A stretch of DNA of 64,000 nt from Arcobacter sp. CECT 8983 (GCF_004118855.1 NZ_PDKF01000004.1:459604-523603), one strand, 5' to 3'; numbered from the stretch's first letter, positions 1-64,000 are shown. Numbers and translations: made by a program. Notes: generated by a model not told the origin, from the letters alone.

Positions 1-1
1 T

Positions 2-673
2 GATTGGATTAGTGCAGTAATGAGTTATTATTATAAATTTGGAAATGTTAAATTTGATGAATTTATTGAAGCATTTGATTATATGGCATCTACGGATAAT
101 ATTATCGGATATGATATTACAACAAAAATTAAAGATATTTCATTGATATTATCTGAAATTGATAAATCAAAATCACCTGATGAGTTACTTTCAAATGAAA
201 AAAGTGTTCTATATGATATTGATATAGAAGAATTAGAACATGCGTTAAAACAAAATATATATAGAAAACGTGTATCTAAATATATTTTGTTAAAAATAGA
301 ATATATTTCTAGAAGTAATGATGATGTTCAAATAGGTAATTTTCAGAAATTAACAATTGAACATATTTATCCCCAAAAACCAAAAGATATGAAGGATTGG
401 GATTTTGAGAATGAGGTAGAATTAGATAAGTATAGAAATAAAATAGGAAATTTAGTTTTATTAAATAGATCTAAAAATTCATCTTTAAGTAATAGTTCAT
501 TTGTAAATAAAAATGATAAATACAATTCTAATGAGTCAATCGATATATTTGAGGAAACAAAAAAAGTATATAATCCTAATAGAAGTGAATGGAAACTTGA
601 CGATATTATAAAAAGACAAAATACTTTAATAAAGTGGTTAATTAATAATAAAAAAGTTGAAGATTGGGCATAA
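2..673 (+). CDS. DUF262/DUF1524-type nuclease, C-terminal part (cut by window start)
   Basis: The reading frame is open from the first bases of the window, so the gene starts upstream; the first ATG inside the window (position 20) is probably internal. About 113 residues after that Met comes the motif IEHIYPQ, and about 30 residues later IGNLVLLN followed by N/S-rich LSNSSF. This His…GNL-L…N pattern is the DUF1524 HNH-like nuclease signature. In complete proteins it follows a DUF262 (ParB/Srx-like) NTPase domain, as in GmrSD-type modification-dependent restriction enzymes and other defence-like proteins. The N-terminal domain is not visible, so the DUF262 half is inferred. Three bases separate it from the next gene. 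The family is clear; the biological target is not. Confidence 0.75.
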   Translation, partial: DWISAVMSYYYKFGNVKFDEFIEAFDYMASTDNIIGYDITTKIKDISLILSEIDKSKSPDELLSNEKSVLYDIDIEELEHALKQNIYRKRVSKYILLKIEYISRSNDDVQIGNFQKLTIEHIYPQKPKDMKDWDFENEVELDKYRNKIGNLVLLNRSKNSSLSNSSFVNKNDKYNSNESIDIFEETKKVYNPNRSEWKLDDIIKRQNTLIKWLINNKKVEDWA

Positions 674-676
674 AAA

Positions 677-2152
677 ATGAACCTATCTAAATCACTCTAC
701 ACAAAAGGTATCCAATGCCCCAAAGCACTTTGGCTTAAAAAATATAAGCCAAGTGTATTAACACCACCAGATGAGCAATCACAAGCTATATTTGAAACTG
801 GAAATATAGTAGGTGACTTAGCTTGCAAGCTTTTCCTTGGTGGTAAAGAAGTACCATACACTACAAACTATGATGAGATGATAAGTACTACAAAAGAGTA
901 CTTAGAAGAGGGTGTATCAAATATCTACGAAGCTACTTTTAACTATGAGGGCATACTTATCATGGTAGATATTTTAAAAGTAGAAGATGATAGTGTATCT
1001 ATCTATGAGGTTAAAAGTTCTACGGAGGTAAAAGATATCTATCTTCATGATGTATCTATTCAGTATTATGTTCTAAAAAACTTAGGTTTTAGTATAAAAA
1101 GTGCAAGTGTAGTGCATATAAACAATGAGTATGTAAGAGGTGAGAGTTTAGAACTAGACAAACTATTTAAAATAGTTGATGTCACTAGTGAAGTACAAAA
1201 CCTACAGTCAAATATCCCAATCATATTAAAAGAGTTTGAAACTTACTTAGAAGACAAAGTAAATGAGCCAGATATAGATATAGGAAAACATTGTAACAAA
1301 CCTTATGAGTGTGATGCTAAAAACTATTGTTGGAAAGTTCAAAGACAAATTCCAGATTATTCTATCTTTAATATTTTCAATCTTGGAAGTAAAAAGCAAG
1401 TTGAATTGTACAATCAAGGTATCATCGATATAGAAAATATCCCAGAAGATTTTGATATGACGGCAAATCAAGCTCAAGCAGTAGAAAACTACAAATCAAA
1501 AGCTAGCTACATAGACAAAGAAAATATCAAAGCCTTTTTAGAAAACCTCACATACCCTATCTATCACTTAGACTTTGAAACCTACCAACAAGCAATACCA
1601 CAATACAAAGGTATAAAACCCTTCGAGCAAATCCCTTTTCAATACTCACTTCATATAGAGCATGAAGATGGAACGCTAATCCATAAAGAGTATTTGAGCA
1701 AGGATAGTATAGATAGTAGATATGAACTAGCACAAAAGTTATGTGAAGATATCCCAAGTGATGTTACAGTATTGGCTTACAATATGAGTTTTGAAAAAGG
1801 TGTGATAAAAAGATTAGCCAACCTTTTTCCAGAACTTAGCACTCACTTGCTAGCCATAAATGAAAATATGCAAGACCTAATGACACCCTTCCAAAAGAAA
1901 TGGTACGTAACACCAAGTATGCAAGGAAGCTACTCTATCAAGTATGTATTGCCTGCATTAGTTCCAGAGTTTGAAAAGGCATACAAAGAATTAGAAGGTG
2001 TACAAAATGGAAGCGAAGCTATGAATGCCTTTGCAAATCTATCAAAGCTTGATGAGGTAAGCAAAGAGAAAATGAGAACTTCACTTTTAGAGTATTGTAA
2101 ACTTGATACTTTGGCTATGGTGAAGATATTGGAGAGGTTGAGGGAGGTTTAG
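677..2152 (+). CDS. DUF2779 protein: Cas4-like nuclease fused to RNase H-like exonuclease domain
   Basis: The protein has 491 residues. The N-terminal half has the Cas4/PD-(D/E)xK pattern: an early Cys14 in GIQCPKALWL, D98, the pair E111/K113 in YEVKSS, and a Cys cluster at C206, C212 and C218, which with C14 could bind an Fe-S cluster. The C-terminal half starts near residue 294 with YHLDFETY (D299, E301), has LAYNMSFEKG near 367–375 and ends with YCKLDTLAM (D477), a DEDD-type 3'-5' exonuclease arrangement. This layout matches the DUF2779 family, of unknown role and often near mobile or defence genes. Base use is visibly richer in G+C than in neighbouring genes, and the last codons (ERLREV) are G-rich, which suggests transfer. 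The ATG follows the previous stop by three bases. Family call firm, function open. Confidence 0.8.
   Translation: MNLSKSLYTKGIQCPKALWLKKYKPSVLTPPDEQSQAIFETGNIVGDLACKLFLGGKEVPYTTNYDEMISTTKEYLEEGVSNIYEATFNYEGILIMVDILKVEDDSVSIYEVKSSTEVKDIYLHDVSIQYYVLKNLGFSIKSASVVHINNEYVRGESLELDKLFKIVDVTSEVQNLQSNIPIILKEFETYLEDKVNEPDIDIGKHCNKPYECDAKNYCWKVQRQIPDYSIFNIFNLGSKKQVELYNQGIIDIENIPEDFDMTANQAQAVENYKSKASYIDKENIKAFLENLTYPIYHLDFETYQQAIPQYKGIKPFEQIPFQYSLHIEHEDGTLIHKEYLSKDSIDSRYELAQKLCEDIPSDVTVLAYNMSFEKGVIKRLANLFPELSTHLLAINENMQDLMTPFQKKWYVTPSMQGSYSIKYVLPALVPEFEKAYKELEGVQNGSEAMNAFANLSKLDEVSKEKMRTSLLEYCKLDTLAMVKILERLREV
2099..2131 (+). repeat. 33-bp direct repeat, copy 1 (3' end of DUF2779 gene)
   Basis: This 33-base sequence recurs exactly at 3155–3187. 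Here it encodes KLDTLAMVKIL near the C-terminus of the DUF2779 protein. The two copies flank the ORF6N gene and its upstream palindrome, like the ends of an inserted or recombined segment. The identity was read directly base by base. Confidence 0.9.
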
Positions 2153-2170
2153 GTTATTCTAAATCTAAAC

Positions 2171-2195
2171 TTAAGGTCACAGTTTGTGACCTTAA
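2171..2195. promoter_or_regulatory. Perfect inverted repeat (11-bp arms, 3-bp spacer), candidate operator
   Basis: The arms are TTAAGGTCACA and TGTGACCTTAA with GTT between them. The site lies in the 143-bp gap between the DUF2779 and ORF6N genes, about 100 bases before the ORF6N start. It has no T-run after it, so it is a poor terminator. Its 17-bp core (2175–2191) recurs with two central changes at 2493–2509 inside the ORF6N gene, which suggests a protein-binding site, possibly for the ORF6N protein itself. The function is inferred. Confidence 0.55.
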
Positions 2196-2295
2196 AAAGT
2201 ATGAAAAGTCTTTAACACTTTTTAATTGCAATTTGTAATAAATTTAAATAAAAATATTTTTTAATGTTATTATATCTTCAAATGAGGACAATAAT

Positions 2296-3162
2296 ATGAA
2301 TGAATTAATAATTGATGATGACATAAAAAATAAAATATATACCATAAGAGACGTGCAAGTTATGATTGATAGAGACTTAGCAAAACTTTATGGTGTAGAA
2401 ACAAAAGTATTTAATCAAGCAGTAAAAAGAAATATAGAAAGGTTTCCTAATAATTTTAGATTTCAATTATCTGATATAGAAAAAAATGAACTGGTCACAA
2501 ATTGTGACCGGTTGAGTATATTGAAACATTCTAGTTCAAATCCATATGTATTTACAGAGCAAGGTGTATCAATGCTTAGTGCTATTTTAAAAAGCAAAAT
2601 TGCAATTGAAATCAGTATAAAAATCATAAATAGCTTTGTAAATATGAGAAAAGTTATCTCAAATAATAGTTTAATATATCAAAAAATAGATGACTTAGAA
2701 AAAAAACAAATTTTAAATGATGAAAAATTTGAAAAGTTATTTCATGCCTTAGAAGATAAAACAATCAAACCAAAACAAGGTATTTTTTACGATGGAGAGA
2801 TGTTTGATGCCTATACTTTTGTATCTGATTTAATAAGAAGTGCAAAAGATAAAATAATACTTATAGATAATTATGTTGATGATAGTGTCTTAACTCTATT
2901 TTCAAAAAATCAAAATGTACAAATAACTATTTATACAAAAAATATCTCAAAACAACTGAATCTTGACCTTAAAAAATACAATTCACAATATAAAAAAATA
3001 GAGATAAAAAAGTTTGAAAATTCACATGATAGATTTTTGATATTAGATGATAAAGAACTATATCATTTAGGAGCTAGTTTGAAAGATTTAGGTAAAAAAT
3101 GGTTTGCTTTTTCAAAGATGGATTTAAAAAGTTTCGATGTTTTAGAAAGGTTAGAAACTTGA
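2296..3162 (+). CDS. ORF6N domain-containing protein with PLD-like C-terminal region
   Basis: The protein has 288 residues. Residues about 11–95 match the ORF6N domain: YTIRDVQVMIDRDLAKLYGV, then NIERFPNNFRFQLS and PYVFTEQGVSMLSAIL. This domain is found in phage antirepressor-like and other putative DNA-binding proteins. Residues about 120–150 look coiled-coil. Residues 163–288 resemble a half phospholipase D fold with SHDRFLILDD (H244) and a later HLGASLKDLG. The ATG has a GAGGA site 8 bases upstream and an AT-rich -10-like region near 2267–2275. The stop codon TGA falls inside the second copy of the 33-bp direct repeat, so the C-terminus was set by the recombination junction. A perfect palindrome is embedded in codons 66–71. 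Probably a mobile, possibly self-regulating DNA-binding protein; the role is inferred. Confidence 0.8.
   Translation: MNELIIDDDIKNKIYTIRDVQVMIDRDLAKLYGVETKVFNQAVKRNIERFPNNFRFQLSDIEKNELVTNCDRLSILKHSSSNPYVFTEQGVSMLSAILKSKIAIEISIKIINSFVNMRKVISNNSLIYQKIDDLEKKQILNDEKFEKLFHALEDKTIKPKQGIFYDGEMFDAYTFVSDLIRSAKDKIILIDNYVDDSVLTLFSKNQNVQITIYTKNISKQLNLDLKKYNSQYKKIEIKKFENSHDRFLILDDKELYHLGASLKDLGKKWFAFSKMDLKSFDVLERLET
2493..2509. repeat. 17-bp palindrome inside the ORF6N coding sequence
   Basis: GGTCACAA and TTGTGACC form perfect 8-bp arms around a single central base. It matches the core of the upstream palindrome (2175–2191) at 15 of 17 positions, with only two central bases different. It encodes part of the stretch LVTNCDR in the ORF6N domain, so protein constraint could explain some of the match, but not the exact symmetry. 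It may be a second binding site. Confidence 0.8.
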
Positions 3163-3187
3163 TACTTTGGCTATGGTGAAGATATTG
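3155..3187 (+). repeat. 33-bp direct repeat, copy 2 (end of ORF6N gene and orphan tail)
   Basis: Exact copy of 2099–2131, located 1,056 bases downstream. The first bases supply the final Thr codon and TGA stop of the ORF6N gene. In another frame the repeat reads KLDTLAMVKIL, the same peptide as in the DUF2779 protein. Confidence 0.9.
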
Positions 3188-3214
3188 AAGAAGTTAAAAA
3201 AGATATAGATTAAA
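3155..3214 (+). pseudogene. Orphan 3' end of a DUF2779 gene
   Basis: In the frame of the repeat this stretch encodes KLDTLAMVKILKKLKKDID and then a TAA stop. The first eleven residues equal the C-terminal part of the intact DUF2779 protein; the rest (KKLKKDID versus ERLREV) is a diverged, lysine-rich version that fits the local low G+C. It has no start of its own. It looks like the original end of a native DUF2779 gene, displaced when the ORF6N segment arrived or when a foreign DUF2779 allele recombined in. Confidence 0.65.
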
Positions 3215-3230
3215 ACTAAAATCTATATCT
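3201..3230 (-). terminator. Rho-independent terminator for the ABM monooxygenase gene
   Basis: AGATATAGATT and AATCTATATCT make an 11-bp stem with an 8-base loop. Read on the minus strand the stem is followed at once by six T residues, the classic intrinsic terminator form. It lies 16 bases after the stop of the minus-strand gene and overlaps the orphan DUF2779 tail. Confidence 0.75.
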
Positions 3231-3245
3231 TCACTTTTAGATATT

Positions 3246-3563
3246 CTAGCTTTCAACTTTTTCTAAAGAATTAGTATCAATTTTTTCTAAAACCTTATCT
3301 ATAGATTCTAACTTACCATCTATAAACTCTATAAAACTTTTGTAGTGCTCTTTTTGTTTATGTTTCTCAAGAGACTCTTCACTATCCCATTCTTCTATAA
3401 AATAAAATTTATTTTCATCATCTTTATCTTTGTAAAGGTCATATTGAATAAAACCTTCATCAAATTCGTGGGTAAGTTTATGCATTGCTTGCATAAATGG
3501 ATAAACTATTTGTGTAAACTCTTCTTTAACTTTTATTTTTACTGTAAATACTATATTGCTCAT
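3246..3563 (-). CDS. Antibiotic biosynthesis monooxygenase (ABM) family protein, YgiN-like
   Basis: This small protein of 105 residues has the ABM ferredoxin-like layout: an N-terminal strand (IVFTVKIKVKEEF), a helix (YPFMQAMHKLTHEF), strand IQYDLYKDKDDENKFYF, the IEEWDSEESLEKHKQ segment and a C-terminal helix. Family members include YgiN-like quinol monooxygenases and stress enzymes that act without metal or cofactor as dimers. The E-x-W-x-S…L-x-x-H motif is typical. The start has AAAGG six bases upstream. It stands alone, divergent from the luciferase-like gene, and ends in its own terminator. The substrate cannot be read from the sequence. Confidence 0.8.
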   Translation of the reverse strand: MSNIVFTVKIKVKEEFTQIVYPFMQAMHKLTHEFDEGFIQYDLYKDKDDENKFYFIEEWDSEESLEKHKQKEHYKSFIEFIDGKLESIDKVLEKIDTNSLEKVES

Positions 3564-3639
3564 AAATAACCTTTAAAATTAAAATAACTTTAGCATTATA
3601 CATTTGAAATTTTAAACTTAGATTTTTAGATAATGTTAT

Positions 3640-3645
3640 TATAAT
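3640..3645 (+). promoter_or_regulatory. -10 box (TATAAT) for the luciferase-like oxidoreductase gene
   Basis: An exact TATAAT places the transcript start near 3652, with a leader of about 44 bases before the ATG at 3696. In this phylum a -35 box is usually weak, and none is obvious. The position argues against a GTG start at 3660. Confidence 0.55.
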
Positions 3646-3695
3646 CTTCTTTTACTATAGTGCAAATATTATATTATGATTTATATGGAGTAAAT

Positions 3696-4694
3696 ATGAA
3701 TAATAAAAAAATACCATTATCTGTATTAGATTTAATTCCAGTGGGAGAAGGCTTTACCATACCTCAAGCTATTGAAAATAGTACAAAATTTGCCCAAAGT
3801 GTTGAAGAGTTTGGCTTTACTCGTTATTGGGTGGCAGAACATCACAACTTCTCAGGAATCGCTAGTGCTGCTACTTCTGTTATATTGAGTTATATTGGAG
3901 CTAAAACTAAAAGCATAAGAATAGGTTCTGGTGGTATTATGTTGCCTAATCACTCTCCTTTAGTTATCGCAGAACAGTTTGGTACATTGGAGTCTTTATA
4001 TCCAAATAGAATAGATTTAGGTTTAGGAAGAGCTCCTGGAACAGATAGACAAACAATGATGGCTTTAAGAAGAGATATAAATAATGACGACTTTCCTCTT
4101 ATGCTTAAATATTTACAATACTATTTATCAGATGAAGCAGGCAAAAATGGAATAAAAGCAATACCTGGATTTGGATTAGATATTCCTATTTGGTTACTTG
4201 GTTCTAGCACTTTTAGTGCACAATTGGCTGCACAAAAAGGTTTACCTTTTGTTTTTGCTTCACATTTTGCACCTGATTTGATGGATGATGCAATAAGAAT
4301 ATATAAGGAAAATTTTAAGCCATCTGCACAGTTAAAAGAGCCTTATATAATGGTTTGTATTAATATAGTATGTGCTAATACAAATGATGAAGCACAATAT
4401 TTAGCCACTACAGAACTTCAAAAATTTCTTTATCTTCAAAGAGGAGATAATAGACAATTACCAAAACCTACAGAAGATATGAATAATTTATGGGAACAAT
4501 GGGAAGAAAATAGCATAAGATACAAAACAAGAGAATCAATATGGGGAACACCAGAATATGTAAAAGAAAGACTTGATACTCTTATTAAAAGAACAGGTGC
4601 AAATGAAATCATGGTAAACTCAATGATACATGACCCAGAAAAAAGAATAAAATCCTACGAACTCGTCTCAAAAGTTTGGTTTAATTCTCATTGA
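3696..4694 (+). CDS. LLM-class flavin-dependent oxidoreductase (luciferase-like)
   Basis: The protein has 332 residues and the bacterial luciferase-like TIM-barrel pattern: LSVLDLIPVGEGFT at the N-terminus, FTRYWVAEHHNFSGIAS, IRIGSGGIMLPNHSPLVIAE and RIDLGLGRAPGTD. These are the hallmarks of the YhbW/YvbT-like MsnO8 subgroup, which uses reduced FMN to oxidise an unknown small substrate. The ATG at 3696 has GGAG five bases upstream and starts where homologues start. An in-frame GTG at 3660 would add 12 residues but is too close to the predicted transcript start. The gene is monocistronic. Substrate unknown. Confidence 0.88.
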   Translation: MNNKKIPLSVLDLIPVGEGFTIPQAIENSTKFAQSVEEFGFTRYWVAEHHNFSGIASAATSVILSYIGAKTKSIRIGSGGIMLPNHSPLVIAEQFGTLESLYPNRIDLGLGRAPGTDRQTMMALRRDINNDDFPLMLKYLQYYLSDEAGKNGIKAIPGFGLDIPIWLLGSSTFSAQLAAQKGLPFVFASHFAPDLMDDAIRIYKENFKPSAQLKEPYIMVCINIVCANTNDEAQYLATTELQKFLYLQRGDNRQLPKPTEDMNNLWEQWEENSIRYKTRESIWGTPEYVKERLDTLIKRTGANEIMVNSMIHDPEKRIKSYELVSKVWFNSH

Positions 4695-4737
4695 GATTTG
4701 TTAAATATTAATCACTAGGATTTTAGAAAAACTTTAA

Positions 4738-4743
4738 TATAAT
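4738..4743 (+). promoter_or_regulatory. -10 box (TATAAT) for the 119-residue hypothetical gene
   Basis: TATAAT preceded by TAA lies 27 bases before the ATG at 4771, which would give a short leader containing the AGGA ribosome site. No clear -35 box is seen. Confidence 0.45.
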
Positions 4744-4770
4744 TTAACAAATTAATTACATAGGATAATT

Positions 4771-5130
4771 ATGAATAAGATAGTTCTAAAACCAAAAAAA
4801 CAAAAAAAATTTAGCTTATATTGCCCATTTACAAATGAAAAATTATATAACGATGATAATTCATATGAAATCTATGAAGGTGCTGGAAATTATCTTTTTT
4901 CAATATGTGAAGATTGTCTTTTTGTTGATGCAGGAAACAATGAAGAAATCGAAAGCTATTGGAAAAATTCTGCTATTGAAGCAATTGAAAAATTCGTAAA
5001 AAATCATAAAGAAGAAAATATCTTAATTATTGAAGTTCAAGATGATGAAGATACTTATTGGTTTGGTTTTTTAAATGAAGAAAATATTGAATTAACAGAG
5101 CAAGAATTAGAAAAGAAATTTATCAAATAG
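4771..5130 (+). CDS. Hypothetical protein, 119 residues, three-cysteine N-terminal region
   Basis: I do not recognise the family. The protein begins with a basic stretch (KPKKQKKF), has C18 in YCPFTNEKLY and C46/C49 in SICEDCLF. This could be a small metal-binding knuckle, but a fourth ligand is missing. A helix follows (ESYWKNSAIEAIEKFV), then a strand and an acidic C-terminal half (EVQDDEDTYWFGF, NEENIELTEQELEKK). No signal peptide or membrane segment is seen, so it is probably cytosolic. It has its own -10 box and an AGGA ribosome site, and the GarR-type gene follows after 26 bases, possibly in the same transcript. Confidence 0.7.
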   Translation: MNKIVLKPKKQKKFSLYCPFTNEKLYNDDNSYEIYEGAGNYLFSICEDCLFVDAGNNEEIESYWKNSAIEAIEKFVKNHKEENILIIEVQDDEDTYWFGFLNEENIELTEQELEKKFIK

Positions 5131-5156
5131 ATAAATGAAGTTTAAAAGGAGAAAGT

Positions 5157-6041
5157 ATGAAAATTGGATTTATAGGACTAGGAATCATGGGAAAACCTAT
5201 GGCAAAAAATCTATTAAAAGCAGGCTATGAATTAGTTGTTACAAATAGAAGTAAATCTTCTCTTGAAGAGTTAGTATCAGCTGGTGCAATTGATGCTAAT
5301 AGTGCTAAAGAAGTTGCTCAATCTTGTGATGTTATTATTACTATGCTTCCAAATTCTCCACAGGTTAAAGAAGTGGTTTTAGGTAAAGATGGCGTGATAG
5401 ATGGCATAAAAGCTGATAGTATTGTTATAGATATGAGTTCTATTGCGCCATTGACTTCTCAAGAAATATCACAAGAATTAGCAAAAAAAGATGTAGAGTT
5501 TCTAGATGCTCCTGTAAGTGGTGGTGAACCAAAAGCTATTGATGGAACACTTTCTGTTATGGTTGGTGGAAAAAAAGAGATATTTGACAAGTGTTACGAT
5601 ATTTTGATGGCTATGGCTGGCTCGGTTGTTTATACAGGAAAAGTTGGAGCAGGAAATACTACAAAACTTGCAAATCAAATTATCGTTGCACTTAATATTG
5701 CTGCTATGTGTGAAGCTTTAGTTTTAGCTACAAAAGCTGGAGTAGAGCCAGAATTAGTTTATGAAGCAATTAGAGGAGGACTAGCAGGAAGTACTGTATT
5801 AGATGCAAAGGCTCCTTTAGTTATGGATAGGAAATTTGATCCAGGATTTAAAATAAACTTACATATAAAAGATTTACAAAATGCACTAGACACTGCTCAT
5901 GAGATTGGAGCACCTGTTCATCTTACAGCTAGTGTTATGGAAATTATGCAAGCTATGAAAGCTGAAGGGGAAGACCATTTAGATCATGGAGCTTTGATAA
6001 AATATTATGAAAGATTAGCAAAAGTTGAAGTTAAAAGATAA
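5157..6041 (+). CDS. garR: NAD(P)-dependent 2-hydroxy-3-oxopropionate reductase family (GarR/GlxR type)
   Basis: The 294-residue protein has the beta-hydroxyacid dehydrogenase pattern: N-terminal Rossmann loop GFIGLGIMGKPMAKNL (4–19), substrate loop DAPVSGGEPKA (118–127), and catalytic Lys170 in GNTTKLANQI. The length is the family norm. GarR reduces tartronate semialdehyde to D-glycerate; relatives act on succinic semialdehyde, glyoxylate or 3-hydroxyisobutyrate, and the sequence cannot separate these firmly. The start has AAGGAG with ideal spacing. No glyoxylate carboligase or garD-like gene is adjacent, so the pathway context is missing. A hairpin overlaps the end of the gene. Confidence 0.8.
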   Translation: MKIGFIGLGIMGKPMAKNLLKAGYELVVTNRSKSSLEELVSAGAIDANSAKEVAQSCDVIITMLPNSPQVKEVVLGKDGVIDGIKADSIVIDMSSIAPLTSQEISQELAKKDVEFLDAPVSGGEPKAIDGTLSVMVGGKKEIFDKCYDILMAMAGSVVYTGKVGAGNTTKLANQIIVALNIAAMCEALVLATKAGVEPELVYEAIRGGLAGSTVLDAKAPLVMDRKFDPGFKINLHIKDLQNALDTAHEIGAPVHLTASVMEIMQAMKAEGEDHLDHGALIKYYERLAKVEVKR

Positions 6042-6051
6042 CTTCAACTTT
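6021..6051 (+). terminator. Perfect 13-bp hairpin at the end of the GarR-type gene
   Basis: AAAGTTGAAGTTA and TAACTTCAACTTT pair perfectly around a 5-base loop; the stop codon lies in the right arm. The following bases are only modestly T-rich, so termination may be weak, or the hairpin may stabilise the 3' end of the mRNA. Confidence 0.5.
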
Positions 6052-6191
6052 ATCACTATTATTAACTCAAAATAATATCTAATAAATCTATTTTAAAAAA
6101 CTACTTAACGAATAACTAAAATATTATAATAAAATAACATTAAGTGTCATTCTAGTAAGATATAGAATAAAATTATTAAAAAGGATATGCT

Positions 6192-8282
6192 ATGAGTATC
6201 AAAGGTAAAATCATTGGTGCATTTACAATACTTGTAATTATCACTATGTTATCGAGTGTTTATATTGCTTATAATATAAACAAGATTAAAATAAATGTTA
6301 ATAATCTAACTCATAAAGATTATGCAGGTATTGATTACTTACTAGAGGGTGATAGAGACTCATATCAATCAAATGTAGCTTTATCTCAAATGATTAATTT
6401 AGGTTTGATTTATTTACTTGAAGCTGATAGGGATTCATACCAGTCAAATATGGATTTATCACAAGTTTTAAGTATAGAAGATCAAGATAAATCAAAAGAA
6501 TTAATCGATGATGCTTTGAAAAACTTAGACCAAGTAAAGCAAAGATTTGAAAAGTTTAAAAATCTTTTAAAAAAAGAACTTCCTCAATTAACTGATGAAT
6601 TTGGCAAATTTGATATATTATTTACAAAAGTAGAAAAAGATACAAATGAATTATTGTCTTTAATAAAAGGTGGAAAATTTAAAGAAGCAAAAATATACTA
6701 TTTTGAATCTTATTTAGATGATTACAATAAAATGAGAGATAAAATGGATTTCTTTACTGGTGAAACTTATAAGGTTATAAATAATAATCAAGTTGGTACA
6801 GATGGAGCAATTAAAACATCTTTTTCTGCCTTTGTAATTATGTCTATTATAAATATAATAATAGCAATAATTTTTACTTTCTATTTAAGTAGAACAATTA
6901 AAAATGGGATCTCTAAATTTAGAGATGGTTTATTAGGTTTCTTCTCTTATTTAAATAAAGAAAGTAATGATGTAAAACTATTAGACACAAGTTCTAAAGA
7001 TGAAATTGCCCAACTTGCAGTAATAGTAAATAAAAACATAGAAAATACAAAATCCTTACTGGAAGAGGATTTAATACTATTAGAGGATGTAAAAAAAGTT
7101 GTAGCACAAGTCAAAGAAGGAAATATAAAAGAAAAAATAGTTAAAGATACACATAACCAGAGTTTAGAAGAACTTAAAACTATTTTTAATGATATGTTAG
7201 ACTCTATAGCAAAAACAGTTGCAGATGATTTAAATGCAATAAAAAAAGCATTAAAAGAGTATCAAAAATTAAATTTCAGATTTAGAATAGAAAATTCAAA
7301 AGGTGACACAGTAGAAGGATTAAATACTCTTGCTGAGATTATAAATGAAATGCTTGTTACTAACAAATCAAATGGTTTGACTCTACAAAATAGTGCATAT
7401 ACTCTTTTACAAAATGTTGATAAATTAAGTAGTTCATCAAATGAAGCAGCAGCAAGTTTAGAAGAAACAGCAGCAGCATTAGAAGAGGTTACCTCAAATA
7501 TTTCACACAATACTGAAAATGTAGTAAAAATGGCACAAAATGCAAATGAACTTAAAAAATCATCTACAGAAGGTGAAAAACTTGCTACTCAAACTACTAA
7601 TGCTATGGATAGTATTAATGAACAAGTGACTGCTATTAATGATGCTATTTCAGTCATAGACCAAATAGCTTTCCAAACAAATATACTTTCACTAAATGCA
7701 GCAGTTGAAGCGGCCACTGCTGGTGAAGCTGGTAAAGGTTTTGCAGTTGTTGCTCAAGAGGTTAGAAACCTTGCTTCAAGATCTGCTGAAGCTGCAAAAG
7801 AGATTAAAGATTTAGTTGAAACTGCAACTGTAAAAGCTAATGATGGTAAAAATATTGCTGATATTATGATTAAAGGTTATGTAGGTCTTAATGGAAATAT
7901 TAGTACTACTTTAGAGTTAATTGCTGATGTTGAGGTTGCTAGTAAAGAACAAAAATCTGGTATTGTTCAGATTAATGATGCTATTAATCTTCTTGACCGA
8001 CAAACTCAACAAAATGCTTCTGTTGCTAATGAAACTAAAGAAATAGCAAATCAAACTCAATCAATAGCAGATGAGATTGTAAAAGACGCAAATGAAAAAG
8101 AGTTTGAAGGCAAAAATAGTGTTAAAGCTAGAGAAGATATAGATATAAAAACTACAAATAAACAACCAACTGAAGAGAAAAAACAAAAACCTAAATTAGA
8201 AACAAATAATAATAGCAATACGAAGAATAAAGAAATAAAGCCTAATAAAAAAGATGATTCAGATGAGTGGGAAAGTTTCTAA
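6192..8282 (+). CDS. Methyl-accepting chemotaxis protein with CheR-tether tail
   Basis: The 696-residue transmembrane receptor has TM1 at about 7–27, a periplasmic mostly helical sensor at 28–205, TM2 at about 211–233, HAMP-like helices after it, and a long cytoplasmic signalling coiled coil. The hairpin tip reads [20 protein letters not shown] followed by [18 protein letters not shown], which binds CheA/CheW. The sensor contains an internal duplication ([13 protein letters not shown] at 49–61 and [13 protein letters not shown] at 74–86). The very last residues EWESF fit the xWxxF pentapeptide that tethers CheR/CheB in other receptors, after a lysine- and asparagine-rich linker. The start has AAGGAT eight bases upstream. 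The ligand is unknown; no chemotaxis genes are adjacent. Confidence 0.93.
6336..6470 (+). repeat. Internal tandem duplication in the chemoreceptor sensor domain
   Basis: Two 20-residue units (49–68 and 74–93) share 15 identical residues, with a period of 25 residues (75 bases). The DNA copies are similar but diverged at synonymous positions, so the duplication is not recent. Confidence 0.85.
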
Positions 8283-8293
8283 TCCCACTTTAT

Positions 8294-8330
8294 AAAAGTT
8301 TTAAATAAAAAATTATTTAAAACTTTTTTT
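8294..8330. terminator. Bidirectional terminator between the MCP and AI-2E transporter genes
   Basis: AAAAGTTTTAAATAA and TTATTTAAAACTTTT form a perfect 15-bp stem with an AAAA loop, followed by further T residues on the plus strand. The right arm overlaps the last codons of the convergent minus-strand gene. It follows the MCP stop by 11 bases. Confidence 0.8.
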
Positions 8331-9362
8331 GTAGATATTCAATACAGTATCTAATAGTGCAGCAACTACTGGACCTAAAATAATACCTACTGGACCAAAA
8401 GTTATTATTCCTCCTAGTATTGATACAAGTATCACAAGGTCAGGTAGTTTTGCATCATTTCCAACAATCCATGGTCTTAAAAGATTATCTACTAATCCTA
8501 CTACTGCAATCCCCCATATGGCAAGAGCAATTGCCCAAGCCATACTTCCTGTAATCATAAGATATATTACTGCTGGAACCCAAACTATAGGTGCTCCTAA
8601 TCCAGGAATAGCAGAAAGAAGAAAAACTACTGTACCCCAAAATACTGGTCCATTAAGTCCGATAAGCCAAAAACTTAAAGAAACTAATAGTCCCTGAATG
8701 AATCCAATAATAACAATACCTTTAAGGGATGCTTTTGTTACCATAAGACCACGACTCATAAGTTCTTCATAATCATTTTTTGAAAGAGGTACTAAAGAAG
8801 AAAAAGAGTCTAGTAGTTTTTGTCCATTTATCAAAAAATAAAACATTGCATAAAGCATAATAAATAAACTCATAAGAAACCCAGCAGTTCCTTTTGTAGC
8901 ACTAGATAAACTTGATACCAACCAACTTCCAACTGCACTTGTTGCATCAGAAGCTTTTTTAAGTAGGGTTTCATTTATAGAACCAAACTTATCTTGAAGG
9001 GGTAACCAACTAGGTAATTGTTCTTTTAATGATATTTTTTCATCTAAAATCTCTTTTACTAGGGGAGTTGTTTTTTCACTAAATTGTATAGCTTCACTTG
9101 TTACCATTCCTGTAAGTGCAGTTAGTGGTAAACCTACAGCTAAAATTGTTACTACTAATACAGTTGAAGCGGCCAAAACAGATTTGTCTTTTAGGTATAG
9201 AAGAGTCTTTTTATAAAAAGGATATAATAATCCTGCAAAGATTGCTGCAAGCACAAGAGCTATTAAGAACTGCAGAATCATTCCTATAAAACCCATAAGA
9301 ACTGTAAACAATAATAATAATATAAATGCTTGTTGAAATTTATTGTGTTTTTTTTGGTCCAC
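8313..9362 (-). CDS. AI-2E family transporter (PerM/YdiK-like permease)
   Basis: The 349-residue multi-spanning protein has about seven to eight membrane segments: two near 11–45, one near 60–85, and a C-terminal block with GLNGPVFWGTVVFLLSAIPG and PVGIILGPVVAALLD, characteristic of the AI-2E (DUF20/UPF0118) family. Members export small molecules, exchange Na+/H+ or act like TqsA; the substrate is unknown here. The start is GTG, well supported by AAGGAG six bases upstream. It is followed by a shared bidirectional terminator. It lies beside a cluster of small stress proteins, so an osmotic or envelope role is possible (inference). Confidence 0.88.
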   Translation of the reverse strand: MDQKKHNKFQQAFILLLLFTVLMGFIGMILQFLIALVLAAIFAGLLYPFYKKTLLYLKDKSVLAASTVLVVTILAVGLPLTALTGMVTSEAIQFSEKTTPLVKEILDEKISLKEQLPSWLPLQDKFGSINETLLKKASDATSAVGSWLVSSLSSATKGTAGFLMSLFIMLYAMFYFLINGQKLLDSFSSLVPLSKNDYEELMSRGLMVTKASLKGIVIIGFIQGLLVSLSFWLIGLNGPVFWGTVVFLLSAIPGLGAPIVWVPAVIYLMITGSMAWAIALAIWGIAVVGLVDNLLRPWIVGNDAKLPDLVILVSILGGIITFGPVGIILGPVVAALLDTVLNIYKKSFK

Positions 9363-9455
9363 TAGGACTCCTTAGATAATTGATAAGTATTTAAAAATAA
9401 AAACTATACCTATTTTATAATTAAATTTTGTAATCTATAGATAATTAAAATAATT

Positions 9456-9683
9456 TTATTTTTTTACCCAATTATCTTTGTCATTTTTTTCATAAACATT
9501 TTTCACAGCAGACCAAGCAACTTTATGAGAAATCTCTTCTCTTGAAACATCACCTTTTCTATCTTTAGATTCTTTGTATTCATCCCAAGCACTATTATAT
9601 GCTTCTTTATAAATTTCTTGAGCATGTTTTGGTAGATTGTCTTTTACTTGTTTTGGTAATTCATTAATACTTTTATATGGCAT
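9456..9683 (-). CDS. chaB: ChaB family protein
   Basis: This small protein of 75 residues matches the ChaB family along its length: MPYKSINELPKQVKDNLP at the start, the helical HAQEIYKEAYNSAWDEYK, and HKVAWSAVKNVYEK near the end. ChaB was named as a regulator of the ChaA cation/proton antiporter in E. coli, but the biochemical role is uncertain. No chaA gene is nearby; instead AI-2E, DUF883 and DUF1328 genes surround it. The ATG has GGGAGAA seven bases upstream. Its own promoter should lie in the 9684–9895 divergent region. Confidence 0.88.
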   Translation of the reverse strand: MPYKSINELPKQVKDNLPKHAQEIYKEAYNSAWDEYKESKDRKGDVSREEISHKVAWSAVKNVYEKNDKDNWVKK

Positions 9684-9895
9684 TATTTTCTCCCAGTTGA
9701 AATTTTACTTGTTGTTTTTTATTTACATTAAACTATAACAAAAGCCCATAAAGTAATTCTTAAAAAAAATTGCTACATTTTAAATAAATATATTATTTTT
9801 TTATAATGAACTTATAAATTGTAATTTTTATTTTTGATTAATACTCATTATGCTAGATTTAAAGGGTAATATTAAAAAAACAAAAAGGAATCAAA

Positions 9896-10195
9896 ATGGC
9901 AACACAAGAAGTAACAAAACTAAAAGAAGAAATTGAAGTTTTAAAGGCTGACATAAAAGAATTGTCTTCTACTTTAAAAGAGGTAACTTCTGCAAAAGTG
10001 AATAAAAGTGCGAGTAAACTTGATGTTTTTGAAGATTTATCAATGGATGAATTAAAAGCAAAACTATATGAGTTAAAAACAAAAGGCTTAGATGAAGTTG
10101 GAGAGATTGAAACTAAGATTAAAAATGATCCTTTTAAAAGTGTTGCAATTACATTTGGTTTAGGATTTCTGGCAGCTTGGTTAGCTAAGAAATAA
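9896..10195 (+). CDS. DUF883/ElaB-YqjD-like membrane-anchored stress protein
   Basis: The 99-residue protein has a long charged coiled-coil N-terminal part (heptad-like VTKLKEEIEVLKADIKELSS) and a single C-terminal membrane helix (about 80–96, VAITFGLGFLAAWLAKK) with the DPFKSV sequence before it. That is the layout of ElaB/YqjD proteins, which sit in the inner membrane and bind ribosomes in stationary phase in E. coli. It is the first gene of a three-gene set with the same order as E. coli yqjD-yqjE-yqjK. AAAGGA lies seven bases before the ATG. Confidence 0.8.
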   Translation: MATQEVTKLKEEIEVLKADIKELSSTLKEVTSAKVNKSASKLDVFEDLSMDELKAKLYELKTKGLDEVGEIETKIKNDPFKSVAITFGLGFLAAWLAKK

Positions 10196-10196
10196 A

Positions 10197-10487
10197 ATGT
10201 CAAAAGTTACAATTTCAGAATTTATTATTTCTGTTGTAGAACTAGTAGAAGCTCAAATAAAAGAAGTTGAATCTTCTTTAGTAAATAGTGCAAAGGGATT
10301 ATTAATAAAACTTTTTGCACTTTCATTACTTGTTTTAGCATCTATCTTTTTCTTTATAGGAATAAAAATTTGGATAGAAAGTTATTTAGGTGAAATTTTC
10401 GCTTATTTTATAACTGCTTTAATAATTTTGATATTAGCATTGATAGTCTCAAAGGTAGCTTCATGGAAAATAGAGCAAAAAAGATAG
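10197..10487 (+). CDS. YqjE-like (phage holin family) small membrane protein
   Basis: The protein has 96 residues. An amphipathic N-terminal helix (about 1–35) is followed by two membrane helices, about 36–61 (LIKLFALSLLVLASIFFFIG) and 67–90, and a short basic tail. This is the form of the YqjE/holin-superfamily-III proteins found next to YqjD-type genes. It starts one base after the DUF883 stop and overlaps the next gene by 25 bases, so the three are co-translated. Its role is unknown; a helper for the DUF883 partner is inferred from gene order. Confidence 0.75.
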   Translation: MSKVTISEFIISVVELVEAQIKEVESSLVNSAKGLLIKLFALSLLVLASIFFFIGIKIWIESYLGEIFAYFITALIILILALIVSKVASWKIEQKR

Positions 10488-10717
10488 AAAAACTTAATAA
10501 TTTAGTATCTAAGTTAGAAGGTGAAGATTCTATATTTAGAAGAAAACCTAGTTCTGTACAAATTGCTAAGTTAAAATTAAAAGCAGTTGATCCTGGGTAT
10601 GATATAGGTGATACATTGAAAAGTTTTAATTCCGGTGCAAAAGAAGAGTTAATAGCCACTTTTATATCTCAAAATTATGTAAAACCTTTTTTAATGAAAC
10701 TATTATCTAAATTTTAA
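10463..10717 (+). CDS. Small protein, third gene of the YqjD/E-like set
   Basis: The 84-residue basic protein has no membrane segment or signal peptide. It has a predicted N-terminal helix (KKIEKLNNLVSKLEG), a middle with PSSVQIAKLKLKAVDPGYD, and a C-terminal amphipathic helix (NYVKPFLMKLLSKF). I do not recognise a named family; its place matches yqjK in the E. coli yqjD-yqjE-yqjK order. The ATG has AAAGG seven bases upstream and lies within the end of the YqjE-like gene. Confidence 0.65.
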   Translation: MENRAKKIEKLNNLVSKLEGEDSIFRRKPSSVQIAKLKLKAVDPGYDIGDTLKSFNSGAKEELIATFISQNYVKPFLMKLLSKF

Positions 10718-10750
10718 AATTAACTATTGAATTAATAGAAAGGATAAACA

Positions 10751-10921
10751 ATGTTATCATGGTCTTTAACTTTTTTTATACTTGCGATAATTGCAGGGGT
10801 TTTAGGATTTTCAGGTATTGCAGGTGCTGCTGCAAATATTGCACAAATATTATTCTTTATATTTTTAGTACTTTTAATAGTGTCAGCAATTTCAAATGCA
10901 ATTAGAGGTAAACGTCCTTAG
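10751..10921 (+). CDS. DUF1328 (YtjA-like) small membrane protein, 56 residues
   Basis: The ORF encodes 56 residues, [20 protein letters not shown] followed by [18 protein letters not shown] and a short basic end (IRGKRP). Two membrane helices with the [13 protein letters not shown] turn are diagnostic of the DUF1328/YtjA family, small inner-membrane proteins often seen with stress genes. GAAAGGA lies seven bases before the ATG, and a strong intrinsic terminator starts 17 bases after the stop. It is probably the last gene of the small stress operon that begins at 9896. Confidence 0.88.
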
Positions 10922-10937
10922 TTTAGGACTAAATCTA

Positions 10938-10976
10938 GTTTTTAGAGTTATTTTTACAAACTCTAAAAACTTTTTT
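10938..10976 (+). terminator. Rho-independent terminator after the DUF1328 gene
   Basis: GTTTTTAGAGTT and AACTCTAAAAAC make a perfect 12-bp stem with a 9-base loop, followed by TTTTTT. This is the best intrinsic terminator in the window and closes the 9896–10921 operon. Confidence 0.9.
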
Positions 10977-10977
10977 A

Positions 10978-11262
10978 TTAAAATCTTGATTTGGCAGAAT
11001 CTAAAGCCTCTCCCAGAGATTCCCAAGCACTATCAACTCCTGCTTTTAAATCTTCCCATGCATTATCACTAGCATTTTTTAGTTCAGAAAGTTTTACTTC
11101 TGCATTTGCTTGCATTGATTTTAATGTATCAATTTGCTCATAATACTCAATTTTTTTGTCAGCTTTTTCACCTTCTGCTTTAGCTTTAAGCTTATCTATT
11201 TCAGCACTCCATTCATCTAATTGTGCTTGTAGTTTTCTCTCATATTCTTTTTTCATACCCAT
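10978..11262 (-). CDS. Coiled-coil stress protein, sll1863-like
   Basis: The 94-residue, highly charged, almost wholly helical protein has no membrane segment. Features are MKKEYERKLQAQLDEWSAEI, a middle with YYEQIDTLKSMQANAEVKLSEL, and an end with repeated WEDLKAGVDSAWESLGEAL. This W-x-x-L-x-x-G-x-x-x-A-W-E-x-L pattern resembles the sll1863-type coiled-coil family, linked to stress by annotation only. AAGGAG lies six bases before the ATG at 11262. It ends right beside the DUF1328 terminator, so it belongs to the same small-protein neighbourhood though on the other strand. Confidence 0.7.
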   Translation of the reverse strand: MGMKKEYERKLQAQLDEWSAEIDKLKAKAEGEKADKKIEYYEQIDTLKSMQANAEVKLSELKNASDNAWEDLKAGVDSAWESLGEALDSAKSRF

Positions 11263-11409
11263 AATGTACTCCTTTAGAATTATTATAATTAAGAGATAGA
11301 TATATTTGTAATAAATATCCTTATTTATATTAGACTATAACAAAAATGAATAAATTAATCCTTAAATGAGATTGCTAGTATATTAAATAAAAGAGTATGT
11401 TTAATATTG

Positions 11410-11415
11410 TATAAT
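11410..11415 (+). promoter_or_regulatory. -10 box (TATAAT) six bases before the exonuclease start codon
   Basis: TATAAT ends at 11415 and the ATG is at 11421, so a typical start of transcription would fall on or beside the A of the ATG. No ribosome site lies between. It implies a leaderless mRNA if this is the promoter used. Confidence 0.45.
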
Positions 11416-11420
11416 CAATT

Positions 11421-11948
11421 ATGATTATATTAGATTTTGAAACAAATACAATGAATTCCCAAGATGTTATTGAAGCCGCTGCTGTTAAGTTAGAGTTTGT
11501 AGATGGTGATTTTAAGGTAACAGATAAATTTCATAGATATTATCTTTCACGATATCCTGTAAATCCTTATTCTTATGAAATTCATAGACTTACACCTGAA
11601 AAAATTATTGCCCATCGAAATGGCGCTAGTTATAGTTCATTTTTCAATGAAGACGAAGAATTTATCGAATTTTGTAGTAGTGCAAAAACTTTGATTGCCC
11701 ATAATATAAATTTTGAACTTAGACATCTTGATAAGCTTGTAAAGTTTGAAAATCATTTTTGTACAATGAAAGAAAATAAACATATAGTTAAAGCTTTAAA
11801 TAAAAAGGGGAATATTAAAAATCCAAAGTTAGATGAGACTTGTGTTTTTTATGGAATAGATTTTGACCCTCTTTCATATCATAGTGCCACTTATGATGTA
11901 AGTAAAACATATGAAATATTAAGATGTATGAAAAAAACTTTTATATAA
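11421..11948 (+). CDS. DnaQ-like 3'-5' exonuclease family protein (DEDDh)
   Basis: The 175-residue single-domain exonuclease has the Exo I motif at the very N-terminus (ILDFET, D5/E7), the Exo II region IAHNINFELRHL, and Exo III SYHSATYDVSKT with the His-x5-Asp spacing. The usual Asp of Exo II (N-x-x-F-D) is Glu here, a conservative change that may affect activity. It is shorter than PolC/DnaQ proteins and lacks polymerase-binding tails, so it may act in repair or RNA/DNA trimming. The frame is closed by TAA three codons before the ATG, so no earlier start exists, and the motif sits too close to the N-terminus for a later one. There is no ribosome site; see the -10 box at 11410. Confidence 0.82.
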   Translation: MIILDFETNTMNSQDVIEAAAVKLEFVDGDFKVTDKFHRYYLSRYPVNPYSYEIHRLTPEKIIAHRNGASYSSFFNEDEEFIEFCSSAKTLIAHNINFELRHLDKLVKFENHFCTMKENKHIVKALNKKGNIKNPKLDETCVFYGIDFDPLSYHSATYDVSKTYEILRCMKKTFI

Positions 11949-11973
11949 TTAAAATAAGTAGTATGGATAAAAA

Positions 11974-12744
11974 ATGGATTATTTGAGTATAAATAAACAA
12001 ACTTGGAATAAAAGAACAAAAATTCATATTGATTCACAGTTTTATGATGTTGAGTCATTTAAAAAGGGTAAATGTTCTTTAAATAAGATAGAGTTAGAAC
12101 AATTAGGAAATGTAGAAGAAAAAACTTTATTGCATTTACAGTGTCATTTTGGTTTAGATAGTTTGTCTTGGGCTCGCTTAGGTGCTGATGTAACTGGAGT
12201 AGATTTATCTTCAGACTCTATTGAGTATGCAAAATCTTTAAATTCATCTTTAGGTTTAAAAGCAAACTTTATTGAAAGTGATATATTTCAATTTGGTCTT
12301 GAAAATACTAAAAAATATGATATCGTATTTACTTCTTATGGTGTATTGTGTTGGCTACCAAATCTAAAAGATTGGGCAGAAACAATTGCTAAGTCATTAA
12401 AAGTAGGTGGAGAGTTTCATTTAGTAGAGTTTCATACCTTCAATGATTTGTTATCAGGTTATTCTTATTTTTCTAAGGATAAACCAGATATTGAAGAAGA
12501 GGGTACTTATACTGAAAATTGTGATGGTTCTAAATCTAAAATTGTCACTTGGTCTCATAGTGTAAGTGAAGTAATAAACTCTTTAATTAAAGCTGGTTTG
12601 AGTATTGATTCTTTTAATGAATATCCTTTTAGTCCTTATAATTGTTTTGAAAACATGGAGTTTGTAGAAGATAAAGGTTATCAAGTCTTATATAAAGGTC
12701 AGCAAGTTCCTTTAATATACTCAATAAAAGCAATAAAGAAATAA
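11974..12744 (+). CDS. Class I SAM-dependent methyltransferase
   Basis: The 256-residue protein has Rossmann-like motif I in LLHLQCHFGLDSLSWARLGA (H-x-G-x-x-S form), the acidic motif II VTGVDLSSDSI, and DIVFTSYGVLCWLPNLKDWA as motif IV/V. The N-terminal NKQTWNKRTKIHIDS resembles small-molecule methyltransferases annotated as methyltransferase-11/25 type. The substrate is unknown. GGAT lies nine bases before the ATG; the gap to the exonuclease gene is 25 bases, so co-transcription is likely. Cytosolic, no signal peptide. Confidence 0.85.
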   Translation: MDYLSINKQTWNKRTKIHIDSQFYDVESFKKGKCSLNKIELEQLGNVEEKTLLHLQCHFGLDSLSWARLGADVTGVDLSSDSIEYAKSLNSSLGLKANFIESDIFQFGLENTKKYDIVFTSYGVLCWLPNLKDWAETIAKSLKVGGEFHLVEFHTFNDLLSGYSYFSKDKPDIEEEGTYTENCDGSKSKIVTWSHSVSEVINSLIKAGLSIDSFNEYPFSPYNCFENMEFVEDKGYQVLYKGQQVPLIYSIKAIKK

Positions 12745-12773
12745 ATTGTTATAAACTAAGAAGGTAAGAATAA

Positions 12774-14222
12774 ATGATAGATTATAGAAAAAAACTTACA
12801 TTACATAGAGAATTTTATCCTCTTGATGATATAAATGTTTCATTTGAAAGTGATAGAGGCAGAATTATCTCCTCTCCTGCTTTAAGAAGACTACAAAAGC
12901 GTACACAAGTTTTTGCTTTAGAATTAAATGCTTCTATTAGAACAAGACTTACTCATTCTTTAGAAGTTTCTCAAAATGCAAGATTTATAGCAAATATAAT
13001 ACTTCAAAAGTTAAAAGAAAAAGATAGTCTAGATAAATATGGTTTACAAAAGATGGAAAATGTATTTGTCTCAGTATCAGAGATGACGAGTCTTTTACAT
13101 GATATTGGAAATCCTCCTTTTGGACATTTTGCAGAACAAACAATTAATGAATGGATAAAGAAAAATTTAGTAACTATTTTAAATGATTTTAAAACAAGTA
13201 GTGATGATGTTGTTGAATTAAAAGAGATGATTCAAAGAGATATTTGTGATTATGATGGCAATGCACAAGCAATAAGAGTTATAACTAAGCTCCAAAGACT
13301 TAATCTGTCATATACACAAATTTTATCAGTGTTAAAGTACACAAGAGGTGCTTATGAAAAAAGAGATAAAACTGATTCTTTAAATTATTTAAAAAAGAAG
13401 CCAGGATTTTATTATAGTGAAAAAGATTTTGTTGAGAATTTACAAAATATTTTGGAAGTAAAAAAAGGACATAGATTTCCTATAACTTATATTATGGAAG
13501 CTGCTGATGATATATCTTATTTAACAGCTGATTTAGAGGATTCTGTAGAAAAAGGTATTCTTTCCTTTAAAAAAGTTTATAACATCATAAAAGAAGAGTG
13601 TGAAAATAAAGATGAAAAATTTTTATTAAAAATAATAACGAAGTATTATGAAAAATCACAAAGTGATGATGAACCTTATCAGTTTAATATGTTTTTTACT
13701 CTTATGCGAGCTGAACTTGTAAAAAAACTTGTATTTCATGTATCGCAAGTATTTGTTGACAATCATAAGTCGATATTTGAAGGAAATTTCAACAGTGCAC
13801 TTTTAGAATATGATAAAAATAGTGAATATTTTAAAGCAGTAGAGATACTACAAGATATATCTATGAAATATATATATCAAAATAAAGAAGTACAAACTTT
13901 AGAATTAAAAGGATATAGAATTATAAATACCCTTTTAGATATTTATAAACCATTGTTAGAACTTTCATCAGAAGATTTTTTAAAATTAACAAAAGATAAA
14001 AAAATTGATTGTTTTATTTCAATGCGTCTAATTAAAAGACTCTCTTCTAAACAAATTGTAGCATATAGAAAAGACATAGATATGCTTGACAAAGAAAACA
14101 TTGAAAAGTATGAAATACTAGAATGGTATTATAGAGTTAGATTACTTGTAGATTTTCTTACTGGTATGACAGATGATTATGCCTTAGAAGAATACAAAGA
14201 ACTAACTGCTTTAAAATACTAA
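12774..14222 (+). CDS. dgt: Deoxyguanosinetriphosphate triphosphohydrolase (dGTPase)
   Basis: The 482-residue HD-domain hydrolase converts dGTP to deoxyguanosine and triphosphate. The N-terminus has the family block SDRGRIISSPALRRLQKRTQ and RTRLTHSLEVSQNAR, where TH supplies the first metal His. The HD motif is SLLHDIGNPPFGHFAEQ near residue 106, and ITYIMEAADDISYLTADLED carries the later Asp. Length and motif order match the Dgt family (type 1/2). An AAGG site lies nine bases before the ATG. It is the last plus-strand gene of a short run (exonuclease, methyltransferase, dgt) and is closed by a terminator. Confidence 0.92.
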   Translation: MIDYRKKLTLHREFYPLDDINVSFESDRGRIISSPALRRLQKRTQVFALELNASIRTRLTHSLEVSQNARFIANIILQKLKEKDSLDKYGLQKMENVFVSVSEMTSLLHDIGNPPFGHFAEQTINEWIKKNLVTILNDFKTSSDDVVELKEMIQRDICDYDGNAQAIRVITKLQRLNLSYTQILSVLKYTRGAYEKRDKTDSLNYLKKKPGFYYSEKDFVENLQNILEVKKGHRFPITYIMEAADDISYLTADLEDSVEKGILSFKKVYNIIKEECENKDEKFLLKIITKYYEKSQSDDEPYQFNMFFTLMRAELVKKLVFHVSQVFVDNHKSIFEGNFNSALLEYDKNSEYFKAVEILQDISMKYIYQNKEVQTLELKGYRIINTLLDIYKPLLELSSEDFLKLTKDKKIDCFISMRLIKRLSSKQIVAYRKDIDMLDKENIEKYEILEWYYRVRLLVDFLTGMTDDYALEEYKELTALKY

Positions 14223-14225
14223 ATA

Positions 14226-14257
14226 AAAAAGCTAGAAGTAAAAACTCCTAGCTTTTT
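14226..14257. terminator. Bidirectional terminator between dgt and the TRAP genes
   Basis: AAAAAGCTAG and CTAGCTTTTT form a perfect 10-bp stem with a 12-base loop; A-run on the left and T-run on the right allow action in both directions. It lies between convergent dgt (ending 14222) and dctM (ending 14287). Confidence 0.8.
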
Positions 14258-14286
14258 AAGTGATTTAATTTTAAATAATTTATCTA

Positions 14287-15570
14287 TCATCCACCATACA
14301 TTAAGTTTGGTAAGAATAATGTAATTTGAGGGATATAAGTTACTAATATTAACCCTGCTAAAATCGTCATTGTCCAAGGGAATGCCGCTACAATAACATC
14401 TTTGATACTCATACCAGTAAGACCAGATGTTACGAATAGATTCAGTCCAACAGGTGGGGATACCATTCCAAGCTCCATATTAACTGTAATAATGATACCA
14501 AAGTGAATTGGGTCAATTCCAAGTGCAACAGCAACAGGAAGTAATAAAGGTACCATAATCATAATAATAGCTGATGGCTCCATAAATGAACCAGCTAAAA
14601 TTAGAAGTAAGTTAACCGCAACTAAGAACATGTATTTGTTTACATTTGCTTGAACTAATGCTTCAGTAATAGCTTGAGGAATATTCTCAATTGTTAAGAA
14701 GTGAGCAAATAACATTGCATTTGCAATAATAAACATAATCATTGCAGTAGTTTTTGCAGATTCTAAAGCTGTGATATATATTTTTGAGATCTTAATATCT
14801 TTGTAAATAAATACAGAAACAATAAATGCCCAAGCACAAGCTACAGCTGCTGCTTCAGTTGGAGTAAAGATACCACCATAAATACCACCGATTACAATAA
14901 CAATTGTCATAAGGCCCCATGAAGCCTCTTTCATTCTTCGTAATCTTTCTTTAAATGGTTTAGGTTCAACTTTTTCAAAACCTAATCTTCTAGCACCAAT
15001 ATATGTAACAACCATCATCATAATACCAAGCATGATACCAGGAACAACACCTGCCATAAATAGTTTACCAATTGAAACTTCTGCTGTTACACCATATACG
15101 ATAAGTACAATTGATGGTGGAATAAGAATACCTAAAGAACCAGCTGTTGCAATTGTACCAACTGCATATCTCTTTGGATAACCAGCTTGCATAATAGCTC
15201 CAAACATAATAGAACCAATAGCAACAACAGTTGCAGGAGATGAACCAGATACTGCTGCAAAAATAATAGATGCAAAAATAGCAGAGATTGGTAAACCACC
15301 AGGTAGGTGTCCAACAATTGATTTAGCAAACTCAATAATTCTTTGTGCCGCACTTCCTTTTGAAAGTAAGTTACCAGCAAAAATAAACATTGGAATAGCC
15401 ATTAACGAATAGTGTTCAACTTTTTCAAACATCATTGCCGAAATTTCAATAGGAGAAATAGGCGTAAATAGTACTAATGTAACAAAAGTTGCAGCCCCTA
15501 AACAAATTGCAATAGGTGCACCAATAATAACTAGGAAGAAAAATATACCAAATAATACAGCAACACTCAT
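14287..15570 (-). CDS. dctM: TRAP transporter large permease subunit
   Basis: The 427-residue membrane protein of the DctM family has about 12 membrane helices and typical motifs: GAPIAICLGAATFVTL, MAIPMFIFAGNLLSKG, AAVSGSSPATVVAIGSIM, LIPPSIVLIVYGV, and the C-terminal TVNMELGMVSPPVGLNLFV. It forms the Na+-driven channel of a tripartite ATP-independent periplasmic transporter for organic acids. The start overlaps the dctQ stop by one base (TAATG on the minus strand) with a strong GGAGGA ribosome site inside the end of dctQ, so translation is coupled. The substrate is not given by the sequence. Confidence 0.94.
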   Translation of the reverse strand: MSVAVLFGIFFFLVIIGAPIAICLGAATFVTLVLFTPISPIEISAMMFEKVEHYSLMAIPMFIFAGNLLSKGSAAQRIIEFAKSIVGHLPGGLPISAIFASIIFAAVSGSSPATVVAIGSIMFGAIMQAGYPKRYAVGTIATAGSLGILIPPSIVLIVYGVTAEVSIGKLFMAGVVPGIMLGIMMMVVTYIGARRLGFEKVEPKPFKERLRRMKEASWGLMTIVIVIGGIYGGIFTPTEAAAVACAWAFIVSVFIYKDIKISKIYITALESAKTTAMIMFIIANAMLFAHFLTIENIPQAITEALVQANVNKYMFLVAVNLLLILAGSFMEPSAIIMIMVPLLLPVAVALGIDPIHFGIIITVNMELGMVSPPVGLNLFVTSGLTGMSIKDVIVAAFPWTMTILAGLILVTYIPQITLFLPNLMYGG

Positions 15571-16196
15571 TATAGCATTCCTCCTGTTTTCTTTTCTACT
15601 TCTTTAACCATTTTATTTAACTCTTGTATGTTTTCATTATCTTTATTTCTATGTGCACCAATTCCCATTTCAGCTAATACATGTTCAGCTTCACTCTCTT
15701 TTAAAATCTTTTCATGACTTGTTATAGCAATTACATAAAGTCTTTCTAATACTCTATATGCTGCAAGTGCAAAAGAAATAGGAATAACTAAATATACAAT
15801 CCACATTGGCATATTCCAAAGGTCAATTGATCTTTCATCTAAGTCAATAACTAATAATAAATATTTATAACCATAAAAAGAAACTGTTATTAAGAAAATA
15901 AGAGTTACTACATGAGAAATTAGTAACATAACTTTAGCAATTCTTGTTGGCATAACATCTAAAACAATAGTTACAGCAATATGTGCATCTTTTTTGAAAC
16001 AATAAGCTGCAGCAAAAAATACACTCCATAAGAATAAGAATACACTTAATTCTGATGCCCAAGTTAATGAAGCATCAAATACATATCTTGCAACAACATT
16101 AAAAAATGATACAGCAACACCACCAGTGATACCTATCACTGCGATTGATTGATTTATCCAACCAATTATTTTACTTATAATATTAAATATAGCCAT
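15570..16196 (-). CDS. dctQ: TRAP transporter small permease subunit
   Basis: The 208-residue protein has four membrane helices (about 12–32, 47–67, 85–106 and 128–150). The DctQ hallmark LTWASELSVFLFLWSVFFAA and CFKKDAHIAV lie in and after helix two. A charged tail of about 50 residues rich in E/K and N follows the last helix; this is longer than usual and may be cytosolic. It pairs with DctM. It lies three bases after dctP and overlaps dctM, so the three are one operon. Confidence 0.92.
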   Translation of the reverse strand: MAIFNIISKIIGWINQSIAVIGITGGVAVSFFNVVARYVFDASLTWASELSVFLFLWSVFFAAAYCFKKDAHIAVTIVLDVMPTRIAKVMLLISHVVTLIFLITVSFYGYKYLLLVIDLDERSIDLWNMPMWIVYLVIPISFALAAYRVLERLYVIAITSHEKILKESEAEHVLAEMGIGAHRNKDNENIQELNKMVKEVEKKTGGML

Positions 16197-16199
16197 ATT

Positions 16200-17252
16200 T
16201 TACTCCGTTGCTAAAGCACCTTTGATAAGGTCTTCACCGATACTATTTTCATCATAGAACTCAGGGTAAATTTTACTAACAGCATTTCTCCAAGCATCTT
16301 TTTGCTCTTCTGTTAAGTGAATAATTTCTAATTTACCAGTTTTTTCAGCATACTCTTTGATTAATTCGAATTGATCGTCATTTAACTGTGCAGCAAACTC
16401 TCTTTCTTTTTCAGTAGCTTCTTGCATAGCTTGTTTTACATCTTCTTGTAAATCAGCTGGTAAAGAGTTCCAGAATTTTTGAGACATAACAACTAAATAA
16501 CCTAAGTAACCGTGGTCAGAAATAGTTAAGTATTTTTGAACTTCATGGAATTTTTTAGTATAAATGTTAGAAATTGGGTTTTCAGCTGCATCAATAACAC
16601 CTTGTTGTAATCCAGAATAAACCTCAGAGAAAGGCATCATTTGTGGATTAGCACCAACAGCATGGAATTGAGCTTCTAAAACTTTAGAAGACATAATTCT
16701 AAATTTTTGACCTTCAGCATCTTCAGGTAAAATTAGAGGTTTAGTAGAAGAAGATAATTGTTTGAAACCATTATCCCAGAAAGATAATGCAACATAACCT
16801 TTATCAGTAACCATATCTTTTAGTTTTTGACCAACTTCACCATCTTGAACTCTATGTAAGTGATCAACATCTTTGAATAAAAATGGTAAATCAAATAAAG
16901 CTAATTGAGGTACAATTTTACCAAACTTAGAAAATGACGGTGCAGCCATTTGAACAGAATCTAATTTTAATGCTTTTAAAACAGCATTGTCTTTATATAA
17001 CTGAGAAGATGGGTAAACTTGAACGTCAATTCTACCATCAGATAATTCTTCAAGTCTTTTTTCAAAGTAATCAGCAGCTTTTCCCTTAGGTGTATTAGGA
17101 CTTACAACGTGTGAGAATTTAAGCACAAATTTTTCAGCAGCAGGCTTAGCTTCAGCAGTTTTAGTCTCCTCTTTGTTGTCCCCACAACCTGTGAATAATA
17201 ATAGTGATGCAACTGCAACACTTGATACTATCCCTTTCATTGTTTTAGTCAT
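16200..17252 (-). CDS. dctP: TRAP transporter substrate-binding protein (DctP family), lipoprotein
   Basis: The 350-residue periplasmic solute receptor has an N-terminal signal of about 22 residues ending in the lipobox LFTG before C23, so it is probably lipid-anchored instead of free. The mature part has LKFSHVVSPNTPKGKAADYF, GRIDVQVYPSSQLY and the binding-domain block EVYSGLQQGVIDAAENPISN, all typical of DctP. Members bind C4-dicarboxylates or other organic acids; the conserved Arg of the family lies in QKFRIMSS. It is the first gene of dctPQM, with AAGGAG before the ATG and a -10-like TATACT at 17282–17287. Confidence 0.93.
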   Translation of the reverse strand: MTKTMKGIVSSVAVASLLLFTGCGDNKEETKTAEAKPAAEKFVLKFSHVVSPNTPKGKAADYFEKRLEELSDGRIDVQVYPSSQLYKDNAVLKALKLDSVQMAAPSFSKFGKIVPQLALFDLPFLFKDVDHLHRVQDGEVGQKLKDMVTDKGYVALSFWDNGFKQLSSSTKPLILPEDAEGQKFRIMSSKVLEAQFHAVGANPQMMPFSEVYSGLQQGVIDAAENPISNIYTKKFHEVQKYLTISDHGYLGYLVVMSQKFWNSLPADLQEDVKQAMQEATEKEREFAAQLNDDQFELIKEYAEKTGKLEIIHLTEEQKDAWRNAVSKIYPEFYDENSIGEDLIKGALATE

Positions 17253-17281
17253 ATTTTTCTCCTTAAAAATAAATTGAGAAA

Positions 17282-17287
17282 AGTATA
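17282..17287 (-). promoter_or_regulatory. Probable -10 box (TATACT) for dctPQM
   Basis: On the minus strand the sequence reads GATTATACT about 30 bases before the dctP start, leaving a short leader. No sigma-54 pattern (GG-N10-GC) or clear two-component operator was seen in this region. Confidence 0.4.
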
Positions 17288-17480
17288 ATCAAAAGATATG
17301 TAAAACTTATGTATAAAATTACAAAATATAAAAAAATTTGCAAAATAATTTTTCTGTAGATATTGAAGTATAGCAGGTGTTACGAATATCAATAATATAA
17401 TTAAATCTTAAAAAAGTACTACCAAAAGAAGTACTCTTAAGGAGATATTTATCTTAACCATGCTTTAAACAAAAAAAAAG

Positions 17481-17486
17481 TATAAT
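17481..17486 (+). promoter_or_regulatory. -10 box (TATAAT) for gltB
   Basis: TATAAT preceded by an A9 run lies 47 bases before the gltB ATG, in the 281-bp divergent region with dctP. A weak AGTACT inverted repeat at about 17415–17435 lies upstream and might bind a regulator. Confidence 0.5.
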
Positions 17487-17533
17487 CCCCCACTTTATGA
17501 GGAATATAAAGATATAAATAACAAAGGATAAAG

Positions 17534-20500
17534 ATGGGATGTAATTTAGACTTACTTACTTCTTTTAAAGACAATTGTGGTTTTGGTTTGATGGCTGATT
17601 TAAAAAGCAGACCAAGTCACGAGAATTTAGAAGATGCTATTACTTCGCTTGAGCGAATGATGCACAGAGGTGCAGTGGCAGCAGATGGTAAAACTGGAGA
17701 TGGTTCAGGGTTACTATTATCAATGCCAAATAAATTTATGAGAAAAATAGCTAGTGAACATGGAATTGATTTACCAGAAAAATATGCAGTAGCTATGATA
17801 TTTGCAAAAGATTTAGAAGATATCGAAACTTTCAAAGAACATTGTGAAGAGAATGATTTAAAAATTCTTTTAACAAGGGAAGTTCCAGTAGACACTGATG
17901 CATTAGGAGAACAGGCATTAGAAAGTTTACCTCACATTATTCAAGTATTTGTTGGACCAAATGCACTTATGACATCAAAGAGATTTGATGCGATGTTATA
18001 TTTAACAAGAAAAGAATGTGAACACAAATTAGTAGATAAAAAAGATTTTTATATTCCAACATTTTCATCTAAAGTAATCGCGTACAAAGGGCTTGTAATG
18101 CCTACGCACATAAAAAAGTTTTATATTGATTTAAGGGATGAGGATTTTCAAATTTCTTTCTCTTTATTTCACCAAAGGTTTTCAACGAACACTTTACCTC
18201 AATGGAGATTAGCACAACCATTTAGAACAATTGCTCACAATGGAGAGATTAACTCTGTTGAAGCAAATAGAGTTAATGTTCAAATAAAATCTGAAAACCT
18301 AAAATCTGAAGTTTTTACAGATGAAGAATTAAAAAGAATTTTACCAATTTTACAAGTATCAGGTTCAGATTCGGCGTCATTAGACAATATGTTTGAGTTT
18401 TTAGTTGTAAATGGTGTTGATTTTTTCAAAGCAGCAAGAAGTTTAGTTCCTGCGCCTTGGCAAAATGCTCCACATATGGATTCTGATTTAAGAGCATTTT
18501 ATGAATATACTTCAACAGTAATGGAAGCGTGGGATGGTCCTGCAGCTGTTTCACTTACTGATGGAAGACATATTGGATGTTTAATTGATAGAAATGGTTT
18601 AAGACCTTCTAAATATGTTATTACTAAAAATCATAAAATATATATTACATCTGAGTATGGAACAATTGATATTGATGAAGATAATATTAGTGAAAGAGGA
18701 AGATTACAATCAGGACAGATGATTGGACTTGACCTTAAGCACGGAAAAGTTTTAAAAGAAGAAGATATCAATGATTATTTAAAATCATCACAAAACTATG
18801 TTAAATGGTTAAATAATGACATGGAGTACTTACAAGAGTATATCGATGAATCATTTGTTGATACTGATGATTATGAAATGGATGATTTAGAAAAAAAGCA
18901 AAAATACTTTAATATTACATATGAAGTACTAGATCAAATGATTGATCCTATGGCAAAAGATGGAAAAGAGCCTGTTGGTTCGATGGGTGATGATACTCCT
19001 TTAGCATGTTTTTCTACTGTAAATAGAAATTTTACTGACTTTTTTAGACAAAAATTTGCACAGGTAACAAACCCTCCAATTGACCCATATAGAGAAAAAA
19101 TCGTAATGTCTTTAGAGACTGGTTTTGGTCATATCCATAATATCTTAGATGAAAAAGCAGAAGATGCAAAAAGATTAAAAGTAGCATCTCCTATTTTGAT
19201 GAAAGAAAAGTTTGATGTATTAAACTCTTTTGGTAACCCAACGTCTCCAAGATTTGATGAATATTATAAAAATCAGGTTTTCTCAACTACTTTTGAATCT
19301 GATTTAAAAGCATCTTTAAAAGAGCTTGCAAATAAAGTTGAGAAAGCAGTTAGAGAAGATAATGTTTCTGTTGTTATTCTTTCTGATAAAGATATTGACG
19401 AAAATAAAAAATTAATTCCTATGGCTATGGCAGTTGGTTTTGTAAATGAGTCATTAATTAAAAAAGGTATTAGACATAAAGTTTCAATTGTAGCTGTTTC
19501 TGGTGAAGTTTATGATCCACATATGTCAGCAGTTATGATTGCATATGGTGCAAGCGCAATTTATCCATATATGATGTATGCTTCTGTTGTAGAGTTACAT
19601 AAAACAAAAGTATCTTCAAAATATGAGATGCAAAGATTACTTAAAAATACTCAAAAAGCATTAAATGCAGGACTTCTTAAAATCATGTCTAAAATGGGTA
19701 TTTGTACAATTGCTTCTTATAGAAACTCAAGATTATTTGATATTATTGGTTTAAGTGATGAAATCATTAATGACTGTTTTGAAGGTTCACATTCGGACTT
19801 AGCAGGTCTTACTTATGAAGATATTGAAAAAAGAATTGAGAAGTTACATTTTAATGCATTCTTCGATAATAAGCATATTTTCCCTCTTGATTTAGGTGGT
19901 TTTTACAAATATATAAATGATGGTGAATACCATGATTATGGTCCAGCTACAACAAGAGCAATGCATAATAAACAAGCAAAAGATAAGGAAGATATTTCTG
20001 ATTTTAAAAAGCTTAAAGAGCTTGTTGAAACAAGAGATAAAAAGTTTATTAGAGACTTCTTTGAATTTAATTCTGATAAAAAAGCTATTGATATATCAGA
20101 AGTTGAATCAGTAGAAGATATTTTCAAAAGATTTGCAACGGCGGCGATGTCTTGTGGTTCTATTTCTCCAGAAGCTCATGAAGCAATGGCAATGGCTATG
20201 AATACTATTGGTGGTATGTCAAACTCTGGTGAAGGTGGAGAAGATCAATCTAGATTTAATACACTTAGAAACTCTAAAATTAAACAAGTTGCTTCTGGTA
20301 GATTTGGTGTTACTCCAGGATATTTAAGAAGTGCTGAAGAAATTCAAATTAAAGTTGCACAAGGTGCAAAACCAGGTGAAGGTGGTCAATTACCAGGACA
20401 TAAAGTAACTCCACTTATTGCTTCACTTAGACATACAGTTGAAGGTGTTACTCTTATTTCACCTCCACCACATCACGATATTTATTCTATTGAGGACTTA

Positions 20501-21970
20501 GCTCAGTTAATTTTTGATTTAAAACAAATTAACCCAGAAGCAAAAATCACTGTTAAATTAGTATCAACAATTGGTGTTGGAACTATTGCAGCTGGTGTTG
20601 CAAAAGCTTATGCAGATAGAATTGTTATCTCAGGTGCTGATGGTGGTACAGGAGCTGCTCCTCTTACATCAATTAAGCATACAGGTAATCCTTGGGAAAT
20701 GGGTCTTGCAGAAGCACATAATGCTTTAAAAGCAAACCACTTAAGAGAATCTGTACATGTACAAACAGATGGGGGATTAAAAACTGGTCTTGATGTAGTA
20801 AAAGCTGCAATGCTTGGTGCTGAATCTTATGCATTTGGTACAGCTGCACTTACACTTCTTGGGTGTAAAATTTTAAGAATTTGTCATACAAATAAATGTT
20901 CTGTGGGTGTTGCAACTCAAGACGAAGATTTAAGAGATCACTTTACTGGAACAGTTGAAAGACTAATTTCTTACTTTACATTTATTGCAGAAGATGTTAG
21001 AGAAATCCTTGCTTCTTTAGGTTATAAAACATTAGAAGAAGTAGTTGGTAGATCTGATTTATTAAAAGTTATTGATGATGAATTTGCACAAAAATTTGAT
21101 TTCCAAAATGTTCTTAGAAAAATTGAAGGAATAGATACTTGTCAAAAAGAATCAAATGTTCCTTTTGATAAGAATAAATTTGAAAAAGAGTTACTTAAAA
21201 AAGTGCATAAAACAATTGAGCAACCAACTACTCCAATTAAAGTTAAAGAGACTATTACTAACTTAAATAGATCATTTGGTACTTTAATTTCTGGTGAAAT
21301 TGCTAAGTATTACGGGGATGAAGGTTTACCTGATGGTTCTATTAATATCTTCTTAAAAGGTATTGCTGGTCAATCATTTGGAGCACTTTTATCAAAAGGA
21401 ATGAACCTATACTTAGAAGGTGCAGCTAATGATTATGTTGGTAAGGGAATGAATGGTGGTAAAATCATTATAAATACTCCTCATCAAGGTCCAGAGTTTG
21501 CAGGTGCTGGTAATACTTGTCTTTATGGTGCAACAGGTGGTAAGCTTTATGTTAGAGCTGCTGCTGGTGAAAGATTTGCCGTTAGAAACTCAGGTTGTAT
21601 ATCAGTAGTTGAAGGAACTGGAGATAACGCTTGTGAATATATGACAGGTGGTATTGTAGTAATCTTAGGTAATACAGGTATTAACTTTGGTGCTGGTATG
21701 ACAGGTGGTTTATCTTTTGTTTATGACCCAGAAAAATTATTTGTAGATAAAATGAATCAAGAACTAATAGAAGCAGTTAGAATTGATACAGATGATACAG
21801 AAAGAGAAAGACTTTTCTTAAAAAGATTATTAATGGATTATTTAAATGAGACTGAGTCTGAAAGAGCTGAGATGATTTTAGAAAACTTCAGAGCTGAAAT
21901 TAGAAACTTCTGGATGGTTAAACCTAAAAATATGACAGTGTTACCTCTAAATCCTGAGGAGGGAGATTAA
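17534..21970 (+). CDS. gltB: Glutamate synthase large subunit
   Basis: The 1478-residue enzyme makes glutamate from glutamine and 2-oxoglutarate. After a 14-residue propeptide, catalytic Cys15 starts CGFGLMADL, the class II amidotransferase domain (to about 410, with MMHRGA and FSTNTLPQW). The central domain follows. The FMN/synthase domain holds SGADGGTGAAPLTSIKHTG, and the 3Fe-4S cysteines are in CKILRICHTNKC near 1110–1121. The C-terminal beta-helix (GXXGXXXG repeats, about 1270–1420) has GGKIIINTP and GATGGKLYVRAAAGE. Length matches the family. It is one base from gltD and starts a long operon that runs toward LPS genes. The ATG follows AAAGGATAAAG. Confidence 0.97.
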   Translation: MGCNLDLLTSFKDNCGFGLMADLKSRPSHENLEDAITSLERMMHRGAVAADGKTGDGSGLLLSMPNKFMRKIASEHGIDLPEKYAVAMIFAKDLEDIETFKEHCEENDLKILLTREVPVDTDALGEQALESLPHIIQVFVGPNALMTSKRFDAMLYLTRKECEHKLVDKKDFYIPTFSSKVIAYKGLVMPTHIKKFYIDLRDEDFQISFSLFHQRFSTNTLPQWRLAQPFRTIAHNGEINSVEANRVNVQIKSENLKSEVFTDEELKRILPILQVSGSDSASLDNMFEFLVVNGVDFFKAARSLVPAPWQNAPHMDSDLRAFYEYTSTVMEAWDGPAAVSLTDGRHIGCLIDRNGLRPSKYVITKNHKIYITSEYGTIDIDEDNISERGRLQSGQMIGLDLKHGKVLKEEDINDYLKSSQNYVKWLNNDMEYLQEYIDESFVDTDDYEMDDLEKKQKYFNITYEVLDQMIDPMAKDGKEPVGSMGDDTPLACFSTVNRNFTDFFRQKFAQVTNPPIDPYREKIVMSLETGFGHIHNILDEKAEDAKRLKVASPILMKEKFDVLNSFGNPTSPRFDEYYKNQVFSTTFESDLKASLKELANKVEKAVREDNVSVVILSDKDIDENKKLIPMAMAVGFVNESLIKKGIRHKVSIVAVSGEVYDPHMSAVMIAYGASAIYPYMMYASVVELHKTKVSSKYEMQRLLKNTQKALNAGLLKIMSKMGICTIASYRNSRLFDIIGLSDEIINDCFEGSHSDLAGLTYEDIEKRIEKLHFNAFFDNKHIFPLDLGGFYKYINDGEYHDYGPATTRAMHNKQAKDKEDISDFKKLKELVETRDKKFIRDFFEFNSDKKAIDISEVESVEDIFKRFATAAMSCGSISPEAHEAMAMAMNTIGGMSNSGEGGEDQSRFNTLRNSKIKQVASGRFGVTPGYLRSAEEIQIKVAQGAKPGEGGQLPGHKVTPLIASLRHTVEGVTLISPPPHHDIYSIEDLAQLIFDLKQINPEAKITVKLVSTIGVGTIAAGVAKAYADRIVISGADGGTGAAPLTSIKHTGNPWEMGLAEAHNALKANHLRESVHVQTDGGLKTGLDVVKAAMLGAESYAFGTAALTLLGCKILRICHTNKCSVGVATQDEDLRDHFTGTVERLISYFTFIAEDVREILASLGYKTLEEVVGRSDLLKVIDDEFAQKFDFQNVLRKIEGIDTCQKESNVPFDKNKFEKELLKKVHKTIEQPTTPIKVKETITNLNRSFGTLISGEIAKYYGDEGLPDGSINIFLKGIAGQSFGALLSKGMNLYLEGAANDYVGKGMNGGKIIINTPHQGPEFAGAGNTCLYGATGGKLYVRAAAGERFAVRNSGCISVVEGTGDNACEYMTGGIVVILGNTGINFGAGMTGGLSFVYDPEKLFVDKMNQELIEAVRIDTDDTERERLFLKRLLMDYLNETESERAEMILENFRAEIRNFWMVKPKNMTVLPLNPEEGD

Positions 21971-21971
21971 G

Positions 21972-23345
21972 ATGTTAAACTTTACTAAATTTGAAAGAAT
22001 TAGTCCTGAAAAAAGAGACGTATTACAAAGATTAAAAGATTATAATGAAGTTTATCAAGTTTTTGGTAAGCATAGAGCAAGAGAACAAGCAGATAGATGT
22101 ATGCAGTGTGGTGATCCATATTGTCATACAGGATGTCCTCTAGGAAACTATATTCCTGCATGGTTAAAGCAAACTTCTGAAAAGAATATGCAATTAGCAT
22201 TTGCTTTATCAAATGAAACATCTCCTTTCCCTGAAATTTTAGGAAGAATTTGTCCTCAAGATGTACTTTGTGAAGGTGCATGTTCACTAAACACTGGACA
22301 TGGAGCTATTTCAATTGGTGCAATTGAAACTCATGTTAGTGAAAGAGCATTTGAAAATGGAATGAAACCAACTTTTACTGATAAAAAAGTTGATAAAAAA
22401 GTTGCAATTGTTGGTTCAGGACCATCTGGAATTTCAGCAGCTACATTCTTACTTAGAAAAGGTTTCGAAGTAGAAATGTTTGAAAGAGAAGACAGAGCTG
22501 GTGGACTTTTAATGTATGGTATTCCAGGATTTAAACTTGATAAATCTACAGTTGAAAGAAGAATGAACTGGTTAATTGAAGCTGGTATGAAACTTCATTT
22601 AAATTGTGAAATCGGTAAAGATAAGTCTGCAAAAGAGCTTGAAGAAGAGTTTGACGCAATTTATTTAGCAGTTGGAGCTAAAAAAGGAAGATTTGCTGGT
22701 GTTGAAGGTGAAAATGCTTCAAATGTACACTTAGCAATGGAGTTCTTAACAGGAGTTCAAAAAAGAAATCTTGGAAATACAGATATTGAATTTATTGATG
22801 TACAAGATAAAAATGTAGTTGTAATTGGTGGTGGAGATACTGCTATGGACTGCGTTAGAACATCTGTAAGAGAAAAAGCAAGATCTGTTAAATGTCTTTA
22901 TAGAAGAGATGAAGCAAATATGCCAGGAAGTAAAAAAGAAGTTGTTAATGCAAAAGAAGAGGGTGTTGAATATCAATTTAATGTAAGTCCTAAATCTATT
23001 GTAATTGATAACAATATTGCAACTGGTGTTGAGTTATTAACTACTTCTATGAGTGAACCAGACGAATCAGGAAGACAAAGAGTTGTTATTAATGAAGGCA
23101 GCGAATATATAGAAGAAGCAGATGTTGTAATTATGGCATTAGGTTTCTCTCCAGAGGTTCCAGAATTCTTTAAAGAGTTAAATGTTGAAACAAACTCTTG
23201 GGGAGCGGTTGAAACAAACAACTATGTAACTTCAAACAAAAAAGTTTATGCTGGTGGAGATTGCCAAAGAGGTGCTCACTTAGCTGTAACTGCTGCATTA
23301 GATGGTAGAGAAGCAGCAAAAGAGATAGTGAAAGCTTTATCATAG
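21972..23345 (+). CDS. gltD: Glutamate synthase small subunit
   Basis: The 457-residue NADPH-oxidising subunit feeds electrons to GltB. The N-terminal cysteine region (CMQCGDPYCHTGCPLGNYIP and later CPQDVLCEGAC) binds 4Fe-4S clusters. Next is the FAD site VAIVGSGPSGISAATFLL and GGLLMYGIPGFKLDKS, then the NADPH site VVVIGGGDTAMDCVRTS, and a final YAGGDCQRGAHLAVTAALDG for FAD. Length and motif order are standard. A strong GAGGAGGGAG ribosome site lies at the end of gltB. Confidence 0.97.
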   Translation: MLNFTKFERISPEKRDVLQRLKDYNEVYQVFGKHRAREQADRCMQCGDPYCHTGCPLGNYIPAWLKQTSEKNMQLAFALSNETSPFPEILGRICPQDVLCEGACSLNTGHGAISIGAIETHVSERAFENGMKPTFTDKKVDKKVAIVGSGPSGISAATFLLRKGFEVEMFEREDRAGGLLMYGIPGFKLDKSTVERRMNWLIEAGMKLHLNCEIGKDKSAKELEEEFDAIYLAVGAKKGRFAGVEGENASNVHLAMEFLTGVQKRNLGNTDIEFIDVQDKNVVVIGGGDTAMDCVRTSVREKARSVKCLYRRDEANMPGSKKEVVNAKEEGVEYQFNVSPKSIVIDNNIATGVELLTTSMSEPDESGRQRVVINEGSEYIEEADVVIMALGFSPEVPEFFKELNVETNSWGAVETNNYVTSNKKVYAGGDCQRGAHLAVTAALDGREAAKEIVKALS

Positions 23346-23347
23346 TT

Positions 23348-24377
<1,030 letters not shown>

Positions 24378-24378
<1 letters not shown>

Positions 24379-25850
24379 TGGCTAAAGTAACAACTATTAT
24401 AGACATTGGGTCAAACTCAATGCGTATGGTTGTTTTAGAAAAGAGTAGTAGATTTTCTTTTAACTTAATTAACGAGACAAAAAGTCGTGTTAAAATTTCT
24501 GAAGGTTGCTATGAAAATAGTGGTAACCTTCAAGAAGCTCCTATGCAAAGAGCTTTTAATTCTTTGCAGTCTTTCTTAAATATTTCTAAAGCACTAAAAT
24601 CAAGAAAAATTATTTGCGTTGCTACATCAGCACTAAGAGATGCACCAAATTCAAAACTTTTTACAAACAAAGTTAAAAATGAATTAGGTCTAAATATTAG
24701 AATTATTGATGGACCTAAAGAAGCTTATTATGGTGGTGTCGCTGCATTAAACTTAATACATGGTCAAGAGTTTGTAACTGTGGACATTGGTGGAGGTTCT
24801 ACTGAGTTTGCATTTATAAAAGATGGACAAATTGTTGACTGTATATCCCTTGATGTAGGAACAGTAAGATTAAATGAACTGTTTTTTTCTAAAGGTGATT
24901 TAGTAGGTGCTAGAAATTATATTTTAGAAAAACTTGAAGAAGTTAAAAATTGTGGTCTTAGTATTCCAAATACTGTTGTTGGTATTGGAGGAAGTATTCG
25001 AGCTCTTAGTAAAATCATAATGAAAAAAACTGAATATCCTTTAGATATCTTACATGGTTTTTCATATATAGTTGATTTAAACTCTTATATTTTTGATGAT
25101 ATTTTAAGGGCTAAGAATAATAACTCTTTAAAATATATTGGTGTAAAAAAAGATAGATATGACACAATAAAAGAGGGTACTTTTATTTTTAAAACTATTC
25201 TAGAAGAGTTAAAAACTACAAGAGTTATTACTTCTGGAGTTGGTGTTAGAGAAGGTGTTTATTTAACTGATATTTTAAGAACTAATAATTGTAAATTTCC
25301 AGCAAACTATAATGTAAGCGTACGAAGTTTGCTTGATAGATTTCAAGTTTGTCCTAAACAAAGTGCTTACTTAGGTAATAATGCAAGACAAATCTTTGAA
25401 GCTTTAAAACCACTTCATAATCTAGATGATAAATATAAAACCCTTTTAGTTATTGCTTCAAAGCTTCATTCAATTGGTACAACACTTAACTTTTATAAAT
25501 CAAATGATAACACTTTTGATTTTATATTAAATGGTTTAAATTATGATTTCTTACACTCTTCAAGAGTAACAGTTGCTCATATGATTAAGTTTTCTAAAAA
25601 AAGACTACCTAAAAAAGAAGACTTACAAAAGTATTCAAAACTATTACCTTGTTTTGAAACTATGCAATGGCTATCTTTTATGATAAGTCTTAATTTAACA
25701 ATTAATCAAGATATGTCTAGTCCAAAAGTAACTTATAAACTTAAAAATGACAGGTTAAAACTATCACTTGAAAGACCTATATATTTAGTAGAAAGTGAAG
25801 TTAAAAAGATTCAAACTCCTAAGGGTGTAAAAGTAAAAGTAGTTTCATGA
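24378..25850 (+). CDS. ppx: Ppx/GppA phosphatase family protein (exopolyphosphatase-like)
   Basis: The 490-residue member of the ASKHA superfamily has TIIDIGSNSMRMVVLE as the phosphate-1 motif (8–23), ATSALRDAPN, then VTVDIGGGSTEFAFIKDGQI as phosphate-2, and VGIGGSIRAL. The C-terminal half has an HD-like helical region (KLHSIGTTLNFY, then FLHSSRVTVAHMIKFS). Members cut terminal phosphate from polyphosphate or ppGpp precursors (pppGpp). The bacterial Ppx length is similar. It starts on the stop of the ferredoxin gene and overlaps waaC by four bases. Confidence 0.9.
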
Positions 25851-26851
25851 AAATAGCTATTGTAAAACTTTCTGCTATGGGTGATATTATTCATGCTATG
25901 GTTGCCTTACAATTTATCAAAAAAGCTAATCCTTCTATACAAATAGATTGGTTTGTTGAAAAAATATTTACAGAAGTATTGGAAAATAATCCTGATATTG
26001 ATAATGTTTTTGCTCTTAATTTAAAATCTATAAAAAAGAAAAAAACAGAATTTTTTTCACAAATTTCAATTATAAGAAAATATTCAAAAAATAGTTATGA
26101 TTTAGTAATTGATGCCCAAGGTCTAATTAAATCAGCAATTGTTTCAAAACTACTTGGAAAAAATAGGGTAGGTTTTAGTAAAACTTCTACTAGAGAGAGT
26201 TTAGCTTCTTCTTTATATAATAAAATTATTGACTCTGATTATTCTAAAAATGTTATTGAAAGAAATTTAGATATTTTATTAAAGCCTTTAGATATAGAGT
26301 TTAATAAAGAGTCTATTTTAAATAAAAGTCCTTTTCTTTTTTTTAAAGAGAGCTTTGATTTTAGTGATATATTAAACAAAGAAAAAAAGAATATATTGCT
26401 TATAGTAGGTGCTAGTTGGCCTTCAAAAATATATTCTAAAGAGAAATTCGCTAAAATAGTACAAAATATAGATGAGAATTTTATTATTGCTTGGGGTAAT
26501 GAAGAAGAAAAAAAAATTGCAGAATTTATTTCAAGTTCTTCAAAGGCTGTTGTTTTACCCAAATTAAGTTTAAATGATTTGAAGTCATTGGTATCAAAAG
26601 TTGATTTACTTATAGGAAATGATACAGGTCCTACTCATATGGCATGGGCTTTAAATATTCCTTCTATAACTATATTTGGTTGTACTCCTGGGTATAGAAA
26701 TACTTATGAAACAGATATAAATAAAATTATTGAATCAAAATCTAAAGTTGATCCTGAAAGATTAAATAAAGAAGATTATTCAATAGAAAAAATAGATGAA
26801 AATGAAATAATAAAAATAGCGAAGGATTTATTGTTTGAAGGCAAACGTTAA
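25847..26851 (+). CDS. waaC: Lipopolysaccharide heptosyltransferase I
   Basis: The 334-residue GT9 protein adds the first L-glycero-D-manno-heptose to Kdo of the LPS inner core. The N-terminal IVKLSAMGDIIHAMVAL with the GD motif is the acceptor site typical of WaaC. The C-terminal half has LIVGASWPSKIYSKEKFAK and the nucleotide-sugar motif LIGNDTGPTHMAWALN. A Trp-Pro-Ser-K region matches other WaaC proteins. It overlaps ppx (ATGA) and htrB (17 bases), part of one tightly packed operon. A cytosolic, membrane-associated enzyme. Confidence 0.93.
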   Translation: MKIAIVKLSAMGDIIHAMVALQFIKKANPSIQIDWFVEKIFTEVLENNPDIDNVFALNLKSIKKKKTEFFSQISIIRKYSKNSYDLVIDAQGLIKSAIVSKLLGKNRVGFSKTSTRESLASSLYNKIIDSDYSKNVIERNLDILLKPLDIEFNKESILNKSPFLFFKESFDFSDILNKEKKNILLIVGASWPSKIYSKEKFAKIVQNIDENFIIAWGNEEEKKIAEFISSSSKAVVLPKLSLNDLKSLVSKVDLLIGNDTGPTHMAWALNIPSITIFGCTPGYRNTYETDINKIIESKSKVDPERLNKEDYSIEKIDENEIIKIAKDLLFEGKR

Positions 26852-27746
26852 GGAATATTTAGTATATTATATATATGTCTTTTTTAAATTTCTTTTTACT
26901 TTTCTTCCTAAAGCTCTTGTAAAACAGATTTTAATTTTATGTGCAAAACTAGCTTTTAGATTTAATAAAGAACATAAACATATTGCAAAAGTGAATTTAG
27001 ATTTAGCTTTTGAAAATACTAAATCTGATGATGAAAAAAATAGTATAATTTATGAGTCATATAAGTCTCTTCTTTTTAATATGTTTGAGTTTGTAGAGAA
27101 TCAAGTTTTATCTAAAGAGGAAATATTATTAAAGGCAAATATTATTAATGCTTCTTATGTAGAAGATGCTATTAAAAAAGGTAAAAAAATTATATTTTTT
27201 ACTGCTCATTATGGTGGATGGGAAATTGCATTACCTCATACAGCACTTAAATTTGGAACACTTGCTGTTGTAAATAGAAAAATGAATAATCCTCTAATTC
27301 AAGATATGTACAAAAAAGCTAGGAATAGAAATAATATCATAATGCTAGATAAAAAGACAGCTGCAAAAGGAATGTTGAAAGCATTAAAACAGAACAATCA
27401 TGTAGCAGTTGTAATTGACCAACACATAAAAGTTGGAGAAGAAATTGAATTCTTTGGAAAAAAAGTAATGGCTACTGATTCAACGTCAAGATTAGCTTTA
27501 AAATTTGATGCAGTACTTGTTCCTCTTTTTTGTGAAATGAATGATTTTAGGGATTATACAATTAAAATAGAAAAACCAATTGATGTAGCTACTTATGAAT
27601 TTAAAACAGATAATAAAATAAAAGAATTAACACAAATACAAAATAATATTATAGAAAATCAGATTAAACATAAACCAGAGCAATGGTTTTGGCAGCATAA
27701 GAGGTTTAAACACCTTTATAATAAATTATATAAAGTAAATACATGA
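26835..27746 (+). CDS. htrB: Lipid A lauroyl/myristoyl acyltransferase (LpxL/HtrB family)
   Basis: The 303-residue inner-membrane acyltransferase has an N-terminal hydrophobic anchor (about 8–34) and the catalytic motif FTAHYGGWEIALPH (H-x4-E type). Following blocks include AVVNRKMNNPLIQDMYKKAR, AVVIDQHIKVGEEIEFFG and a C-terminal PEQWFWQHKRFKHL, all diagnostic of LpxL. It transfers secondary acyl chains to lipid A after WaaC or Kdo addition. The start is TTG, overlapping waaC, with AAGGA eight bases upstream; no ATG is available. It precedes dgkA with a 4-base ATGA overlap. Confidence 0.92.
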   Translation: MKANVKEYLVYYIYVFFKFLFTFLPKALVKQILILCAKLAFRFNKEHKHIAKVNLDLAFENTKSDDEKNSIIYESYKSLLFNMFEFVENQVLSKEEILLKANIINASYVEDAIKKGKKIIFFTAHYGGWEIALPHTALKFGTLAVVNRKMNNPLIQDMYKKARNRNNIIMLDKKTAAKGMLKALKQNNHVAVVIDQHIKVGEEIEFFGKKVMATDSTSRLALKFDAVLVPLFCEMNDFRDYTIKIEKPIDVATYEFKTDNKIKELTQIQNNIIENQIKHKPEQWFWQHKRFKHLYNKLYKVNT

Positions 27747-28099
27747 ATAATAAGCCTAAATATAATATTTTTAAAAATACAAAATATGCTCTAGATGGAT
27801 TTAAACATGCTTTCAATACAGAAAGCTCTTTAAAGTTAGAACTATTATGTGCAATTTTTATTATTATAGCAATAGTGTTAATTGATGTTTCATTGGTATA
27901 TAAACTTGTTCTTTTTGTTACGGGTATTTTGGTTTTGATTGTTGAACTTGTAAATTCTGCAATAGAAAATGTAGTTGACCTTGTAACTAAAGAGTATGAT
28001 CCTTTAGCTAAAATAGCAAAAGATATTGGTTCTACTGCTGTTATGTTTACAATTGTGCTACATATAATTTCATGGATAACAATACTACTGTGGGCATGA
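27743..28099 (+). CDS. dgkA: Diacylglycerol kinase
   Basis: The 118-residue protein has three membrane helices and an N-terminal amphipathic helix. It matches DgkA: an N-terminal TKYALDGFKHAFNTESSLKL, then LVELVNSAIENVVDLVTKE with the active-site Glu and Asp, and a C-terminal AKDIGSTAVMFTIVLH. It phosphorylates diacylglycerol made when phospholipid head groups are used to modify LPS or glucans. That fits its place between lipid A genes and an LTA-synthase-like phosphotransferase (two genes later), whose reaction would release diacylglycerol. Confidence 0.94.
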   Translation: MNNKPKYNIFKNTKYALDGFKHAFNTESSLKLELLCAIFIIIAIVLIDVSLVYKLVLFVTGILVLIVELVNSAIENVVDLVTKEYDPLAKIAKDIGSTAVMFTIVLHIISWITILLWA

Positions 28100-28887
28100 A
28101 TTTAAGTATTGGTAAAAACTTTGTAGAATATGCTACAAAGTTATATACAAATAATGATAAAGAAATATTTTCCTTTGAATATGATAATCAAAAATATTGG
28201 TTAAAAAAAGCAAGAGCTACAAAATCAAACTTAATTCATAAATTTTTTTATAAACTAACTGATATAGATATACTACTACCTGTTGAAAAAAAAAGTGCTA
28301 AAGAGAGTTTAATATTTGAAACTACTAAAATAGAAAGACTAAAAGAAAAAGGTATTAATACTCCTAATATAGCTTTTAAAAATGATGATTTTTTTATTTT
28401 AGAAGATTCTGGAAAGATGGTGAATTCTTATATTAGAAAAAGAGATATAACAAAAGAAAAGATGTATTTTTATATTGATTTAATGTTAAAAGAATTAGCA
28501 TTAATTCACAATAATAGTGAATATCACGGTGGAGCACAAGCAAGAAATTTTATATATAAAGAAAGAATAGTGACAGCAATTGATTTTGAAGATAGCTTTG
28601 ATAAAAGTATTTCTTTAGAGACATTACAGTTTAGGGATTTAATTTTATTTTTGTTATCTTTAACAAAAACAAGAGCAAGTTTTGCATTGAATTATAATTT
28701 CATTATTAATCAATATATAAAATTAGTACCCAAAAATAAAAACTTCAAAAATAAACTTCAGAATTTAGCAAATAAGATTTCCTTTTTTATTTCTTTATAT
28801 GAAATAGATTTTATAAAAAGAATGATTGGTAGAGATGGACAAGGTTTCTTCAAGCTTTTTATTATTTTAAAAAAATTAGAAGGTTAA
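28096..28887 (+). CDS. LPS kinase-like protein (protein-kinase fold)
   Basis: The 263-residue protein has the kinase-like fold of WaaP/InaA/BUD32-type small-molecule kinases. Visible are KYWLKKARATKSN in the glycine-loop/Lys region, ESLIFETTKIERLKEKGI as the alpha-C Glu, the catalytic loop HNNSEYHGGAQARNFIY, and the metal motif VTAIDFEDSFD. The HGG-A-x-x-R-N form differs from the usual HRD, as in LPS kinases. It may phosphorylate a core sugar. Start ATG at 28096 is preferred because it overlaps the dgkA stop as ATGA; an in-frame ATG at 28072 is possible. The substrate is not known. Confidence 0.72.
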   Translation: MNLSIGKNFVEYATKLYTNNDKEIFSFEYDNQKYWLKKARATKSNLIHKFFYKLTDIDILLPVEKKSAKESLIFETTKIERLKEKGINTPNIAFKNDDFFILEDSGKMVNSYIRKRDITKEKMYFYIDLMLKELALIHNNSEYHGGAQARNFIYKERIVTAIDFEDSFDKSISLETLQFRDLILFLLSLTKTRASFALNYNFIINQYIKLVPKNKNFKNKLQNLANKISFFISLYEIDFIKRMIGRDGQGFFKLFIILKKLEG

Positions 28888-28891
28888 TATA

Positions 28892-30901
28892 ATGAATCAA
28901 ATAGTTATGTCAAATGTACTAAATACATTTAAAAAACTTGTTCTATCAAATTTATTATTTTTATTTTTAATGTCACTTTTTAGAGTAGTGTTTTTTAATT
29001 ATTATTCACCATTAGATAGTTTTAATGGATTTTATTTAGATATTTTAAATACTTTTATTTTAGGTTTACGAATTGATTTGACTGTGATTGGATATATTCA
29101 AGCTATTCCAACAATATTATTAATAATTTTGTATTATATAAAAAAAGAAAAACTATTATACTATTTTGAAAAAATTTTAATTTATTATCTTTTTATTTGT
29201 TTTTTTATAGTGAGTCTTTTTTTATGCGCTGATTTTGGTTTTTATTCATATTTTAAAGAACATATAAATATTTTATTTTTTGGGCTTTTAGATGATGATA
29301 CAAAAGCTTTAATGATAACATTTTGGCAAAATTATAATGTGATACTTATTTTAACTATTTTCGTTTTTTACCTAGCCATTTTATTCTTTTGTATTAAGAA
29401 AATATTTACAATTGAAAATAAAAATTATAATTCTTTTTTAGGATTAAAAGTATCAGCATTAATTTTCTTAATTATATTTATATTAAATTTTTTAGCTATA
29501 AGAGGAACATTAGGAATGTATCCTTTGGGAAAAATGATTCCTAACATTTCTACAAATGAGTTTATAAATAAAGTTTCACATAATGGTTTTAGGGCTTTTA
29601 CAAATGCATTAAGTGCAAGAGAAAAATACTTAAAAAAGAAATATGATTTACTAAAAGTAACTGGATACAAAGGAAACATAGAAAAAGCTTTTGAAGTTTA
29701 TAAGGGTAATAATGAAATCAATAGAAATGATTTATTAAAAAATATTACATACAAAACTAATAAAATCGATGATAAAGAATACAATGTAGTTGTAATTATG
29801 GTAGAGAGCTTTGGAATGCCAATTTTAAAATATCAAAGTAAGAATTTTAATATATTAGGAGAATTAGAAAAACATTTTAAAGAAGACACTCTTCTAACAA
29901 ATTTTATTTCAGCTGGAAATGGTACTATATCAAGTCTGCAAGCACTTCTTTTAAATATACCTCATAGACCTGGTTCTTTTGCTTTTTCTCAATCAATTTA
30001 TAAACAAACTCAGTTTACATATTCTCCTGCTTTTCTTTATAAAAATCAAGGTTATGAAACTAGTTTTATATATGGTGGCGATTTAAGTTGGAGAAGTTTA
30101 GGGCAATTTATTAAACATCAAGGTTATAATAATGTTGAAGGTAAGATAAATATCTTTAATAATTTAGAAAATATTAATAAAGATAAAGATGAATATTTTC
30201 ATCCTTGGGGAATATTTGATGAATATTTATATTCACATATTCTAAAAAAACTTGAAAAAAGTGATAAAAAACAGTTTATAGTAGCACTTAGTACAAATAA
30301 TCACCCTCCATATAATATTCCTAATGACTATGAGTCTAAAAGTTTAATTTTTAATGATGAGCTAAAGAAACATATAACAGGTGATTTTGATTTAGCAAAG
30401 CAAAGATTTAAGTCATATGCTTATGCTGTTGACCAAGTAGGAGTATTTCTTAATAAATTTAAAAAATCTAAATTTAAAGATAATACTATAATTGTAATTA
30501 CTGCTGACAATAATACTATTGATGGAATAATGAAATACGATGAAAATGAAATTCTAAATTCTCGAAATATACCTTTATATTTTTACTTACCAAAGAAGTT
30601 GAAAAATAAATTAAATATTGATACAAAAGTTGCTGGTTCACATAAAGATATTTTTCCTACACTTTATAATTTAACTTTAAATAATCAAGATCATATATCT
30701 ATAGGAAAAGACCTTTTTGATTCTACTTTAACTCATTATGGTTTTAATGGAGCATTAGTTGTAAATTCTAATAAAGAAGCAAAGAAATTTAAAAGTTTAA
30801 GTATAAAAAATGAACCTAGTTTAGAATATTATAAAGCATGCTTAGCAATATCTGAATATTTGGTTAAATACGAATATGAAAAAAGTAAGGAAAATAAATG
30901 A
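28892..30901 (+). CDS. LTA synthase-like phosphoglycerol/phosphoethanolamine transferase
   Basis: The 669-residue inner-membrane protein has five membrane helices (to about residue 205) and a periplasmic sulfatase-fold domain from about 285. Key blocks are VVIMVESFGMPILKY (metal Glu), GNGTISSLQALLLNIP with the nucleophile Thr, YGGDLSWRSLGQF, and STNNHPPYNIP with a metal His, plus VITADNNT as the last metal site. This is the LtaS/OpgB/EptA superfamily layout. In a Gram-negative it probably moves phosphoglycerol or phosphoethanolamine from phospholipid to LPS core or periplasmic glucan. The dgkA gene two places upstream fits recycling of the diacylglycerol by-product (inference). Confidence 0.85.
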   Translation: MNQIVMSNVLNTFKKLVLSNLLFLFLMSLFRVVFFNYYSPLDSFNGFYLDILNTFILGLRIDLTVIGYIQAIPTILLIILYYIKKEKLLYYFEKILIYYLFICFFIVSLFLCADFGFYSYFKEHINILFFGLLDDDTKALMITFWQNYNVILILTIFVFYLAILFFCIKKIFTIENKNYNSFLGLKVSALIFLIIFILNFLAIRGTLGMYPLGKMIPNISTNEFINKVSHNGFRAFTNALSAREKYLKKKYDLLKVTGYKGNIEKAFEVYKGNNEINRNDLLKNITYKTNKIDDKEYNVVVIMVESFGMPILKYQSKNFNILGELEKHFKEDTLLTNFISAGNGTISSLQALLLNIPHRPGSFAFSQSIYKQTQFTYSPAFLYKNQGYETSFIYGGDLSWRSLGQFIKHQGYNNVEGKINIFNNLENINKDKDEYFHPWGIFDEYLYSHILKKLEKSDKKQFIVALSTNNHPPYNIPNDYESKSLIFNDELKKHITGDFDLAKQRFKSYAYAVDQVGVFLNKFKKSKFKDNTIIVITADNNTIDGIMKYDENEILNSRNIPLYFYLPKKLKNKLNIDTKVAGSHKDIFPTLYNLTLNNQDHISIGKDLFDSTLTHYGFNGALVVNSNKEAKKFKSLSIKNEPSLEYYKACLAISEYLVKYEYEKSKENK

Positions 30902-32070
30902 GAATAGCAGTTATTGTAAGAAGCCTTAAATATGGTGGGATGGAAAGAGCAGCCTGTAATCAAGCTGATGCTTTTTATTTATCAGGACATGAAGCTGATT
31001 TAATTTATTTTTCAAATAAACAAAAGCAAATTGAACCTCGCCAAAAAGATGTAAATGTTATACAGATTGATTTAAATAAGAAGATGAGAACTTCAATTGC
31101 TGGTCAAACTTGGGATTTATTTTCTCGATTTATAAATGTATTTTTTAGAAAGTCTTATCCTTTATTAAAAGGTTTTTATACAAGCAAAATATTTAAAAAA
31201 GAGTTTGCAAAATTAGAAAAAGAGAAAAAATATGATTTGATTCTAGTAAGAGGACAAGGTACTTTTGAACAAATTTGGCAATATAAAAATAAAAGAACAG
31301 TAAGAATTTGTGTAAATGTATCAAAAAAAACAAAATCTTCTTTTTTAGATAAAATAATGAGTAAGTGCTATTATGAGAATGTAAGAGTAAATTGTAACTC
31401 AGATGGTTCAAAAGATTTTTATGTAGAAAAATTTAAAAGAGAAAACATTACTCCTTTATCTTTAGACTCAATTAAAAATCCTTTTTTTACAGATAAGGTT
31501 TTATCATTGTCAAAAGAAAAAAATAACAAAATCCCAAAAGAACCTTATATTTTAGGTTTAGGAAGACTTGTAAAAACAAAAAACTTTGAATTATTGATTG
31601 ATAGTTATTTTGAAATGAAAAACAAGTTTAATATTCCTCATAAGTTGGTTATTGTTGGAGATGGTGATGATAAGGAGTTTTTGGAAGAAAAATGCAAGAC
31701 ATTAGATATTGAAAAAGATGTTATATTTGCAGGATATGAAAATAATCCTTACCCATGGATAAAAAACTCAGAAATAATTGCATTTACTTCAAAAAAAGAG
31801 GGGCTTTCAAATGTATTAATTGAAGCTATGTGTTGTAAAACAAGAATCTTAATAACTAAATCACCAGGTGGTATGTTAGAAATGATGCAAGGAAAACTGG
31901 CAGAAAATATTGCAGAAAATGATAAAACTGATATTGCAAATAAAATGAAAAAAATTTTAGATTATGAAAAAGAGTTTTATTTTGATGATTATGAAAAAGC
32001 ACTTTCATTATTTGAACCTTCTCAAATAGTTAATAAGTGGTTAGATATGTATATAAAAAAGGATAAGTGA
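30898..32070 (+). CDS. Glycosyltransferase family 4 protein
   Basis: The 390-residue GT-B enzyme starts with IVRSLKYGGMERAACNQADA (acceptor loop with GG). The donor half has PYILGLGRLVKTKNFELLID, LVIVGDGDDKEFLEEKCK, and FTSKKEGLSNVLIEAMCCKT, which carries the E-x7-E motif (E-G-L-S-N-V-L-I-E). It adds a sugar during LPS core or outer core assembly. The start overlaps the LTA-synthase-like stop by four bases (ATGA) and its stop touches the next start. Sugar donor unknown. Confidence 0.88.
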   Translation: MRIAVIVRSLKYGGMERAACNQADAFYLSGHEADLIYFSNKQKQIEPRQKDVNVIQIDLNKKMRTSIAGQTWDLFSRFINVFFRKSYPLLKGFYTSKIFKKEFAKLEKEKKYDLILVRGQGTFEQIWQYKNKRTVRICVNVSKKTKSSFLDKIMSKCYYENVRVNCNSDGSKDFYVEKFKRENITPLSLDSIKNPFFTDKVLSLSKEKNNKIPKEPYILGLGRLVKTKNFELLIDSYFEMKNKFNIPHKLVIVGDGDDKEFLEEKCKTLDIEKDVIFAGYENNPYPWIKNSEIIAFTSKKEGLSNVLIEAMCCKTRILITKSPGGMLEMMQGKLAENIAENDKTDIANKMKKILDYEKEFYFDDYEKALSLFEPSQIVNKWLDMYIKKDK

Positions 32071-33077
32071 TGTTTAGAGAAATTGATACTTTAAATAAAG
32101 AAAAAAGCTACAATATCTTTATAGTTAGAACACCTTTTCAGCTTATTAATGCATATGAAACAAAGTATTATTTTAAAAAAGAAGATGCTATTTTAATTAT
32201 TATTGATAATGGGGCAGATAATAATAAAAAACAACTAACAAACTTAATCTATGATGGGGTTTGGGATAAAGTTATAAGATTTGGGAATGAAGATAAAAGC
32301 AATTTTTTTAACTATATAAAGATAATAAAAAAGTTAAAAAAAATTAATATTGATTCATTATTTATTGGAAGTGGCTTTAATAAAATGCAGCAAGTTCTAG
32401 TTGCAAATATCAAATCTAAATATACTTGTTTCTTTGATTCTGGAACTAGTACAATGGTTACATACGAAGCTTTTAAAAAAAATAAAATAAACTTTTCATC
32501 ATTAAAAAAACTAAGATTTAACCTATTTGGATTAAAAACTAAAATTGATAAAAAAATAGATTTTTTTACAATGTTTAATTTAAAAGAACTACCCAACCAT
32601 AAAATATTTAAAAATAGATATGAATTTATGAAAAATAAATTTACTGATTCTTCAGATTCAAAATCCAATGAAGTTTATATTATTGGACAAAGGTTTGTAA
32701 CTGCAAATATATTAGAAGAAAAAAAATATATTCAATTTCTAGAAAATGTTTTAGATAAATATAAAAACTATAAAGTTAATTATTTAATGCATAGAAGTGA
32801 AGATAAGAATTATTTGATAAAAAATGGATTAGAAAAAAAGTTAAATATTGTAAATAGTACTATGCCTGGTGAACTTTTCTTTTTATCTTTATCAAATAAA
32901 CCTGATTATATAATAGGTACTGTATCAACCCTAATTACATCATTGAAGTATATTTTTGATGATATATCAATTATTTCATATAAATTTAAAAATGAAGATT
33001 TTAAGAAAAATGGTGATTTATATTTATTAGAGTATGAAAATATGAAAAAAAATAATATTGAGATTGTAGAAATTTAA
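32070..33077 (+). CDS. Sialyltransferase-like protein (GT52/polysialyltransferase-type fold), tentative
   Basis: The 335-residue protein has an N-terminal IFIVRTPFQLINAYETKYYF, the R/S-T-P-F-Q-L motif found in GT52 and polysialyltransferase families. Near the end is IGTVSTLITSLKYIF, in the place of the serine-rich motif that binds CMP-sugars in those families. Between them, LMHRSEDK could replace the usual H-P motif. CMP-sugar use is therefore plausible but not proven. It lies directly before the aldolase/CMP-transferase fusion, which suggests it uses that product. ATG at 32070 follows AAGGATAAG; a GTG three bases earlier is less likely. No membrane segment. Confidence 0.6.
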   Translation: MFREIDTLNKEKSYNIFIVRTPFQLINAYETKYYFKKEDAILIIIDNGADNNKKQLTNLIYDGVWDKVIRFGNEDKSNFFNYIKIIKKLKKINIDSLFIGSGFNKMQQVLVANIKSKYTCFFDSGTSTMVTYEAFKKNKINFSSLKKLRFNLFGLKTKIDKKIDFFTMFNLKELPNHKIFKNRYEFMKNKFTDSSDSKSNEVYIIGQRFVTANILEEKKYIQFLENVLDKYKNYKVNYLMHRSEDKNYLIKNGLEKKLNIVNSTMPGELFFLSLSNKPDYIIGTVSTLITSLKYIFDDISIISYKFKNEDFKKNGDLYLLEYENMKKNNIEIVEI

Positions 33078-33087
33078 AGGATAGGTA

Positions 33088-35394
33088 TTGAATATAAATG
33101 TACTTGACTGCACATTAAGAGATGGTGGTTATATTAATAATTGGAATTTTGAAGATAAAAACATTATTGAAATATTATCATTGCTTGCAAAATCAAATGT
33201 AGATATTTTAGAGTGTGGTTTTTTAGATAAAGATATTGAAAAGAATAGTAATTGTACACGATTTAATAACGTCAATAAAATTGATAAATTACTTGAAAAA
33301 GTAGAAAAACACAATAGTAGTTGCGTTGTAATGGTGGAGCTAGGTAAATTTAACTTAAACAGTTTACCAAATAAAAAAGATGTAAAAATTGATGGAATAA
33401 GATTCTCTTTTAGAAAATCAGATTTAGAAGAGGCATTAGTTCAAATGAAAATCATTGTTGAGAAAGGTTATGAACTTTTCATTCAACCTATCTCTACGAA
33501 TAGCTATTCTGAGCTGGAATTAATTGATCTAATAAAAGAGGCTAATACTTTAAATGCAAAAGCTATATATATTGTAGATACACAAGGCTCAATGTTTAAA
33601 GATGATTTTAGAAGGCTATATTATTTATTTAATGAACATTTAGAAAAAAATATTGCAATAGGGTTTCACTCTCATAACAATATGCAGTTATCATATTCAA
33701 TTGCAATAGATTTTATAGAGATTGCAAGGTATAGAGAGATTATAATAGATTCTTCAATTTATGGTATGGGTAGAGGAGCTGGAAATTTAAATACAGAGTT
33801 ATTAGCTGACTATATAAATAAAAAGATTGAAAACAAATATGAAATTAATTATATACTTGAATTAATAGATAGCTATTTTAATTCACTGTACAAACAAAAT
33901 AATTGGGGCTATTCTTTAGCACACTTTTTATCCGCTTCTTTAGAGTGTCATCCAAACTATGCATCTTTTTTATTGAATAAAAAACATTTAAATATAAATG
34001 AAATAAAAGATATATTACAAGGTATTCCTGATAATGAAAAGTTTGAGTTTAATAAAACAGTAATTGAAAAGATTTATCTTGAGTTTAATAGTAATAAAAG
34101 AATTAAAATAAATGAACCAAACTTAGGAAATAAAAATATACTACTTATTGGTTCAGGAAAAAAATTAAATGAAAAAATAGATTACATAAAAGAGAATTTA
34201 GACAAATATATTATAGTTTCATTAAATCATATTCCAGAAAACCTTGATGTAGACTATGTATTTTTTAATTCAGAAAAAAGATATTATGAATTTAAAGATG
34301 AGTTAAATGGAATAAAGGTAATAACAACTTCAAATTTATCTTTTTCTTTAGATTATGTTATAGATTTTGAAAAAGTATCTTCTTTAGAAGAACATTATAA
34401 TGATAACTCGGCAGTTATGTTTATCAATTATTTATGCCAAATTGGAAAAAAAGAAGTTGAAATTGCTGGTGTTGATGGCTTTGATAAAAATTTAGATAAC
34501 TACAACTATTCTGAATTTGATAAAATTGTAGAAGATAAAGCAATCGATGAGTTGAATGAAAAAATTCTTAGTGGATTAAAAATCTTATCTAAAAAAATAG
34601 ATATTAAGTTTTTGACAAACTCAATTTTTAAATCAAAACTAAAACAAAAAATAGTAGGAGTTATCCCTTCAAGGTTTGCTTCTACAAGGTTACCAGGAAA
34701 ACAATTAGCAGATATTTGTGGCTTACCAATGGTTATTCATGTTTTAAAAAGGGCATTAAAATCAGATATTTTAGATGAAGTAATAGTTGCAACAGATCAT
34801 GAATCAATAGTTAAAGAGGTTGAAAAGTATGGTGGAAGAGCAATATTAACTTCAACAAAACATCAAGATGGAAATGCAAGGATGCATGAAGTTTCAAAAA
34901 CTGTTAATGGTGATATTTTTGTCTTAATAAATGGAGATGAACCTTTATTAGAACCTAAACATATTAAAGAATCAGTAGAAGGTCTTATTAATTCAAAAAG
35001 AGCAGATGCTTCAGTTTTAGTTACTCCATATGAAGAAAGAAATAATACAACAAATTTAAAAATGGTACTTAATAGAAATGATGAAGTTATGTTTATATCA
35101 AGAAGTGATATTCCTTCAGATGCAAGAGAAGAGAAAAAACCTATGTGGAAAGGTTTTTACATAGTTTCATATTGGAAAGAGTTTTTAGATAAGTTTGTTT
35201 TAGAATTTGAAGAAACTGAATTGAATCAAAGAGAAACTACTGATCAAAATAAGATTATTGAATATGGATATGTTTTACAAGCTGTTAAAACGGAAAGTAA
35301 TGCAATAAGTGTTGATACACAAGATGACTTAGAAAAAGTTAGAAAAATGATGGAAAATGATAAAACTTATTTAACTTATAAGGATGAAATTTGA
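33088..35394 (+). CDS. Three-domain fusion: DRE-TIM aldolase, DUF115-like domain, CMP-Kdo-synthetase-like domain
   Basis: This protein has 768 residues. Domain 1 (about 1–285) is an HMGL/4-hydroxy-2-oxovalerate-aldolase-type barrel: VLDCTLRDGGYINNWNF with R and D at the active site, and GFHSHNNMQLSYSIA with the metal His-x-His. Domain 2 (about 345–515) has ILLIGSGKKL, then VDYVFFNSEKRYYEF and INYLCQIGKKEVEIAGVDGF, like DUF115/GT42-type proteins. Domain 3 (about 520–755) is KdsB-like: GVIPSRFASTRLPGKQL, VATDHESI, INGDEPLLEP and ISVDTQDDLEKVR. It could make a 3-deoxy-ulosonic acid by aldol condensation and activate it with CMP. Start is TTG with AAAGG eight bases upstream. The fusion call is firm; the pathway is inference. 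Confidence 0.78.
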   Translation: MNINVLDCTLRDGGYINNWNFEDKNIIEILSLLAKSNVDILECGFLDKDIEKNSNCTRFNNVNKIDKLLEKVEKHNSSCVVMVELGKFNLNSLPNKKDVKIDGIRFSFRKSDLEEALVQMKIIVEKGYELFIQPISTNSYSELELIDLIKEANTLNAKAIYIVDTQGSMFKDDFRRLYYLFNEHLEKNIAIGFHSHNNMQLSYSIAIDFIEIARYREIIIDSSIYGMGRGAGNLNTELLADYINKKIENKYEINYILELIDSYFNSLYKQNNWGYSLAHFLSASLECHPNYASFLLNKKHLNINEIKDILQGIPDNEKFEFNKTVIEKIYLEFNSNKRIKINEPNLGNKNILLIGSGKKLNEKIDYIKENLDKYIIVSLNHIPENLDVDYVFFNSEKRYYEFKDELNGIKVITTSNLSFSLDYVIDFEKVSSLEEHYNDNSAVMFINYLCQIGKKEVEIAGVDGFDKNLDNYNYSEFDKIVEDKAIDELNEKILSGLKILSKKIDIKFLTNSIFKSKLKQKIVGVIPSRFASTRLPGKQLADICGLPMVIHVLKRALKSDILDEVIVATDHESIVKEVEKYGGRAILTSTKHQDGNARMHEVSKTVNGDIFVLINGDEPLLEPKHIKESVEGLINSKRADASVLVTPYEERNNTTNLKMVLNRNDEVMFISRSDIPSDAREEKKPMWKGFYIVSYWKEFLDKFVLEFEETELNQRETTDQNKIIEYGYVLQAVKTESNAISVDTQDDLEKVRKMMENDKTYLTYKDEI

Positions 35395-36017
35395 TTAAAG
35401 TTATTTTCTTTGATTTTGATGGAGTTATTTTAGATTCGATGCCTATAAGAGATTATGGCTTTAGAAAAATATTAGAAGAATATCCACTTGATATTGTTGA
35501 AGATTTTATTAAATTTCATCAAGAAAATGCAGGCTTATCAAGATTTTATAAAATAAAATATTTTTATTCTAAATATTTAAATAAAGATATTAGAGAAGAA
35601 AAAATACAAGAATATGCTACAAAGTTTTCTGAAATAATGAGATCTGAATTGCCTAATGAAAAATATTTAATCTCAGAAACTGTAAGTTTCATCAGAAATA
35701 ATTATAAAAAAATGACTTTTCATATTGTCTCAGGCTCTGAACAAAATGAATTAAGATTTTTATGTGAGCAATTAGGGTTAAGTAAATATTTTAAATCAAT
35801 AGAAGGCTCGCCTACACACAAAAATGATTTGGTAAAAAATATTTTAAATAAAGAAAAATATATATTAGATGAATCAATTTTAATTGGCGATAGTATAAAT
35901 GATTTTAATGCAGCATCTATAAATGGAATAAAGTTTTATGGGTTTAATAACCCAAAGTTGAGATTAAAAGATGAATATTTAAATACAATTTCAGAGTTAG
36001 AGGAAATAGTAAATTGA
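35391..36017 (+). CDS. HAD-superfamily phosphatase
   Basis: The 208-residue enzyme has motif I FFDFDGVILDSM (nucleophile D8 and D10), HIVSGSEQNELRFLCEQL as motif II, a Lys in GSPTHKNDLVKNIL as motif III, and ILIGDSINDFNAA as motif IV. The helical cap is about 17–85, so it is a subclass I beta-phosphoglucomutase-like HAD. It overlaps the fusion gene by four bases (TTGA), and translation coupling is likely. By place it may remove phosphate from an ulosonate phosphate made upstream, like KdsC does for Kdo; that role is inference. Start TTG. Confidence 0.85.
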   Translation: MIKVIFFDFDGVILDSMPIRDYGFRKILEEYPLDIVEDFIKFHQENAGLSRFYKIKYFYSKYLNKDIREEKIQEYATKFSEIMRSELPNEKYLISETVSFIRNNYKKMTFHIVSGSEQNELRFLCEQLGLSKYFKSIEGSPTHKNDLVKNILNKEKYILDESILIGDSINDFNAASINGIKFYGFNNPKLRLKDEYLNTISELEEIVN

Positions 36018-37261
36018 TTAATTATAGTAAAACAAATTGGTTTTTAATGTATGTATATTTTTATATATTCATAACACCTTTGCATTTTTCTAAGTCACAA
36101 TTATCTGTTTCATCATTATTGCTTTTATTACTAGCAATATTTAAGTATAAAAAAACTTTATTAATAAAAATAAAAGAGTATGCTTTTTTTACTCCTATTT
36201 CTCTTTTTTTTGCTTTTATTTTATATATTTATCTAAGCACACTTTGGAGTAATCCTTTTTCAGAGGGCTTAGAACATATAAATACATTTTATAAATATTA
36301 TTTTTTGTTTGTACCTGCAATTTTGGTTTCATTGAATAAAGAGCAAGCAATTATAGGAATAAAAGTATTGATTTTTAGTCTTGGATTTTATTCAATCTAT
36401 TCAATTTTGATTTATTTAGGTTTTTTTAATTCTAAAGTATATGGTTTTCAGTCATCTAATCCTACTGGGCATTTAAGATATTTAATATCAACACAATACA
36501 TGGTTATTGCATTTTTTACAGCTTCATTGTTTTCTTTATATGCTAAAAGTAGTAAAGAAAAGTTAATATTTTTAATTGTTGCACTTTTGTCCTTTTTTGC
36601 ATTATTTATTAATAATAGTAGAACTGCACAGTTGTCATTTCTTTTTATTTTTATTATATTTCTAATAATATCTTTAAAAAAGTATTTATTTAATCTTAAA
36701 CTAATACTTATATTTTTAATAATTGTATCTTCAAGCATCAATTTTTTATATCAAAATAACAAGTTAGATAGGTTTGTAGTAGCTTACAATCAAAGTCAAC
36801 AAGTTTTTTTACAAAATCAATACAATGGTAGTGTAGGAGTAAGGCTTTACTTTAATAAAGCAGGAATTGCAATATTTAAAGATGACCCTCTTTTAGGTAC
36901 TGGACCTAAAGATAATAGAATTATATTACAAGAGATACAAGAAAAAGACCAAAACTATAATTCAAAAATATATAATCATTTTCATAGTGAACATATAGAT
37001 ATATTAACAGCATATGGTATAATTGGATATTTTTTAATATTTTTATCTTTTACAACATTGATTTATAAACTAAAAAAAGAACCATTATATTATTACTTGA
37101 GTTTAGCAGTTTTTCTATGTTTGTTTTTTAATTCTTTTGCAAATAAAACATTATCAGTTAAGCCTTTAAACTATGTATATATTTTGTTCTTTCTACTTTT
37201 TGCTATAATTGCACTAAAATCAATTGATATAAAAAAGGGAAAAATTGAAAATAACAGCTAA
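36014..37261 (+). CDS. waaL: O-antigen ligase family membrane protein
   Basis: The 415-residue hydrophobic protein has about 11 membrane helices and one large periplasmic loop near residues 245–325. That loop holds VGVRLYFNKAGIAIFKDDPL, GTGPKDNR and YNHFHSEHIDILTAYGIIG. The Wzy_C/WaaL pattern (R in the loop, then P-L-x-G-x-G-P and H-x-H/N) joins polymerised O-antigen to lipid A-core. A Wzy polymerase of similar form cannot be fully excluded, but its place among core genes favours ligase. Start is TTG, overlapping the HAD stop, with GAGGA ten bases upstream; a second Met at residue 12 is possible. Confidence 0.82.
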   Translation: MINYSKTNWFLMYVYFYIFITPLHFSKSQLSVSSLLLLLLAIFKYKKTLLIKIKEYAFFTPISLFFAFILYIYLSTLWSNPFSEGLEHINTFYKYYFLFVPAILVSLNKEQAIIGIKVLIFSLGFYSIYSILIYLGFFNSKVYGFQSSNPTGHLRYLISTQYMVIAFFTASLFSLYAKSSKEKLIFLIVALLSFFALFINNSRTAQLSFLFIFIIFLIISLKKYLFNLKLILIFLIIVSSSINFLYQNNKLDRFVVAYNQSQQVFLQNQYNGSVGVRLYFNKAGIAIFKDDPLLGTGPKDNRIILQEIQEKDQNYNSKIYNHFHSEHIDILTAYGIIGYFLIFLSFTTLIYKLKKEPLYYYLSLAVFLCLFFNSFANKTLSVKPLNYVYILFFLLFAIIALKSIDIKKGKIENNS

Positions 37262-37988
37262 TATAATTACATTAAATGAAGAAAAAAATATAGAGGCTGT
37301 AATAAAATCAGTACAAGAAGTTTGTGATGAGGTTTTAGTAGTTGACTCTTTAAGTACTGATAGAACTTGTGAAATTGCCGAAAATTTAGGTGCAAGAGTT
37401 GTAAAACAAGAGTATTTAGGTGATGGTCCTCAAAAAGCATTTGGTGAGCCACTTGCAAAATATGATTGGGTACTAAGTATTGATGCTGATGAGAGATTAG
37501 ATTTAAATGCAATTGAAGAGATTAGAAAACTTGATTTAGATAATACAAAGTATGATGGGTTCTCTTTTGCTAGAAAGACTTATGTAGGAGATAATTTTAT
37601 TAAGCTTTGGTATCCAGATAGAGTAACAAGACTTTATAATAGAACTAAGTGTGGATATTCAAAATTAAAAGGTCATGCAAAGGTTGAAGCTAAAAATATT
37701 TGTGATTTAAAAGCTGATATGCTTCATTACTCTTATGAAGATTATATTCATATGATTAGAACTACTGAAAAGTTTATAAAAAGAGGAGCACAAATCTCAT
37801 ATGATGCAGGAAAAAGAGCAAACTCTTTAGACCCTTTTATTCATGGAGTAGGAGCTTTATTTAAAGCTTTAGTTTTAAAAGGTGGAGCTTTTCATGGGAT
37901 TCATGGTTGGAATGTTGCTGTGATTTCTGCATATAGCTCTTATATGAAATATGCTTTAATGCTTGAGATGCAAAAGAATGACAAATAA
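37245..37988 (+). CDS. Glycosyltransferase family 2 protein (WaaE/KdtX-like)
   Basis: The 247-residue GT-A enzyme has the start KITANIITLNEEKNIEAVIK, VLVVDSLSTDRTCEIAENLG, and the metal-binding VLSIDADERLD. The middle has KLWYPDRVTRLYNR and a YSYEDYIHMI segment typical of the WaaE-like beta-1,4-glucosyltransferase of LPS inner core. It probably adds glucose to heptose I. Start TTG with AAAAAAGGG upstream and 17-base overlap with the ligase gene. No membrane anchor is seen. Confidence 0.88.
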   Translation: MKITANIITLNEEKNIEAVIKSVQEVCDEVLVVDSLSTDRTCEIAENLGARVVKQEYLGDGPQKAFGEPLAKYDWVLSIDADERLDLNAIEEIRKLDLDNTKYDGFSFARKTYVGDNFIKLWYPDRVTRLYNRTKCGYSKLKGHAKVEAKNICDLKADMLHYSYEDYIHMIRTTEKFIKRGAQISYDAGKRANSLDPFIHGVGALFKALVLKGGAFHGIHGWNVAVISAYSSYMKYALMLEMQKNDK

Positions 37989-39075
37989 AAAGATTTTAGA
38001 AGTTTGTTTATCTCCTGATTTAGGTGGTTTAGAACTTTATATGAGTAGATGTACAAATGAATTATCAAAGAGTTTTGATGTTTCTTGTGTAGTTGCTTCA
38101 AAATCAAAACTAAAAGATTTTATTCAAGATGTTCAAAAGTTTGAAATAAATAGGAAAAATAGCTTTTCTATAAGAGCATCTTTAAAATTAGCAAAAATCA
38201 TTGATAAACAAAATATTGATATTGTTCATCTTCATTGGACAAAAGACCTTCCAATTGTTGTTCTTGCTAAAATCTTTTCAAAAAGAAAACCAAAGATTGT
38301 ACAAACAAGACATATGACAATGACAAGATTTAAAAGTGATTTTTATCATAAATTTTTATATAAAAATATTGATACAATTATTTGTGTTACAAAAGCTTTA
38401 GAAGAGCAAATAAAAAAGTTTATTCCTCAAAATATTAGACCTAAAACTTTAACTTTATATCTTGGAGCAGATGAGAGCAAAGCTTTAAGTGATGAGCAAA
38501 TAGCAGAGTTTAAAAAAGAATTACTAGTAGAAGACTCTTTTATGTTAGGACTTGTTGGAAGAATTAATGAGTTTAAAGGACAACATTTACTTATAGAAGC
38601 TATGAAGCTTTTAAAAGCAAAAGATTTAGATATCAAAGCTTATATTATAGGGTCTCCTATGAGCGAAGATTATTTGCAGCAATTAAAACAAAGAGTTATA
38701 GATTTTAATTTAGAAGAACAAGTTTTTTTTGTAGGTTTTACAAAAGAACCACATAAGTTTATGCAAGCTTGTGATGTAGTCTTAATGACTTCAAGAAATG
38801 AAACTTTTGGATTAGTTACCATTGAAGCTATGAGAAATGGTAGTTGTGTTATTGGCTCAAATTCTGGTGGGGTTTTAGAGATAATAGATGATGAAAAAAC
38901 TGGGTTACTATTTGAAAGTGGAAACCATGAAGATTTAGCTTTAAAGATAGAAAAGCTATATAAAGATGAAACTTTAAGAAAAGATCTTGCAAAAGCAGGT
39001 CAAAAAAAAGCAGAAGAGCTTTTTGATAATAAAAAACAGTTTAATAAATTAATTGAATTTTTTATGTATCTTTAG
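37978..39075 (+). CDS. Glycosyltransferase family 4 protein
   Basis: The 365-residue GT-B protein has LEVCLSPDLGGLELYMSRCT at the N-terminus (acceptor GG loop), IVHLHWTKDLPIVVLAK, then the donor half with LGLVGRINEFKGQHLLIEAM, FFVGFTKEPHKFMQACDVVL and the E-x7-E motif NETFGLVTIEAMRNG. It transfers an unknown sugar from a nucleotide donor in LPS core synthesis. ATG at 37978 overlaps the GT2 stop by 11 bases; a TTG at 37963 is also in frame but less likely. The intergenic region after it contains a palindrome and may divide two transcripts. Confidence 0.88.
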   Translation: MTNKKILEVCLSPDLGGLELYMSRCTNELSKSFDVSCVVASKSKLKDFIQDVQKFEINRKNSFSIRASLKLAKIIDKQNIDIVHLHWTKDLPIVVLAKIFSKRKPKIVQTRHMTMTRFKSDFYHKFLYKNIDTIICVTKALEEQIKKFIPQNIRPKTLTLYLGADESKALSDEQIAEFKKELLVEDSFMLGLVGRINEFKGQHLLIEAMKLLKAKDLDIKAYIIGSPMSEDYLQQLKQRVIDFNLEEQVFFVGFTKEPHKFMQACDVVLMTSRNETFGLVTIEAMRNGSCVIGSNSGGVLEIIDDEKTGLLFESGNHEDLALKIEKLYKDETLRKDLAKAGQKKAEELFDNKKQFNKLIEFFMYL

Positions 39076-39113
39076 TTTACTGTTAATAAATTTATATATA
39101 AATTTTAAGTAAA
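39076..39113. other. Palindromic intergenic region between two LPS operon parts
   Basis: AAATTTATATATAAATTT at 39088–39105 is a perfect 18-bp palindrome, framed by TTTACT and AGTAAA arms. It follows the stop of the glycosyltransferase gene by 12 bases and precedes the kinase-like gene. It could end one transcript or mark a new start; no T-run follows, so termination is doubtful. Confidence 0.4.
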
Positions 39114-39141
39114 ATAATATAGATAAACTATAAGGTAGAAC

Positions 39142-39888
39142 TTGAACTTCAAATTTGAACTAAATGAACAATATAAAAATACAAAAGAATTTTTATTAAA
39201 TATAAAAAAATATTTCCAAGAAAACTCAAATACTATTCACAAAGCAAGAAATGAGTTAAAAATAATTAATTATGGCGATGTACAAACAGTAGTAAAAGCT
39301 TTTAAAATACCAAATAAAATAAATCAAATAGTTTACGCATATTTTAGAGATTCAAAGGCAAAAAAATCATATAAAAATGCAGTAAAATTAAGAAGCTTAG
39401 GTTTAAATACACCAGAACCAATAGGATATATAGAATTTTATAGAAACTTTTTATTTAAAGAGAGTTTTTTTATAGCTAAAAAATATGAGTATGATTTTAC
39501 AATTAGAGAACCTCTTCGAAATAAGACCCTAGAAAATAGAGAAGAGATTATAAAAGAGTTTGTAGAGTTTACTTTTTCTTTACATAAAAATAATGTATAT
39601 CATAAAGATTTTTCAGCAGGAAATACTTTAGTAGCCATTAAAGATGATAGTTATGAATTTTCAGTTGTAGATATAAATAGAATGGAATTTAAAACTATTG
39701 ATTTAGAAACTGGACTTGATAATTTTGCAAAACTTTGGTTAGATGAAGATGATATTATTTTAATAGCAACTACTTATGCAAAACTAGCGAAAGTTGAGAA
39801 AAACCAAGCAATAAATATTTTAAGAAAATGTGATAAAAAACTAAAAGAATTTGTAGAGTTTAAAAGAAAAGTTAGAGGTAAAAAATAG
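39142..39888 (+). CDS. Lipopolysaccharide kinase InaA/KdkA-like protein
   Basis: The 248-residue kinase-fold protein has TVVKAFKIPNKINQ (ATP Lys region), AVKLRSLGLNTPEPIGYIEF as in LPS kinases, and the catalytic loop VYHKDFSAGNTLVAI with HKDFSAGN, a strict form of the H-x-D-x-x-x-x-N loop. VVDINRMEF supplies the metal-binding Asp. It probably phosphorylates Kdo or heptose in the LPS core. The start is TTG with AAGG upstream. Its neighbours are a heptosyltransferase-like gene and two YrbL-like kinase-fold genes. Confidence 0.85.
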   Translation: MNFKFELNEQYKNTKEFLLNIKKYFQENSNTIHKARNELKIINYGDVQTVVKAFKIPNKINQIVYAYFRDSKAKKSYKNAVKLRSLGLNTPEPIGYIEFYRNFLFKESFFIAKKYEYDFTIREPLRNKTLENREEIIKEFVEFTFSLHKNNVYHKDFSAGNTLVAIKDDSYEFSVVDINRMEFKTIDLETGLDNFAKLWLDEDDIILIATTYAKLAKVEKNQAINILRKCDKKLKEFVEFKRKVRGKK

Positions 39889-40829
39889 TGAATCTTCTTA
39901 TTACTAGACATGATAAAATTGGTGATTTTGTTGTAACTTTGCCTTTAATTAAAGCTATAAAAGAACAATATCCAAGAACCAAAATTACAGTATTAGTTAG
40001 TAAAATAAATTTTGATCTTGCAAAAGAGATAGATTTTATAGACGATGTAATTTTATTTGATAAAGATAATTTAAATAAAACATTAGTTGAAATAAAAGAG
40101 AAAAAATTTGATGCTAGTATTAGTGCTTATATAGATACTATTTTAGGAAAACTTCTTTTTAAAAGTGGTATTAAAATTAGAGTTGCTCCTGCTACAAAAA
40201 TAGCACAGATATTCTTTACAAAAAAAATAACCCAAAGAAGAAGTAAAGTAGAAAAAACTGAATGGCAATATAATCTAGATCTAGCAAAAGCAATTTTTCC
40301 TAATATTAGTTTAGATTTCTCAAGACCAGTAATTACAACACATACTTCATATCAAGCAACTAAAAAAAGAGTGATATTGCATCCAGGCTTTGGAGGAAGT
40401 AGTGATGGAAATTTATCTTTAGATGATTATATAAAACTTGCAAGAAAAGCAGCTCAAACTTCATATAAAGTTGTTTTTACTTTCGGACCAGATGATAAAT
40501 CATCAAAAGAGTATATATTTTCAAGACTTACTTCTACTGAAAAAGATAAAGTTGAGCTTTTTGATTCAAAAATACCTTTATTTGAATTTACAAAATATAT
40601 TGCATCTTCTTATCTTTTTATTAGTACTTCTACTGGTCCTATGCATCTTGCAGGGGCAACAAATACTAAGACAATTTCATTTTTCGGTGATTCTTTATTT
40701 GCTAGTTCAAAAAGATGGGCAACAATAAGTGAAGAAGAAAATCAAAATAATTTTATGCTTTCAAGTGAATACTCAAAAGAAAAGTATAAAGAAATAGAAA
40801 ATTGTTTAATGGAACTTTTGCATGAGTGA
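39888..40829 (+). CDS. Glycosyltransferase family 9 (heptosyltransferase-like)
   Basis: The 313-residue protein has the GT9 pattern: LLITRHDKIGDFVVTLPLIK with the GD acceptor motif, then KRVILHPGFGGSSDGNLSLD and the donor motif FISTSTGPMHLAGATNTK. It is similar in form to heptosyltransferase III (WaaQ), which would add a branch heptose. The start is GTG overlapping the previous stop by one base (TAGTG). The C-terminus overlaps the YrbL-like gene by eight bases. The sugar is not certain. Confidence 0.88.
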   Translation: MNLLITRHDKIGDFVVTLPLIKAIKEQYPRTKITVLVSKINFDLAKEIDFIDDVILFDKDNLNKTLVEIKEKKFDASISAYIDTILGKLLFKSGIKIRVAPATKIAQIFFTKKITQRRSKVEKTEWQYNLDLAKAIFPNISLDFSRPVITTHTSYQATKKRVILHPGFGGSSDGNLSLDDYIKLARKAAQTSYKVVFTFGPDDKSSKEYIFSRLTSTEKDKVELFDSKIPLFEFTKYIASSYLFISTSTGPMHLAGATNTKTISFFGDSLFASSKRWATISEEENQNNFMLSSEYSKEKYKEIENCLMELLHE

Positions 40830-41412
40830 GAAAATAGTTTTAAATAAAAAGTATTTTTTAGCAAAAGGTGGTGAAAGAAACTGTTATATTCATCCAAAAG
40901 ATGAAAATAAAGTTATTAAAGTTGTTCATAGAAATGAAAAACACAATGAACAAAATAAGTTAGAATATAAGTATTATAATTTTTTACAGAAAAGAAATAA
41001 GCCTTTAACCCATTTGACTAAATGTTATGGTTTTATAAATACTAATTTAGGTTTGGGATTAATCTACGAAAGACTTAAAGATTATAATAACAATCCATCT
41101 AAGTCTTTTAAATTTTTTTTAGAAGAAAAAATATTTACTAGAGAAGAAGAAGACAAGTTAGTTAGTGAGTTAAAAGACTATTTATTTCAAAATGATATTT
41201 TGTTTATTGATGTAGATTTAAGTAATATTTTTTGTCAAGAGTTTATGGAAAACAAATATAAACTTGTAATAATAGATGGACTAGGTGCAAGAAGATTAAA
41301 TTGGAGATTTTATACATATCTTTATTCTAAGACATTTACTAGATATAAAATAAAAAAACAATGGAAAAAGTTTTTTCAAAACTTTAAAAAGTATAGTACT
41401 TATTATAAATAA
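40822..41412 (+). CDS. YrbL family kinase-fold protein, copy 1
   Basis: The 196-residue protein shows LAKGGERNCYIHPKDENKVI at the N-terminus, KVVHRNEKHNEQNKLEYKYY, LTKCYGFINTNLGLGLIYER and FIDVDLSNIFCQEF. These match the PhoP-regulated YrbL family, which has a protein-kinase-like fold (D-x-D-x-x-N catalytic loop). The C-terminal end is basic. The biochemical role is unknown; in enteric bacteria it responds to Mg2+/envelope signals. It is a tandem paralogue of the next gene, 14 bases away, and the two share the same blocks through most of their length. Confidence 0.85.
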   Translation: MSEKIVLNKKYFLAKGGERNCYIHPKDENKVIKVVHRNEKHNEQNKLEYKYYNFLQKRNKPLTHLTKCYGFINTNLGLGLIYERLKDYNNNPSKSFKFFLEEKIFTREEEDKLVSELKDYLFQNDILFIDVDLSNIFCQEFMENKYKLVIIDGLGARRLNWRFYTYLYSKTFTRYKIKKQWKKFFQNFKKYSTYYK

Positions 41413-41426
41413 AAGGGAAAAATAAG

Positions 41427-42041
41427 TTGAGCTTTATAAATTTAAATAAGAAAAATTATTTAGGTAAAGGTAGAGAACGAGCATGTTATTTACATCCTGA
41501 AGATGATTCAAAGGTAGTAAAAGTAGTTTATAAACCTTTGGAAAATTTAAATCAAAATGAATTAGAGTATGAATATTTAAAATATTTAGAAAAAAAAGAT
41601 ATTCCTTTTTCTCATTTATCAAAATGTTATGGGAAGGTTCATACAAATCTAGGTGAAGGCTACATTTTTGAAAGAATAAAAGATTATAATGGTGAAACTT
41701 CAACATCTTTTAAAAATGTTGTAATGAATGGTCTTCTTTCTTCAAAACTTGAAATTGAACTTTTAAATGAATTAAAAAAATATTTGCATGAAAATAGTAT
41801 TATTTTTGTTGATGTAGCTTTGAGTAATGTATTTTGTCAAAAAATTTCAGAAGATAATTATAAATTAGTTTTAACTGATGGAATAGGTGGAAAAAGAATG
41901 GGGCTTAAATCAAAATTGTATTTATATTCAAAACTTTTCACAAAATATAAAGTAAAAAAACAGTTAAAAAAACTAGACAGTAGATATAAAAAAGTGATTA
42001 AACAAGGAATTGAAGCTAAGACAAGGTTATTAAGTGAATAA
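41427..42041 (+). CDS. YrbL family kinase-fold protein, copy 2
   Basis: The 204-residue paralogue of the preceding protein has LGKGRERACYLHPEDDSKVV, LEYEYLKYLEKKDIPFSHLS, KCYGKVHTNLGEGYIFER and FVDVALSNVFCQKI. The catalytic-loop Asp of D-x-D-x-S-N is Ala here (VDVALSN against VDVDLSN), so this copy may differ in activity. Start is TTG with AAAGGGAAAA upstream. The last eight bases overlap the next gene. The tandem pair was probably made by gene duplication within the LPS cluster. Confidence 0.84.
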   Translation: MSFINLNKKNYLGKGRERACYLHPEDDSKVVKVVYKPLENLNQNELEYEYLKYLEKKDIPFSHLSKCYGKVHTNLGEGYIFERIKDYNGETSTSFKNVVMNGLLSSKLEIELLNELKKYLHENSIIFVDVALSNVFCQKISEDNYKLVLTDGIGGKRMGLKSKLYLYSKLFTKYKVKKQLKKLDSRYKKVIKQGIEAKTRLLSE

Positions 42042-43101
42042 CGCACCCTTTTTTTGGGATAAGTATTCTGACCAACCAAGTGTTATAAAAGATAAGACTT
42101 ACAAAAAAACTATGAGAAAGAAGTATATTTTGGATTATATCAAAATGCTTTTTTCTTCATTTTTTATTTTGCCTCTTGCTATTTTAGTCATGAAACTATT
42201 TCGAGGTAAGGAAGAACTTTCAAATAAAGACTTTATCGGACTTGGAGTAAATCTAGATAAAGATGATGGGAATAATATACAACAAGAACTTATAGAAGAA
42301 CTTGGTGTTAAAAATCTTATTATTAGAATACCTCTTTGGGATATGCAAAATATTGATTCTTATGTAGAGTTTGCAAAAAGTTTTAATCAAAACTCACCTA
42401 AAAATATTTTACTAAATATCATGCAAGACAGAACTCATATTGAGAACAAAGAACTTCTAAAAAAAGATTTAGAACTTATATTTTCAAAGTTTAGTTCTTT
42501 TGTAAGTGAATATCAAATTGGAACTACTATAAATAGAGCTAAGTGGGGATTTTTTGCTGTAAAAGAGTATTTAGAAGTTTTTAAAATAACTCAAGATTTA
42601 AGAGATGAAAAATATAAAGGTTTGAAGTTAATAGGACCTAGTACAATAGATTTTGAATATTACTATAATATAAGGGCAATGTTTAATCTATATAATATAA
42701 AATATGACAAGGTAAGTTCTTTATTATATGTAGATAGACGAGGAGCTCCTTCAAATACTCAATATGGCTTTTTTGATACAAAAAATAAGATTGATTTACT
42801 TTATTCTTTATGTAAACTTTCATTTAAAACAAACGATGAGGTTTATATTACAGAAGTTAATTGGCCCCTTTCAAATACAGCTCCTTTTGCTCCAACAAGT
42901 GAACATGAGTGTGTTTCTAACGAAGAATACTCAAAATATATGCTTGAATATTTAGAAACTGCAAAAAAAAGTAAAAAAATACAAAAAGTTTTTTGGCATC
43001 AACTTATAGCCCCTGGTTATGGTTTAGTTGATAATAGAGATGGTAAAATAGTGAAATTGCAACAATTTTATGCGTTAAAAGAGTTCTTGAATGAAAAATA
43101 A
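42034..43101 (+). CDS. Membrane-anchored protein with glycoside hydrolase-like barrel, tentative
   Basis: The 355-residue protein has a basic N-terminal part (KKTMRKKYILDYIK), a single membrane segment at about 38–55, and a C-terminal domain of alternating strands and helices that looks like a TIM barrel. FIGLGVNLDKDDG opens it, then LIIRIPLWDMQNID, QIGTTINRAKWGFFAV (a possible acid), and VYITEVNWPLSN with a Glu in the place of a GH-A nucleophile. KVFWHQLIAPGYGL closes it. No exact family is recognised. It lies between YrbL and waaF genes, so it may trim or handle LPS or glycolipid. Start is GTG with AAGG upstream. Confidence 0.6.
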   Translation: MNNAPFFWDKYSDQPSVIKDKTYKKTMRKKYILDYIKMLFSSFFILPLAILVMKLFRGKEELSNKDFIGLGVNLDKDDGNNIQQELIEELGVKNLIIRIPLWDMQNIDSYVEFAKSFNQNSPKNILLNIMQDRTHIENKELLKKDLELIFSKFSSFVSEYQIGTTINRAKWGFFAVKEYLEVFKITQDLRDEKYKGLKLIGPSTIDFEYYYNIRAMFNLYNIKYDKVSSLLYVDRRGAPSNTQYGFFDTKNKIDLLYSLCKLSFKTNDEVYITEVNWPLSNTAPFAPTSEHECVSNEEYSKYMLEYLETAKKSKKIQKVFWHQLIAPGYGLVDNRDGKIVKLQQFYALKEFLNEK

Positions 43102-44035
43102 AATGAAGATTGAAAAAATATTTATAGAGATACCAACTTGGCTTGGTGATGCAATAATGACAACTCCTGCTATACAAAACTTGATAAAAACTTATCCAAA
43201 CGCAAAGATAACTCTTCTTGGCTCTTTTGTTTCAACTCAAGCGTTAGGTAACTTTAAAAACATAGAGAAAGTTATAGTTGATGATACAAAAAAAGAAGGA
43301 AATAGATATTTAAATCTTTATAAATTAGCTAAAGAAATAGGAAAAGTTGATTTAGCCCTTTCTTTTAGAAGAAGTTTCTCTTCAAAACTTATGATGTTCT
43401 TTGTAGATGCAAAGAAAAAGTTTAATTATAAAAGGCTACAGAAAAAACAAATACATCAAGTTCTTAGATACAATGATTTTGTAAACTATGTTTTAAAATT
43501 AGATAATAAAGCAGGAGACTTAAAACTATATTTTCCTGCTTATAAATACACTAAACCAACTCTTGGAATAAATCCAGGAGCTACATATGGAAGTGCAAAA
43601 AGATGGTACCCAGAAGAATTTGCAAAAGTAGCAATTGAAATGTCAAAAACTCATGATATAGTTATCTTTGGTGGACCTTCTGAAACTGATATTGCAAATG
43701 ATATTGAAGCAATACTTTTAGCAAATGAAATTAAAAGCTATCAAAATCTTGCAGGAAAAACTACAATACCAGAACTTATAGAAAAAATAGCAGGTTTAGA
43801 TATCTTTATAACCAATGATTCTGGTCCTATGCATGTTGCAGCAGCATATAAGGTAAAAACTGCAGCTATTTTTGGACCAACAAGATTTAAAGAAACAAAT
43901 CAATGGAATAATCCAAATGAAAATATAATAACAAAAAACTTAGAGTGTGCACCTTGTATGAAAAGGACCTGTCCACTTAAACATCATAATTGTATGAAGT
44001 TCATAACTGCACAAGATGTTTTAAAAGTTTTGTAG
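43091..44035 (+). CDS. waaF: Lipopolysaccharide heptosyltransferase II
   Basis: The 314-residue GT9 enzyme adds the second heptose to the LPS inner core. The WaaF pattern is plain: IEIPTWLGDAIMTTPAIQNL, LSFRRSFSSKLMMFF, LGINPGATYGSAKRWYPEEF and FITNDSGPMHVAAAYKVKTA, plus the C-terminal ECAPCMKRTCPLKHHNCM cysteine block typical of WaaF. ATG at 43091 has AAAGAG seven bases upstream; a second Met at residue 5 is less likely. It is the last gene of the core cluster; after it a promoter begins the O-antigen part. Confidence 0.95.
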   Translation: MKNKMKIEKIFIEIPTWLGDAIMTTPAIQNLIKTYPNAKITLLGSFVSTQALGNFKNIEKVIVDDTKKEGNRYLNLYKLAKEIGKVDLALSFRRSFSSKLMMFFVDAKKKFNYKRLQKKQIHQVLRYNDFVNYVLKLDNKAGDLKLYFPAYKYTKPTLGINPGATYGSAKRWYPEEFAKVAIEMSKTHDIVIFGGPSETDIANDIEAILLANEIKSYQNLAGKTTIPELIEKIAGLDIFITNDSGPMHVAAAYKVKTAAIFGPTRFKETNQWNNPNENIITKNLECAPCMKRTCPLKHHNCMKFITAQDVLKVL

Positions 44036-44065
44036 TAATTTAAAAGTAATATTATTTTAATAGAG

Positions 44066-44071
44066 TATAAT
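44066..44071 (+). promoter_or_regulatory. -10 box (TATAAT) for wzz
   Basis: TATAAT preceded by GAG in the 65-bp waaF–wzz gap gives a transcript start near 44078 and a short leader with the GGAG ribosome site before the ATG at 44101. It marks a fresh start for the O-antigen region. Confidence 0.5.
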
Positions 44072-44100
44072 ATATTTTATTACTACAATTTAGGAGACTT

Positions 44101-44721
44101 ATGCCTGAAAATAGAGAATATATTTCAGAAGATGAGATTGATTTAAGAGAATTACTTAAAACATTATGGTCATATAAAAAGTTTATTATTATTTTGACAA
44201 GTTTAACTACAATCTTTTCAATTGTTTATGTGATGTTATTAAATCCTAAACCTATATATAAAGGTTCTCTTTTAATAAAAATAGGTGAAATTAAAACACA
44301 ATCTTCTTTAGAGTTAATTGATAATCCCTATAATTTAAAATACTTAATTGAATCAGAATATAATATTGAACAAACACCTAAAAAGAAAACTGAAACGGGT
44401 ATAGAAGTTTCTATTCCACGTTCTGCTAATTCACTTATAGTTATAAATGCAAAATATTATTCTAAAACTGATATTAAAGATAAAATTGAAAATATTTATA
44501 ATGACTTAGTTAAAAATCAAAAAGAAAAATTAAAAATGTATAGTGAGTTTATATCTACTAAAAAAATTGGAAGTATAAAAATAGAAGAGGACTCTATAAA
44601 TAAACCAAATAAAAAACTTATTGTTTTAGTTACTTTTTTATTTGGGTTTATTTTTTCTATAATTCTAGTGTTTTTCTTAAAATTTATTAAAGATATGAAA
44701 AAGAAAAAAAACTTTAATTGA
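44101..44721 (+). CDS. wzz: Chain-length determinant (Wzz-type) protein
   Basis: The 206-residue inner-membrane protein has a cytosolic N-terminus (ISEDEIDLRELLKTLWSYKK, the typical Wzz opening), TM1 at about 29–49, a periplasmic region of about 120 residues, and TM2 at about 173–197 ending in a lysine-rich tail. Wzz controls the length of O-antigen chains with Wzy. It is shorter than enterobacterial Wzz (about 320 residues), so the periplasmic coiled coil is reduced. It has its own -10 box and GGAG site and is separated by 174 bases from ugd. The Wzz family is clear; being the only copy is not known. Confidence 0.85.
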   Translation: MPENREYISEDEIDLRELLKTLWSYKKFIIILTSLTTIFSIVYVMLLNPKPIYKGSLLIKIGEIKTQSSLELIDNPYNLKYLIESEYNIEQTPKKKTETGIEVSIPRSANSLIVINAKYYSKTDIKDKIENIYNDLVKNQKEKLKMYSEFISTKKIGSIKIEEDSINKPNKKLIVLVTFLFGFIFSIILVFFLKFIKDMKKKKNFN

Positions 44722-44755
44722 GATTTTCAAAGTTATTATAACTTGAAATAAATAC

Positions 44756-44793
44756 ATATGATTAGCATAGGTTTCAATTTGGAATAATCATAT
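44756..44793. other. Inverted repeat in the wzz–ugd intergenic region
   Basis: ATATGATTA at 44756–44764 and TAATCATAT at 44785–44793 pair across a 20-base spacer. The 174-bp gap also has an imperfect hairpin at about 44727–44748 (possible weak terminator of wzz). No -10 box is certain; TATACT near 44815 is a candidate for ugd. The role is unknown. Confidence 0.4.
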
Positions 44794-44895
44794 TAAATAA
44801 TAGTTTTAAAAGAATATACTATAACAAACTTGTAAGAAGAATATAGCTAAAATATTAAAATAAAATTACAGATAATATCAAGGATAAGATTATTA

Positions 44896-46119
44896 ATGCT
44901 TAATAATAAATCATATAAAATTGCAATAGCAGGTACAGGATATGTTGGTTTATCTAACGGGTTACTTCTGTCTCAACACAATGAAGTAGTAGCTTTAGAT
45001 ATAGTTCCAGAAAAAGTAAAATTATTGAATAATAAAAAATCTCCAATTGAAGATAAAGAAATAGAAGAATATTTACTAAAAGATGATTTAAATTTTAAAG
45101 CAACTCTTGATAAAAACGAAGCCTACAAAGGTGCTGATTATGTAGTGATTGCAACTCCTACAGATTATGATCCAGAAACAAACTATTTTAATACAAAGTC
45201 AATAGAATATGTTATTACAGATGTTTTAGAAATAAATCCAAATGCAACAATGATTATAAAATCAACTATTCCAGTTGGGTACACAAAAAATTTAAGAGAA
45301 CAATTTGATACAACTAATATAGTTTTTTCTCCCGAATTCTTAAGAGAGGGAAAAGCTCTTTTTGATAATTTATATCCTTCAAGAATAATAGTTGGTGAAA
45401 AGACTGAAAGAGCAGATATATTTGCTAATCTTTTAGCACAAGGTGCAATAAAAGAGAATATTGATATTTTATTCACTGATTCAACGGAAGCTGAAGCTAT
45501 TAAACTTTTTGCAAATACTTATTTAGCAATGAGAGTTGCCTATTTTAATGAACTTGATTCATATGCTTTAAGTCATGGATTAAATACTGAACAGATTATC
45601 AAGGGTATTGGACTTGACCCAAGAATTGGTATGCACTACAATAATCCATCTTTTGGTTATGGTGGATATTGTTTACCCAAAGATACAAAGCAATTAAGAG
45701 CAAATTATGAAGATGTACCATCAAATTTAATAGGTGCAATAGTTGAATCAAATACTACTAGAAAAGATTTTATAGCAGAAAGTATTATTAAAAAACTTCA
45801 TCTAACAGCAAAGAATCCCATAAATATAGATACTAATAAAAAAGTTGGTATATATAGACTTGTAATGAAAAGTGGAAGTGATAATTTTAGATCAAGTGCT
45901 ATACAAGGTATTATGAAAAGAATTAAAGCAAAAGGTATTGAAATAATTATTTATGAACCAAATCTTGAAGATGAATCATTTTTTAATTCAAAAGTTTATA
46001 AGAATTTAGATGAATTTAAAAAAGATGCAAGTGTGATAGTTGCAAATAGAATTTCAGAAGATATTGCTGATGTGGAAGAAAAAATTTTCACAAGAGATAT
46101 ATTTAATTCAGATAGCTAA
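44896..46119 (+). CDS. ugd: UDP-glucose 6-dehydrogenase
   Basis: The 407-residue enzyme oxidises UDP-glucose twice to UDP-glucuronate with NAD+. It has the Rossmann start [70 protein letters not shown] and the catalytic Cys block [18 protein letters not shown]. The C-terminal domain has [20 protein letters not shown] for the nucleotide. Length and motifs match the 388–400-residue Ugd group. It feeds the UDP-glucuronate epimerase at 48082. AAGGAT lies before the ATG. Confidence 0.95.
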
Positions 46120-46128
46120 GGATTTTTT

Positions 46129-46878
46129 TTGATTTACGACTTTTGGAAAAATTATCAAGATATCTTATCTTATGACCAAGCCTTAGCTTTTGATTATAGA
46201 CTTGATAATATAGTACTAAAACTTAATGAATTTTTTCAAAGACTTTTAATAGAACCAATTGAAAAAGAAGAGATTTCTTTGTATTTAGCTGGTTCATGTA
46301 TTAAATCAGATAGTTTTAGAGATTTAGATATGATTTTTCCTATGTCAGAAGATAGAGAAACTCTTAATAATGCTTTAAACAAAGATTATTTTGAGTATGA
46401 AAATAATTCTTATACATATAGATACAAAAACGATATTTATCAATTAGTTTTTAGAGAGAAGTTTAAAAATGCAAGCTTGCAAGAACTTGTCGATGGTTTT
46501 GATTTTGATTCTACAAAAGTTGCTTTTGAGTGTATTTACAATACAAAAAAAAGACTTCTTACTGTGGTTTCTTGTGAAATGAGACAAGAGTTTATTACTT
46601 ATATAAATACTAGAGTAAATAACCTTTGTAAAGTTAGTGTAAATCCTTTTGTTTCCTTACAAAGATCAATTCACTTTTTAAAAAGAGGTGATGATGTTCC
46701 TTATAGCGTATTTTTAGATATCTGTGAAAAGATAGCAGAACTAAAAATTAAAGAAAATGAAAATATAGAAAAGCACTTTGATAGACTTCAAGGTAATCCA
46801 AATAAATTAGAAAATATTAAAGATGCAATTTCAAACTTTATTGAACACAAAATAGAAGAGATTGAGGAAAAAAAGTGA
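46129..46878 (+). CDS. Nucleotidyltransferase-like protein of unknown role
   Basis: The 249-residue protein has ISLYLAGSCIKSDSFRDLDM near 49–68, the G-S…R-D-L-D pattern of the nucleotidyltransferase (pol-beta/MNT) fold. The second Asp after the strand and a third acidic residue in the long loop (YQLVFREKF) are less clear. The C-terminal half is helical with LKRGDDVPYSVFLDICEKIA. No signal or membrane part. I cannot assign a substrate. It lies between ugd and pgi, overlapping pgi by four bases. The start is TTG within a T8 run, with AAGG just before it, so slipping in this run could change spacing. Confidence 0.65.
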   Translation: MIYDFWKNYQDILSYDQALAFDYRLDNIVLKLNEFFQRLLIEPIEKEEISLYLAGSCIKSDSFRDLDMIFPMSEDRETLNNALNKDYFEYENNSYTYRYKNDIYQLVFREKFKNASLQELVDGFDFDSTKVAFECIYNTKKRLLTVVSCEMRQEFITYINTRVNNLCKVSVNPFVSLQRSIHFLKRGDDVPYSVFLDICEKIAELKIKENENIEKHFDRLQGNPNKLENIKDAISNFIEHKIEEIEEKK

Positions 46879-48080
46879 AATATCAAAAAAGCTTTTATCA
46901 AATAAAATCAAATGATACTATTTTTGAAAAAATCAAAAAAGAGAAAGAATCTATAGGTTATTATAACCTTCCTTTTCAAGATACAAAAGAGATAAAAGAA
47001 TTTTCAACAACTGTAAAGCAACAACACATTGTAGTAGTTGGTATTGGTGGAAGTTCTTTAGGTACTTTTGCAATTCATGAATTTTTGAAAAATAAAGAAA
47101 ATGATAAAAAGCTTCATTTTTTAGAATCAACTGATCCTATTGATTTACAAAGAAGAGTAAAAAAGATTGATTTAGATGATGCTTTATTTATAATTATCTC
47201 TAAGTCTGGAACAACAATTGAGACAATATCTATTTTAAAATACTTGTCTTCTAAGATAGAGTTAACTAATAAAAACACTGTATGCATCACTGAAACTGAT
47301 AGTAAATTAAGTATTTTTGCAAAATCAAGAAATATAAAAATATTTGATATCCCTAAAAATGTAGGTGGGAGATTCTCTGTTTTTTCAAATGTAGGTTTAC
47401 TACCCCTTTCAATTATGGGTTTAGACATAGATAAATTATTAGAAGGATGCAAAGATATTTATAATAGTTTTTTCTCTAAAGAGGATTATTACAATATTAT
47501 TATGGAAAAAGCAAGATTTATAGTTGAAAATAAAAATAGATTTAATATAAATGTTGTTTTTTCATACTCATCCTTACTTGATGGTTTTAATAAATGGTAT
47601 GTTCAACTTTGGGGTGAAAGTTTAGGAAAAATAAATATAAATGGAACCAAACAAGCCTTAACACCTGTGGGACTTTTAGGTCCAATTGATCAACACTCTT
47701 TTTTACAACTTATAATGGAAGGTAAAAGAGATAAAACAGTTACTTTTATTAAAATTGAAGATTTCAATGATGATTTAACTATCCCTAATCTTTCATTAAA
47801 AGGATTAGAAGAACTTGATTATCTAAATGAAATCAAGTTTAAAGATTTAATAAATAAACAAGCAGATTCAACTATTCAAGCAATTGAAGATTTAAAAGAT
47901 GTACCATTTGATGTAATTACAATTCAATCTCAAGATGAGTATAATATAGGAAAACTTATGTTTACCTATGAGTTATTAACTTCTATCGTTGGAAGTTTTG
48001 TTCAAATAAATACATATGATCAACCAGGTGTAGAAGCTGGAAAAATTATTTTAAAAAAAAGTTTAAAGAAGGAAGTATAA
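46875..48080 (+). CDS. pgi: Glucose-6-phosphate isomerase (short type)
   Basis: The 401-residue sugar isomerase interconverts glucose-6-phosphate and fructose-6-phosphate. It has VVVGIGGSSLGTFAIHEFL for the first SIS phosphate site, IIISKSGTTIETISIL for the second, GGRFSVFSNVGLLPLSIMG, and near the end GPIDQHSFLQLIMEGKRDKT and the terminal FTYELLTSIVGSF with YDQPGVEAGK. It is about 150 residues shorter than E. coli Pgi, as is usual in epsilon-type bacteria. In this cluster it supplies hexose phosphates for UDP-sugars. Start GTG overlaps the previous stop by four bases. Confidence 0.93.
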   Translation: MKYQKSFYQIKSNDTIFEKIKKEKESIGYYNLPFQDTKEIKEFSTTVKQQHIVVVGIGGSSLGTFAIHEFLKNKENDKKLHFLESTDPIDLQRRVKKIDLDDALFIIISKSGTTIETISILKYLSSKIELTNKNTVCITETDSKLSIFAKSRNIKIFDIPKNVGGRFSVFSNVGLLPLSIMGLDIDKLLEGCKDIYNSFFSKEDYYNIIMEKARFIVENKNRFNINVVFSYSSLLDGFNKWYVQLWGESLGKININGTKQALTPVGLLGPIDQHSFLQLIMEGKRDKTVTFIKIEDFNDDLTIPNLSLKGLEELDYLNEIKFKDLINKQADSTIQAIEDLKDVPFDVITIQSQDEYNIGKLMFTYELLTSIVGSFVQINTYDQPGVEAGKIILKKSLKKEV

Positions 48081-48081
48081 C

Positions 48082-49095
48082 TTGAAAATATTAGTAACGG
48101 GTACAGCAGGTTTTATAGGTTTTCATTTAACAAAAAAACTTCTTGAAAGAGGAGATAAAGTAGTAGGGTTAGATAATATTAATGACTACTATGATGTAAA
48201 TCTTAAATATGCAAGATTGAATGAACTTGGAATAGATAAAAATGAAATTAAAGAAAATAAATTGATTCAATCTTCAATTTTTTCACAACATAAATTTATT
48301 AAAATAAATCTAGAAGATAAAGAAGCAATGAATAAACTTTTTGAAAATGAAAAGTTTGATGCTGTATGTAATTTAGCAGCTCAAGCAGGAGTAAGATACT
48401 CGCTAGAAAATCCTCATGCTTATATTCAATCGAATGTGGTAGGGTTTATGAATATACTTGAGTCTTGCAGAAATTATGATGTAAAGAACTTATCTTATGC
48501 TTCTTCTTCTTCTGTATATGGACTAAATAAATCTCAACCATTTAAAACTACTGATAAAACTGATACTCCCATAAGCCTTTATGCTGCTACAAAGAAATCA
48601 AATGAATTAATGGCACATACTTATTCTCATCTTTATGGAATCAAAACTACAGGACTTAGGTTTTTTACAGTTTATGGTCCATGGGGAAGACCAGATATGG
48701 CACCTATGATTTTTGCAGATGCAATTACGAATAATAGACCAATAAAAGTATTTAATCATGGAAATATGAGTAGAGATTTTACATATATAGATGACATTGT
48801 TGATGGTATAATAAAAGTAATAGATAATCCAACTGATTATAAAGTATATAATATAGGCAATAATGCTCCTGTATCCTTAATGGAGTTTATTAAGACTCTT
48901 GAAAATTCAATAGGAAAAGAAGCCCAAAAAAATTTTATGCCAATTCAAGATGGTGATGTAGAAAGTACATATGCAGATGTAAGTGATTTAGTAAATGATT
49001 TTAATTATAAACCAAATACTAAACTTTCTAAAGGGATAGCTACATTTATTAAATGGTACAAAAGTTACTATTCTCAAAAAGAAGGTATTCTATGA
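48082..49095 (+). CDS. UDP-glucuronate 4-epimerase (extended SDR)
   Basis: The 337-residue enzyme converts UDP-glucuronate to UDP-galacturonate. The NAD site is VTGTAGFIGFHLTKKLLERG, then VVGLDNINDYYDVNLKYARL which is typical of the LspL/GAE group, CNLAAQAGVRYSLENPHAYI, and the catalytic SSSVYG and YAATKKSNELMAHTYSHLYG. RFFTVYGPWGRPDMA follows. With ugd it makes UDP-GalA for O-antigen or core. The start is TTG with AAGGAAG upstream, and the stop overlaps the next gene start as ATGA. Confidence 0.92.
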   Translation: MKILVTGTAGFIGFHLTKKLLERGDKVVGLDNINDYYDVNLKYARLNELGIDKNEIKENKLIQSSIFSQHKFIKINLEDKEAMNKLFENEKFDAVCNLAAQAGVRYSLENPHAYIQSNVVGFMNILESCRNYDVKNLSYASSSSVYGLNKSQPFKTTDKTDTPISLYAATKKSNELMAHTYSHLYGIKTTGLRFFTVYGPWGRPDMAPMIFADAITNNRPIKVFNHGNMSRDFTYIDDIVDGIIKVIDNPTDYKVYNIGNNAPVSLMEFIKTLENSIGKEAQKNFMPIQDGDVESTYADVSDLVNDFNYKPNTKLSKGIATFIKWYKSYYSQKEGIL

Positions 49096-50366
49096 ATAAA
49101 AAAATATGTGTTATAGGTTTAGGTTATGTTGGATTACCTTTAGCTCATGCTTTTAGTAAAAAATATGAAGTTATAGGCTTTGACATTAATAAATCAAGAG
49201 TAGAAGAATTAAACTTAGGTTATGATAGAACATTTGAACTTTCAGAAAGTCAAGTTAAAGAAGCTCTTTCAAATGGTATGAAATTTTCATTAGATATTAA
49301 AGATATTAAAGATTGTACTGTTTATATTGTAACTGTACCAACACCTATTGATAGTTCAAATAGACCAGATTTAACGCCACTTATAAAATCATCTCAGATG
49401 ATTGGTAAAATTCTTAAAAAAAATGATATTGTTATTTATGAATCTACTGTTTATCCAGGTGTTACAGAAGAAGTTTGTGTTCCTGAACTTGAAAGAGAAT
49501 CTGGAATGAAGTTTAATAATGATTTCTTTTGTGGGTATTCTCCTGAAAGAATTAATCCAGGAGATAAAGAACATACTGTTACAAAAATACTTAAAGTGAC
49601 ATCTGGTTCAACACCTGAAATAGCAACAATTGTTGATGAACTATATTCTTCTATTATCACAGCTGGCACTTTTAAAGCTACATCAATAAAAGTTGCGGAA
49701 GCTGCAAAAGTTATAGAAAATACGCAAAGGGATGTAAATATAGCTCTTATAAATGAATTGGCACTTATTTTTGATAATGTAGGAATAGATACTAATGAAG
49801 TAATAGAAGCAGCAGCTACAAAATGGAACTTTATTAAATTAAAGCCAGGTTTAGTTGGAGGGCATTGTATAGGTGTAGACCCTTATTATCTTACTTTTAA
49901 AGCAGAAGAATTAGGTTATAAACCAAACCTTATTTTAGGTGCAAGACAAATTAATAATGGTATGGGAAAATACATTGCTGAACAAACTGTAAAACAAATG
50001 ATTAAAAATGATAAAAAAATAAAAGATTCCAATATTTTAATATTAGGAGTAACATTTAAAGAAAATTGTCCAGATTTAAGAAATACAAAAGTTACAGATA
50101 TAGTAGATGAATTAAGAGAATATGGGGCAAATGTAGATATTTATGATCCTTGGGTTGATTTAGAAGAAACAAAACATCATTTTCAGCATAAATTAATGGC
50201 TATAAACCCATTTGAGTCTGATAAAAAATATGATTCAATAATTATTGCAGTGGCACATCAACAATTTATTAAATTAACAGAGGTTGATTATACTTCAATT
50301 TCAAATGGAAAAAAAATATTAATAGATATTAAAGGGATTGTGAAAAACCCTACATGGAGATTATAA
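49092..50366 (+). CDS. wbpA: Nucleotide sugar dehydrogenase (UDP-N-acetylglucosamine 6-dehydrogenase, WbpA/TviB type)
   Basis: The 424-residue enzyme makes UDP-GlcNAcA from UDP-GlcNAc using NAD+. Blocks are ICVIGLGYVGLPLAHAFSKK, VTVPTPIDSSNRPDLTPLIK, VIYESTVYPGVTEEVCVPEL, the catalytic Cys motif LVGGHCIGVDPYYLT, and ILGVTFKENCPDLRNTKVTD. This arrangement (GGHCIGVDPYYL) is the WbpA/TviB/WbpO subgroup, not Ugd. ATG at 49092 is chosen because GAAGG lies seven bases upstream and it overlaps the previous stop; a longer ATG start at 49053 would add 13 residues inside the epimerase gene. It is the first step of the wbpABDE set. Confidence 0.9.
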   Translation: MNKKICVIGLGYVGLPLAHAFSKKYEVIGFDINKSRVEELNLGYDRTFELSESQVKEALSNGMKFSLDIKDIKDCTVYIVTVPTPIDSSNRPDLTPLIKSSQMIGKILKKNDIVIYESTVYPGVTEEVCVPELERESGMKFNNDFFCGYSPERINPGDKEHTVTKILKVTSGSTPEIATIVDELYSSIITAGTFKATSIKVAEAAKVIENTQRDVNIALINELALIFDNVGIDTNEVIEAAATKWNFIKLKPGLVGGHCIGVDPYYLTFKAEELGYKPNLILGARQINNGMGKYIAEQTVKQMIKNDKKIKDSNILILGVTFKENCPDLRNTKVTDIVDELREYGANVDIYDPWVDLEETKHHFQHKLMAINPFESDKKYDSIIIAVAHQQFIKLTEVDYTSISNGKKILIDIKGIVKNPTWRL

Positions 50367-50368
50367 AA

Positions 50369-51334
50369 ATGTCAAATAAAAAAAGATTTGCACTTATAGG
50401 TGCTTCTGGTTATATTGCACCAAGACATATGAAAGCTATTACAGAAACAGGAAATGAATTAGTTGCTGCACTTGATCCTTATGATGGGATAGGAATTATG
50501 GACTCTCATTTCCCTCAAGCGAGTTTTTTTACAGAATTTGAAAGGTTTGATAGATTTATTGATAAGTATCATAGAGAAAATGAGAAAAAAATAGACTATA
50601 TTGGAATTACTACTCCAAATTATCTTCATGATGCACATATTAGATTTACACTTAAAAGTGGTTGTGATGCAATTTGTGAAAAGCCATTAGTACTAAATCC
50701 TCACAATATTGATCAGTTAAAAATAATAGAAGAAGAAACAGGGAAAAGAGTAAATAATATTCTACAATTAAGACTTCATCCTTCAATTATTGCATTAAGA
50801 GAAAAAGTTCAAAAAGAGTTAGAACAAAATCCAAATAAGATTTATGATATAGACTTAACTTACCTTACAAGTAGAGGAAAGTGGTATTTTGTATCTTGGA
50901 AGGGTGATGAATCAAAATCAGGTGGGATCGCATCTAATATTGGTGTTCATTTTTATGATATGTTATCTTGGATTTTTGGTGAAGTAAAAGAGAATATTGT
51001 TCACTTAAAACAACCAGATGCAAATGCAGGGTTATTAAGACTTAAAAATGCAAATGTAAGATGGTTTTTATCTGTAAATTATGATTACATTCCAGAAGAA
51101 GTAAAAGCTCAAGGGCAAACTACATTTAGATCAATTACTGTTGAAGGTGAGGAAATAGAGTTTTCTGGTGGATTTAAAGATTTACATACAAGATCTTATG
51201 AAGAAATCTTAGCTGGCAATGGATTTGGATTAGAAGAAGCTTATGGGTCAATAGATATTGTTTCTCAAATTAGAAAAATGACACCTATTGGATTAAAAGA
51301 TGATTATCATCCTTTTTGTAAAAAGATTATGTAA
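50369..51334 (+). CDS. wbpB: UDP-N-acetyl-2-amino-2-deoxyglucuronate 3-dehydrogenase (Gfo/Idh/MocA family, WbpB/WlbA)
   Basis: The 321-residue oxidoreductase has [20 protein letters not shown] (NAD site), [20 protein letters not shown], the key [15 protein letters not shown] with the catalytic Lys, and a C-terminal half with [20 protein letters not shown]. The CEKPLVL block and [13 protein letters not shown] are typical of WlbA/WbpB. It oxidises the C3 hydroxyl of UDP-GlcNAcA; family members keep NAD bound and may recycle it with 2-oxoglutarate. Start ATG at 50369 has GGAG nine bases upstream; an ATG at 50354 is in frame but less likely. Confidence 0.9.
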
Positions 51335-51912
51335 TGTCTAATTATTTTGCACATGAATCATCATATGTAGATGATAATGTAAAAATAGGTAATAATACTA
51401 AAATATGGCATTTTTCACATGTATTAAGTGGTACAACAATCGGTTATAATTGTTCTTTTGGACAAAATTGTGTTGTTGGACCAAAAGTAAATATTGGAAA
51501 TGGTGTTAAAGTTCAAAATAATATCTCTATTTATGAAGGTGTTGAAGTAGAAGATGATGTTTTTCTAGGACCTTCAATGGTTTTTACAAATGTTATTAAC
51601 CCCAGATCTTTTATAGTACGAAAAGAAGAGTTTAAAATAACACTTTTAAAAAAAGGTTGCTCAATTGGTGCAAATGCAACGGTTGTTTGTGGTAATACTA
51701 TTGGAAGATATGCTTTAGTTGGAGCAGGTTCTGTAATAAATAAAGATGTAAAAGATTTTGCACTTATGGTTGGTGTTCCTGCAAGGCAAATCGGTTGGGT
51801 TTCTATTTCTGGAAATAGATTAAACTTTGATGAAAATAACATTGCCGTAGATACTTTTGATAATACGAAATATAAATTAGAAAATAATGAAGTTTCATTA
51901 CTAGAGAAATAA
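51334..51912 (+). CDS. wbpD: UDP-2-acetamido-3-amino-2,3-dideoxyglucuronate N-acetyltransferase (WbpD/WlbB)
   Basis: The 192-residue left-handed beta-helix acetyltransferase uses acetyl-CoA to acetylate the C3 amine. It shows hexapeptide repeats ([31 protein letters not shown], then [20 protein letters not shown]) and the ending [14 protein letters not shown], which is typical of the WbpD group. The block [19 protein letters not shown] carries family residues. Start overlaps the wbpB stop (TAATG). Confidence 0.92.
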
Positions 51913-51921
51913 GGAAAATTA

Positions 51922-53010
51922 GTGAAAATAGATTTTGCAAAACTACAAGATCAATATCAATTATACAAAACAGAAATCGATGAAGCTATTCAAGATGTAT
52001 TAAATAAATCAAACTATATTATGGGAGAAGAAATAACTCAACTAGAAGAGTCACTTCAAGAGTTTACCGGTGCTAAACATGCAATCTCATGTAGTTCAGG
52101 TACAGATGCTTTACTTCTTGCTATGATGGCACTTGATATAAAACCTGGAGATGAAATAATTACTACACCTTTTACATTTATAGCAACTGCTGAAACAATT
52201 GCTTTTTTAGGAGCAGTTCCTGTTTTTGTAGATATCGATGATAGAACTTATAATATTAATCCAGATTTAATAGAAGAGAAAATTACTTCTAAAACTAAAG
52301 CAATAATTCCTGTATCTATTTATGGACAGCCAGCGGATATGGAAAAAATCCAAAATATTGCAAATAAACATAATCTAAAAGTGATAATTGATGGAGCACA
52401 AAGTTTTGGTTCTACTTTTAATAATATAACAGATTCTGCATGGGGTGATATTTCAACTACTTCTTTCTTCCCTGCAAAACCACTTGGATGTTTTGGCGAT
52501 GGAGGAGCAGTATTTACTGATAATGAAGAATTAGCAGAAAAAATGAAATCATTAAGAGTTCATGGACAAAGCAAAAGGTATCATCATAAATATATTGGAA
52601 TGGGTGGAAGACTTGATACTATTCAAGCTGCAATTCTAAATGTAAAATTAAAATATTATAAAAAAGATTTAACTTTAAGACAAGAAGTTGCAAGTAAATA
52701 TACAAAAGCTTTATCTGGAAAAGATTTGATTTTACCTTTTGTTGGTAAAAATGCAACTTCTGCTTGGGCACAATACTCAGTAAGAGTAAAAAATAGAGAT
52801 AATTTACAAGAAAAATTAAAAAAAACAGGTATACCAACAGCAGTGCATTATCCTATGCCTTTACATCTTCAAGAGTGCTTTGATTATTTAGGATATAAAA
52901 AAAGTGATTTCCCTATCTCTGAAATAGTTTCAGAAGAGATTATGAGCTTACCAATGAATCCTTATTTAACAGATGAAGAAATAGAATATATTAGTGAGAA
53001 TATTAAGTAA
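51922..53010 (+). CDS. wbpE: UDP-2-acetamido-2-deoxy-3-oxoglucuronate aminotransferase (WbpE/WlbC)
   Basis: The 362-residue PLP aminotransferase of the DegT/DnrJ/EryC1 family puts an amine on C3 using glutamate. It has CSSGTDALLLAMMALDIKPG, TTPFTFIATAETIAFLGA, VIIDGAQSFGSTFN, SFFPAKPLGCFGDGGAVFT with the Schiff-base Lys, and GMGGRLDTIQAAILNVK. Length and blocks match WbpE. Start is GTG with AAGGA nine bases upstream. Its co-product is 2-oxoglutarate, which the WbpB step can use. Confidence 0.9.
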   Translation: MKIDFAKLQDQYQLYKTEIDEAIQDVLNKSNYIMGEEITQLEESLQEFTGAKHAISCSSGTDALLLAMMALDIKPGDEIITTPFTFIATAETIAFLGAVPVFVDIDDRTYNINPDLIEEKITSKTKAIIPVSIYGQPADMEKIQNIANKHNLKVIIDGAQSFGSTFNNITDSAWGDISTTSFFPAKPLGCFGDGGAVFTDNEELAEKMKSLRVHGQSKRYHHKYIGMGGRLDTIQAAILNVKLKYYKKDLTLRQEVASKYTKALSGKDLILPFVGKNATSAWAQYSVRVKNRDNLQEKLKKTGIPTAVHYPMPLHLQECFDYLGYKKSDFPISEIVSEEIMSLPMNPYLTDEEIEYISENIK

Positions 53011-54183
53011 ATGATATATGATTATTTAATAGTAGGCTCAGGTATTATTGGAATGACAATTGCCTATGAGTTAAAAGAAAGGAATTCTTCTTTAAAAATA
53101 GCTATTATTGATAAAGAAGAATATGTAGCAAAACATGCAAGTGGAAGAAATAGTGGAGTTCTTCATGCAGGTTTTTATTACACTGCAAATAGTTTAAAAG
53201 CAAAATTTACAGTAGATGGAAATAGACTAATGAAAGAGTTTTGTAAAAAGAATAATATTTTTGTAAATGAAACTCAGAAAATAGTTGTTTCAAAAAATGA
53301 AAAAGAAGTTCAAGGGATATATCAACTTCAAAAAAGAGCAGAAACAAATGGAGTTGAAACAAAAATTATAAGTGAAGAAGAAGTTTTAAAAATTGATCCA
53401 AATATCAAAACTTATAAAAAGGCACTTTTTTCTCCAAATACAGCAAGTGTAGATCCAAAAGATGTTTGTTTTAAATTAAAAGATGTTTTAAAAGAAAAAG
53501 GAATAAATTTTTATTTTAATACTCCTTTTGATGATTGTACTTTAAAATATAAATATTTAATTAATTGTGCAGGAGCATATGCAGATAAGATTGCTCAAAA
53601 ATTTGGTTTAGCAAAAGATTATACTTTACTTCCTTTTAAAGGAATTTATCTAAAATATACAACAAATAAAAGTGATATTAAAACAAATATATATCCTGTT
53701 CCAAATTTAGCAAATCCTTTTCTAGGTGTTCATTATACAATTACAGTAGATGGAAGTATAAAAATAGGACCTACTGCTATTCCAGCTTTTTGGAGAGAAA
53801 ATTATAAAGGGTTTGCAAATTTTAATTTTAAAGAAATGATTGAAATATTATACTTCGAAACAAAGCTATTTATTCAAAATAGTTTTAACTTTAGAAAGCT
53901 AGCAATTGAAGAAATGAAAAACTATCGATCACATATTTTTATTCAAAAAGCAAAAGATATGGTTAAAAAAATTGGAGATAATTTTGAACCAATTCCTGCT
54001 GGAATAAGAGCACAGTTATTAGATAAAAAAACAAATGAATTAGTTCAAGATTTTGTGCTTGAGCATGATAAAAAATCAACTCATATTTTAAATGCTGTAA
54101 GCCCTGCTTTTACTTGTAGCTTTGCATTTGCAAAATATGTAGTTAATGAAATTGAAAAAAATAAAGGAAATAATAATGAATAA
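53011..54183 (+). CDS. lhgO: L-2-hydroxyglutarate oxidase (LhgO-like FAD enzyme)
   Basis: The 390-residue protein has the FAD motif YLIVGSGIIGMTIAYELK (residues about 4–21), then ASGRNSGVLHAGFYYTANSL and FTVDGNRLMKEFCKKNNIF. Further blocks include SPNTASVDPKDVCFKL, INCAGAYADKIAQKFG and PFKGIYLKY. These match LhgO/YgaF-type L-2-hydroxyglutarate oxidases, which return 2-oxoglutarate and pass electrons to quinone. The start is directly after the wbpE stop. WbpB-type enzymes can reduce 2-oxoglutarate to 2-hydroxyglutarate, so this gene may clean up that by-product; it could also act on a sugar acid. Enzyme family firm, purpose inferred. Confidence 0.85.
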   Translation: MIYDYLIVGSGIIGMTIAYELKERNSSLKIAIIDKEEYVAKHASGRNSGVLHAGFYYTANSLKAKFTVDGNRLMKEFCKKNNIFVNETQKIVVSKNEKEVQGIYQLQKRAETNGVETKIISEEEVLKIDPNIKTYKKALFSPNTASVDPKDVCFKLKDVLKEKGINFYFNTPFDDCTLKYKYLINCAGAYADKIAQKFGLAKDYTLLPFKGIYLKYTTNKSDIKTNIYPVPNLANPFLGVHYTITVDGSIKIGPTAIPAFWRENYKGFANFNFKEMIEILYFETKLFIQNSFNFRKLAIEEMKNYRSHIFIQKAKDMVKKIGDNFEPIPAGIRAQLLDKKTNELVQDFVLEHDKKSTHILNAVSPAFTCSFAFAKYVVNEIEKNKGNNNE

Positions 54184-55156
54184 ATTAGAAAATGCAAAAG
54201 TTTTAGTGATAGGTGCAGCAGGTTTTATTGGAGGATTTGTTGTAAGTGAATTGTTAAAAGAACCTGTAAAGGAAGTTATTATTTATGATAATTTTACTAG
54301 AGGTAAAATGGAAAATCTTGAAGATAGTTTAAAAGATTCAAGATGCTCGATTTTCCCTTATGGTGGTGATGTAAGAGAAATTGATGTTTTAGATAAAGCT
54401 ATGGAAGGTGTAGATTATGTATTTCATTTAGCTGCTATGTGGCTTTTGCATTGTAAAGATTTTCCACGAACAGCATTTGATGTAAATATTGCAGGTACTT
54501 TTAATGTATTAGAAGCTTGTGTAAAACATAAAGTTAAAAAGCTAATTTATAGTTCTTCTGCTTCTGTTTATGGAGATGCAGTACAAGTTCCAATGACAGA
54601 AGATCATCCTTTTAATAATAAAAATTTCTATGGTGCAACAAAAATAGCTGGAGAAGCTATGTGTACAGCTTATAATGATAGATATGGTTTAGAAATTGTA
54701 GGACTTAGATATATGAATGTTTATGGTCCTGGACAAGACCAACATGCAGTTTATAGTGGAGTAGTTCCAATTGTTTTAAATAAAATTGATAGAAATGAAG
54801 AACCTACTGTAAATGGAGATGGAAGTCAAGCGTATGATTTTATTTATGTTGAAGATATAGCAAGATGTAATATTGCAGCAGCTAAATCAGACGTGAAACT
54901 TGGATATTACAATGTGGGAACAGAAATCCAAACTACTATTAAAACACTATGCGAAACAATGTTAAAGTTAAAAGAATCTAATCTAAAAATCAACTATATC
55001 CCTTATAGCGAAGATGATGCAAGACAATTAGTTCAAAATAGAATTGGATCAAGAAAAAAAGCAGAAAAAGAGTTAGGATTTAAATATAAATACTCTTTAG
55101 AAGAAGGACTTAATAAACTTATAACTTGGAGAGAAGAAAAAGGGATTAGAGGTTAA
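54176..55156 (+). CDS. NAD-dependent epimerase/dehydratase (extended SDR), nucleotide-sugar type
   Basis: The 326-residue SDR has VLVIGAAGFIGGFVVSELL, VIIYDNFTRGKMENLED, YVFHLAAMWLLHCKDFPRTA, IYSSSASVYG and FYGATKIAGEAMCTAYNDRYG with Tyr-x3-Lys, and LRYMNVYGPGQDQ. It is likely to act on a UDP-sugar, for example C4 epimerisation of a diacetamido uronate, but the exact substrate is not readable. ATG at 54176 is chosen: AAGGA lies seven bases upstream and homologues start near MNKLENAK. Overlaps lhgO by eight bases. Confidence 0.88.
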   Translation: MNKLENAKVLVIGAAGFIGGFVVSELLKEPVKEVIIYDNFTRGKMENLEDSLKDSRCSIFPYGGDVREIDVLDKAMEGVDYVFHLAAMWLLHCKDFPRTAFDVNIAGTFNVLEACVKHKVKKLIYSSSASVYGDAVQVPMTEDHPFNNKNFYGATKIAGEAMCTAYNDRYGLEIVGLRYMNVYGPGQDQHAVYSGVVPIVLNKIDRNEEPTVNGDGSQAYDFIYVEDIARCNIAAAKSDVKLGYYNVGTEIQTTIKTLCETMLKLKESNLKINYIPYSEDDARQLVQNRIGSRKKAEKELGFKYKYSLEEGLNKLITWREEKGIRG

Positions 55157-55160
55157 TACT

Positions 55161-56351
55161 ATGAAAATGAATATTCCTATTACAAAAACAATATTTGGTG
55201 ATGAAGAAAAAGAAGCTATGGTTAAACCTCTTGATACAGGTTGGGTAGTTCAAGGTCCAAATGTAGCTAAATTTCAAGAAATATTTAGTGATTTTACAAA
55301 AGCAAAATATTCTCATGCTACAACAAGTTGTACAACAGCCCTTCATTTAGGTCTAGAAGCGATAGGTATTAAAAGAGGAGATAAAGTAATTGTTCCTTCT
55401 TTTACTTATGTGGCAAGTGCAAATGCAGTTGAATATACAGGTGCAGAAGTTGTATTTTGTGATATTGATTTAAAAACATTTAATATTGATGAAACAAAAT
55501 TAGAAGATTTGATAAAAAATGATACTTCGATTAAAGCAATAATGCCAGTAAATCTATTTGGACTTTGTGCAAACATGCCTTATATTATGGAGTTAGCTAA
55601 AAAATATAACTTGAAAGTTATTGAAGATAGTGCTTGTGGTTTTGATGGTTGGATAGGAGATAAACACTCTGGTACTTTTGGAGATTGTGGTTGTTTTTCT
55701 TTTCATCCAAGAAAATCAATATGTACGGGGGAAGGTGGTATGTTAATTACCAGTGATGAAGATATTGCAAATAAAGTATCTCAACTAAAAGACCATGGAG
55801 CAAGTAAATCAGACCTTCAGAGACACAAAGAGAAAGGTGGTTCTTTATTACCTGACTTTACTATGAGAGGATACAACTATAGAATGACGGATATGCAAGG
55901 TGCACTTGGTGTTTGTCAAATGAATAAAAAAGAATATATCATGAATGGACGAAGAGAAGTTGCTTCAAAATATGATGAAGCATTAAAAGATATATCTCAA
56001 CTTATAACTCCTTTTACTCCAGAAAATTATAAACATGGATATCAATCATATGTTTGTATTTTTACGGATGGAGAAGATATTGCTACTCTTACTAAAGAAC
56101 AAATAGATAGAATAAATATAAAAAGAAATATTTTTATGGAAAAGTTAGAAGATATGACTATTGCTACAAGACAAGGAACACACGCTGTACATACCTTAGG
56201 TTATTATAAAAATAAAAATAGTTTTAGTGATGAAGATTTCCTTATGAGTTATGCTGCAGATAGGCTATCTATTGCCTTACCTCTTTATGCTGGTATGTCT
56301 GAGGAAGAATTTAACTATGTGATTTCAAATATAAAAGAGGCTTTAAAATAG
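55161..56351 (+). CDS. DegT/DnrJ/EryC1/StrS family aminotransferase
   Basis: The 396-residue PLP enzyme has ATTSCTTALHLGLEAIGIKR, SFTYVASANAVEYTGAEVVF, VIEDSACGFDGWIGDKHSGT, and FSFHPRKSICTGEGGM where the Lys forms the Schiff base. DFTMRGYNYRMTDMQGALGV follows. It acts on a keto sugar nucleotide or a keto group elsewhere. It is the second aminotransferase in this cluster, after wbpE, and groups with sugar aminotransferases for 4-amino sugars or perosamine-like units. The ATG has GAGG about nine bases upstream. Product not known. Confidence 0.88.
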   Translation: MKMNIPITKTIFGDEEKEAMVKPLDTGWVVQGPNVAKFQEIFSDFTKAKYSHATTSCTTALHLGLEAIGIKRGDKVIVPSFTYVASANAVEYTGAEVVFCDIDLKTFNIDETKLEDLIKNDTSIKAIMPVNLFGLCANMPYIMELAKKYNLKVIEDSACGFDGWIGDKHSGTFGDCGCFSFHPRKSICTGEGGMLITSDEDIANKVSQLKDHGASKSDLQRHKEKGGSLLPDFTMRGYNYRMTDMQGALGVCQMNKKEYIMNGRREVASKYDEALKDISQLITPFTPENYKHGYQSYVCIFTDGEDIATLTKEQIDRINIKRNIFMEKLEDMTIATRQGTHAVHTLGYYKNKNSFSDEDFLMSYAADRLSIALPLYAGMSEEEFNYVISNIKEALK

Positions 56352-56352
56352 T

Positions 56353-58353
56353 ATGTGTGGTATTGTAGGAACATTATCATTAAATAGACCATCTATAGAT
56401 GTAAATTATATAAAACCTATGGCTGATAAAATTGCTCATAGAGGGCCTGATGATGCGGGTTATTTATGTTTTCATACAGGTGCAAGACATAATAAAAGAG
56501 TTTCTTTTTATCAAAATCTTACAGATGAAAGATATAAAAATATAGATGATATGCTTCCTACAATTGAATCAAGCTCCGCTCAAAGAGAATTACATTCACA
56601 TGACTATGATCTTTACATGGGACACAGAAGGCTTTCTATTTTAGATGTTTCTTATGCTGGACATCAGCCTATGAGTGACTTGTCTAAAAATATTTGGATA
56701 GCTTATAATGGTGAGATATATAACTTTAAAGAAATTAGAAAAGAACTTGAAGAATTAGGACATCGATTTAAAAGTCATACTGATACAGAAGTTATTATCT
56801 ATGCATATATTGAGTGGGGAATAGAATGTATTAAAAAGTTTAATGGTATGTTTGCATTTTCTCTTTATGATAATTTTAATAAAAAGTTTTATCTTTGTAG
56901 AGATAGATATGGAATAAAACCTGTATATTATCATCTGTCTAAGGATAAGACTTTTATATATGCAAGTGAGATTAAATCTATTTTAGAATATAAAGAGTAT
57001 AAAAGTGAAGTTGATAAAGAAGCTTTATTAGAATATTTTACATTCCAAAATATATTTACAAATAAAACTTTACATAAAGATATTCAAATACTTGAAGCTG
57101 GATATTACTTTGAAATTGATTTATTGTCTAAAGAAATAGAGAAAAAACAATACTGGGATTTTGATTTTTCTGAACCAGATACTGTAAAAGATGAAAGAGA
57201 ATATATTGAAGAACTTGATAGACTTTTTACTCAAGCAGTAGAACGTCAGCTTGTAGCTGATGTACAAGTAGGAAGTTATCTAAGTGGTGGTATGGATAGT
57301 GGAAGTATAACTGCTATAGCTTCAAATTATTTTCAAAAATCAAATGATTTTTTAAAAACTTTTACAGTAGGTTTTGACTTGTCAAGTGCTAGTGGGATGG
57401 AACTTAGTTTTGATGAGCGAGCAAAATCTGAGTATATGTCATACAAGTTTAAAACTGAGCATTATGAAATGGTTTTAAAATCTGGTGATATGGAAAGATG
57501 TATGAATAAATTTGCATATCATTTAGAAGAACCAAGAGTAGGACAAAGTTATCCAAACTATTATGCAGCAAAGCTTGCTAGTAAATTTGTAAAGGTAGTA
57601 TTAAGCGGAGCCGGTGGTGATGAACTTTTTGCAGGCTATCCTTGGAGATACTACAAAGCAGTAAATAATGACTGCTTTGATAGCTACATAAATAAATATT
57701 ATAGCTTTTGGAAAAGACTTATTCCAAATAAAAAAATTAACAATGTGTTTTCACCTATTTTGTGTGCTACAGAAAAAGTATGGACTAGAGATATATTTGC
57801 AAATGTATTTGATACTCCTGTTAAAAATCAAACTCCAGAAGAGTATATAAATCATTCTTTATATTTTGAAGCAAAGACTTTTTTACATGGTTTACTAGTA
57901 GTTGATGATAAACTTTCTATGTCTCATAGTTTAGAAACAAGAGTACCTTTTCTTGATAATGATTTAGTAGATTTTGCACAAAAAGTGCCAGCTAAATATA
58001 AACTTGGTGATTTACAAAAAGTAATTAAGATGAACGAAAATGAAATAGGTAAAATGCAAAAAACAAATGATGGAAAAGTAATTTTAAGAAAAGCTATGAG
58101 TAAGTATATCCCCGAAGATATTCATAAGGCTGTAAAACAAGGCTTTAGTTCTCCTGACCAAAGCTGGTTCAAAGGTGAAAGTATAGAGTTTGTCAAAGCA
58201 AAACTTTTAAATAACGATGCAAATATATATAAATATATGGATAAGAACGCTACTCAAAAACTTATAAATGAACATTTAACAGGAAAAGAAAATAGAAGAT
58301 TATTTATTTGGAGTTTATTAAATTTTGAAGAGTGGAGTGATATTTATGGGTAA
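56353..58353 (+). CDS. asnB: Asparagine synthase (glutamine-hydrolysing) family, O-antigen amidotransferase type
   Basis: The 666-residue class II amidotransferase starts MCGIVGTLSL with Cys2 as nucleophile. The glutaminase domain runs to about 230 (HRGPDDAGYL, YNGEIYNFKEI, RDRYGIKPVYY). The synthetase domain has SYLSGGMDSGSITAIASNYF (ATP P-loop) and LSGAGGDELFAGYPWRYY. It is longer than E. coli AsnB by about 110 residues, with an insert in the N-terminal domain near 40–85. In O-antigen clusters such genes (WbpS/WbmI-like) amidate uronic acids, which suits the diacetamido-uronate genes here. True asparagine synthesis cannot be excluded. Confidence 0.9.
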   Translation: MCGIVGTLSLNRPSIDVNYIKPMADKIAHRGPDDAGYLCFHTGARHNKRVSFYQNLTDERYKNIDDMLPTIESSSAQRELHSHDYDLYMGHRRLSILDVSYAGHQPMSDLSKNIWIAYNGEIYNFKEIRKELEELGHRFKSHTDTEVIIYAYIEWGIECIKKFNGMFAFSLYDNFNKKFYLCRDRYGIKPVYYHLSKDKTFIYASEIKSILEYKEYKSEVDKEALLEYFTFQNIFTNKTLHKDIQILEAGYYFEIDLLSKEIEKKQYWDFDFSEPDTVKDEREYIEELDRLFTQAVERQLVADVQVGSYLSGGMDSGSITAIASNYFQKSNDFLKTFTVGFDLSSASGMELSFDERAKSEYMSYKFKTEHYEMVLKSGDMERCMNKFAYHLEEPRVGQSYPNYYAAKLASKFVKVVLSGAGGDELFAGYPWRYYKAVNNDCFDSYINKYYSFWKRLIPNKKINNVFSPILCATEKVWTRDIFANVFDTPVKNQTPEEYINHSLYFEAKTFLHGLLVVDDKLSMSHSLETRVPFLDNDLVDFAQKVPAKYKLGDLQKVIKMNENEIGKMQKTNDGKVILRKAMSKYIPEDIHKAVKQGFSSPDQSWFKGESIEFVKAKLLNNDANIYKYMDKNATQKLINEHLTGKENRRLFIWSLLNFEEWSDIYG

Positions 58354-59470
58354 ATTAAATTGTCAGATATGTAATGGTTTTGTAAAAAAAATAGATTTTC
58401 AGATTATGAAATGTGTAACAAGTGATACTAAAGTTATCAATACACCTCTTAATCATTCTTATTGTTCCAACTGTGGGTTTGTATTTATTGACTTTGATAA
58501 AAGAGTTGATTATGAAAAATTTTATAAAGACGATTATGAATTTTTACTAGATGGTGAAGTTGAACCCACTATTGATGATGGAAAATATAGTGACTCTTTA
58601 GTAGAATTTTATCAAGAATTTTTAGAAAATGATTCAAGTAAAACTTTTTTTGATATTGGTGCAGGTAAAGGTAATTTTATTCAGGCTGTTGAAAATAGAT
58701 ATGAAGAAATAAAAAAATATGCACTAGAACCAAGTAAATCATATGAACAATTAAAAACTAAAAGTTTTTTACAAGAAAAGTATAATAACTTCTTTAACTC
58801 GAGTGATTTTATTAAACAATTTGATTACATAAGTTTAATAGGTGTTTTGGAACATGTGCCAAATCCAAAAAAATTTCTAATTGATATAAAAAATATTATG
58901 CATGAAGACACTTATATTTTAATAGAAGTACCTAATTTTGAAAATAATAAATCAGATTTATTAACTATCGACCACTTATCTAAATTTACAGAAAATTCAA
59001 TTTTGAATCTTTTTAATGTCTGTAGTATGAAAGTTATTAAGAAAAAAGTATCTAATAGTGTACCTATGCAGTTTATACTGAAAAAAATCAGTAATGATAA
59101 TATAAAAATTAACTCTTTAAATGATTTCGACTATATTAATCATGCTATTAGTTATTTGAAAAAAATAGAAAATGATATTTGTAATATCAAAAACGATAAA
59201 ATTGTTATTTACGGGCAAGGTTTAGTTTTAGATTATTTGATAGGAGTAGGTAAAATAAATATAAAAAATATAGTTTGCATTATTGATGATAATTCTTTAT
59301 ATCAAGGAAAGAAATATAAAAATAAAATTGACATATTAAGTTTTGCTGAGTTTAAAACAAGTAATTTATTAAATGAAACAAAAAAAATATTTCTAGCAAT
59401 GAATGATTGTTATCATCATAAAGTTAGTTGCAAACTTAATGACTTTGAAATTATTGGAGCAAATATATGA
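58346..59470 (+). CDS. SAM-dependent methyltransferase with N-terminal zinc-binding region
   Basis: The 374-residue protein starts with a Cys-rich region (LNCQICNG and later SYCSNCGFVF), which resembles the Zn site in C-methyltransferases such as NovU and TylC-type enzymes. The methyltransferase core has KTFFDIGAGKGNFIQAVENR, YALEPSKSY and YISLIGVLEHVPNPKKFL. The C-terminal domain (about 285–374) has IVIYGQGLVLDYLIGVG and IVCIIDDNSLYQGKKYKN, the usual methyltransf-14 dinucleotide-like fold. It methylates a sugar or a nucleotide sugar. ATG at 58346 (GGAG upstream) is chosen; a TTG at 58325 is longer. Overlap with asnB is eight bases. Confidence 0.85.
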   Translation: MGKLNCQICNGFVKKIDFQIMKCVTSDTKVINTPLNHSYCSNCGFVFIDFDKRVDYEKFYKDDYEFLLDGEVEPTIDDGKYSDSLVEFYQEFLENDSSKTFFDIGAGKGNFIQAVENRYEEIKKYALEPSKSYEQLKTKSFLQEKYNNFFNSSDFIKQFDYISLIGVLEHVPNPKKFLIDIKNIMHEDTYILIEVPNFENNKSDLLTIDHLSKFTENSILNLFNVCSMKVIKKKVSNSVPMQFILKKISNDNIKINSLNDFDYINHAISYLKKIENDICNIKNDKIVIYGQGLVLDYLIGVGKINIKNIVCIIDDNSLYQGKKYKNKIDILSFAEFKTSNLLNETKKIFLAMNDCYHHKVSCKLNDFEIIGANI

Positions 59471-60336
59471 AGATCCTTTTAACAGGTTCTACAGGTTTTT
59501 TAGGTAATTATATAAAAAATAATATAGATAATAAGTATAATGTATTGTATGGTACAACTTCAAAGACTAATAATAAAGATTATTTAAAATTCGATTCACT
59601 TTATAAAGATATCGAAAAAGTGCTAGAAAATAAAACTATTGATTGTATTATTCACAATGCATCTATAATCCCTAAAAACTTCGATCAAGCAACTTATGAG
59701 TTATTTCTAGAAAACACTGAAATGATGAAAAATTTGTATGAGTATGCTAAAAAAAGCTACTTAAATAAATTTATTTATTTAAGTAGCTTTGGCTCAATGA
59801 GTGAGCCAAAGCTACTTGATATAGGGGATTATTACACTATGTCCAAAGTAGTTGGTGAACATTTTTGTTCAATGATGAACAAGAAAGGTATAAATGCAAC
59901 ATCATTTAGAATATCTGCTCCTTTTGGAGAATATTCTCATATTAAAAATGTTTTAAATATATTTATAGCCAAAGCTTTAAAAGATGAAGATTTAATACTT
60001 TATGGAACAGGAAGTCGAGAACAAAATTTTACTTATGCTGGAAATATTTTAAATGCTATAGAATTAGCACTTGATAATAATGCGAAGGGGACTTATGAAA
60101 TTGTAGGAGAAAAAAGTATATCAATGCTAGAATTGGCAAAAACAATTATTAAACTAACTAAATCTAAATCTAAAATAGTATTTAATGGCTTACAAGATAG
60201 TCAAGAAAACTATCGTCCTACTTATAGTTTTAAAAAAGCTTTTGATGATTTTGGATATTATCCTAAATATACAATTGAAGAAGCCTTAGAAAAATATTTA
60301 AAATGGTATAAAAATGAAAATTGCATTAATATCTGA
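59467..60336 (+). CDS. NAD-dependent epimerase/reductase (extended SDR)
   Basis: The 289-residue SDR has ILLTGSTGFLGNYIKNNI for NAD binding, DCIIHNASIIPKNFDQATYE, FIYLSSFGSMSEPKLLDIGD and YYTMSKVVGEHFCSMMNKKG with the Tyr-x3-Lys pair, and ITSFRISAPFGEYSH-like ISAPFGE. It is probably a 4-keto sugar reductase or epimerase. Overlaps the methyltransferase stop by four bases. The region just before the YxxxK motif contains two overlapping perfect hairpins (59753–59817), which is not normal for coding DNA. Substrate unknown. Confidence 0.88.
   Translation: MKILLTGSTGFLGNYIKNNIDNKYNVLYGTTSKTNNKDYLKFDSLYKDIEKVLENKTIDCIIHNASIIPKNFDQATYELFLENTEMMKNLYEYAKKSYLNKFIYLSSFGSMSEPKLLDIGDYYTMSKVVGEHFCSMMNKKGINATSFRISAPFGEYSHIKNVLNIFIAKALKDEDLILYGTGSREQNFTYAGNILNAIELALDNNAKGTYEIVGEKSISMLELAKTIIKLTKSKSKIVFNGLQDSQENYRPTYSFKKAFDDFGYYPKYTIEEALEKYLKWYKNENCINI
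59753..59817. repeat. Two overlapping perfect hairpins inside a coding sequence
   Basis: Hairpin 1: 59753–59769 pairs with 59774–59790 (17-bp arms, loop TTTA). Hairpin 2: 59781–59796 pairs with 59802–59817 (16-bp arms, 5-base loop). They share the middle arm 59781–59790, so they exclude each other. The 10-mer AAAGCTACTT occurs twice forward (59753, 59808) and once inverted (59781). It lies in codons 96–117 of the SDR gene, encoding KSYLNKFIYLSSFGSMSEPK. Symmetry was checked base by base. Confidence 0.92.
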
Positions 60337-61000
60337 TATACATTCAAATCTTTTTTATTTAAAAAAAGTATTACATGAAATAGAAAAAGAAAATGTTAAT
60401 GAAATTTATTGTTTAGGTGATTTAGTTGGTTATTACGATAAACCAAATGAAGTGATTGAGTTGATTAAAAAAAAAGATATTAAATGCTTAAAAGGAAATC
60501 ATGATAAATATTTATTAAATGAATTAGTTTATGACTTAAAAAAAGATGAACTTTATAGAATACAAAATCAAAGAAATATTTTAAGTGATGAAAACTTAGA
60601 TTTTTTACTAAATTTAAAAGATGAAATAATCTTAAAAGTAGGTAATAAAAAAGTTTATATGACTCATTCATTACCAAATGATTGTGAAAAATATATATAT
60701 AGTCTTGATACTTTAGACTTAGAGTTTTTAAAAGAGTATGATTATTATTTTTTTGGTCATACTCATATACCTAAAATTACATACCATTTTGGAACATGTA
60801 TTGTAAACCCAGGTTCTATAGGACAACCAAGAGATTATACTAAACAATCTTCTTATGCCATAGTTGATTTTGAATTAGAAGAAGTTAAAATGAAAAAGAT
60901 AGATCAAAATTTTTGTGAATTTAGTAAAAAATTAAAAAATAAACAATATGTAGTTCAATTGGTAGATATTTTGAAAAGAGGTAAAAATGAAAAAAATTAA
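60314..61000 (+). CDS. Metallophosphoesterase (YfcE/DR1281-like)
   Basis: The 228-residue enzyme has the calcineurin-like metal motifs: IALISDIHSNLFYL (D-x-H), IYCLGDLVGYYDKPNEV (G-D), LKGNHDKYLL (G-N-H-D), VYMTHSLPND (H) and FFGHTHIPKI (G-H-T-H), followed by NPGSIGQPRD. It is a YfcE-like phosphodiesterase/phosphatase. In this place it may remove phosphate from a sugar phosphate or act as a nucleotide-sugar hydrolase; substrate unknown. Start ATG overlaps the SDR gene by 23 bases and has no strong ribosome site. The stop overlaps the ATP-grasp gene. Confidence 0.86.
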   Translation: MKIALISDIHSNLFYLKKVLHEIEKENVNEIYCLGDLVGYYDKPNEVIELIKKKDIKCLKGNHDKYLLNELVYDLKKDELYRIQNQRNILSDENLDFLLNLKDEIILKVGNKKVYMTHSLPNDCEKYIYSLDTLDLEFLKEYDYYFFGHTHIPKITYHFGTCIVNPGSIGQPRDYTKQSSYAIVDFELEEVKMKKIDQNFCEFSKKLKNKQYVVQLVDILKRGKNEKN

Positions 61001-62018
61001 TGTTTTAGTTACGGGAATTGGTGGTGGAAGTCATGGTGAACAGATTATAAAATCACTAAAATTAATTAATGATTTAGATTTAACAATTATAGGAACTGAT
61101 GTTACTTCATTAACAACAGGAAAAAACTTAGTAGATAAGTTTTATTTGGTTCCTTATGTGGCAGATAAAAAATATGAAAAAATCATTTTTGATATAATAA
61201 AAGAAAACAATATCTCTTTTATATTTCACGGTTCAGAACCAGAGTTAAAATTTATATCTGAAAATAGAGAAAAATTTGAAAATGCTAATGTTAAACATCC
61301 TTTAAATTCAAAAGAAGCTATATCCTTGTGTATGAATAAATATGAAACTTATAAATATTTAGAAACTAAAGGTGTGAACCTACCAAAATTTAAAAAAATA
61401 GATAAGATTGAAGATATAAATGAAATAGATTTTTATCCTTTGGTATTAAAACCAAGTACGGGTTCTGGAGGCTCTTCAGATGTATACATAGCCCTAGATA
61501 AAGAAGATTGCCAATTGCTAGTTAAATATATGCTTAAACACAATGTAGATATTGTGGCTCAGCATTATATTGGAACACATGAAGATGAATATACAATAGG
61601 TGTAAGTTCGGATATTAATGGAAAAGTTTTAGGAAGTATTGCAATCAAAAGATTCATTACAAATGCATTGTCAACATATAAAAAAGTTAGAGACCAAAAC
61701 AATATTTATGTTATTTCATCTGGAATATCACAAGGAAAAGTGTGCCATAATGCGAACTTACAAAAACAAGCAGAGCATATTGCTGAATTAATTGATTCAA
61801 AAGGTCCTTTAAATATTCAATGTCGAGAAGTAAATGGTGAACTTATGTTATTTGAAATAAATCCTAGACTATCCGGAACTACATCATTACGAGCAATAGC
61901 AGGATACAATGAACCAGAGCTTATGATTAAACATCAAATTTTGGGCGAAAAATGGAACCATAACTACAATAATTCAACCATAATGAGAACAATTGAAGAG
62001 GTTGAGATTAGTGAATAA
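60987..62018 (+). CDS. ATP-grasp domain-containing ligase
   Basis: The 343-residue protein has a pre-ATP-grasp fold (VLVTGIGGGSHGEQIIKSLK, then ISFIFHGSEPELKFI) and an ATP-grasp fold from about 115: FYPLVLKPSTGSGGSSDVYI as the ATP loop, YIGTHEDEYTIGV and LMLFEINPRLSGTT for the two metal-binding acids. This is a CarB-like arrangement with carboxylate-amine ligase activity. In sugar clusters such enzymes join an amino acid or acid to an amino sugar. Start ATG with AGAGG upstream; overlaps phosphoesterase by 14 bases. Confidence 0.86.
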   Translation: MKKINVLVTGIGGGSHGEQIIKSLKLINDLDLTIIGTDVTSLTTGKNLVDKFYLVPYVADKKYEKIIFDIIKENNISFIFHGSEPELKFISENREKFENANVKHPLNSKEAISLCMNKYETYKYLETKGVNLPKFKKIDKIEDINEIDFYPLVLKPSTGSGGSSDVYIALDKEDCQLLVKYMLKHNVDIVAQHYIGTHEDEYTIGVSSDINGKVLGSIAIKRFITNALSTYKKVRDQNNIYVISSGISQGKVCHNANLQKQAEHIAELIDSKGPLNIQCREVNGELMLFEINPRLSGTTSLRAIAGYNEPELMIKHQILGEKWNHNYNNSTIMRTIEEVEISE

Positions 62019-62697
62019 GGTTGTTTTAACTTTTGATTTAGATTGGTGTACAGATGAGGTACTTGACTATCTTTTGGATAAATTAATAAAGAATAATATT
62101 CCAGCGACATTTTTTGTAACACATGATACTAAGTTACTTAATAAAATAAAAAAGTATAATTTCTTTGAACTTGGAATACATCCAAACTTCAATGATGGTT
62201 CTACTCACGGAAATAGTTATAAAGAAGTTATTGACCACTGTTTATCAATAGTTCCTAAAGCTACATCATGTAGACCTCATGGACTTAAAGTATCATCGAA
62301 TAAGCTTATATATATGATGGAAAAAGGTATAAAAATAGATTGTTCTATTTTTATGCCAAATGTTAGTAACTTAGAAAATTTTTATTTTGAAATAAATAAT
62401 CATAGAATTTTAAGAGTTCCTTATAATTGGGAAGATGACTACGAGTTTTATCAAAGAGATAAAAAATATCAATTTAGTGATATCCAAAACTTAGAAAATA
62501 AAATCTTAGATTTTCATCCAATACATGTCTATCTAAACTCTGATTCTGAAAAGCAGTATAAAATGTACAAAGCAAATAAAGAATTTAGCAAAAATATGGG
62601 TATTGGAACAGAAACAATGCTTGATGAAATTATAAAAGAATATTTAAAAGGGAGTATACAAATTATGAATTTAAAAGAATATGTGGGTTCCATATGA
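62011..62697 (+). CDS. Polysaccharide deacetylase-like protein (NodB-type fold)
   Basis: The 228-residue protein has VVLTFDLDWCTDEVLDYLLD as the NodB N-terminal motif with two Asp, IPATFFVTHDTKLL, and FELGIHPNFNDGSTHGNSYK where H and N supply metal ligands, CRPHGLKVSS, and IHVYLNSDSEK. This is a carbohydrate esterase 4-like fold, but the catalytic acids are displaced from classical members. GTG at 62011 is chosen for its GAGG/GAG sites upstream; a TTG at 61993 is longer. Stops overlap the next start by four bases. It could deacetylate an acetamido sugar so that the next enzyme can formylate it. Confidence 0.78.
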   Translation: MNKVVLTFDLDWCTDEVLDYLLDKLIKNNIPATFFVTHDTKLLNKIKKYNFFELGIHPNFNDGSTHGNSYKEVIDHCLSIVPKATSCRPHGLKVSSNKLIYMMEKGIKIDCSIFMPNVSNLENFYFEINNHRILRVPYNWEDDYEFYQRDKKYQFSDIQNLENKILDFHPIHVYLNSDSEKQYKMYKANKEFSKNMGIGTETMLDEIIKEYLKGSIQIMNLKEYVGSI

Positions 62698-63617
62698 AAG
62701 TTGCAATAATAGGTAGAACAGAGATTTTATATAAATCCATAGAGTTGCTTTTAAAAAATGGTTATGAGATACCACTTATAATTACATCTAAAGAAGCACC
62801 AGAATACATTAAAATATCAAAAGATTTTGAAAAATTATCCAATGAGATAGGTGCAAAGTATATATATACAAATAAACTTGATGAATTTAAAGAGGAGATA
62901 AAAAGAGCTGATTGTGAGATAGCTGTAAGTTTGAACTATTCTAGTATCATCTCGCAAGATGTTATTAATTTGTTTCCTTTAGGAGTTTTAAATGCTCATG
63001 GAGGAGATTTACCAAGATATAGAGGAAATGCTTGTCAAGCATGGGCAATAATTAATGGTGAAGAAAAAATAGGACTTTGTATCCACTCTATGATAGGTGG
63101 AGAAGTTGATAGTGGTAATATTATAGATAGAGAATACTTTGATATAGATATTAATACAAAAGTTACTCAGTGTTGGGAGTGGATGGTAAATCGAATTCCT
63201 GATATGTTTGTAAATTCTGTTCAGAAATTACAAAAAGACCCAAATTATATTTTGGAAGAACAGTCAAAAGACCCAAAAGAGGCTATAAGATGTTACCCAA
63301 GGATTCCTGAAGATGGAAAAATAGATTGGAGTAAATCAAACATAGAGATATTAAGACTTATTAATGCTTCAAATAAACCTTATGCTGGAGCATACAGTTT
63401 TTATGAAGATAATAAGTTAATCATTTGGGATGCAGAACTTTTTGAAGATGATGAAAATTATTTATCTGTAGTAGGACAAGTAGCAAGTATAGAAAAAGAT
63501 GGAAGTATTTTAGTTATATGTGGAAATGGTAAATTGAAGATAAATGAAATTGAATATGATGGTTTTATTGGTAATCCAAATGAAAAAATAAAAAGTATAA
63601 GAAAAAGGTTATTATGA
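62694..63617 (+). CDS. Sugar N-formyltransferase (Fmt-like)
   Basis: The 307-residue protein has the formyltransferase fold: VAIIGRTEILYKSIELLLKN, the N-x-H-x-S/G region GVLNAHGGDLPRYRGNACQA with N, H and later D (HSMIGGEVDSGNII), and the C-terminal IRCYPRIPEDGKIDWSKSN as in Fmt/ArnA/VioF. It uses 10-formyl-tetrahydrofolate to formylate an amine on a nucleotide sugar, giving an N-formyl sugar. It is not Met-tRNA formyltransferase by context. Overlap with deacetylase-like gene is four bases (ATGA), and the stop overlaps a short ORF. Confidence 0.87.
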   Translation: MKVAIIGRTEILYKSIELLLKNGYEIPLIITSKEAPEYIKISKDFEKLSNEIGAKYIYTNKLDEFKEEIKRADCEIAVSLNYSSIISQDVINLFPLGVLNAHGGDLPRYRGNACQAWAIINGEEKIGLCIHSMIGGEVDSGNIIDREYFDIDINTKVTQCWEWMVNRIPDMFVNSVQKLQKDPNYILEEQSKDPKEAIRCYPRIPEDGKIDWSKSNIEILRLINASNKPYAGAYSFYEDNKLIIWDAELFEDDENYLSVVGQVASIEKDGSILVICGNGKLKINEIEYDGFIGNPNEKIKSIRKRLL

Positions 63618-63703
63618 TAAAACTTGAGAAAAATTTAAATATGTTTAAAGAAATTTTATTTAGTAAGAATAATAAAAATTCTGAAATAGTAAATCCATAT
63701 TAA
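63614..63703 (+). CDS. Possible 29-residue peptide gene
   Basis: An ORF of 29 codons starts with ATG overlapping the formyltransferase stop (ATGA) and has AAAGG six bases upstream. It ends 13 bases before the next start. The peptide (N-terminus MIKLEKNLNMFKEILFSKNN) is helical and basic, unlike a known family. It could be a real small protein or a leftover of a gene between its neighbours. Coding status unproven. Confidence 0.35.
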   Translation: MIKLEKNLNMFKEILFSKNNKNSEIVNPY

Positions 63704-63716
63704 AAAAGGAATTTAG

Positions 63717-64000
63717 ATGTTTGAAATATTAATACTTATATTATTAACAATTATCTTAAGAATAATACCTAAATTTATAAAAAATAGAATTAATGGGGAT
63801 ACCTGGTATCATTTTGCAATGGCTGAATCTATTAGAAATAATAATTTCTCTATTCCAAAAAGAATAAAAGGATATTTACTACCTAATTTGTATGACTATC
63901 CTTATTTTTATCATTATTTATTATCTTTTCTTTCTTTAAAACAAAGAATAAAATATGAAAGAATTTATAGTGCAGTTTTAGATGCACTATTTGTAATATT
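63717..64000 (+). CDS. Membrane protein, start of gene (cut by window end)
   Basis: The frame is open to the last base and gives 94 residues. It begins with a membrane helix (FEILILILLTIILRIIP) and has NGDTWYHFAMAESIRNN, a segment like the first periplasmic loop of GT-C glycosyltransferases or polymerases that bear an acidic residue after TM1. A second hydrophobic stretch near 70–80 follows. It could be Wzy or a GT-C enzyme, but too little is present. AAGGA is six bases before the ATG. Confidence 0.6.
   Translation, partial: MFEILILILLTIILRIIPKFIKNRINGDTWYHFAMAESIRNNNFSIPKRIKGYLLPNLYDYPYFYHYLLSFLSLKQRIKYERIYSAVLDALFVI

Follow-up and report, generated by a model that had tools for sequence, protein, structure and literature searches.

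The window analyzed here, a stretch of 64,000 nucleotides from Arcobacter sp. CECT 8983, includes an LOS/LPS core locus, recognized as such by the presence of genes for a heptosyltransferase, a lipid A acyltransferase, and a diacylglycerol kinase (Table 1). A three-domain fusion protein is encoded in this locus among closely spaced genes on the same strand; its frame is open throughout all 768 residues, and the sequence AAAGG lies seven bases 5' of the start codon. The first-pass annotation had described a single protein joining an aldolase, a middle domain, and a cytidylyltransferase (CT), overlapped at its end by four bases of a HAD phosphatase gene and adjacent to a gene with sialyltransferase-like motifs. 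All three statements are borne out: the fusion by the open reading frame, Pfam, and AlphaFold models; the phosphatase by its coordinates and its match to HAD_2 (E 2.3e-16, Pfam), together with the motifs DFDG, SGS, and GDSINDF; and the neighbor, located directly before the fusion, by a match of residues 16–305 to PF07388 (E 4.4e-9, 36.8 bits, above the gathering cut-off of 23.3). Two tandem YrbL-like proteins (window positions 40822–41412 and 41427–42041), about 50% alike judging from cross-matches of their relatives, are also present in the LOS locus.

Table 1. Features of the fusion locus, with positions counted from the first nucleotide of the window
Feature	Position	Strand	Basis
Heptosyltransferase, lipid A acyltransferase, and diacylglycerol kinase genes	25847..28099	+	Context, LOS/LPS core locus
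GT4-type glycosyltransferase, conserved LOS-core gene, upstream	30898..32070	+	Pfam, relatives
PF07388 (polysialyltransferase-like) protein, predicted CMP-sugar transferase	32067..33077	+	Pfam
Three-domain fusion, 768 aa, TTG start	33088..35394	+	ORF, Pfam, AlphaFold model and structure search
DRE-TIM (HMGL-like) aldolase domain, residues 1–300	33088..33987	+	Profile, conserved residues, nearest solved structure 3dxi
Maf/MptE (DUF115)-like domain, residues 338–518	34099..34641	+	Conserved residues, predicted structure
KdsB-like cytidylyltransferase (CT), residues 520–757 (520–759 with Pfam and NCBIfam)	34645..35358	+	Profiles, structure match, residues
HAD phosphatase, 208 aa, 4-base overlap with the end of the fusion	35391..36017	+	HAD_2, motifs
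O-antigen-ligase/Wzy_C-type protein, next gene of the LOS locus	36014..37261	+	Pfam

Domains of the fusion protein

In profile searches, the matches at both ends of the protein are clear, with HMGL-like covering residues 3–245 (E 7.5e-14, Pfam; 2–262 with Pfam and NCBIfam) and CTP_transf_3 covering residues 524–722 (E 1.4e-38, Pfam), and the MptE-like match between them (PF01973, residues 344–381, E 0.0098, 16.1 bits) is below the Pfam gathering cut-off of 34.6. The AlphaFold model of the whole fusion has a mean pLDDT of 90.6 and matches 3dxi, the N-terminal domain of a putative aldolase (TM by target 0.79), as well as the structures of KpsU and KdsB (TM by target 0.91–0.93).

The metal-ligand positions of the aldolase domain, Asp12, His194, and His196, are intact, and these residues and the neighboring Arg11 are invariant across an alignment of 86 relatives. 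The top matches of this domain are 4-hydroxy-2-oxovalerate aldolases, ranking above Claisen enzymes, with scores of 67.9 bits for TIGR03217 (cut-off 286) and 77.7 bits for PRK08195 (cut-off 229). In the fusion, the histidine of the RDGxH motif, which is presumably catalytic in 4-hydroxy-2-oxovalerate aldolases, is replaced by Tyr15. On account of this substitution, the domain is not a member of that family, although it may work in a similar manner; the acid/base differs, and so could the reaction. A search for an assayed member of this particular aldolase family found none, which counts against the interpretation proposed below. The genome also encodes a second, unfused DRE-TIM protein of 324 residues (L002:1429–2403) that scores far under the 4-hydroxy-2-oxovalerate aldolase cut-off, and similar unfused matches are found in many relatives.

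For the middle domain, modelled by AlphaFold at a mean pLDDT of 92.5, the closest PDB entry is 5mu5, a Maf glycosyltransferase (E 7.9e-4; probability 1.0; a TM by query of only 0.56). ST8SiaIII ranks 17th (E 0.06), which makes the earlier label “DUF115/GT42-like” a fair one. The central domain of Maf resembles the sialyltransferase Cst-II (PMC11339370). Residues conserved in the middle domain are Gly357, Asn380, Phe392, Arg398, Asn416, Gly461, Asp463, Gly464, and Thr510. Since this domain is kept in relatives, including loci with a ThDP enzyme, that have no CT, it probably goes with the aldolase step rather than with CMP transfer, and a role as the transferase of the CMP-sugar is not favored. 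We can speculate that it probably serves the aldolase side, as a kinase, in substrate binding, or in channelling.

The CT domain scores 199 bits against the broad subfamily model NF003952, above its cut-off of 193, and 141.4 bits against the KdsB equivalog TIGR00466, below its cut-off of 155.2; the free KdsB of the same genome reaches 250.7 bits with the latter model. Residues of the CTP loop and those involved in Mg binding in the KdsB of A. aeolicus are Pro8, Arg10, Thr14, Arg15, Lys19, Arg76, Asp95, and Asp219 (PMC3149649). Their equivalents are kept in the CT of the window and in all of the module CTs that were compared, with either Ser or Thr at the position of Thr14. The motifs QGDEP, KHVGIY, and LEQLR of the sugar pocket of KdsB/KpsU, positions that we take to have a role in Kdo binding, become NGDEP, KGFYIV, and TDQNK in the CT of the window and vary among the module CTs, which suggests, but does not prove, that different sugars are activated. 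Elsewhere in the genome are found kdsA (C4:434485), a kdsB above the equivalog cut-off (C24), and a NeuB (C7:65808). The first-pass annotation had allowed that the fusion might simply serve Kdo synthesis if the genome had no other kdsB; with its own kdsA and kdsB present, the fusion is not needed for Kdo. The genome contains a NeuB-type synthase in a 636-residue frame with a long C-terminal extension (L128:412–2322), adjoined by a 452-residue protein resembling CBS-GHMP kinase (L128:2298–3656).

Recurrence of the fusion in related genomes

The same fusion, which the first-pass annotation had proposed looking for in other genomes, is complete in 8 of 150 relatives (the window genome included), all eight of which carry a close homologue of the HAD, compared with 19 of 150 overall (hypergeometric 1.4e-8). 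The fusion is thus not a chance arrangement, and its open reading frame is real rather than an artifact. Similarly, all seven genomes with a close homologue of the PF07388 protein (E < 1e-50, a threshold picked afterwards) also have the HAD (1.7e-7), and in all 12 genomes whose match to the aldolase half is strong (E < 1e-50) a CT is either fused or no more than one gene away.

The partners in this arrangement are exchanged. In G068 and G072, the slot of the LOS locus between the genes for PF07388 (71% identity to that of the window) and HAD (67%) is occupied by a NeuA-like CT and an HMGL-MptE aldolase that is not fused to it. The PF07388 and HAD genes of G006 and G055 adjoin each other, and a fusion with the other CT type is found at another place in that locus. 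The fused CT domains form two separated groups in the tree, one near free KdsB and the other near the CTs of split modules; a single clade of fused CTs is rejected (AU p 6.6e-7), so that fused CTs originated at least twice. In addition, the type of CT switches many times across the aldolase tree. Repeated fusion, combined with the exchange of partners, argues for a functional link between the aldolase and the CT.

Distribution of the aldolase–middle module

The module consisting of the aldolase and middle domains is widespread, well beyond the single locus in which it was first seen. When the GTDB genome collection was scanned with a pattern, at least 592 stretches matched; the best 80 loci, which were examined, belong to several phyla, mainly Bacillota, but also Bacteroidota, Spirochaetota, and Verrucomicrobiota, as well as archaea. 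Among 87 loci with aldolase and middle domains, a CT is fused or located within 2.5 kb in 66, and a ThDP enzyme is found within 10 kb in 13, never together with a CT (Fisher 2e-10). HADs are near only 44 of the 87 loci, which weighs against the pathway proposed below, and PfkB kinases are near five, all of them without HAD (p 0.026). A sialyltransferase-like glycosyltransferase accompanies 29 of the 66 loci with a CT, compared with 2 of the 21 others (p 0.004).

As the list of 80 was ranked by a query containing the CT and is biased towards loci with a CT, an even draw of 291 genomes from the class of G152 was searched with the aldolase and middle domains only and read from 1.5-kb flanks only. 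The module was present in 22 of the 291 genomes, in 23 loci. A KdsB- or NeuA-type CT is found within the flanks in 10 of these loci and an IspD/TarI-type CT is fused in three (counts that are our reading of the table, whose CT total of 11 takes in one of the IspD-type fusions). A ThDP enzyme is present in eight loci, one of which (L164) has a CT as well, and three loci lack both. The picture is similar to that given by the 87 loci.

Of the 23 genomes with the module and a CT, 18, their completeness being unreported, have no KdsA above its cut-off and no NeuB above 100 bits; weaker hits of the KdsA and NeuB models mostly coincide in position, as DAHP-synthase-type proteins would. Proteocatella sphenisci and Pseudogracilibacillus auburnensis carry the module, and neither KdsA nor NeuB exceeds these thresholds in them. 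Distant or split matches only were found in plasmids, including neighboring genes for an aldolase and KdsB in Leisingera, and a search of phages gave matches to single domains only. An IMG/VR contig (L046), which may be host DNA, carries a split module with a NeuA-like CT and a KDG-kinase-like gene.

Exchange of partners and the nature of the product

Four kinds of partner of the module suggest that its product is a 2-keto-3-deoxy sugar acid. One fusion (L158:1159–3456), which adjoins a NeuA-like CT, carries at the C terminus of its aldolase and middle domains a phosphatase of the KdsC family (TIGR01670, 109.8 bits, cut-off 106.95). The PfkB neighbors of the module resemble KDG/KDGal kinases. 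In G024 and G110, CTs that are sister to the fused-CT clade of the window are located directly behind an HpcH/HpaI aldolase related to GarL/RhmA, in clusters that also hold a HAD of the family found in the window; the arrangement is comparable in G127 and G101, and yet another CT (in L133) adjoins an HpcH/HpaI aldolase. Finally, the acid could be the donor in the loci with a ThDP enzyme, since 2-oxo acids are the donors in known ThDP routes to branched sugars.

A second candidate cluster for CMP-ulosonates (L129, L130, L131, L133, and L139) comprises an HpcH/HpaI aldolase, a CT, a D-2-hydroxyacid dehydrogenase, an epimerase, a cyclase-type protein, and a HAD; no CT was seen in L139, which begins at the end of a contig. 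In a number of loci (L105, L108, L109, L114, L116, L121, L124, and others), the protein with the aldolase and middle domains has an acetolactate-synthase-like ThDP enzyme as its neighbor, and RfbH/RfbF are often present as well.

The loci with ThDP enzymes, together with three fusions in which a CT of the IspD/TarI (ribitol-5-phosphate) type is attached at the N terminus of the aldolase (L159:1486–3276, L160:760–2508, and L162:1471–3225), show that the use of the aldolase is not confined to CMP-ulosonates. RfbH is present in eight and RfbF in seven of the 13 ThDP loci (a CDP-3,6-dideoxy-sugar route), and a route to branched sugars from the same 2-oxo acid is possible there.

Proposed pathway and alternative interpretations

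In the known pathways to Kdo and to sialic-acid-like sugars, the acid is made by a PEP-dependent synthase. We consider it probable (roughly 0.7) that the fusion and the adjacent HAD constitute a route to a CMP-activated 3-deoxy-2-ulosonic acid that does without such an enzyme. The metal-dependent DRE-TIM domain would replace KdsA or NeuB, condensing a sugar aldehyde, which would probably be an aldose phosphate, with pyruvate to give the phosphate of a 4-hydroxy-2-oxo (3-deoxy-ulosonic) acid. The HAD would take off the phosphate in a role like that of KdsC, the KdsB-like domain would join the acid to CMP, and the PF07388 protein would move the acid of the CMP-sugar onto the LOS core. This order, put forward in the first-pass annotation, agrees best with the comparisons across genomes. 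Neither of the two findings that the annotation had named as refuting it was made: the metal-ligand positions of the aldolase and the CTP and Mg residues of the CT are intact, and the genome has another kdsB, as well as a kdsA. Pointing the same way are the fusion to a KdsC-family phosphatase, the KDG-kinase-like neighbors, the exchange with HpcH/HpaI aldolases, and the lack of KdsA and NeuB in 18 of the 23 genomes. The architecture, the intact key residues, the recurrence and partner exchange of the module, and the lack of KdsA and NeuB in most of the CT-bearing genomes examined are computational results; the individual reactions, their order, and the sugar are inferred.

An extra CMP-Kdo synthetase, comparable to KpsU beside KdsB and fused to an aldolase unrelated to it in function, would agree with KdsB being the nearest solved family and with the NF003952 score. 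Such an arrangement is nevertheless very unlikely, as the genome has its own kdsA and a kdsB well above the TIGR00466 cut-off that the fused CT fails to reach, the sugar pocket of the latter is altered, the module occurs with a KdsB-like CT in Bacillota genomes that have no KdsA, and the CT of other loci is NeuA-like instead; additional supply of CMP-Kdo was therefore set aside as the main reading. We regard it as highly improbable, too, that the 2-oxo acid is made as a carbon donor for a ThDP carboligase (leading to branched sugars by a yersiniose-like logic) or for some other purpose, with the CT sharing the locus merely by the habit of polysaccharide clusters. A scan of window genes around the fusion shows no ThDP enzyme, ThDP enzymes and CTs exclude each other in the 87 loci (L164 of the second sample being the one exception), and two independent lineages have the CT joined to the aldolase in one protein. 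The acetolactate-synthase-like enzymes of the 13 loci, eight of which carry RfbH and seven RfbF, more likely put the same 2-oxo acid chemistry to a second use.

The TIM domain might instead catalyze another DRE-TIM reaction, either an acetyl-CoA Claisen-type condensation or a retro-aldol cleavage, or the CT might activate a phosphonate or an alditol phosphate. In favor of this, the HMGL-like family takes in isopropylmalate and homocitrate synthases, a ribitol-5-phosphate-type CT is fused in three relatives, and the aldolase histidine is replaced by tyrosine. We find it very unlikely, since 4-hydroxy-2-oxovalerate aldolases match better than Claisen enzymes and since the HpcH/HpaI exchange, the KDG-kinase-like neighbors, and the KdsC-family fusion all point to 2-keto-3-deoxy acids. 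Activation of a phosphonate was rejected because a motif scan of the window and the loci found no PEP mutase.

A more general proposal, which we hold at even odds, is that CMP-ulosonic acids have, besides the PEP-dependent Kdo and NeuB routes, a third general route, in which the acid comes from a pyruvate aldolase of the DRE-TIM type that carries a Maf-like domain and is spread through Bacillota, Bacteroidota, Spirochaetota, Campylobacterota, and archaea. Bacteria that have neither KdsA nor NeuB could thereby display a variety of 3-deoxy-ulosonic acids on the cell surface, different sugars being obtained by swapping the CT, phosphatase, and kinase, and in a ThDP branch the same acid would go into branched sugars. 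Genomes are usually screened for such sugars via KdsA or NeuB; if the proposal is true, many bacteria scored as being without them, including gut Clostridia, can make them, and a common aldolase family gains a function. It could also explain unusual ulosonic acids of unexplained biosynthesis and offers a candidate aldolase for making them. The pathway is apparently undescribed, a provisional assessment in that no paper on it was found in the open-licence text of PMC, which omits most subscription journals.

Comparison with known systems

The aldolase domain shares its DRE-TIM fold and metal ligands with DmpG/BphI and with BVU_2661 (3dxi), the latter being the nearest structure and deposited without an assigned function. 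It differs from DmpG/BphI in scoring far below the cut-offs of that family, in having Tyr in place of the RDGxH histidine, and in its biosynthetic context. The middle domain has a fold in common with Maf/MptE (PF01973), with 5mu5 as the best match, but it comprises only ~180 residues, is sub-cut-off in Pfam, and is placed behind this aldolase. The HpcH/HpaI aldolases of the GarL and RhmA type occupy an equivalent position beside related CTs and HADs (L129–L131, L133), although they belong to an unrelated sequence family and their clusters add a 2-hydroxyacid dehydrogenase, an epimerase, and a cyclase.

With the NeuB–NeuA pathways to sialic, legionaminic, and pseudaminic acids the proposed route would share a CMP-activated ulosonic acid; about one third of the module loci have a NeuA-like CT, and sialyltransferase-like transferases are found nearby, yet no NeuB adjoins the module of the window, nor is one present in most of the CT-bearing genomes examined. 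The Kdo pathway (KdsA–KdsC–KdsB) would follow a like logic, with a C3 donor and an aldose phosphate, a phosphatase, and activation by CMP; the CT of the fusion has the KdsB fold, and one relative of the module bears a phosphatase of the KdsC family. In the fusion, however, a DRE-TIM aldolase stands in the place of the PEP-dependent KdsA, the phosphatase of the window is of the HAD_2 type, and the CT has an altered KdsB sugar pocket, with kdsA and kdsB encoded separately in the same genome.
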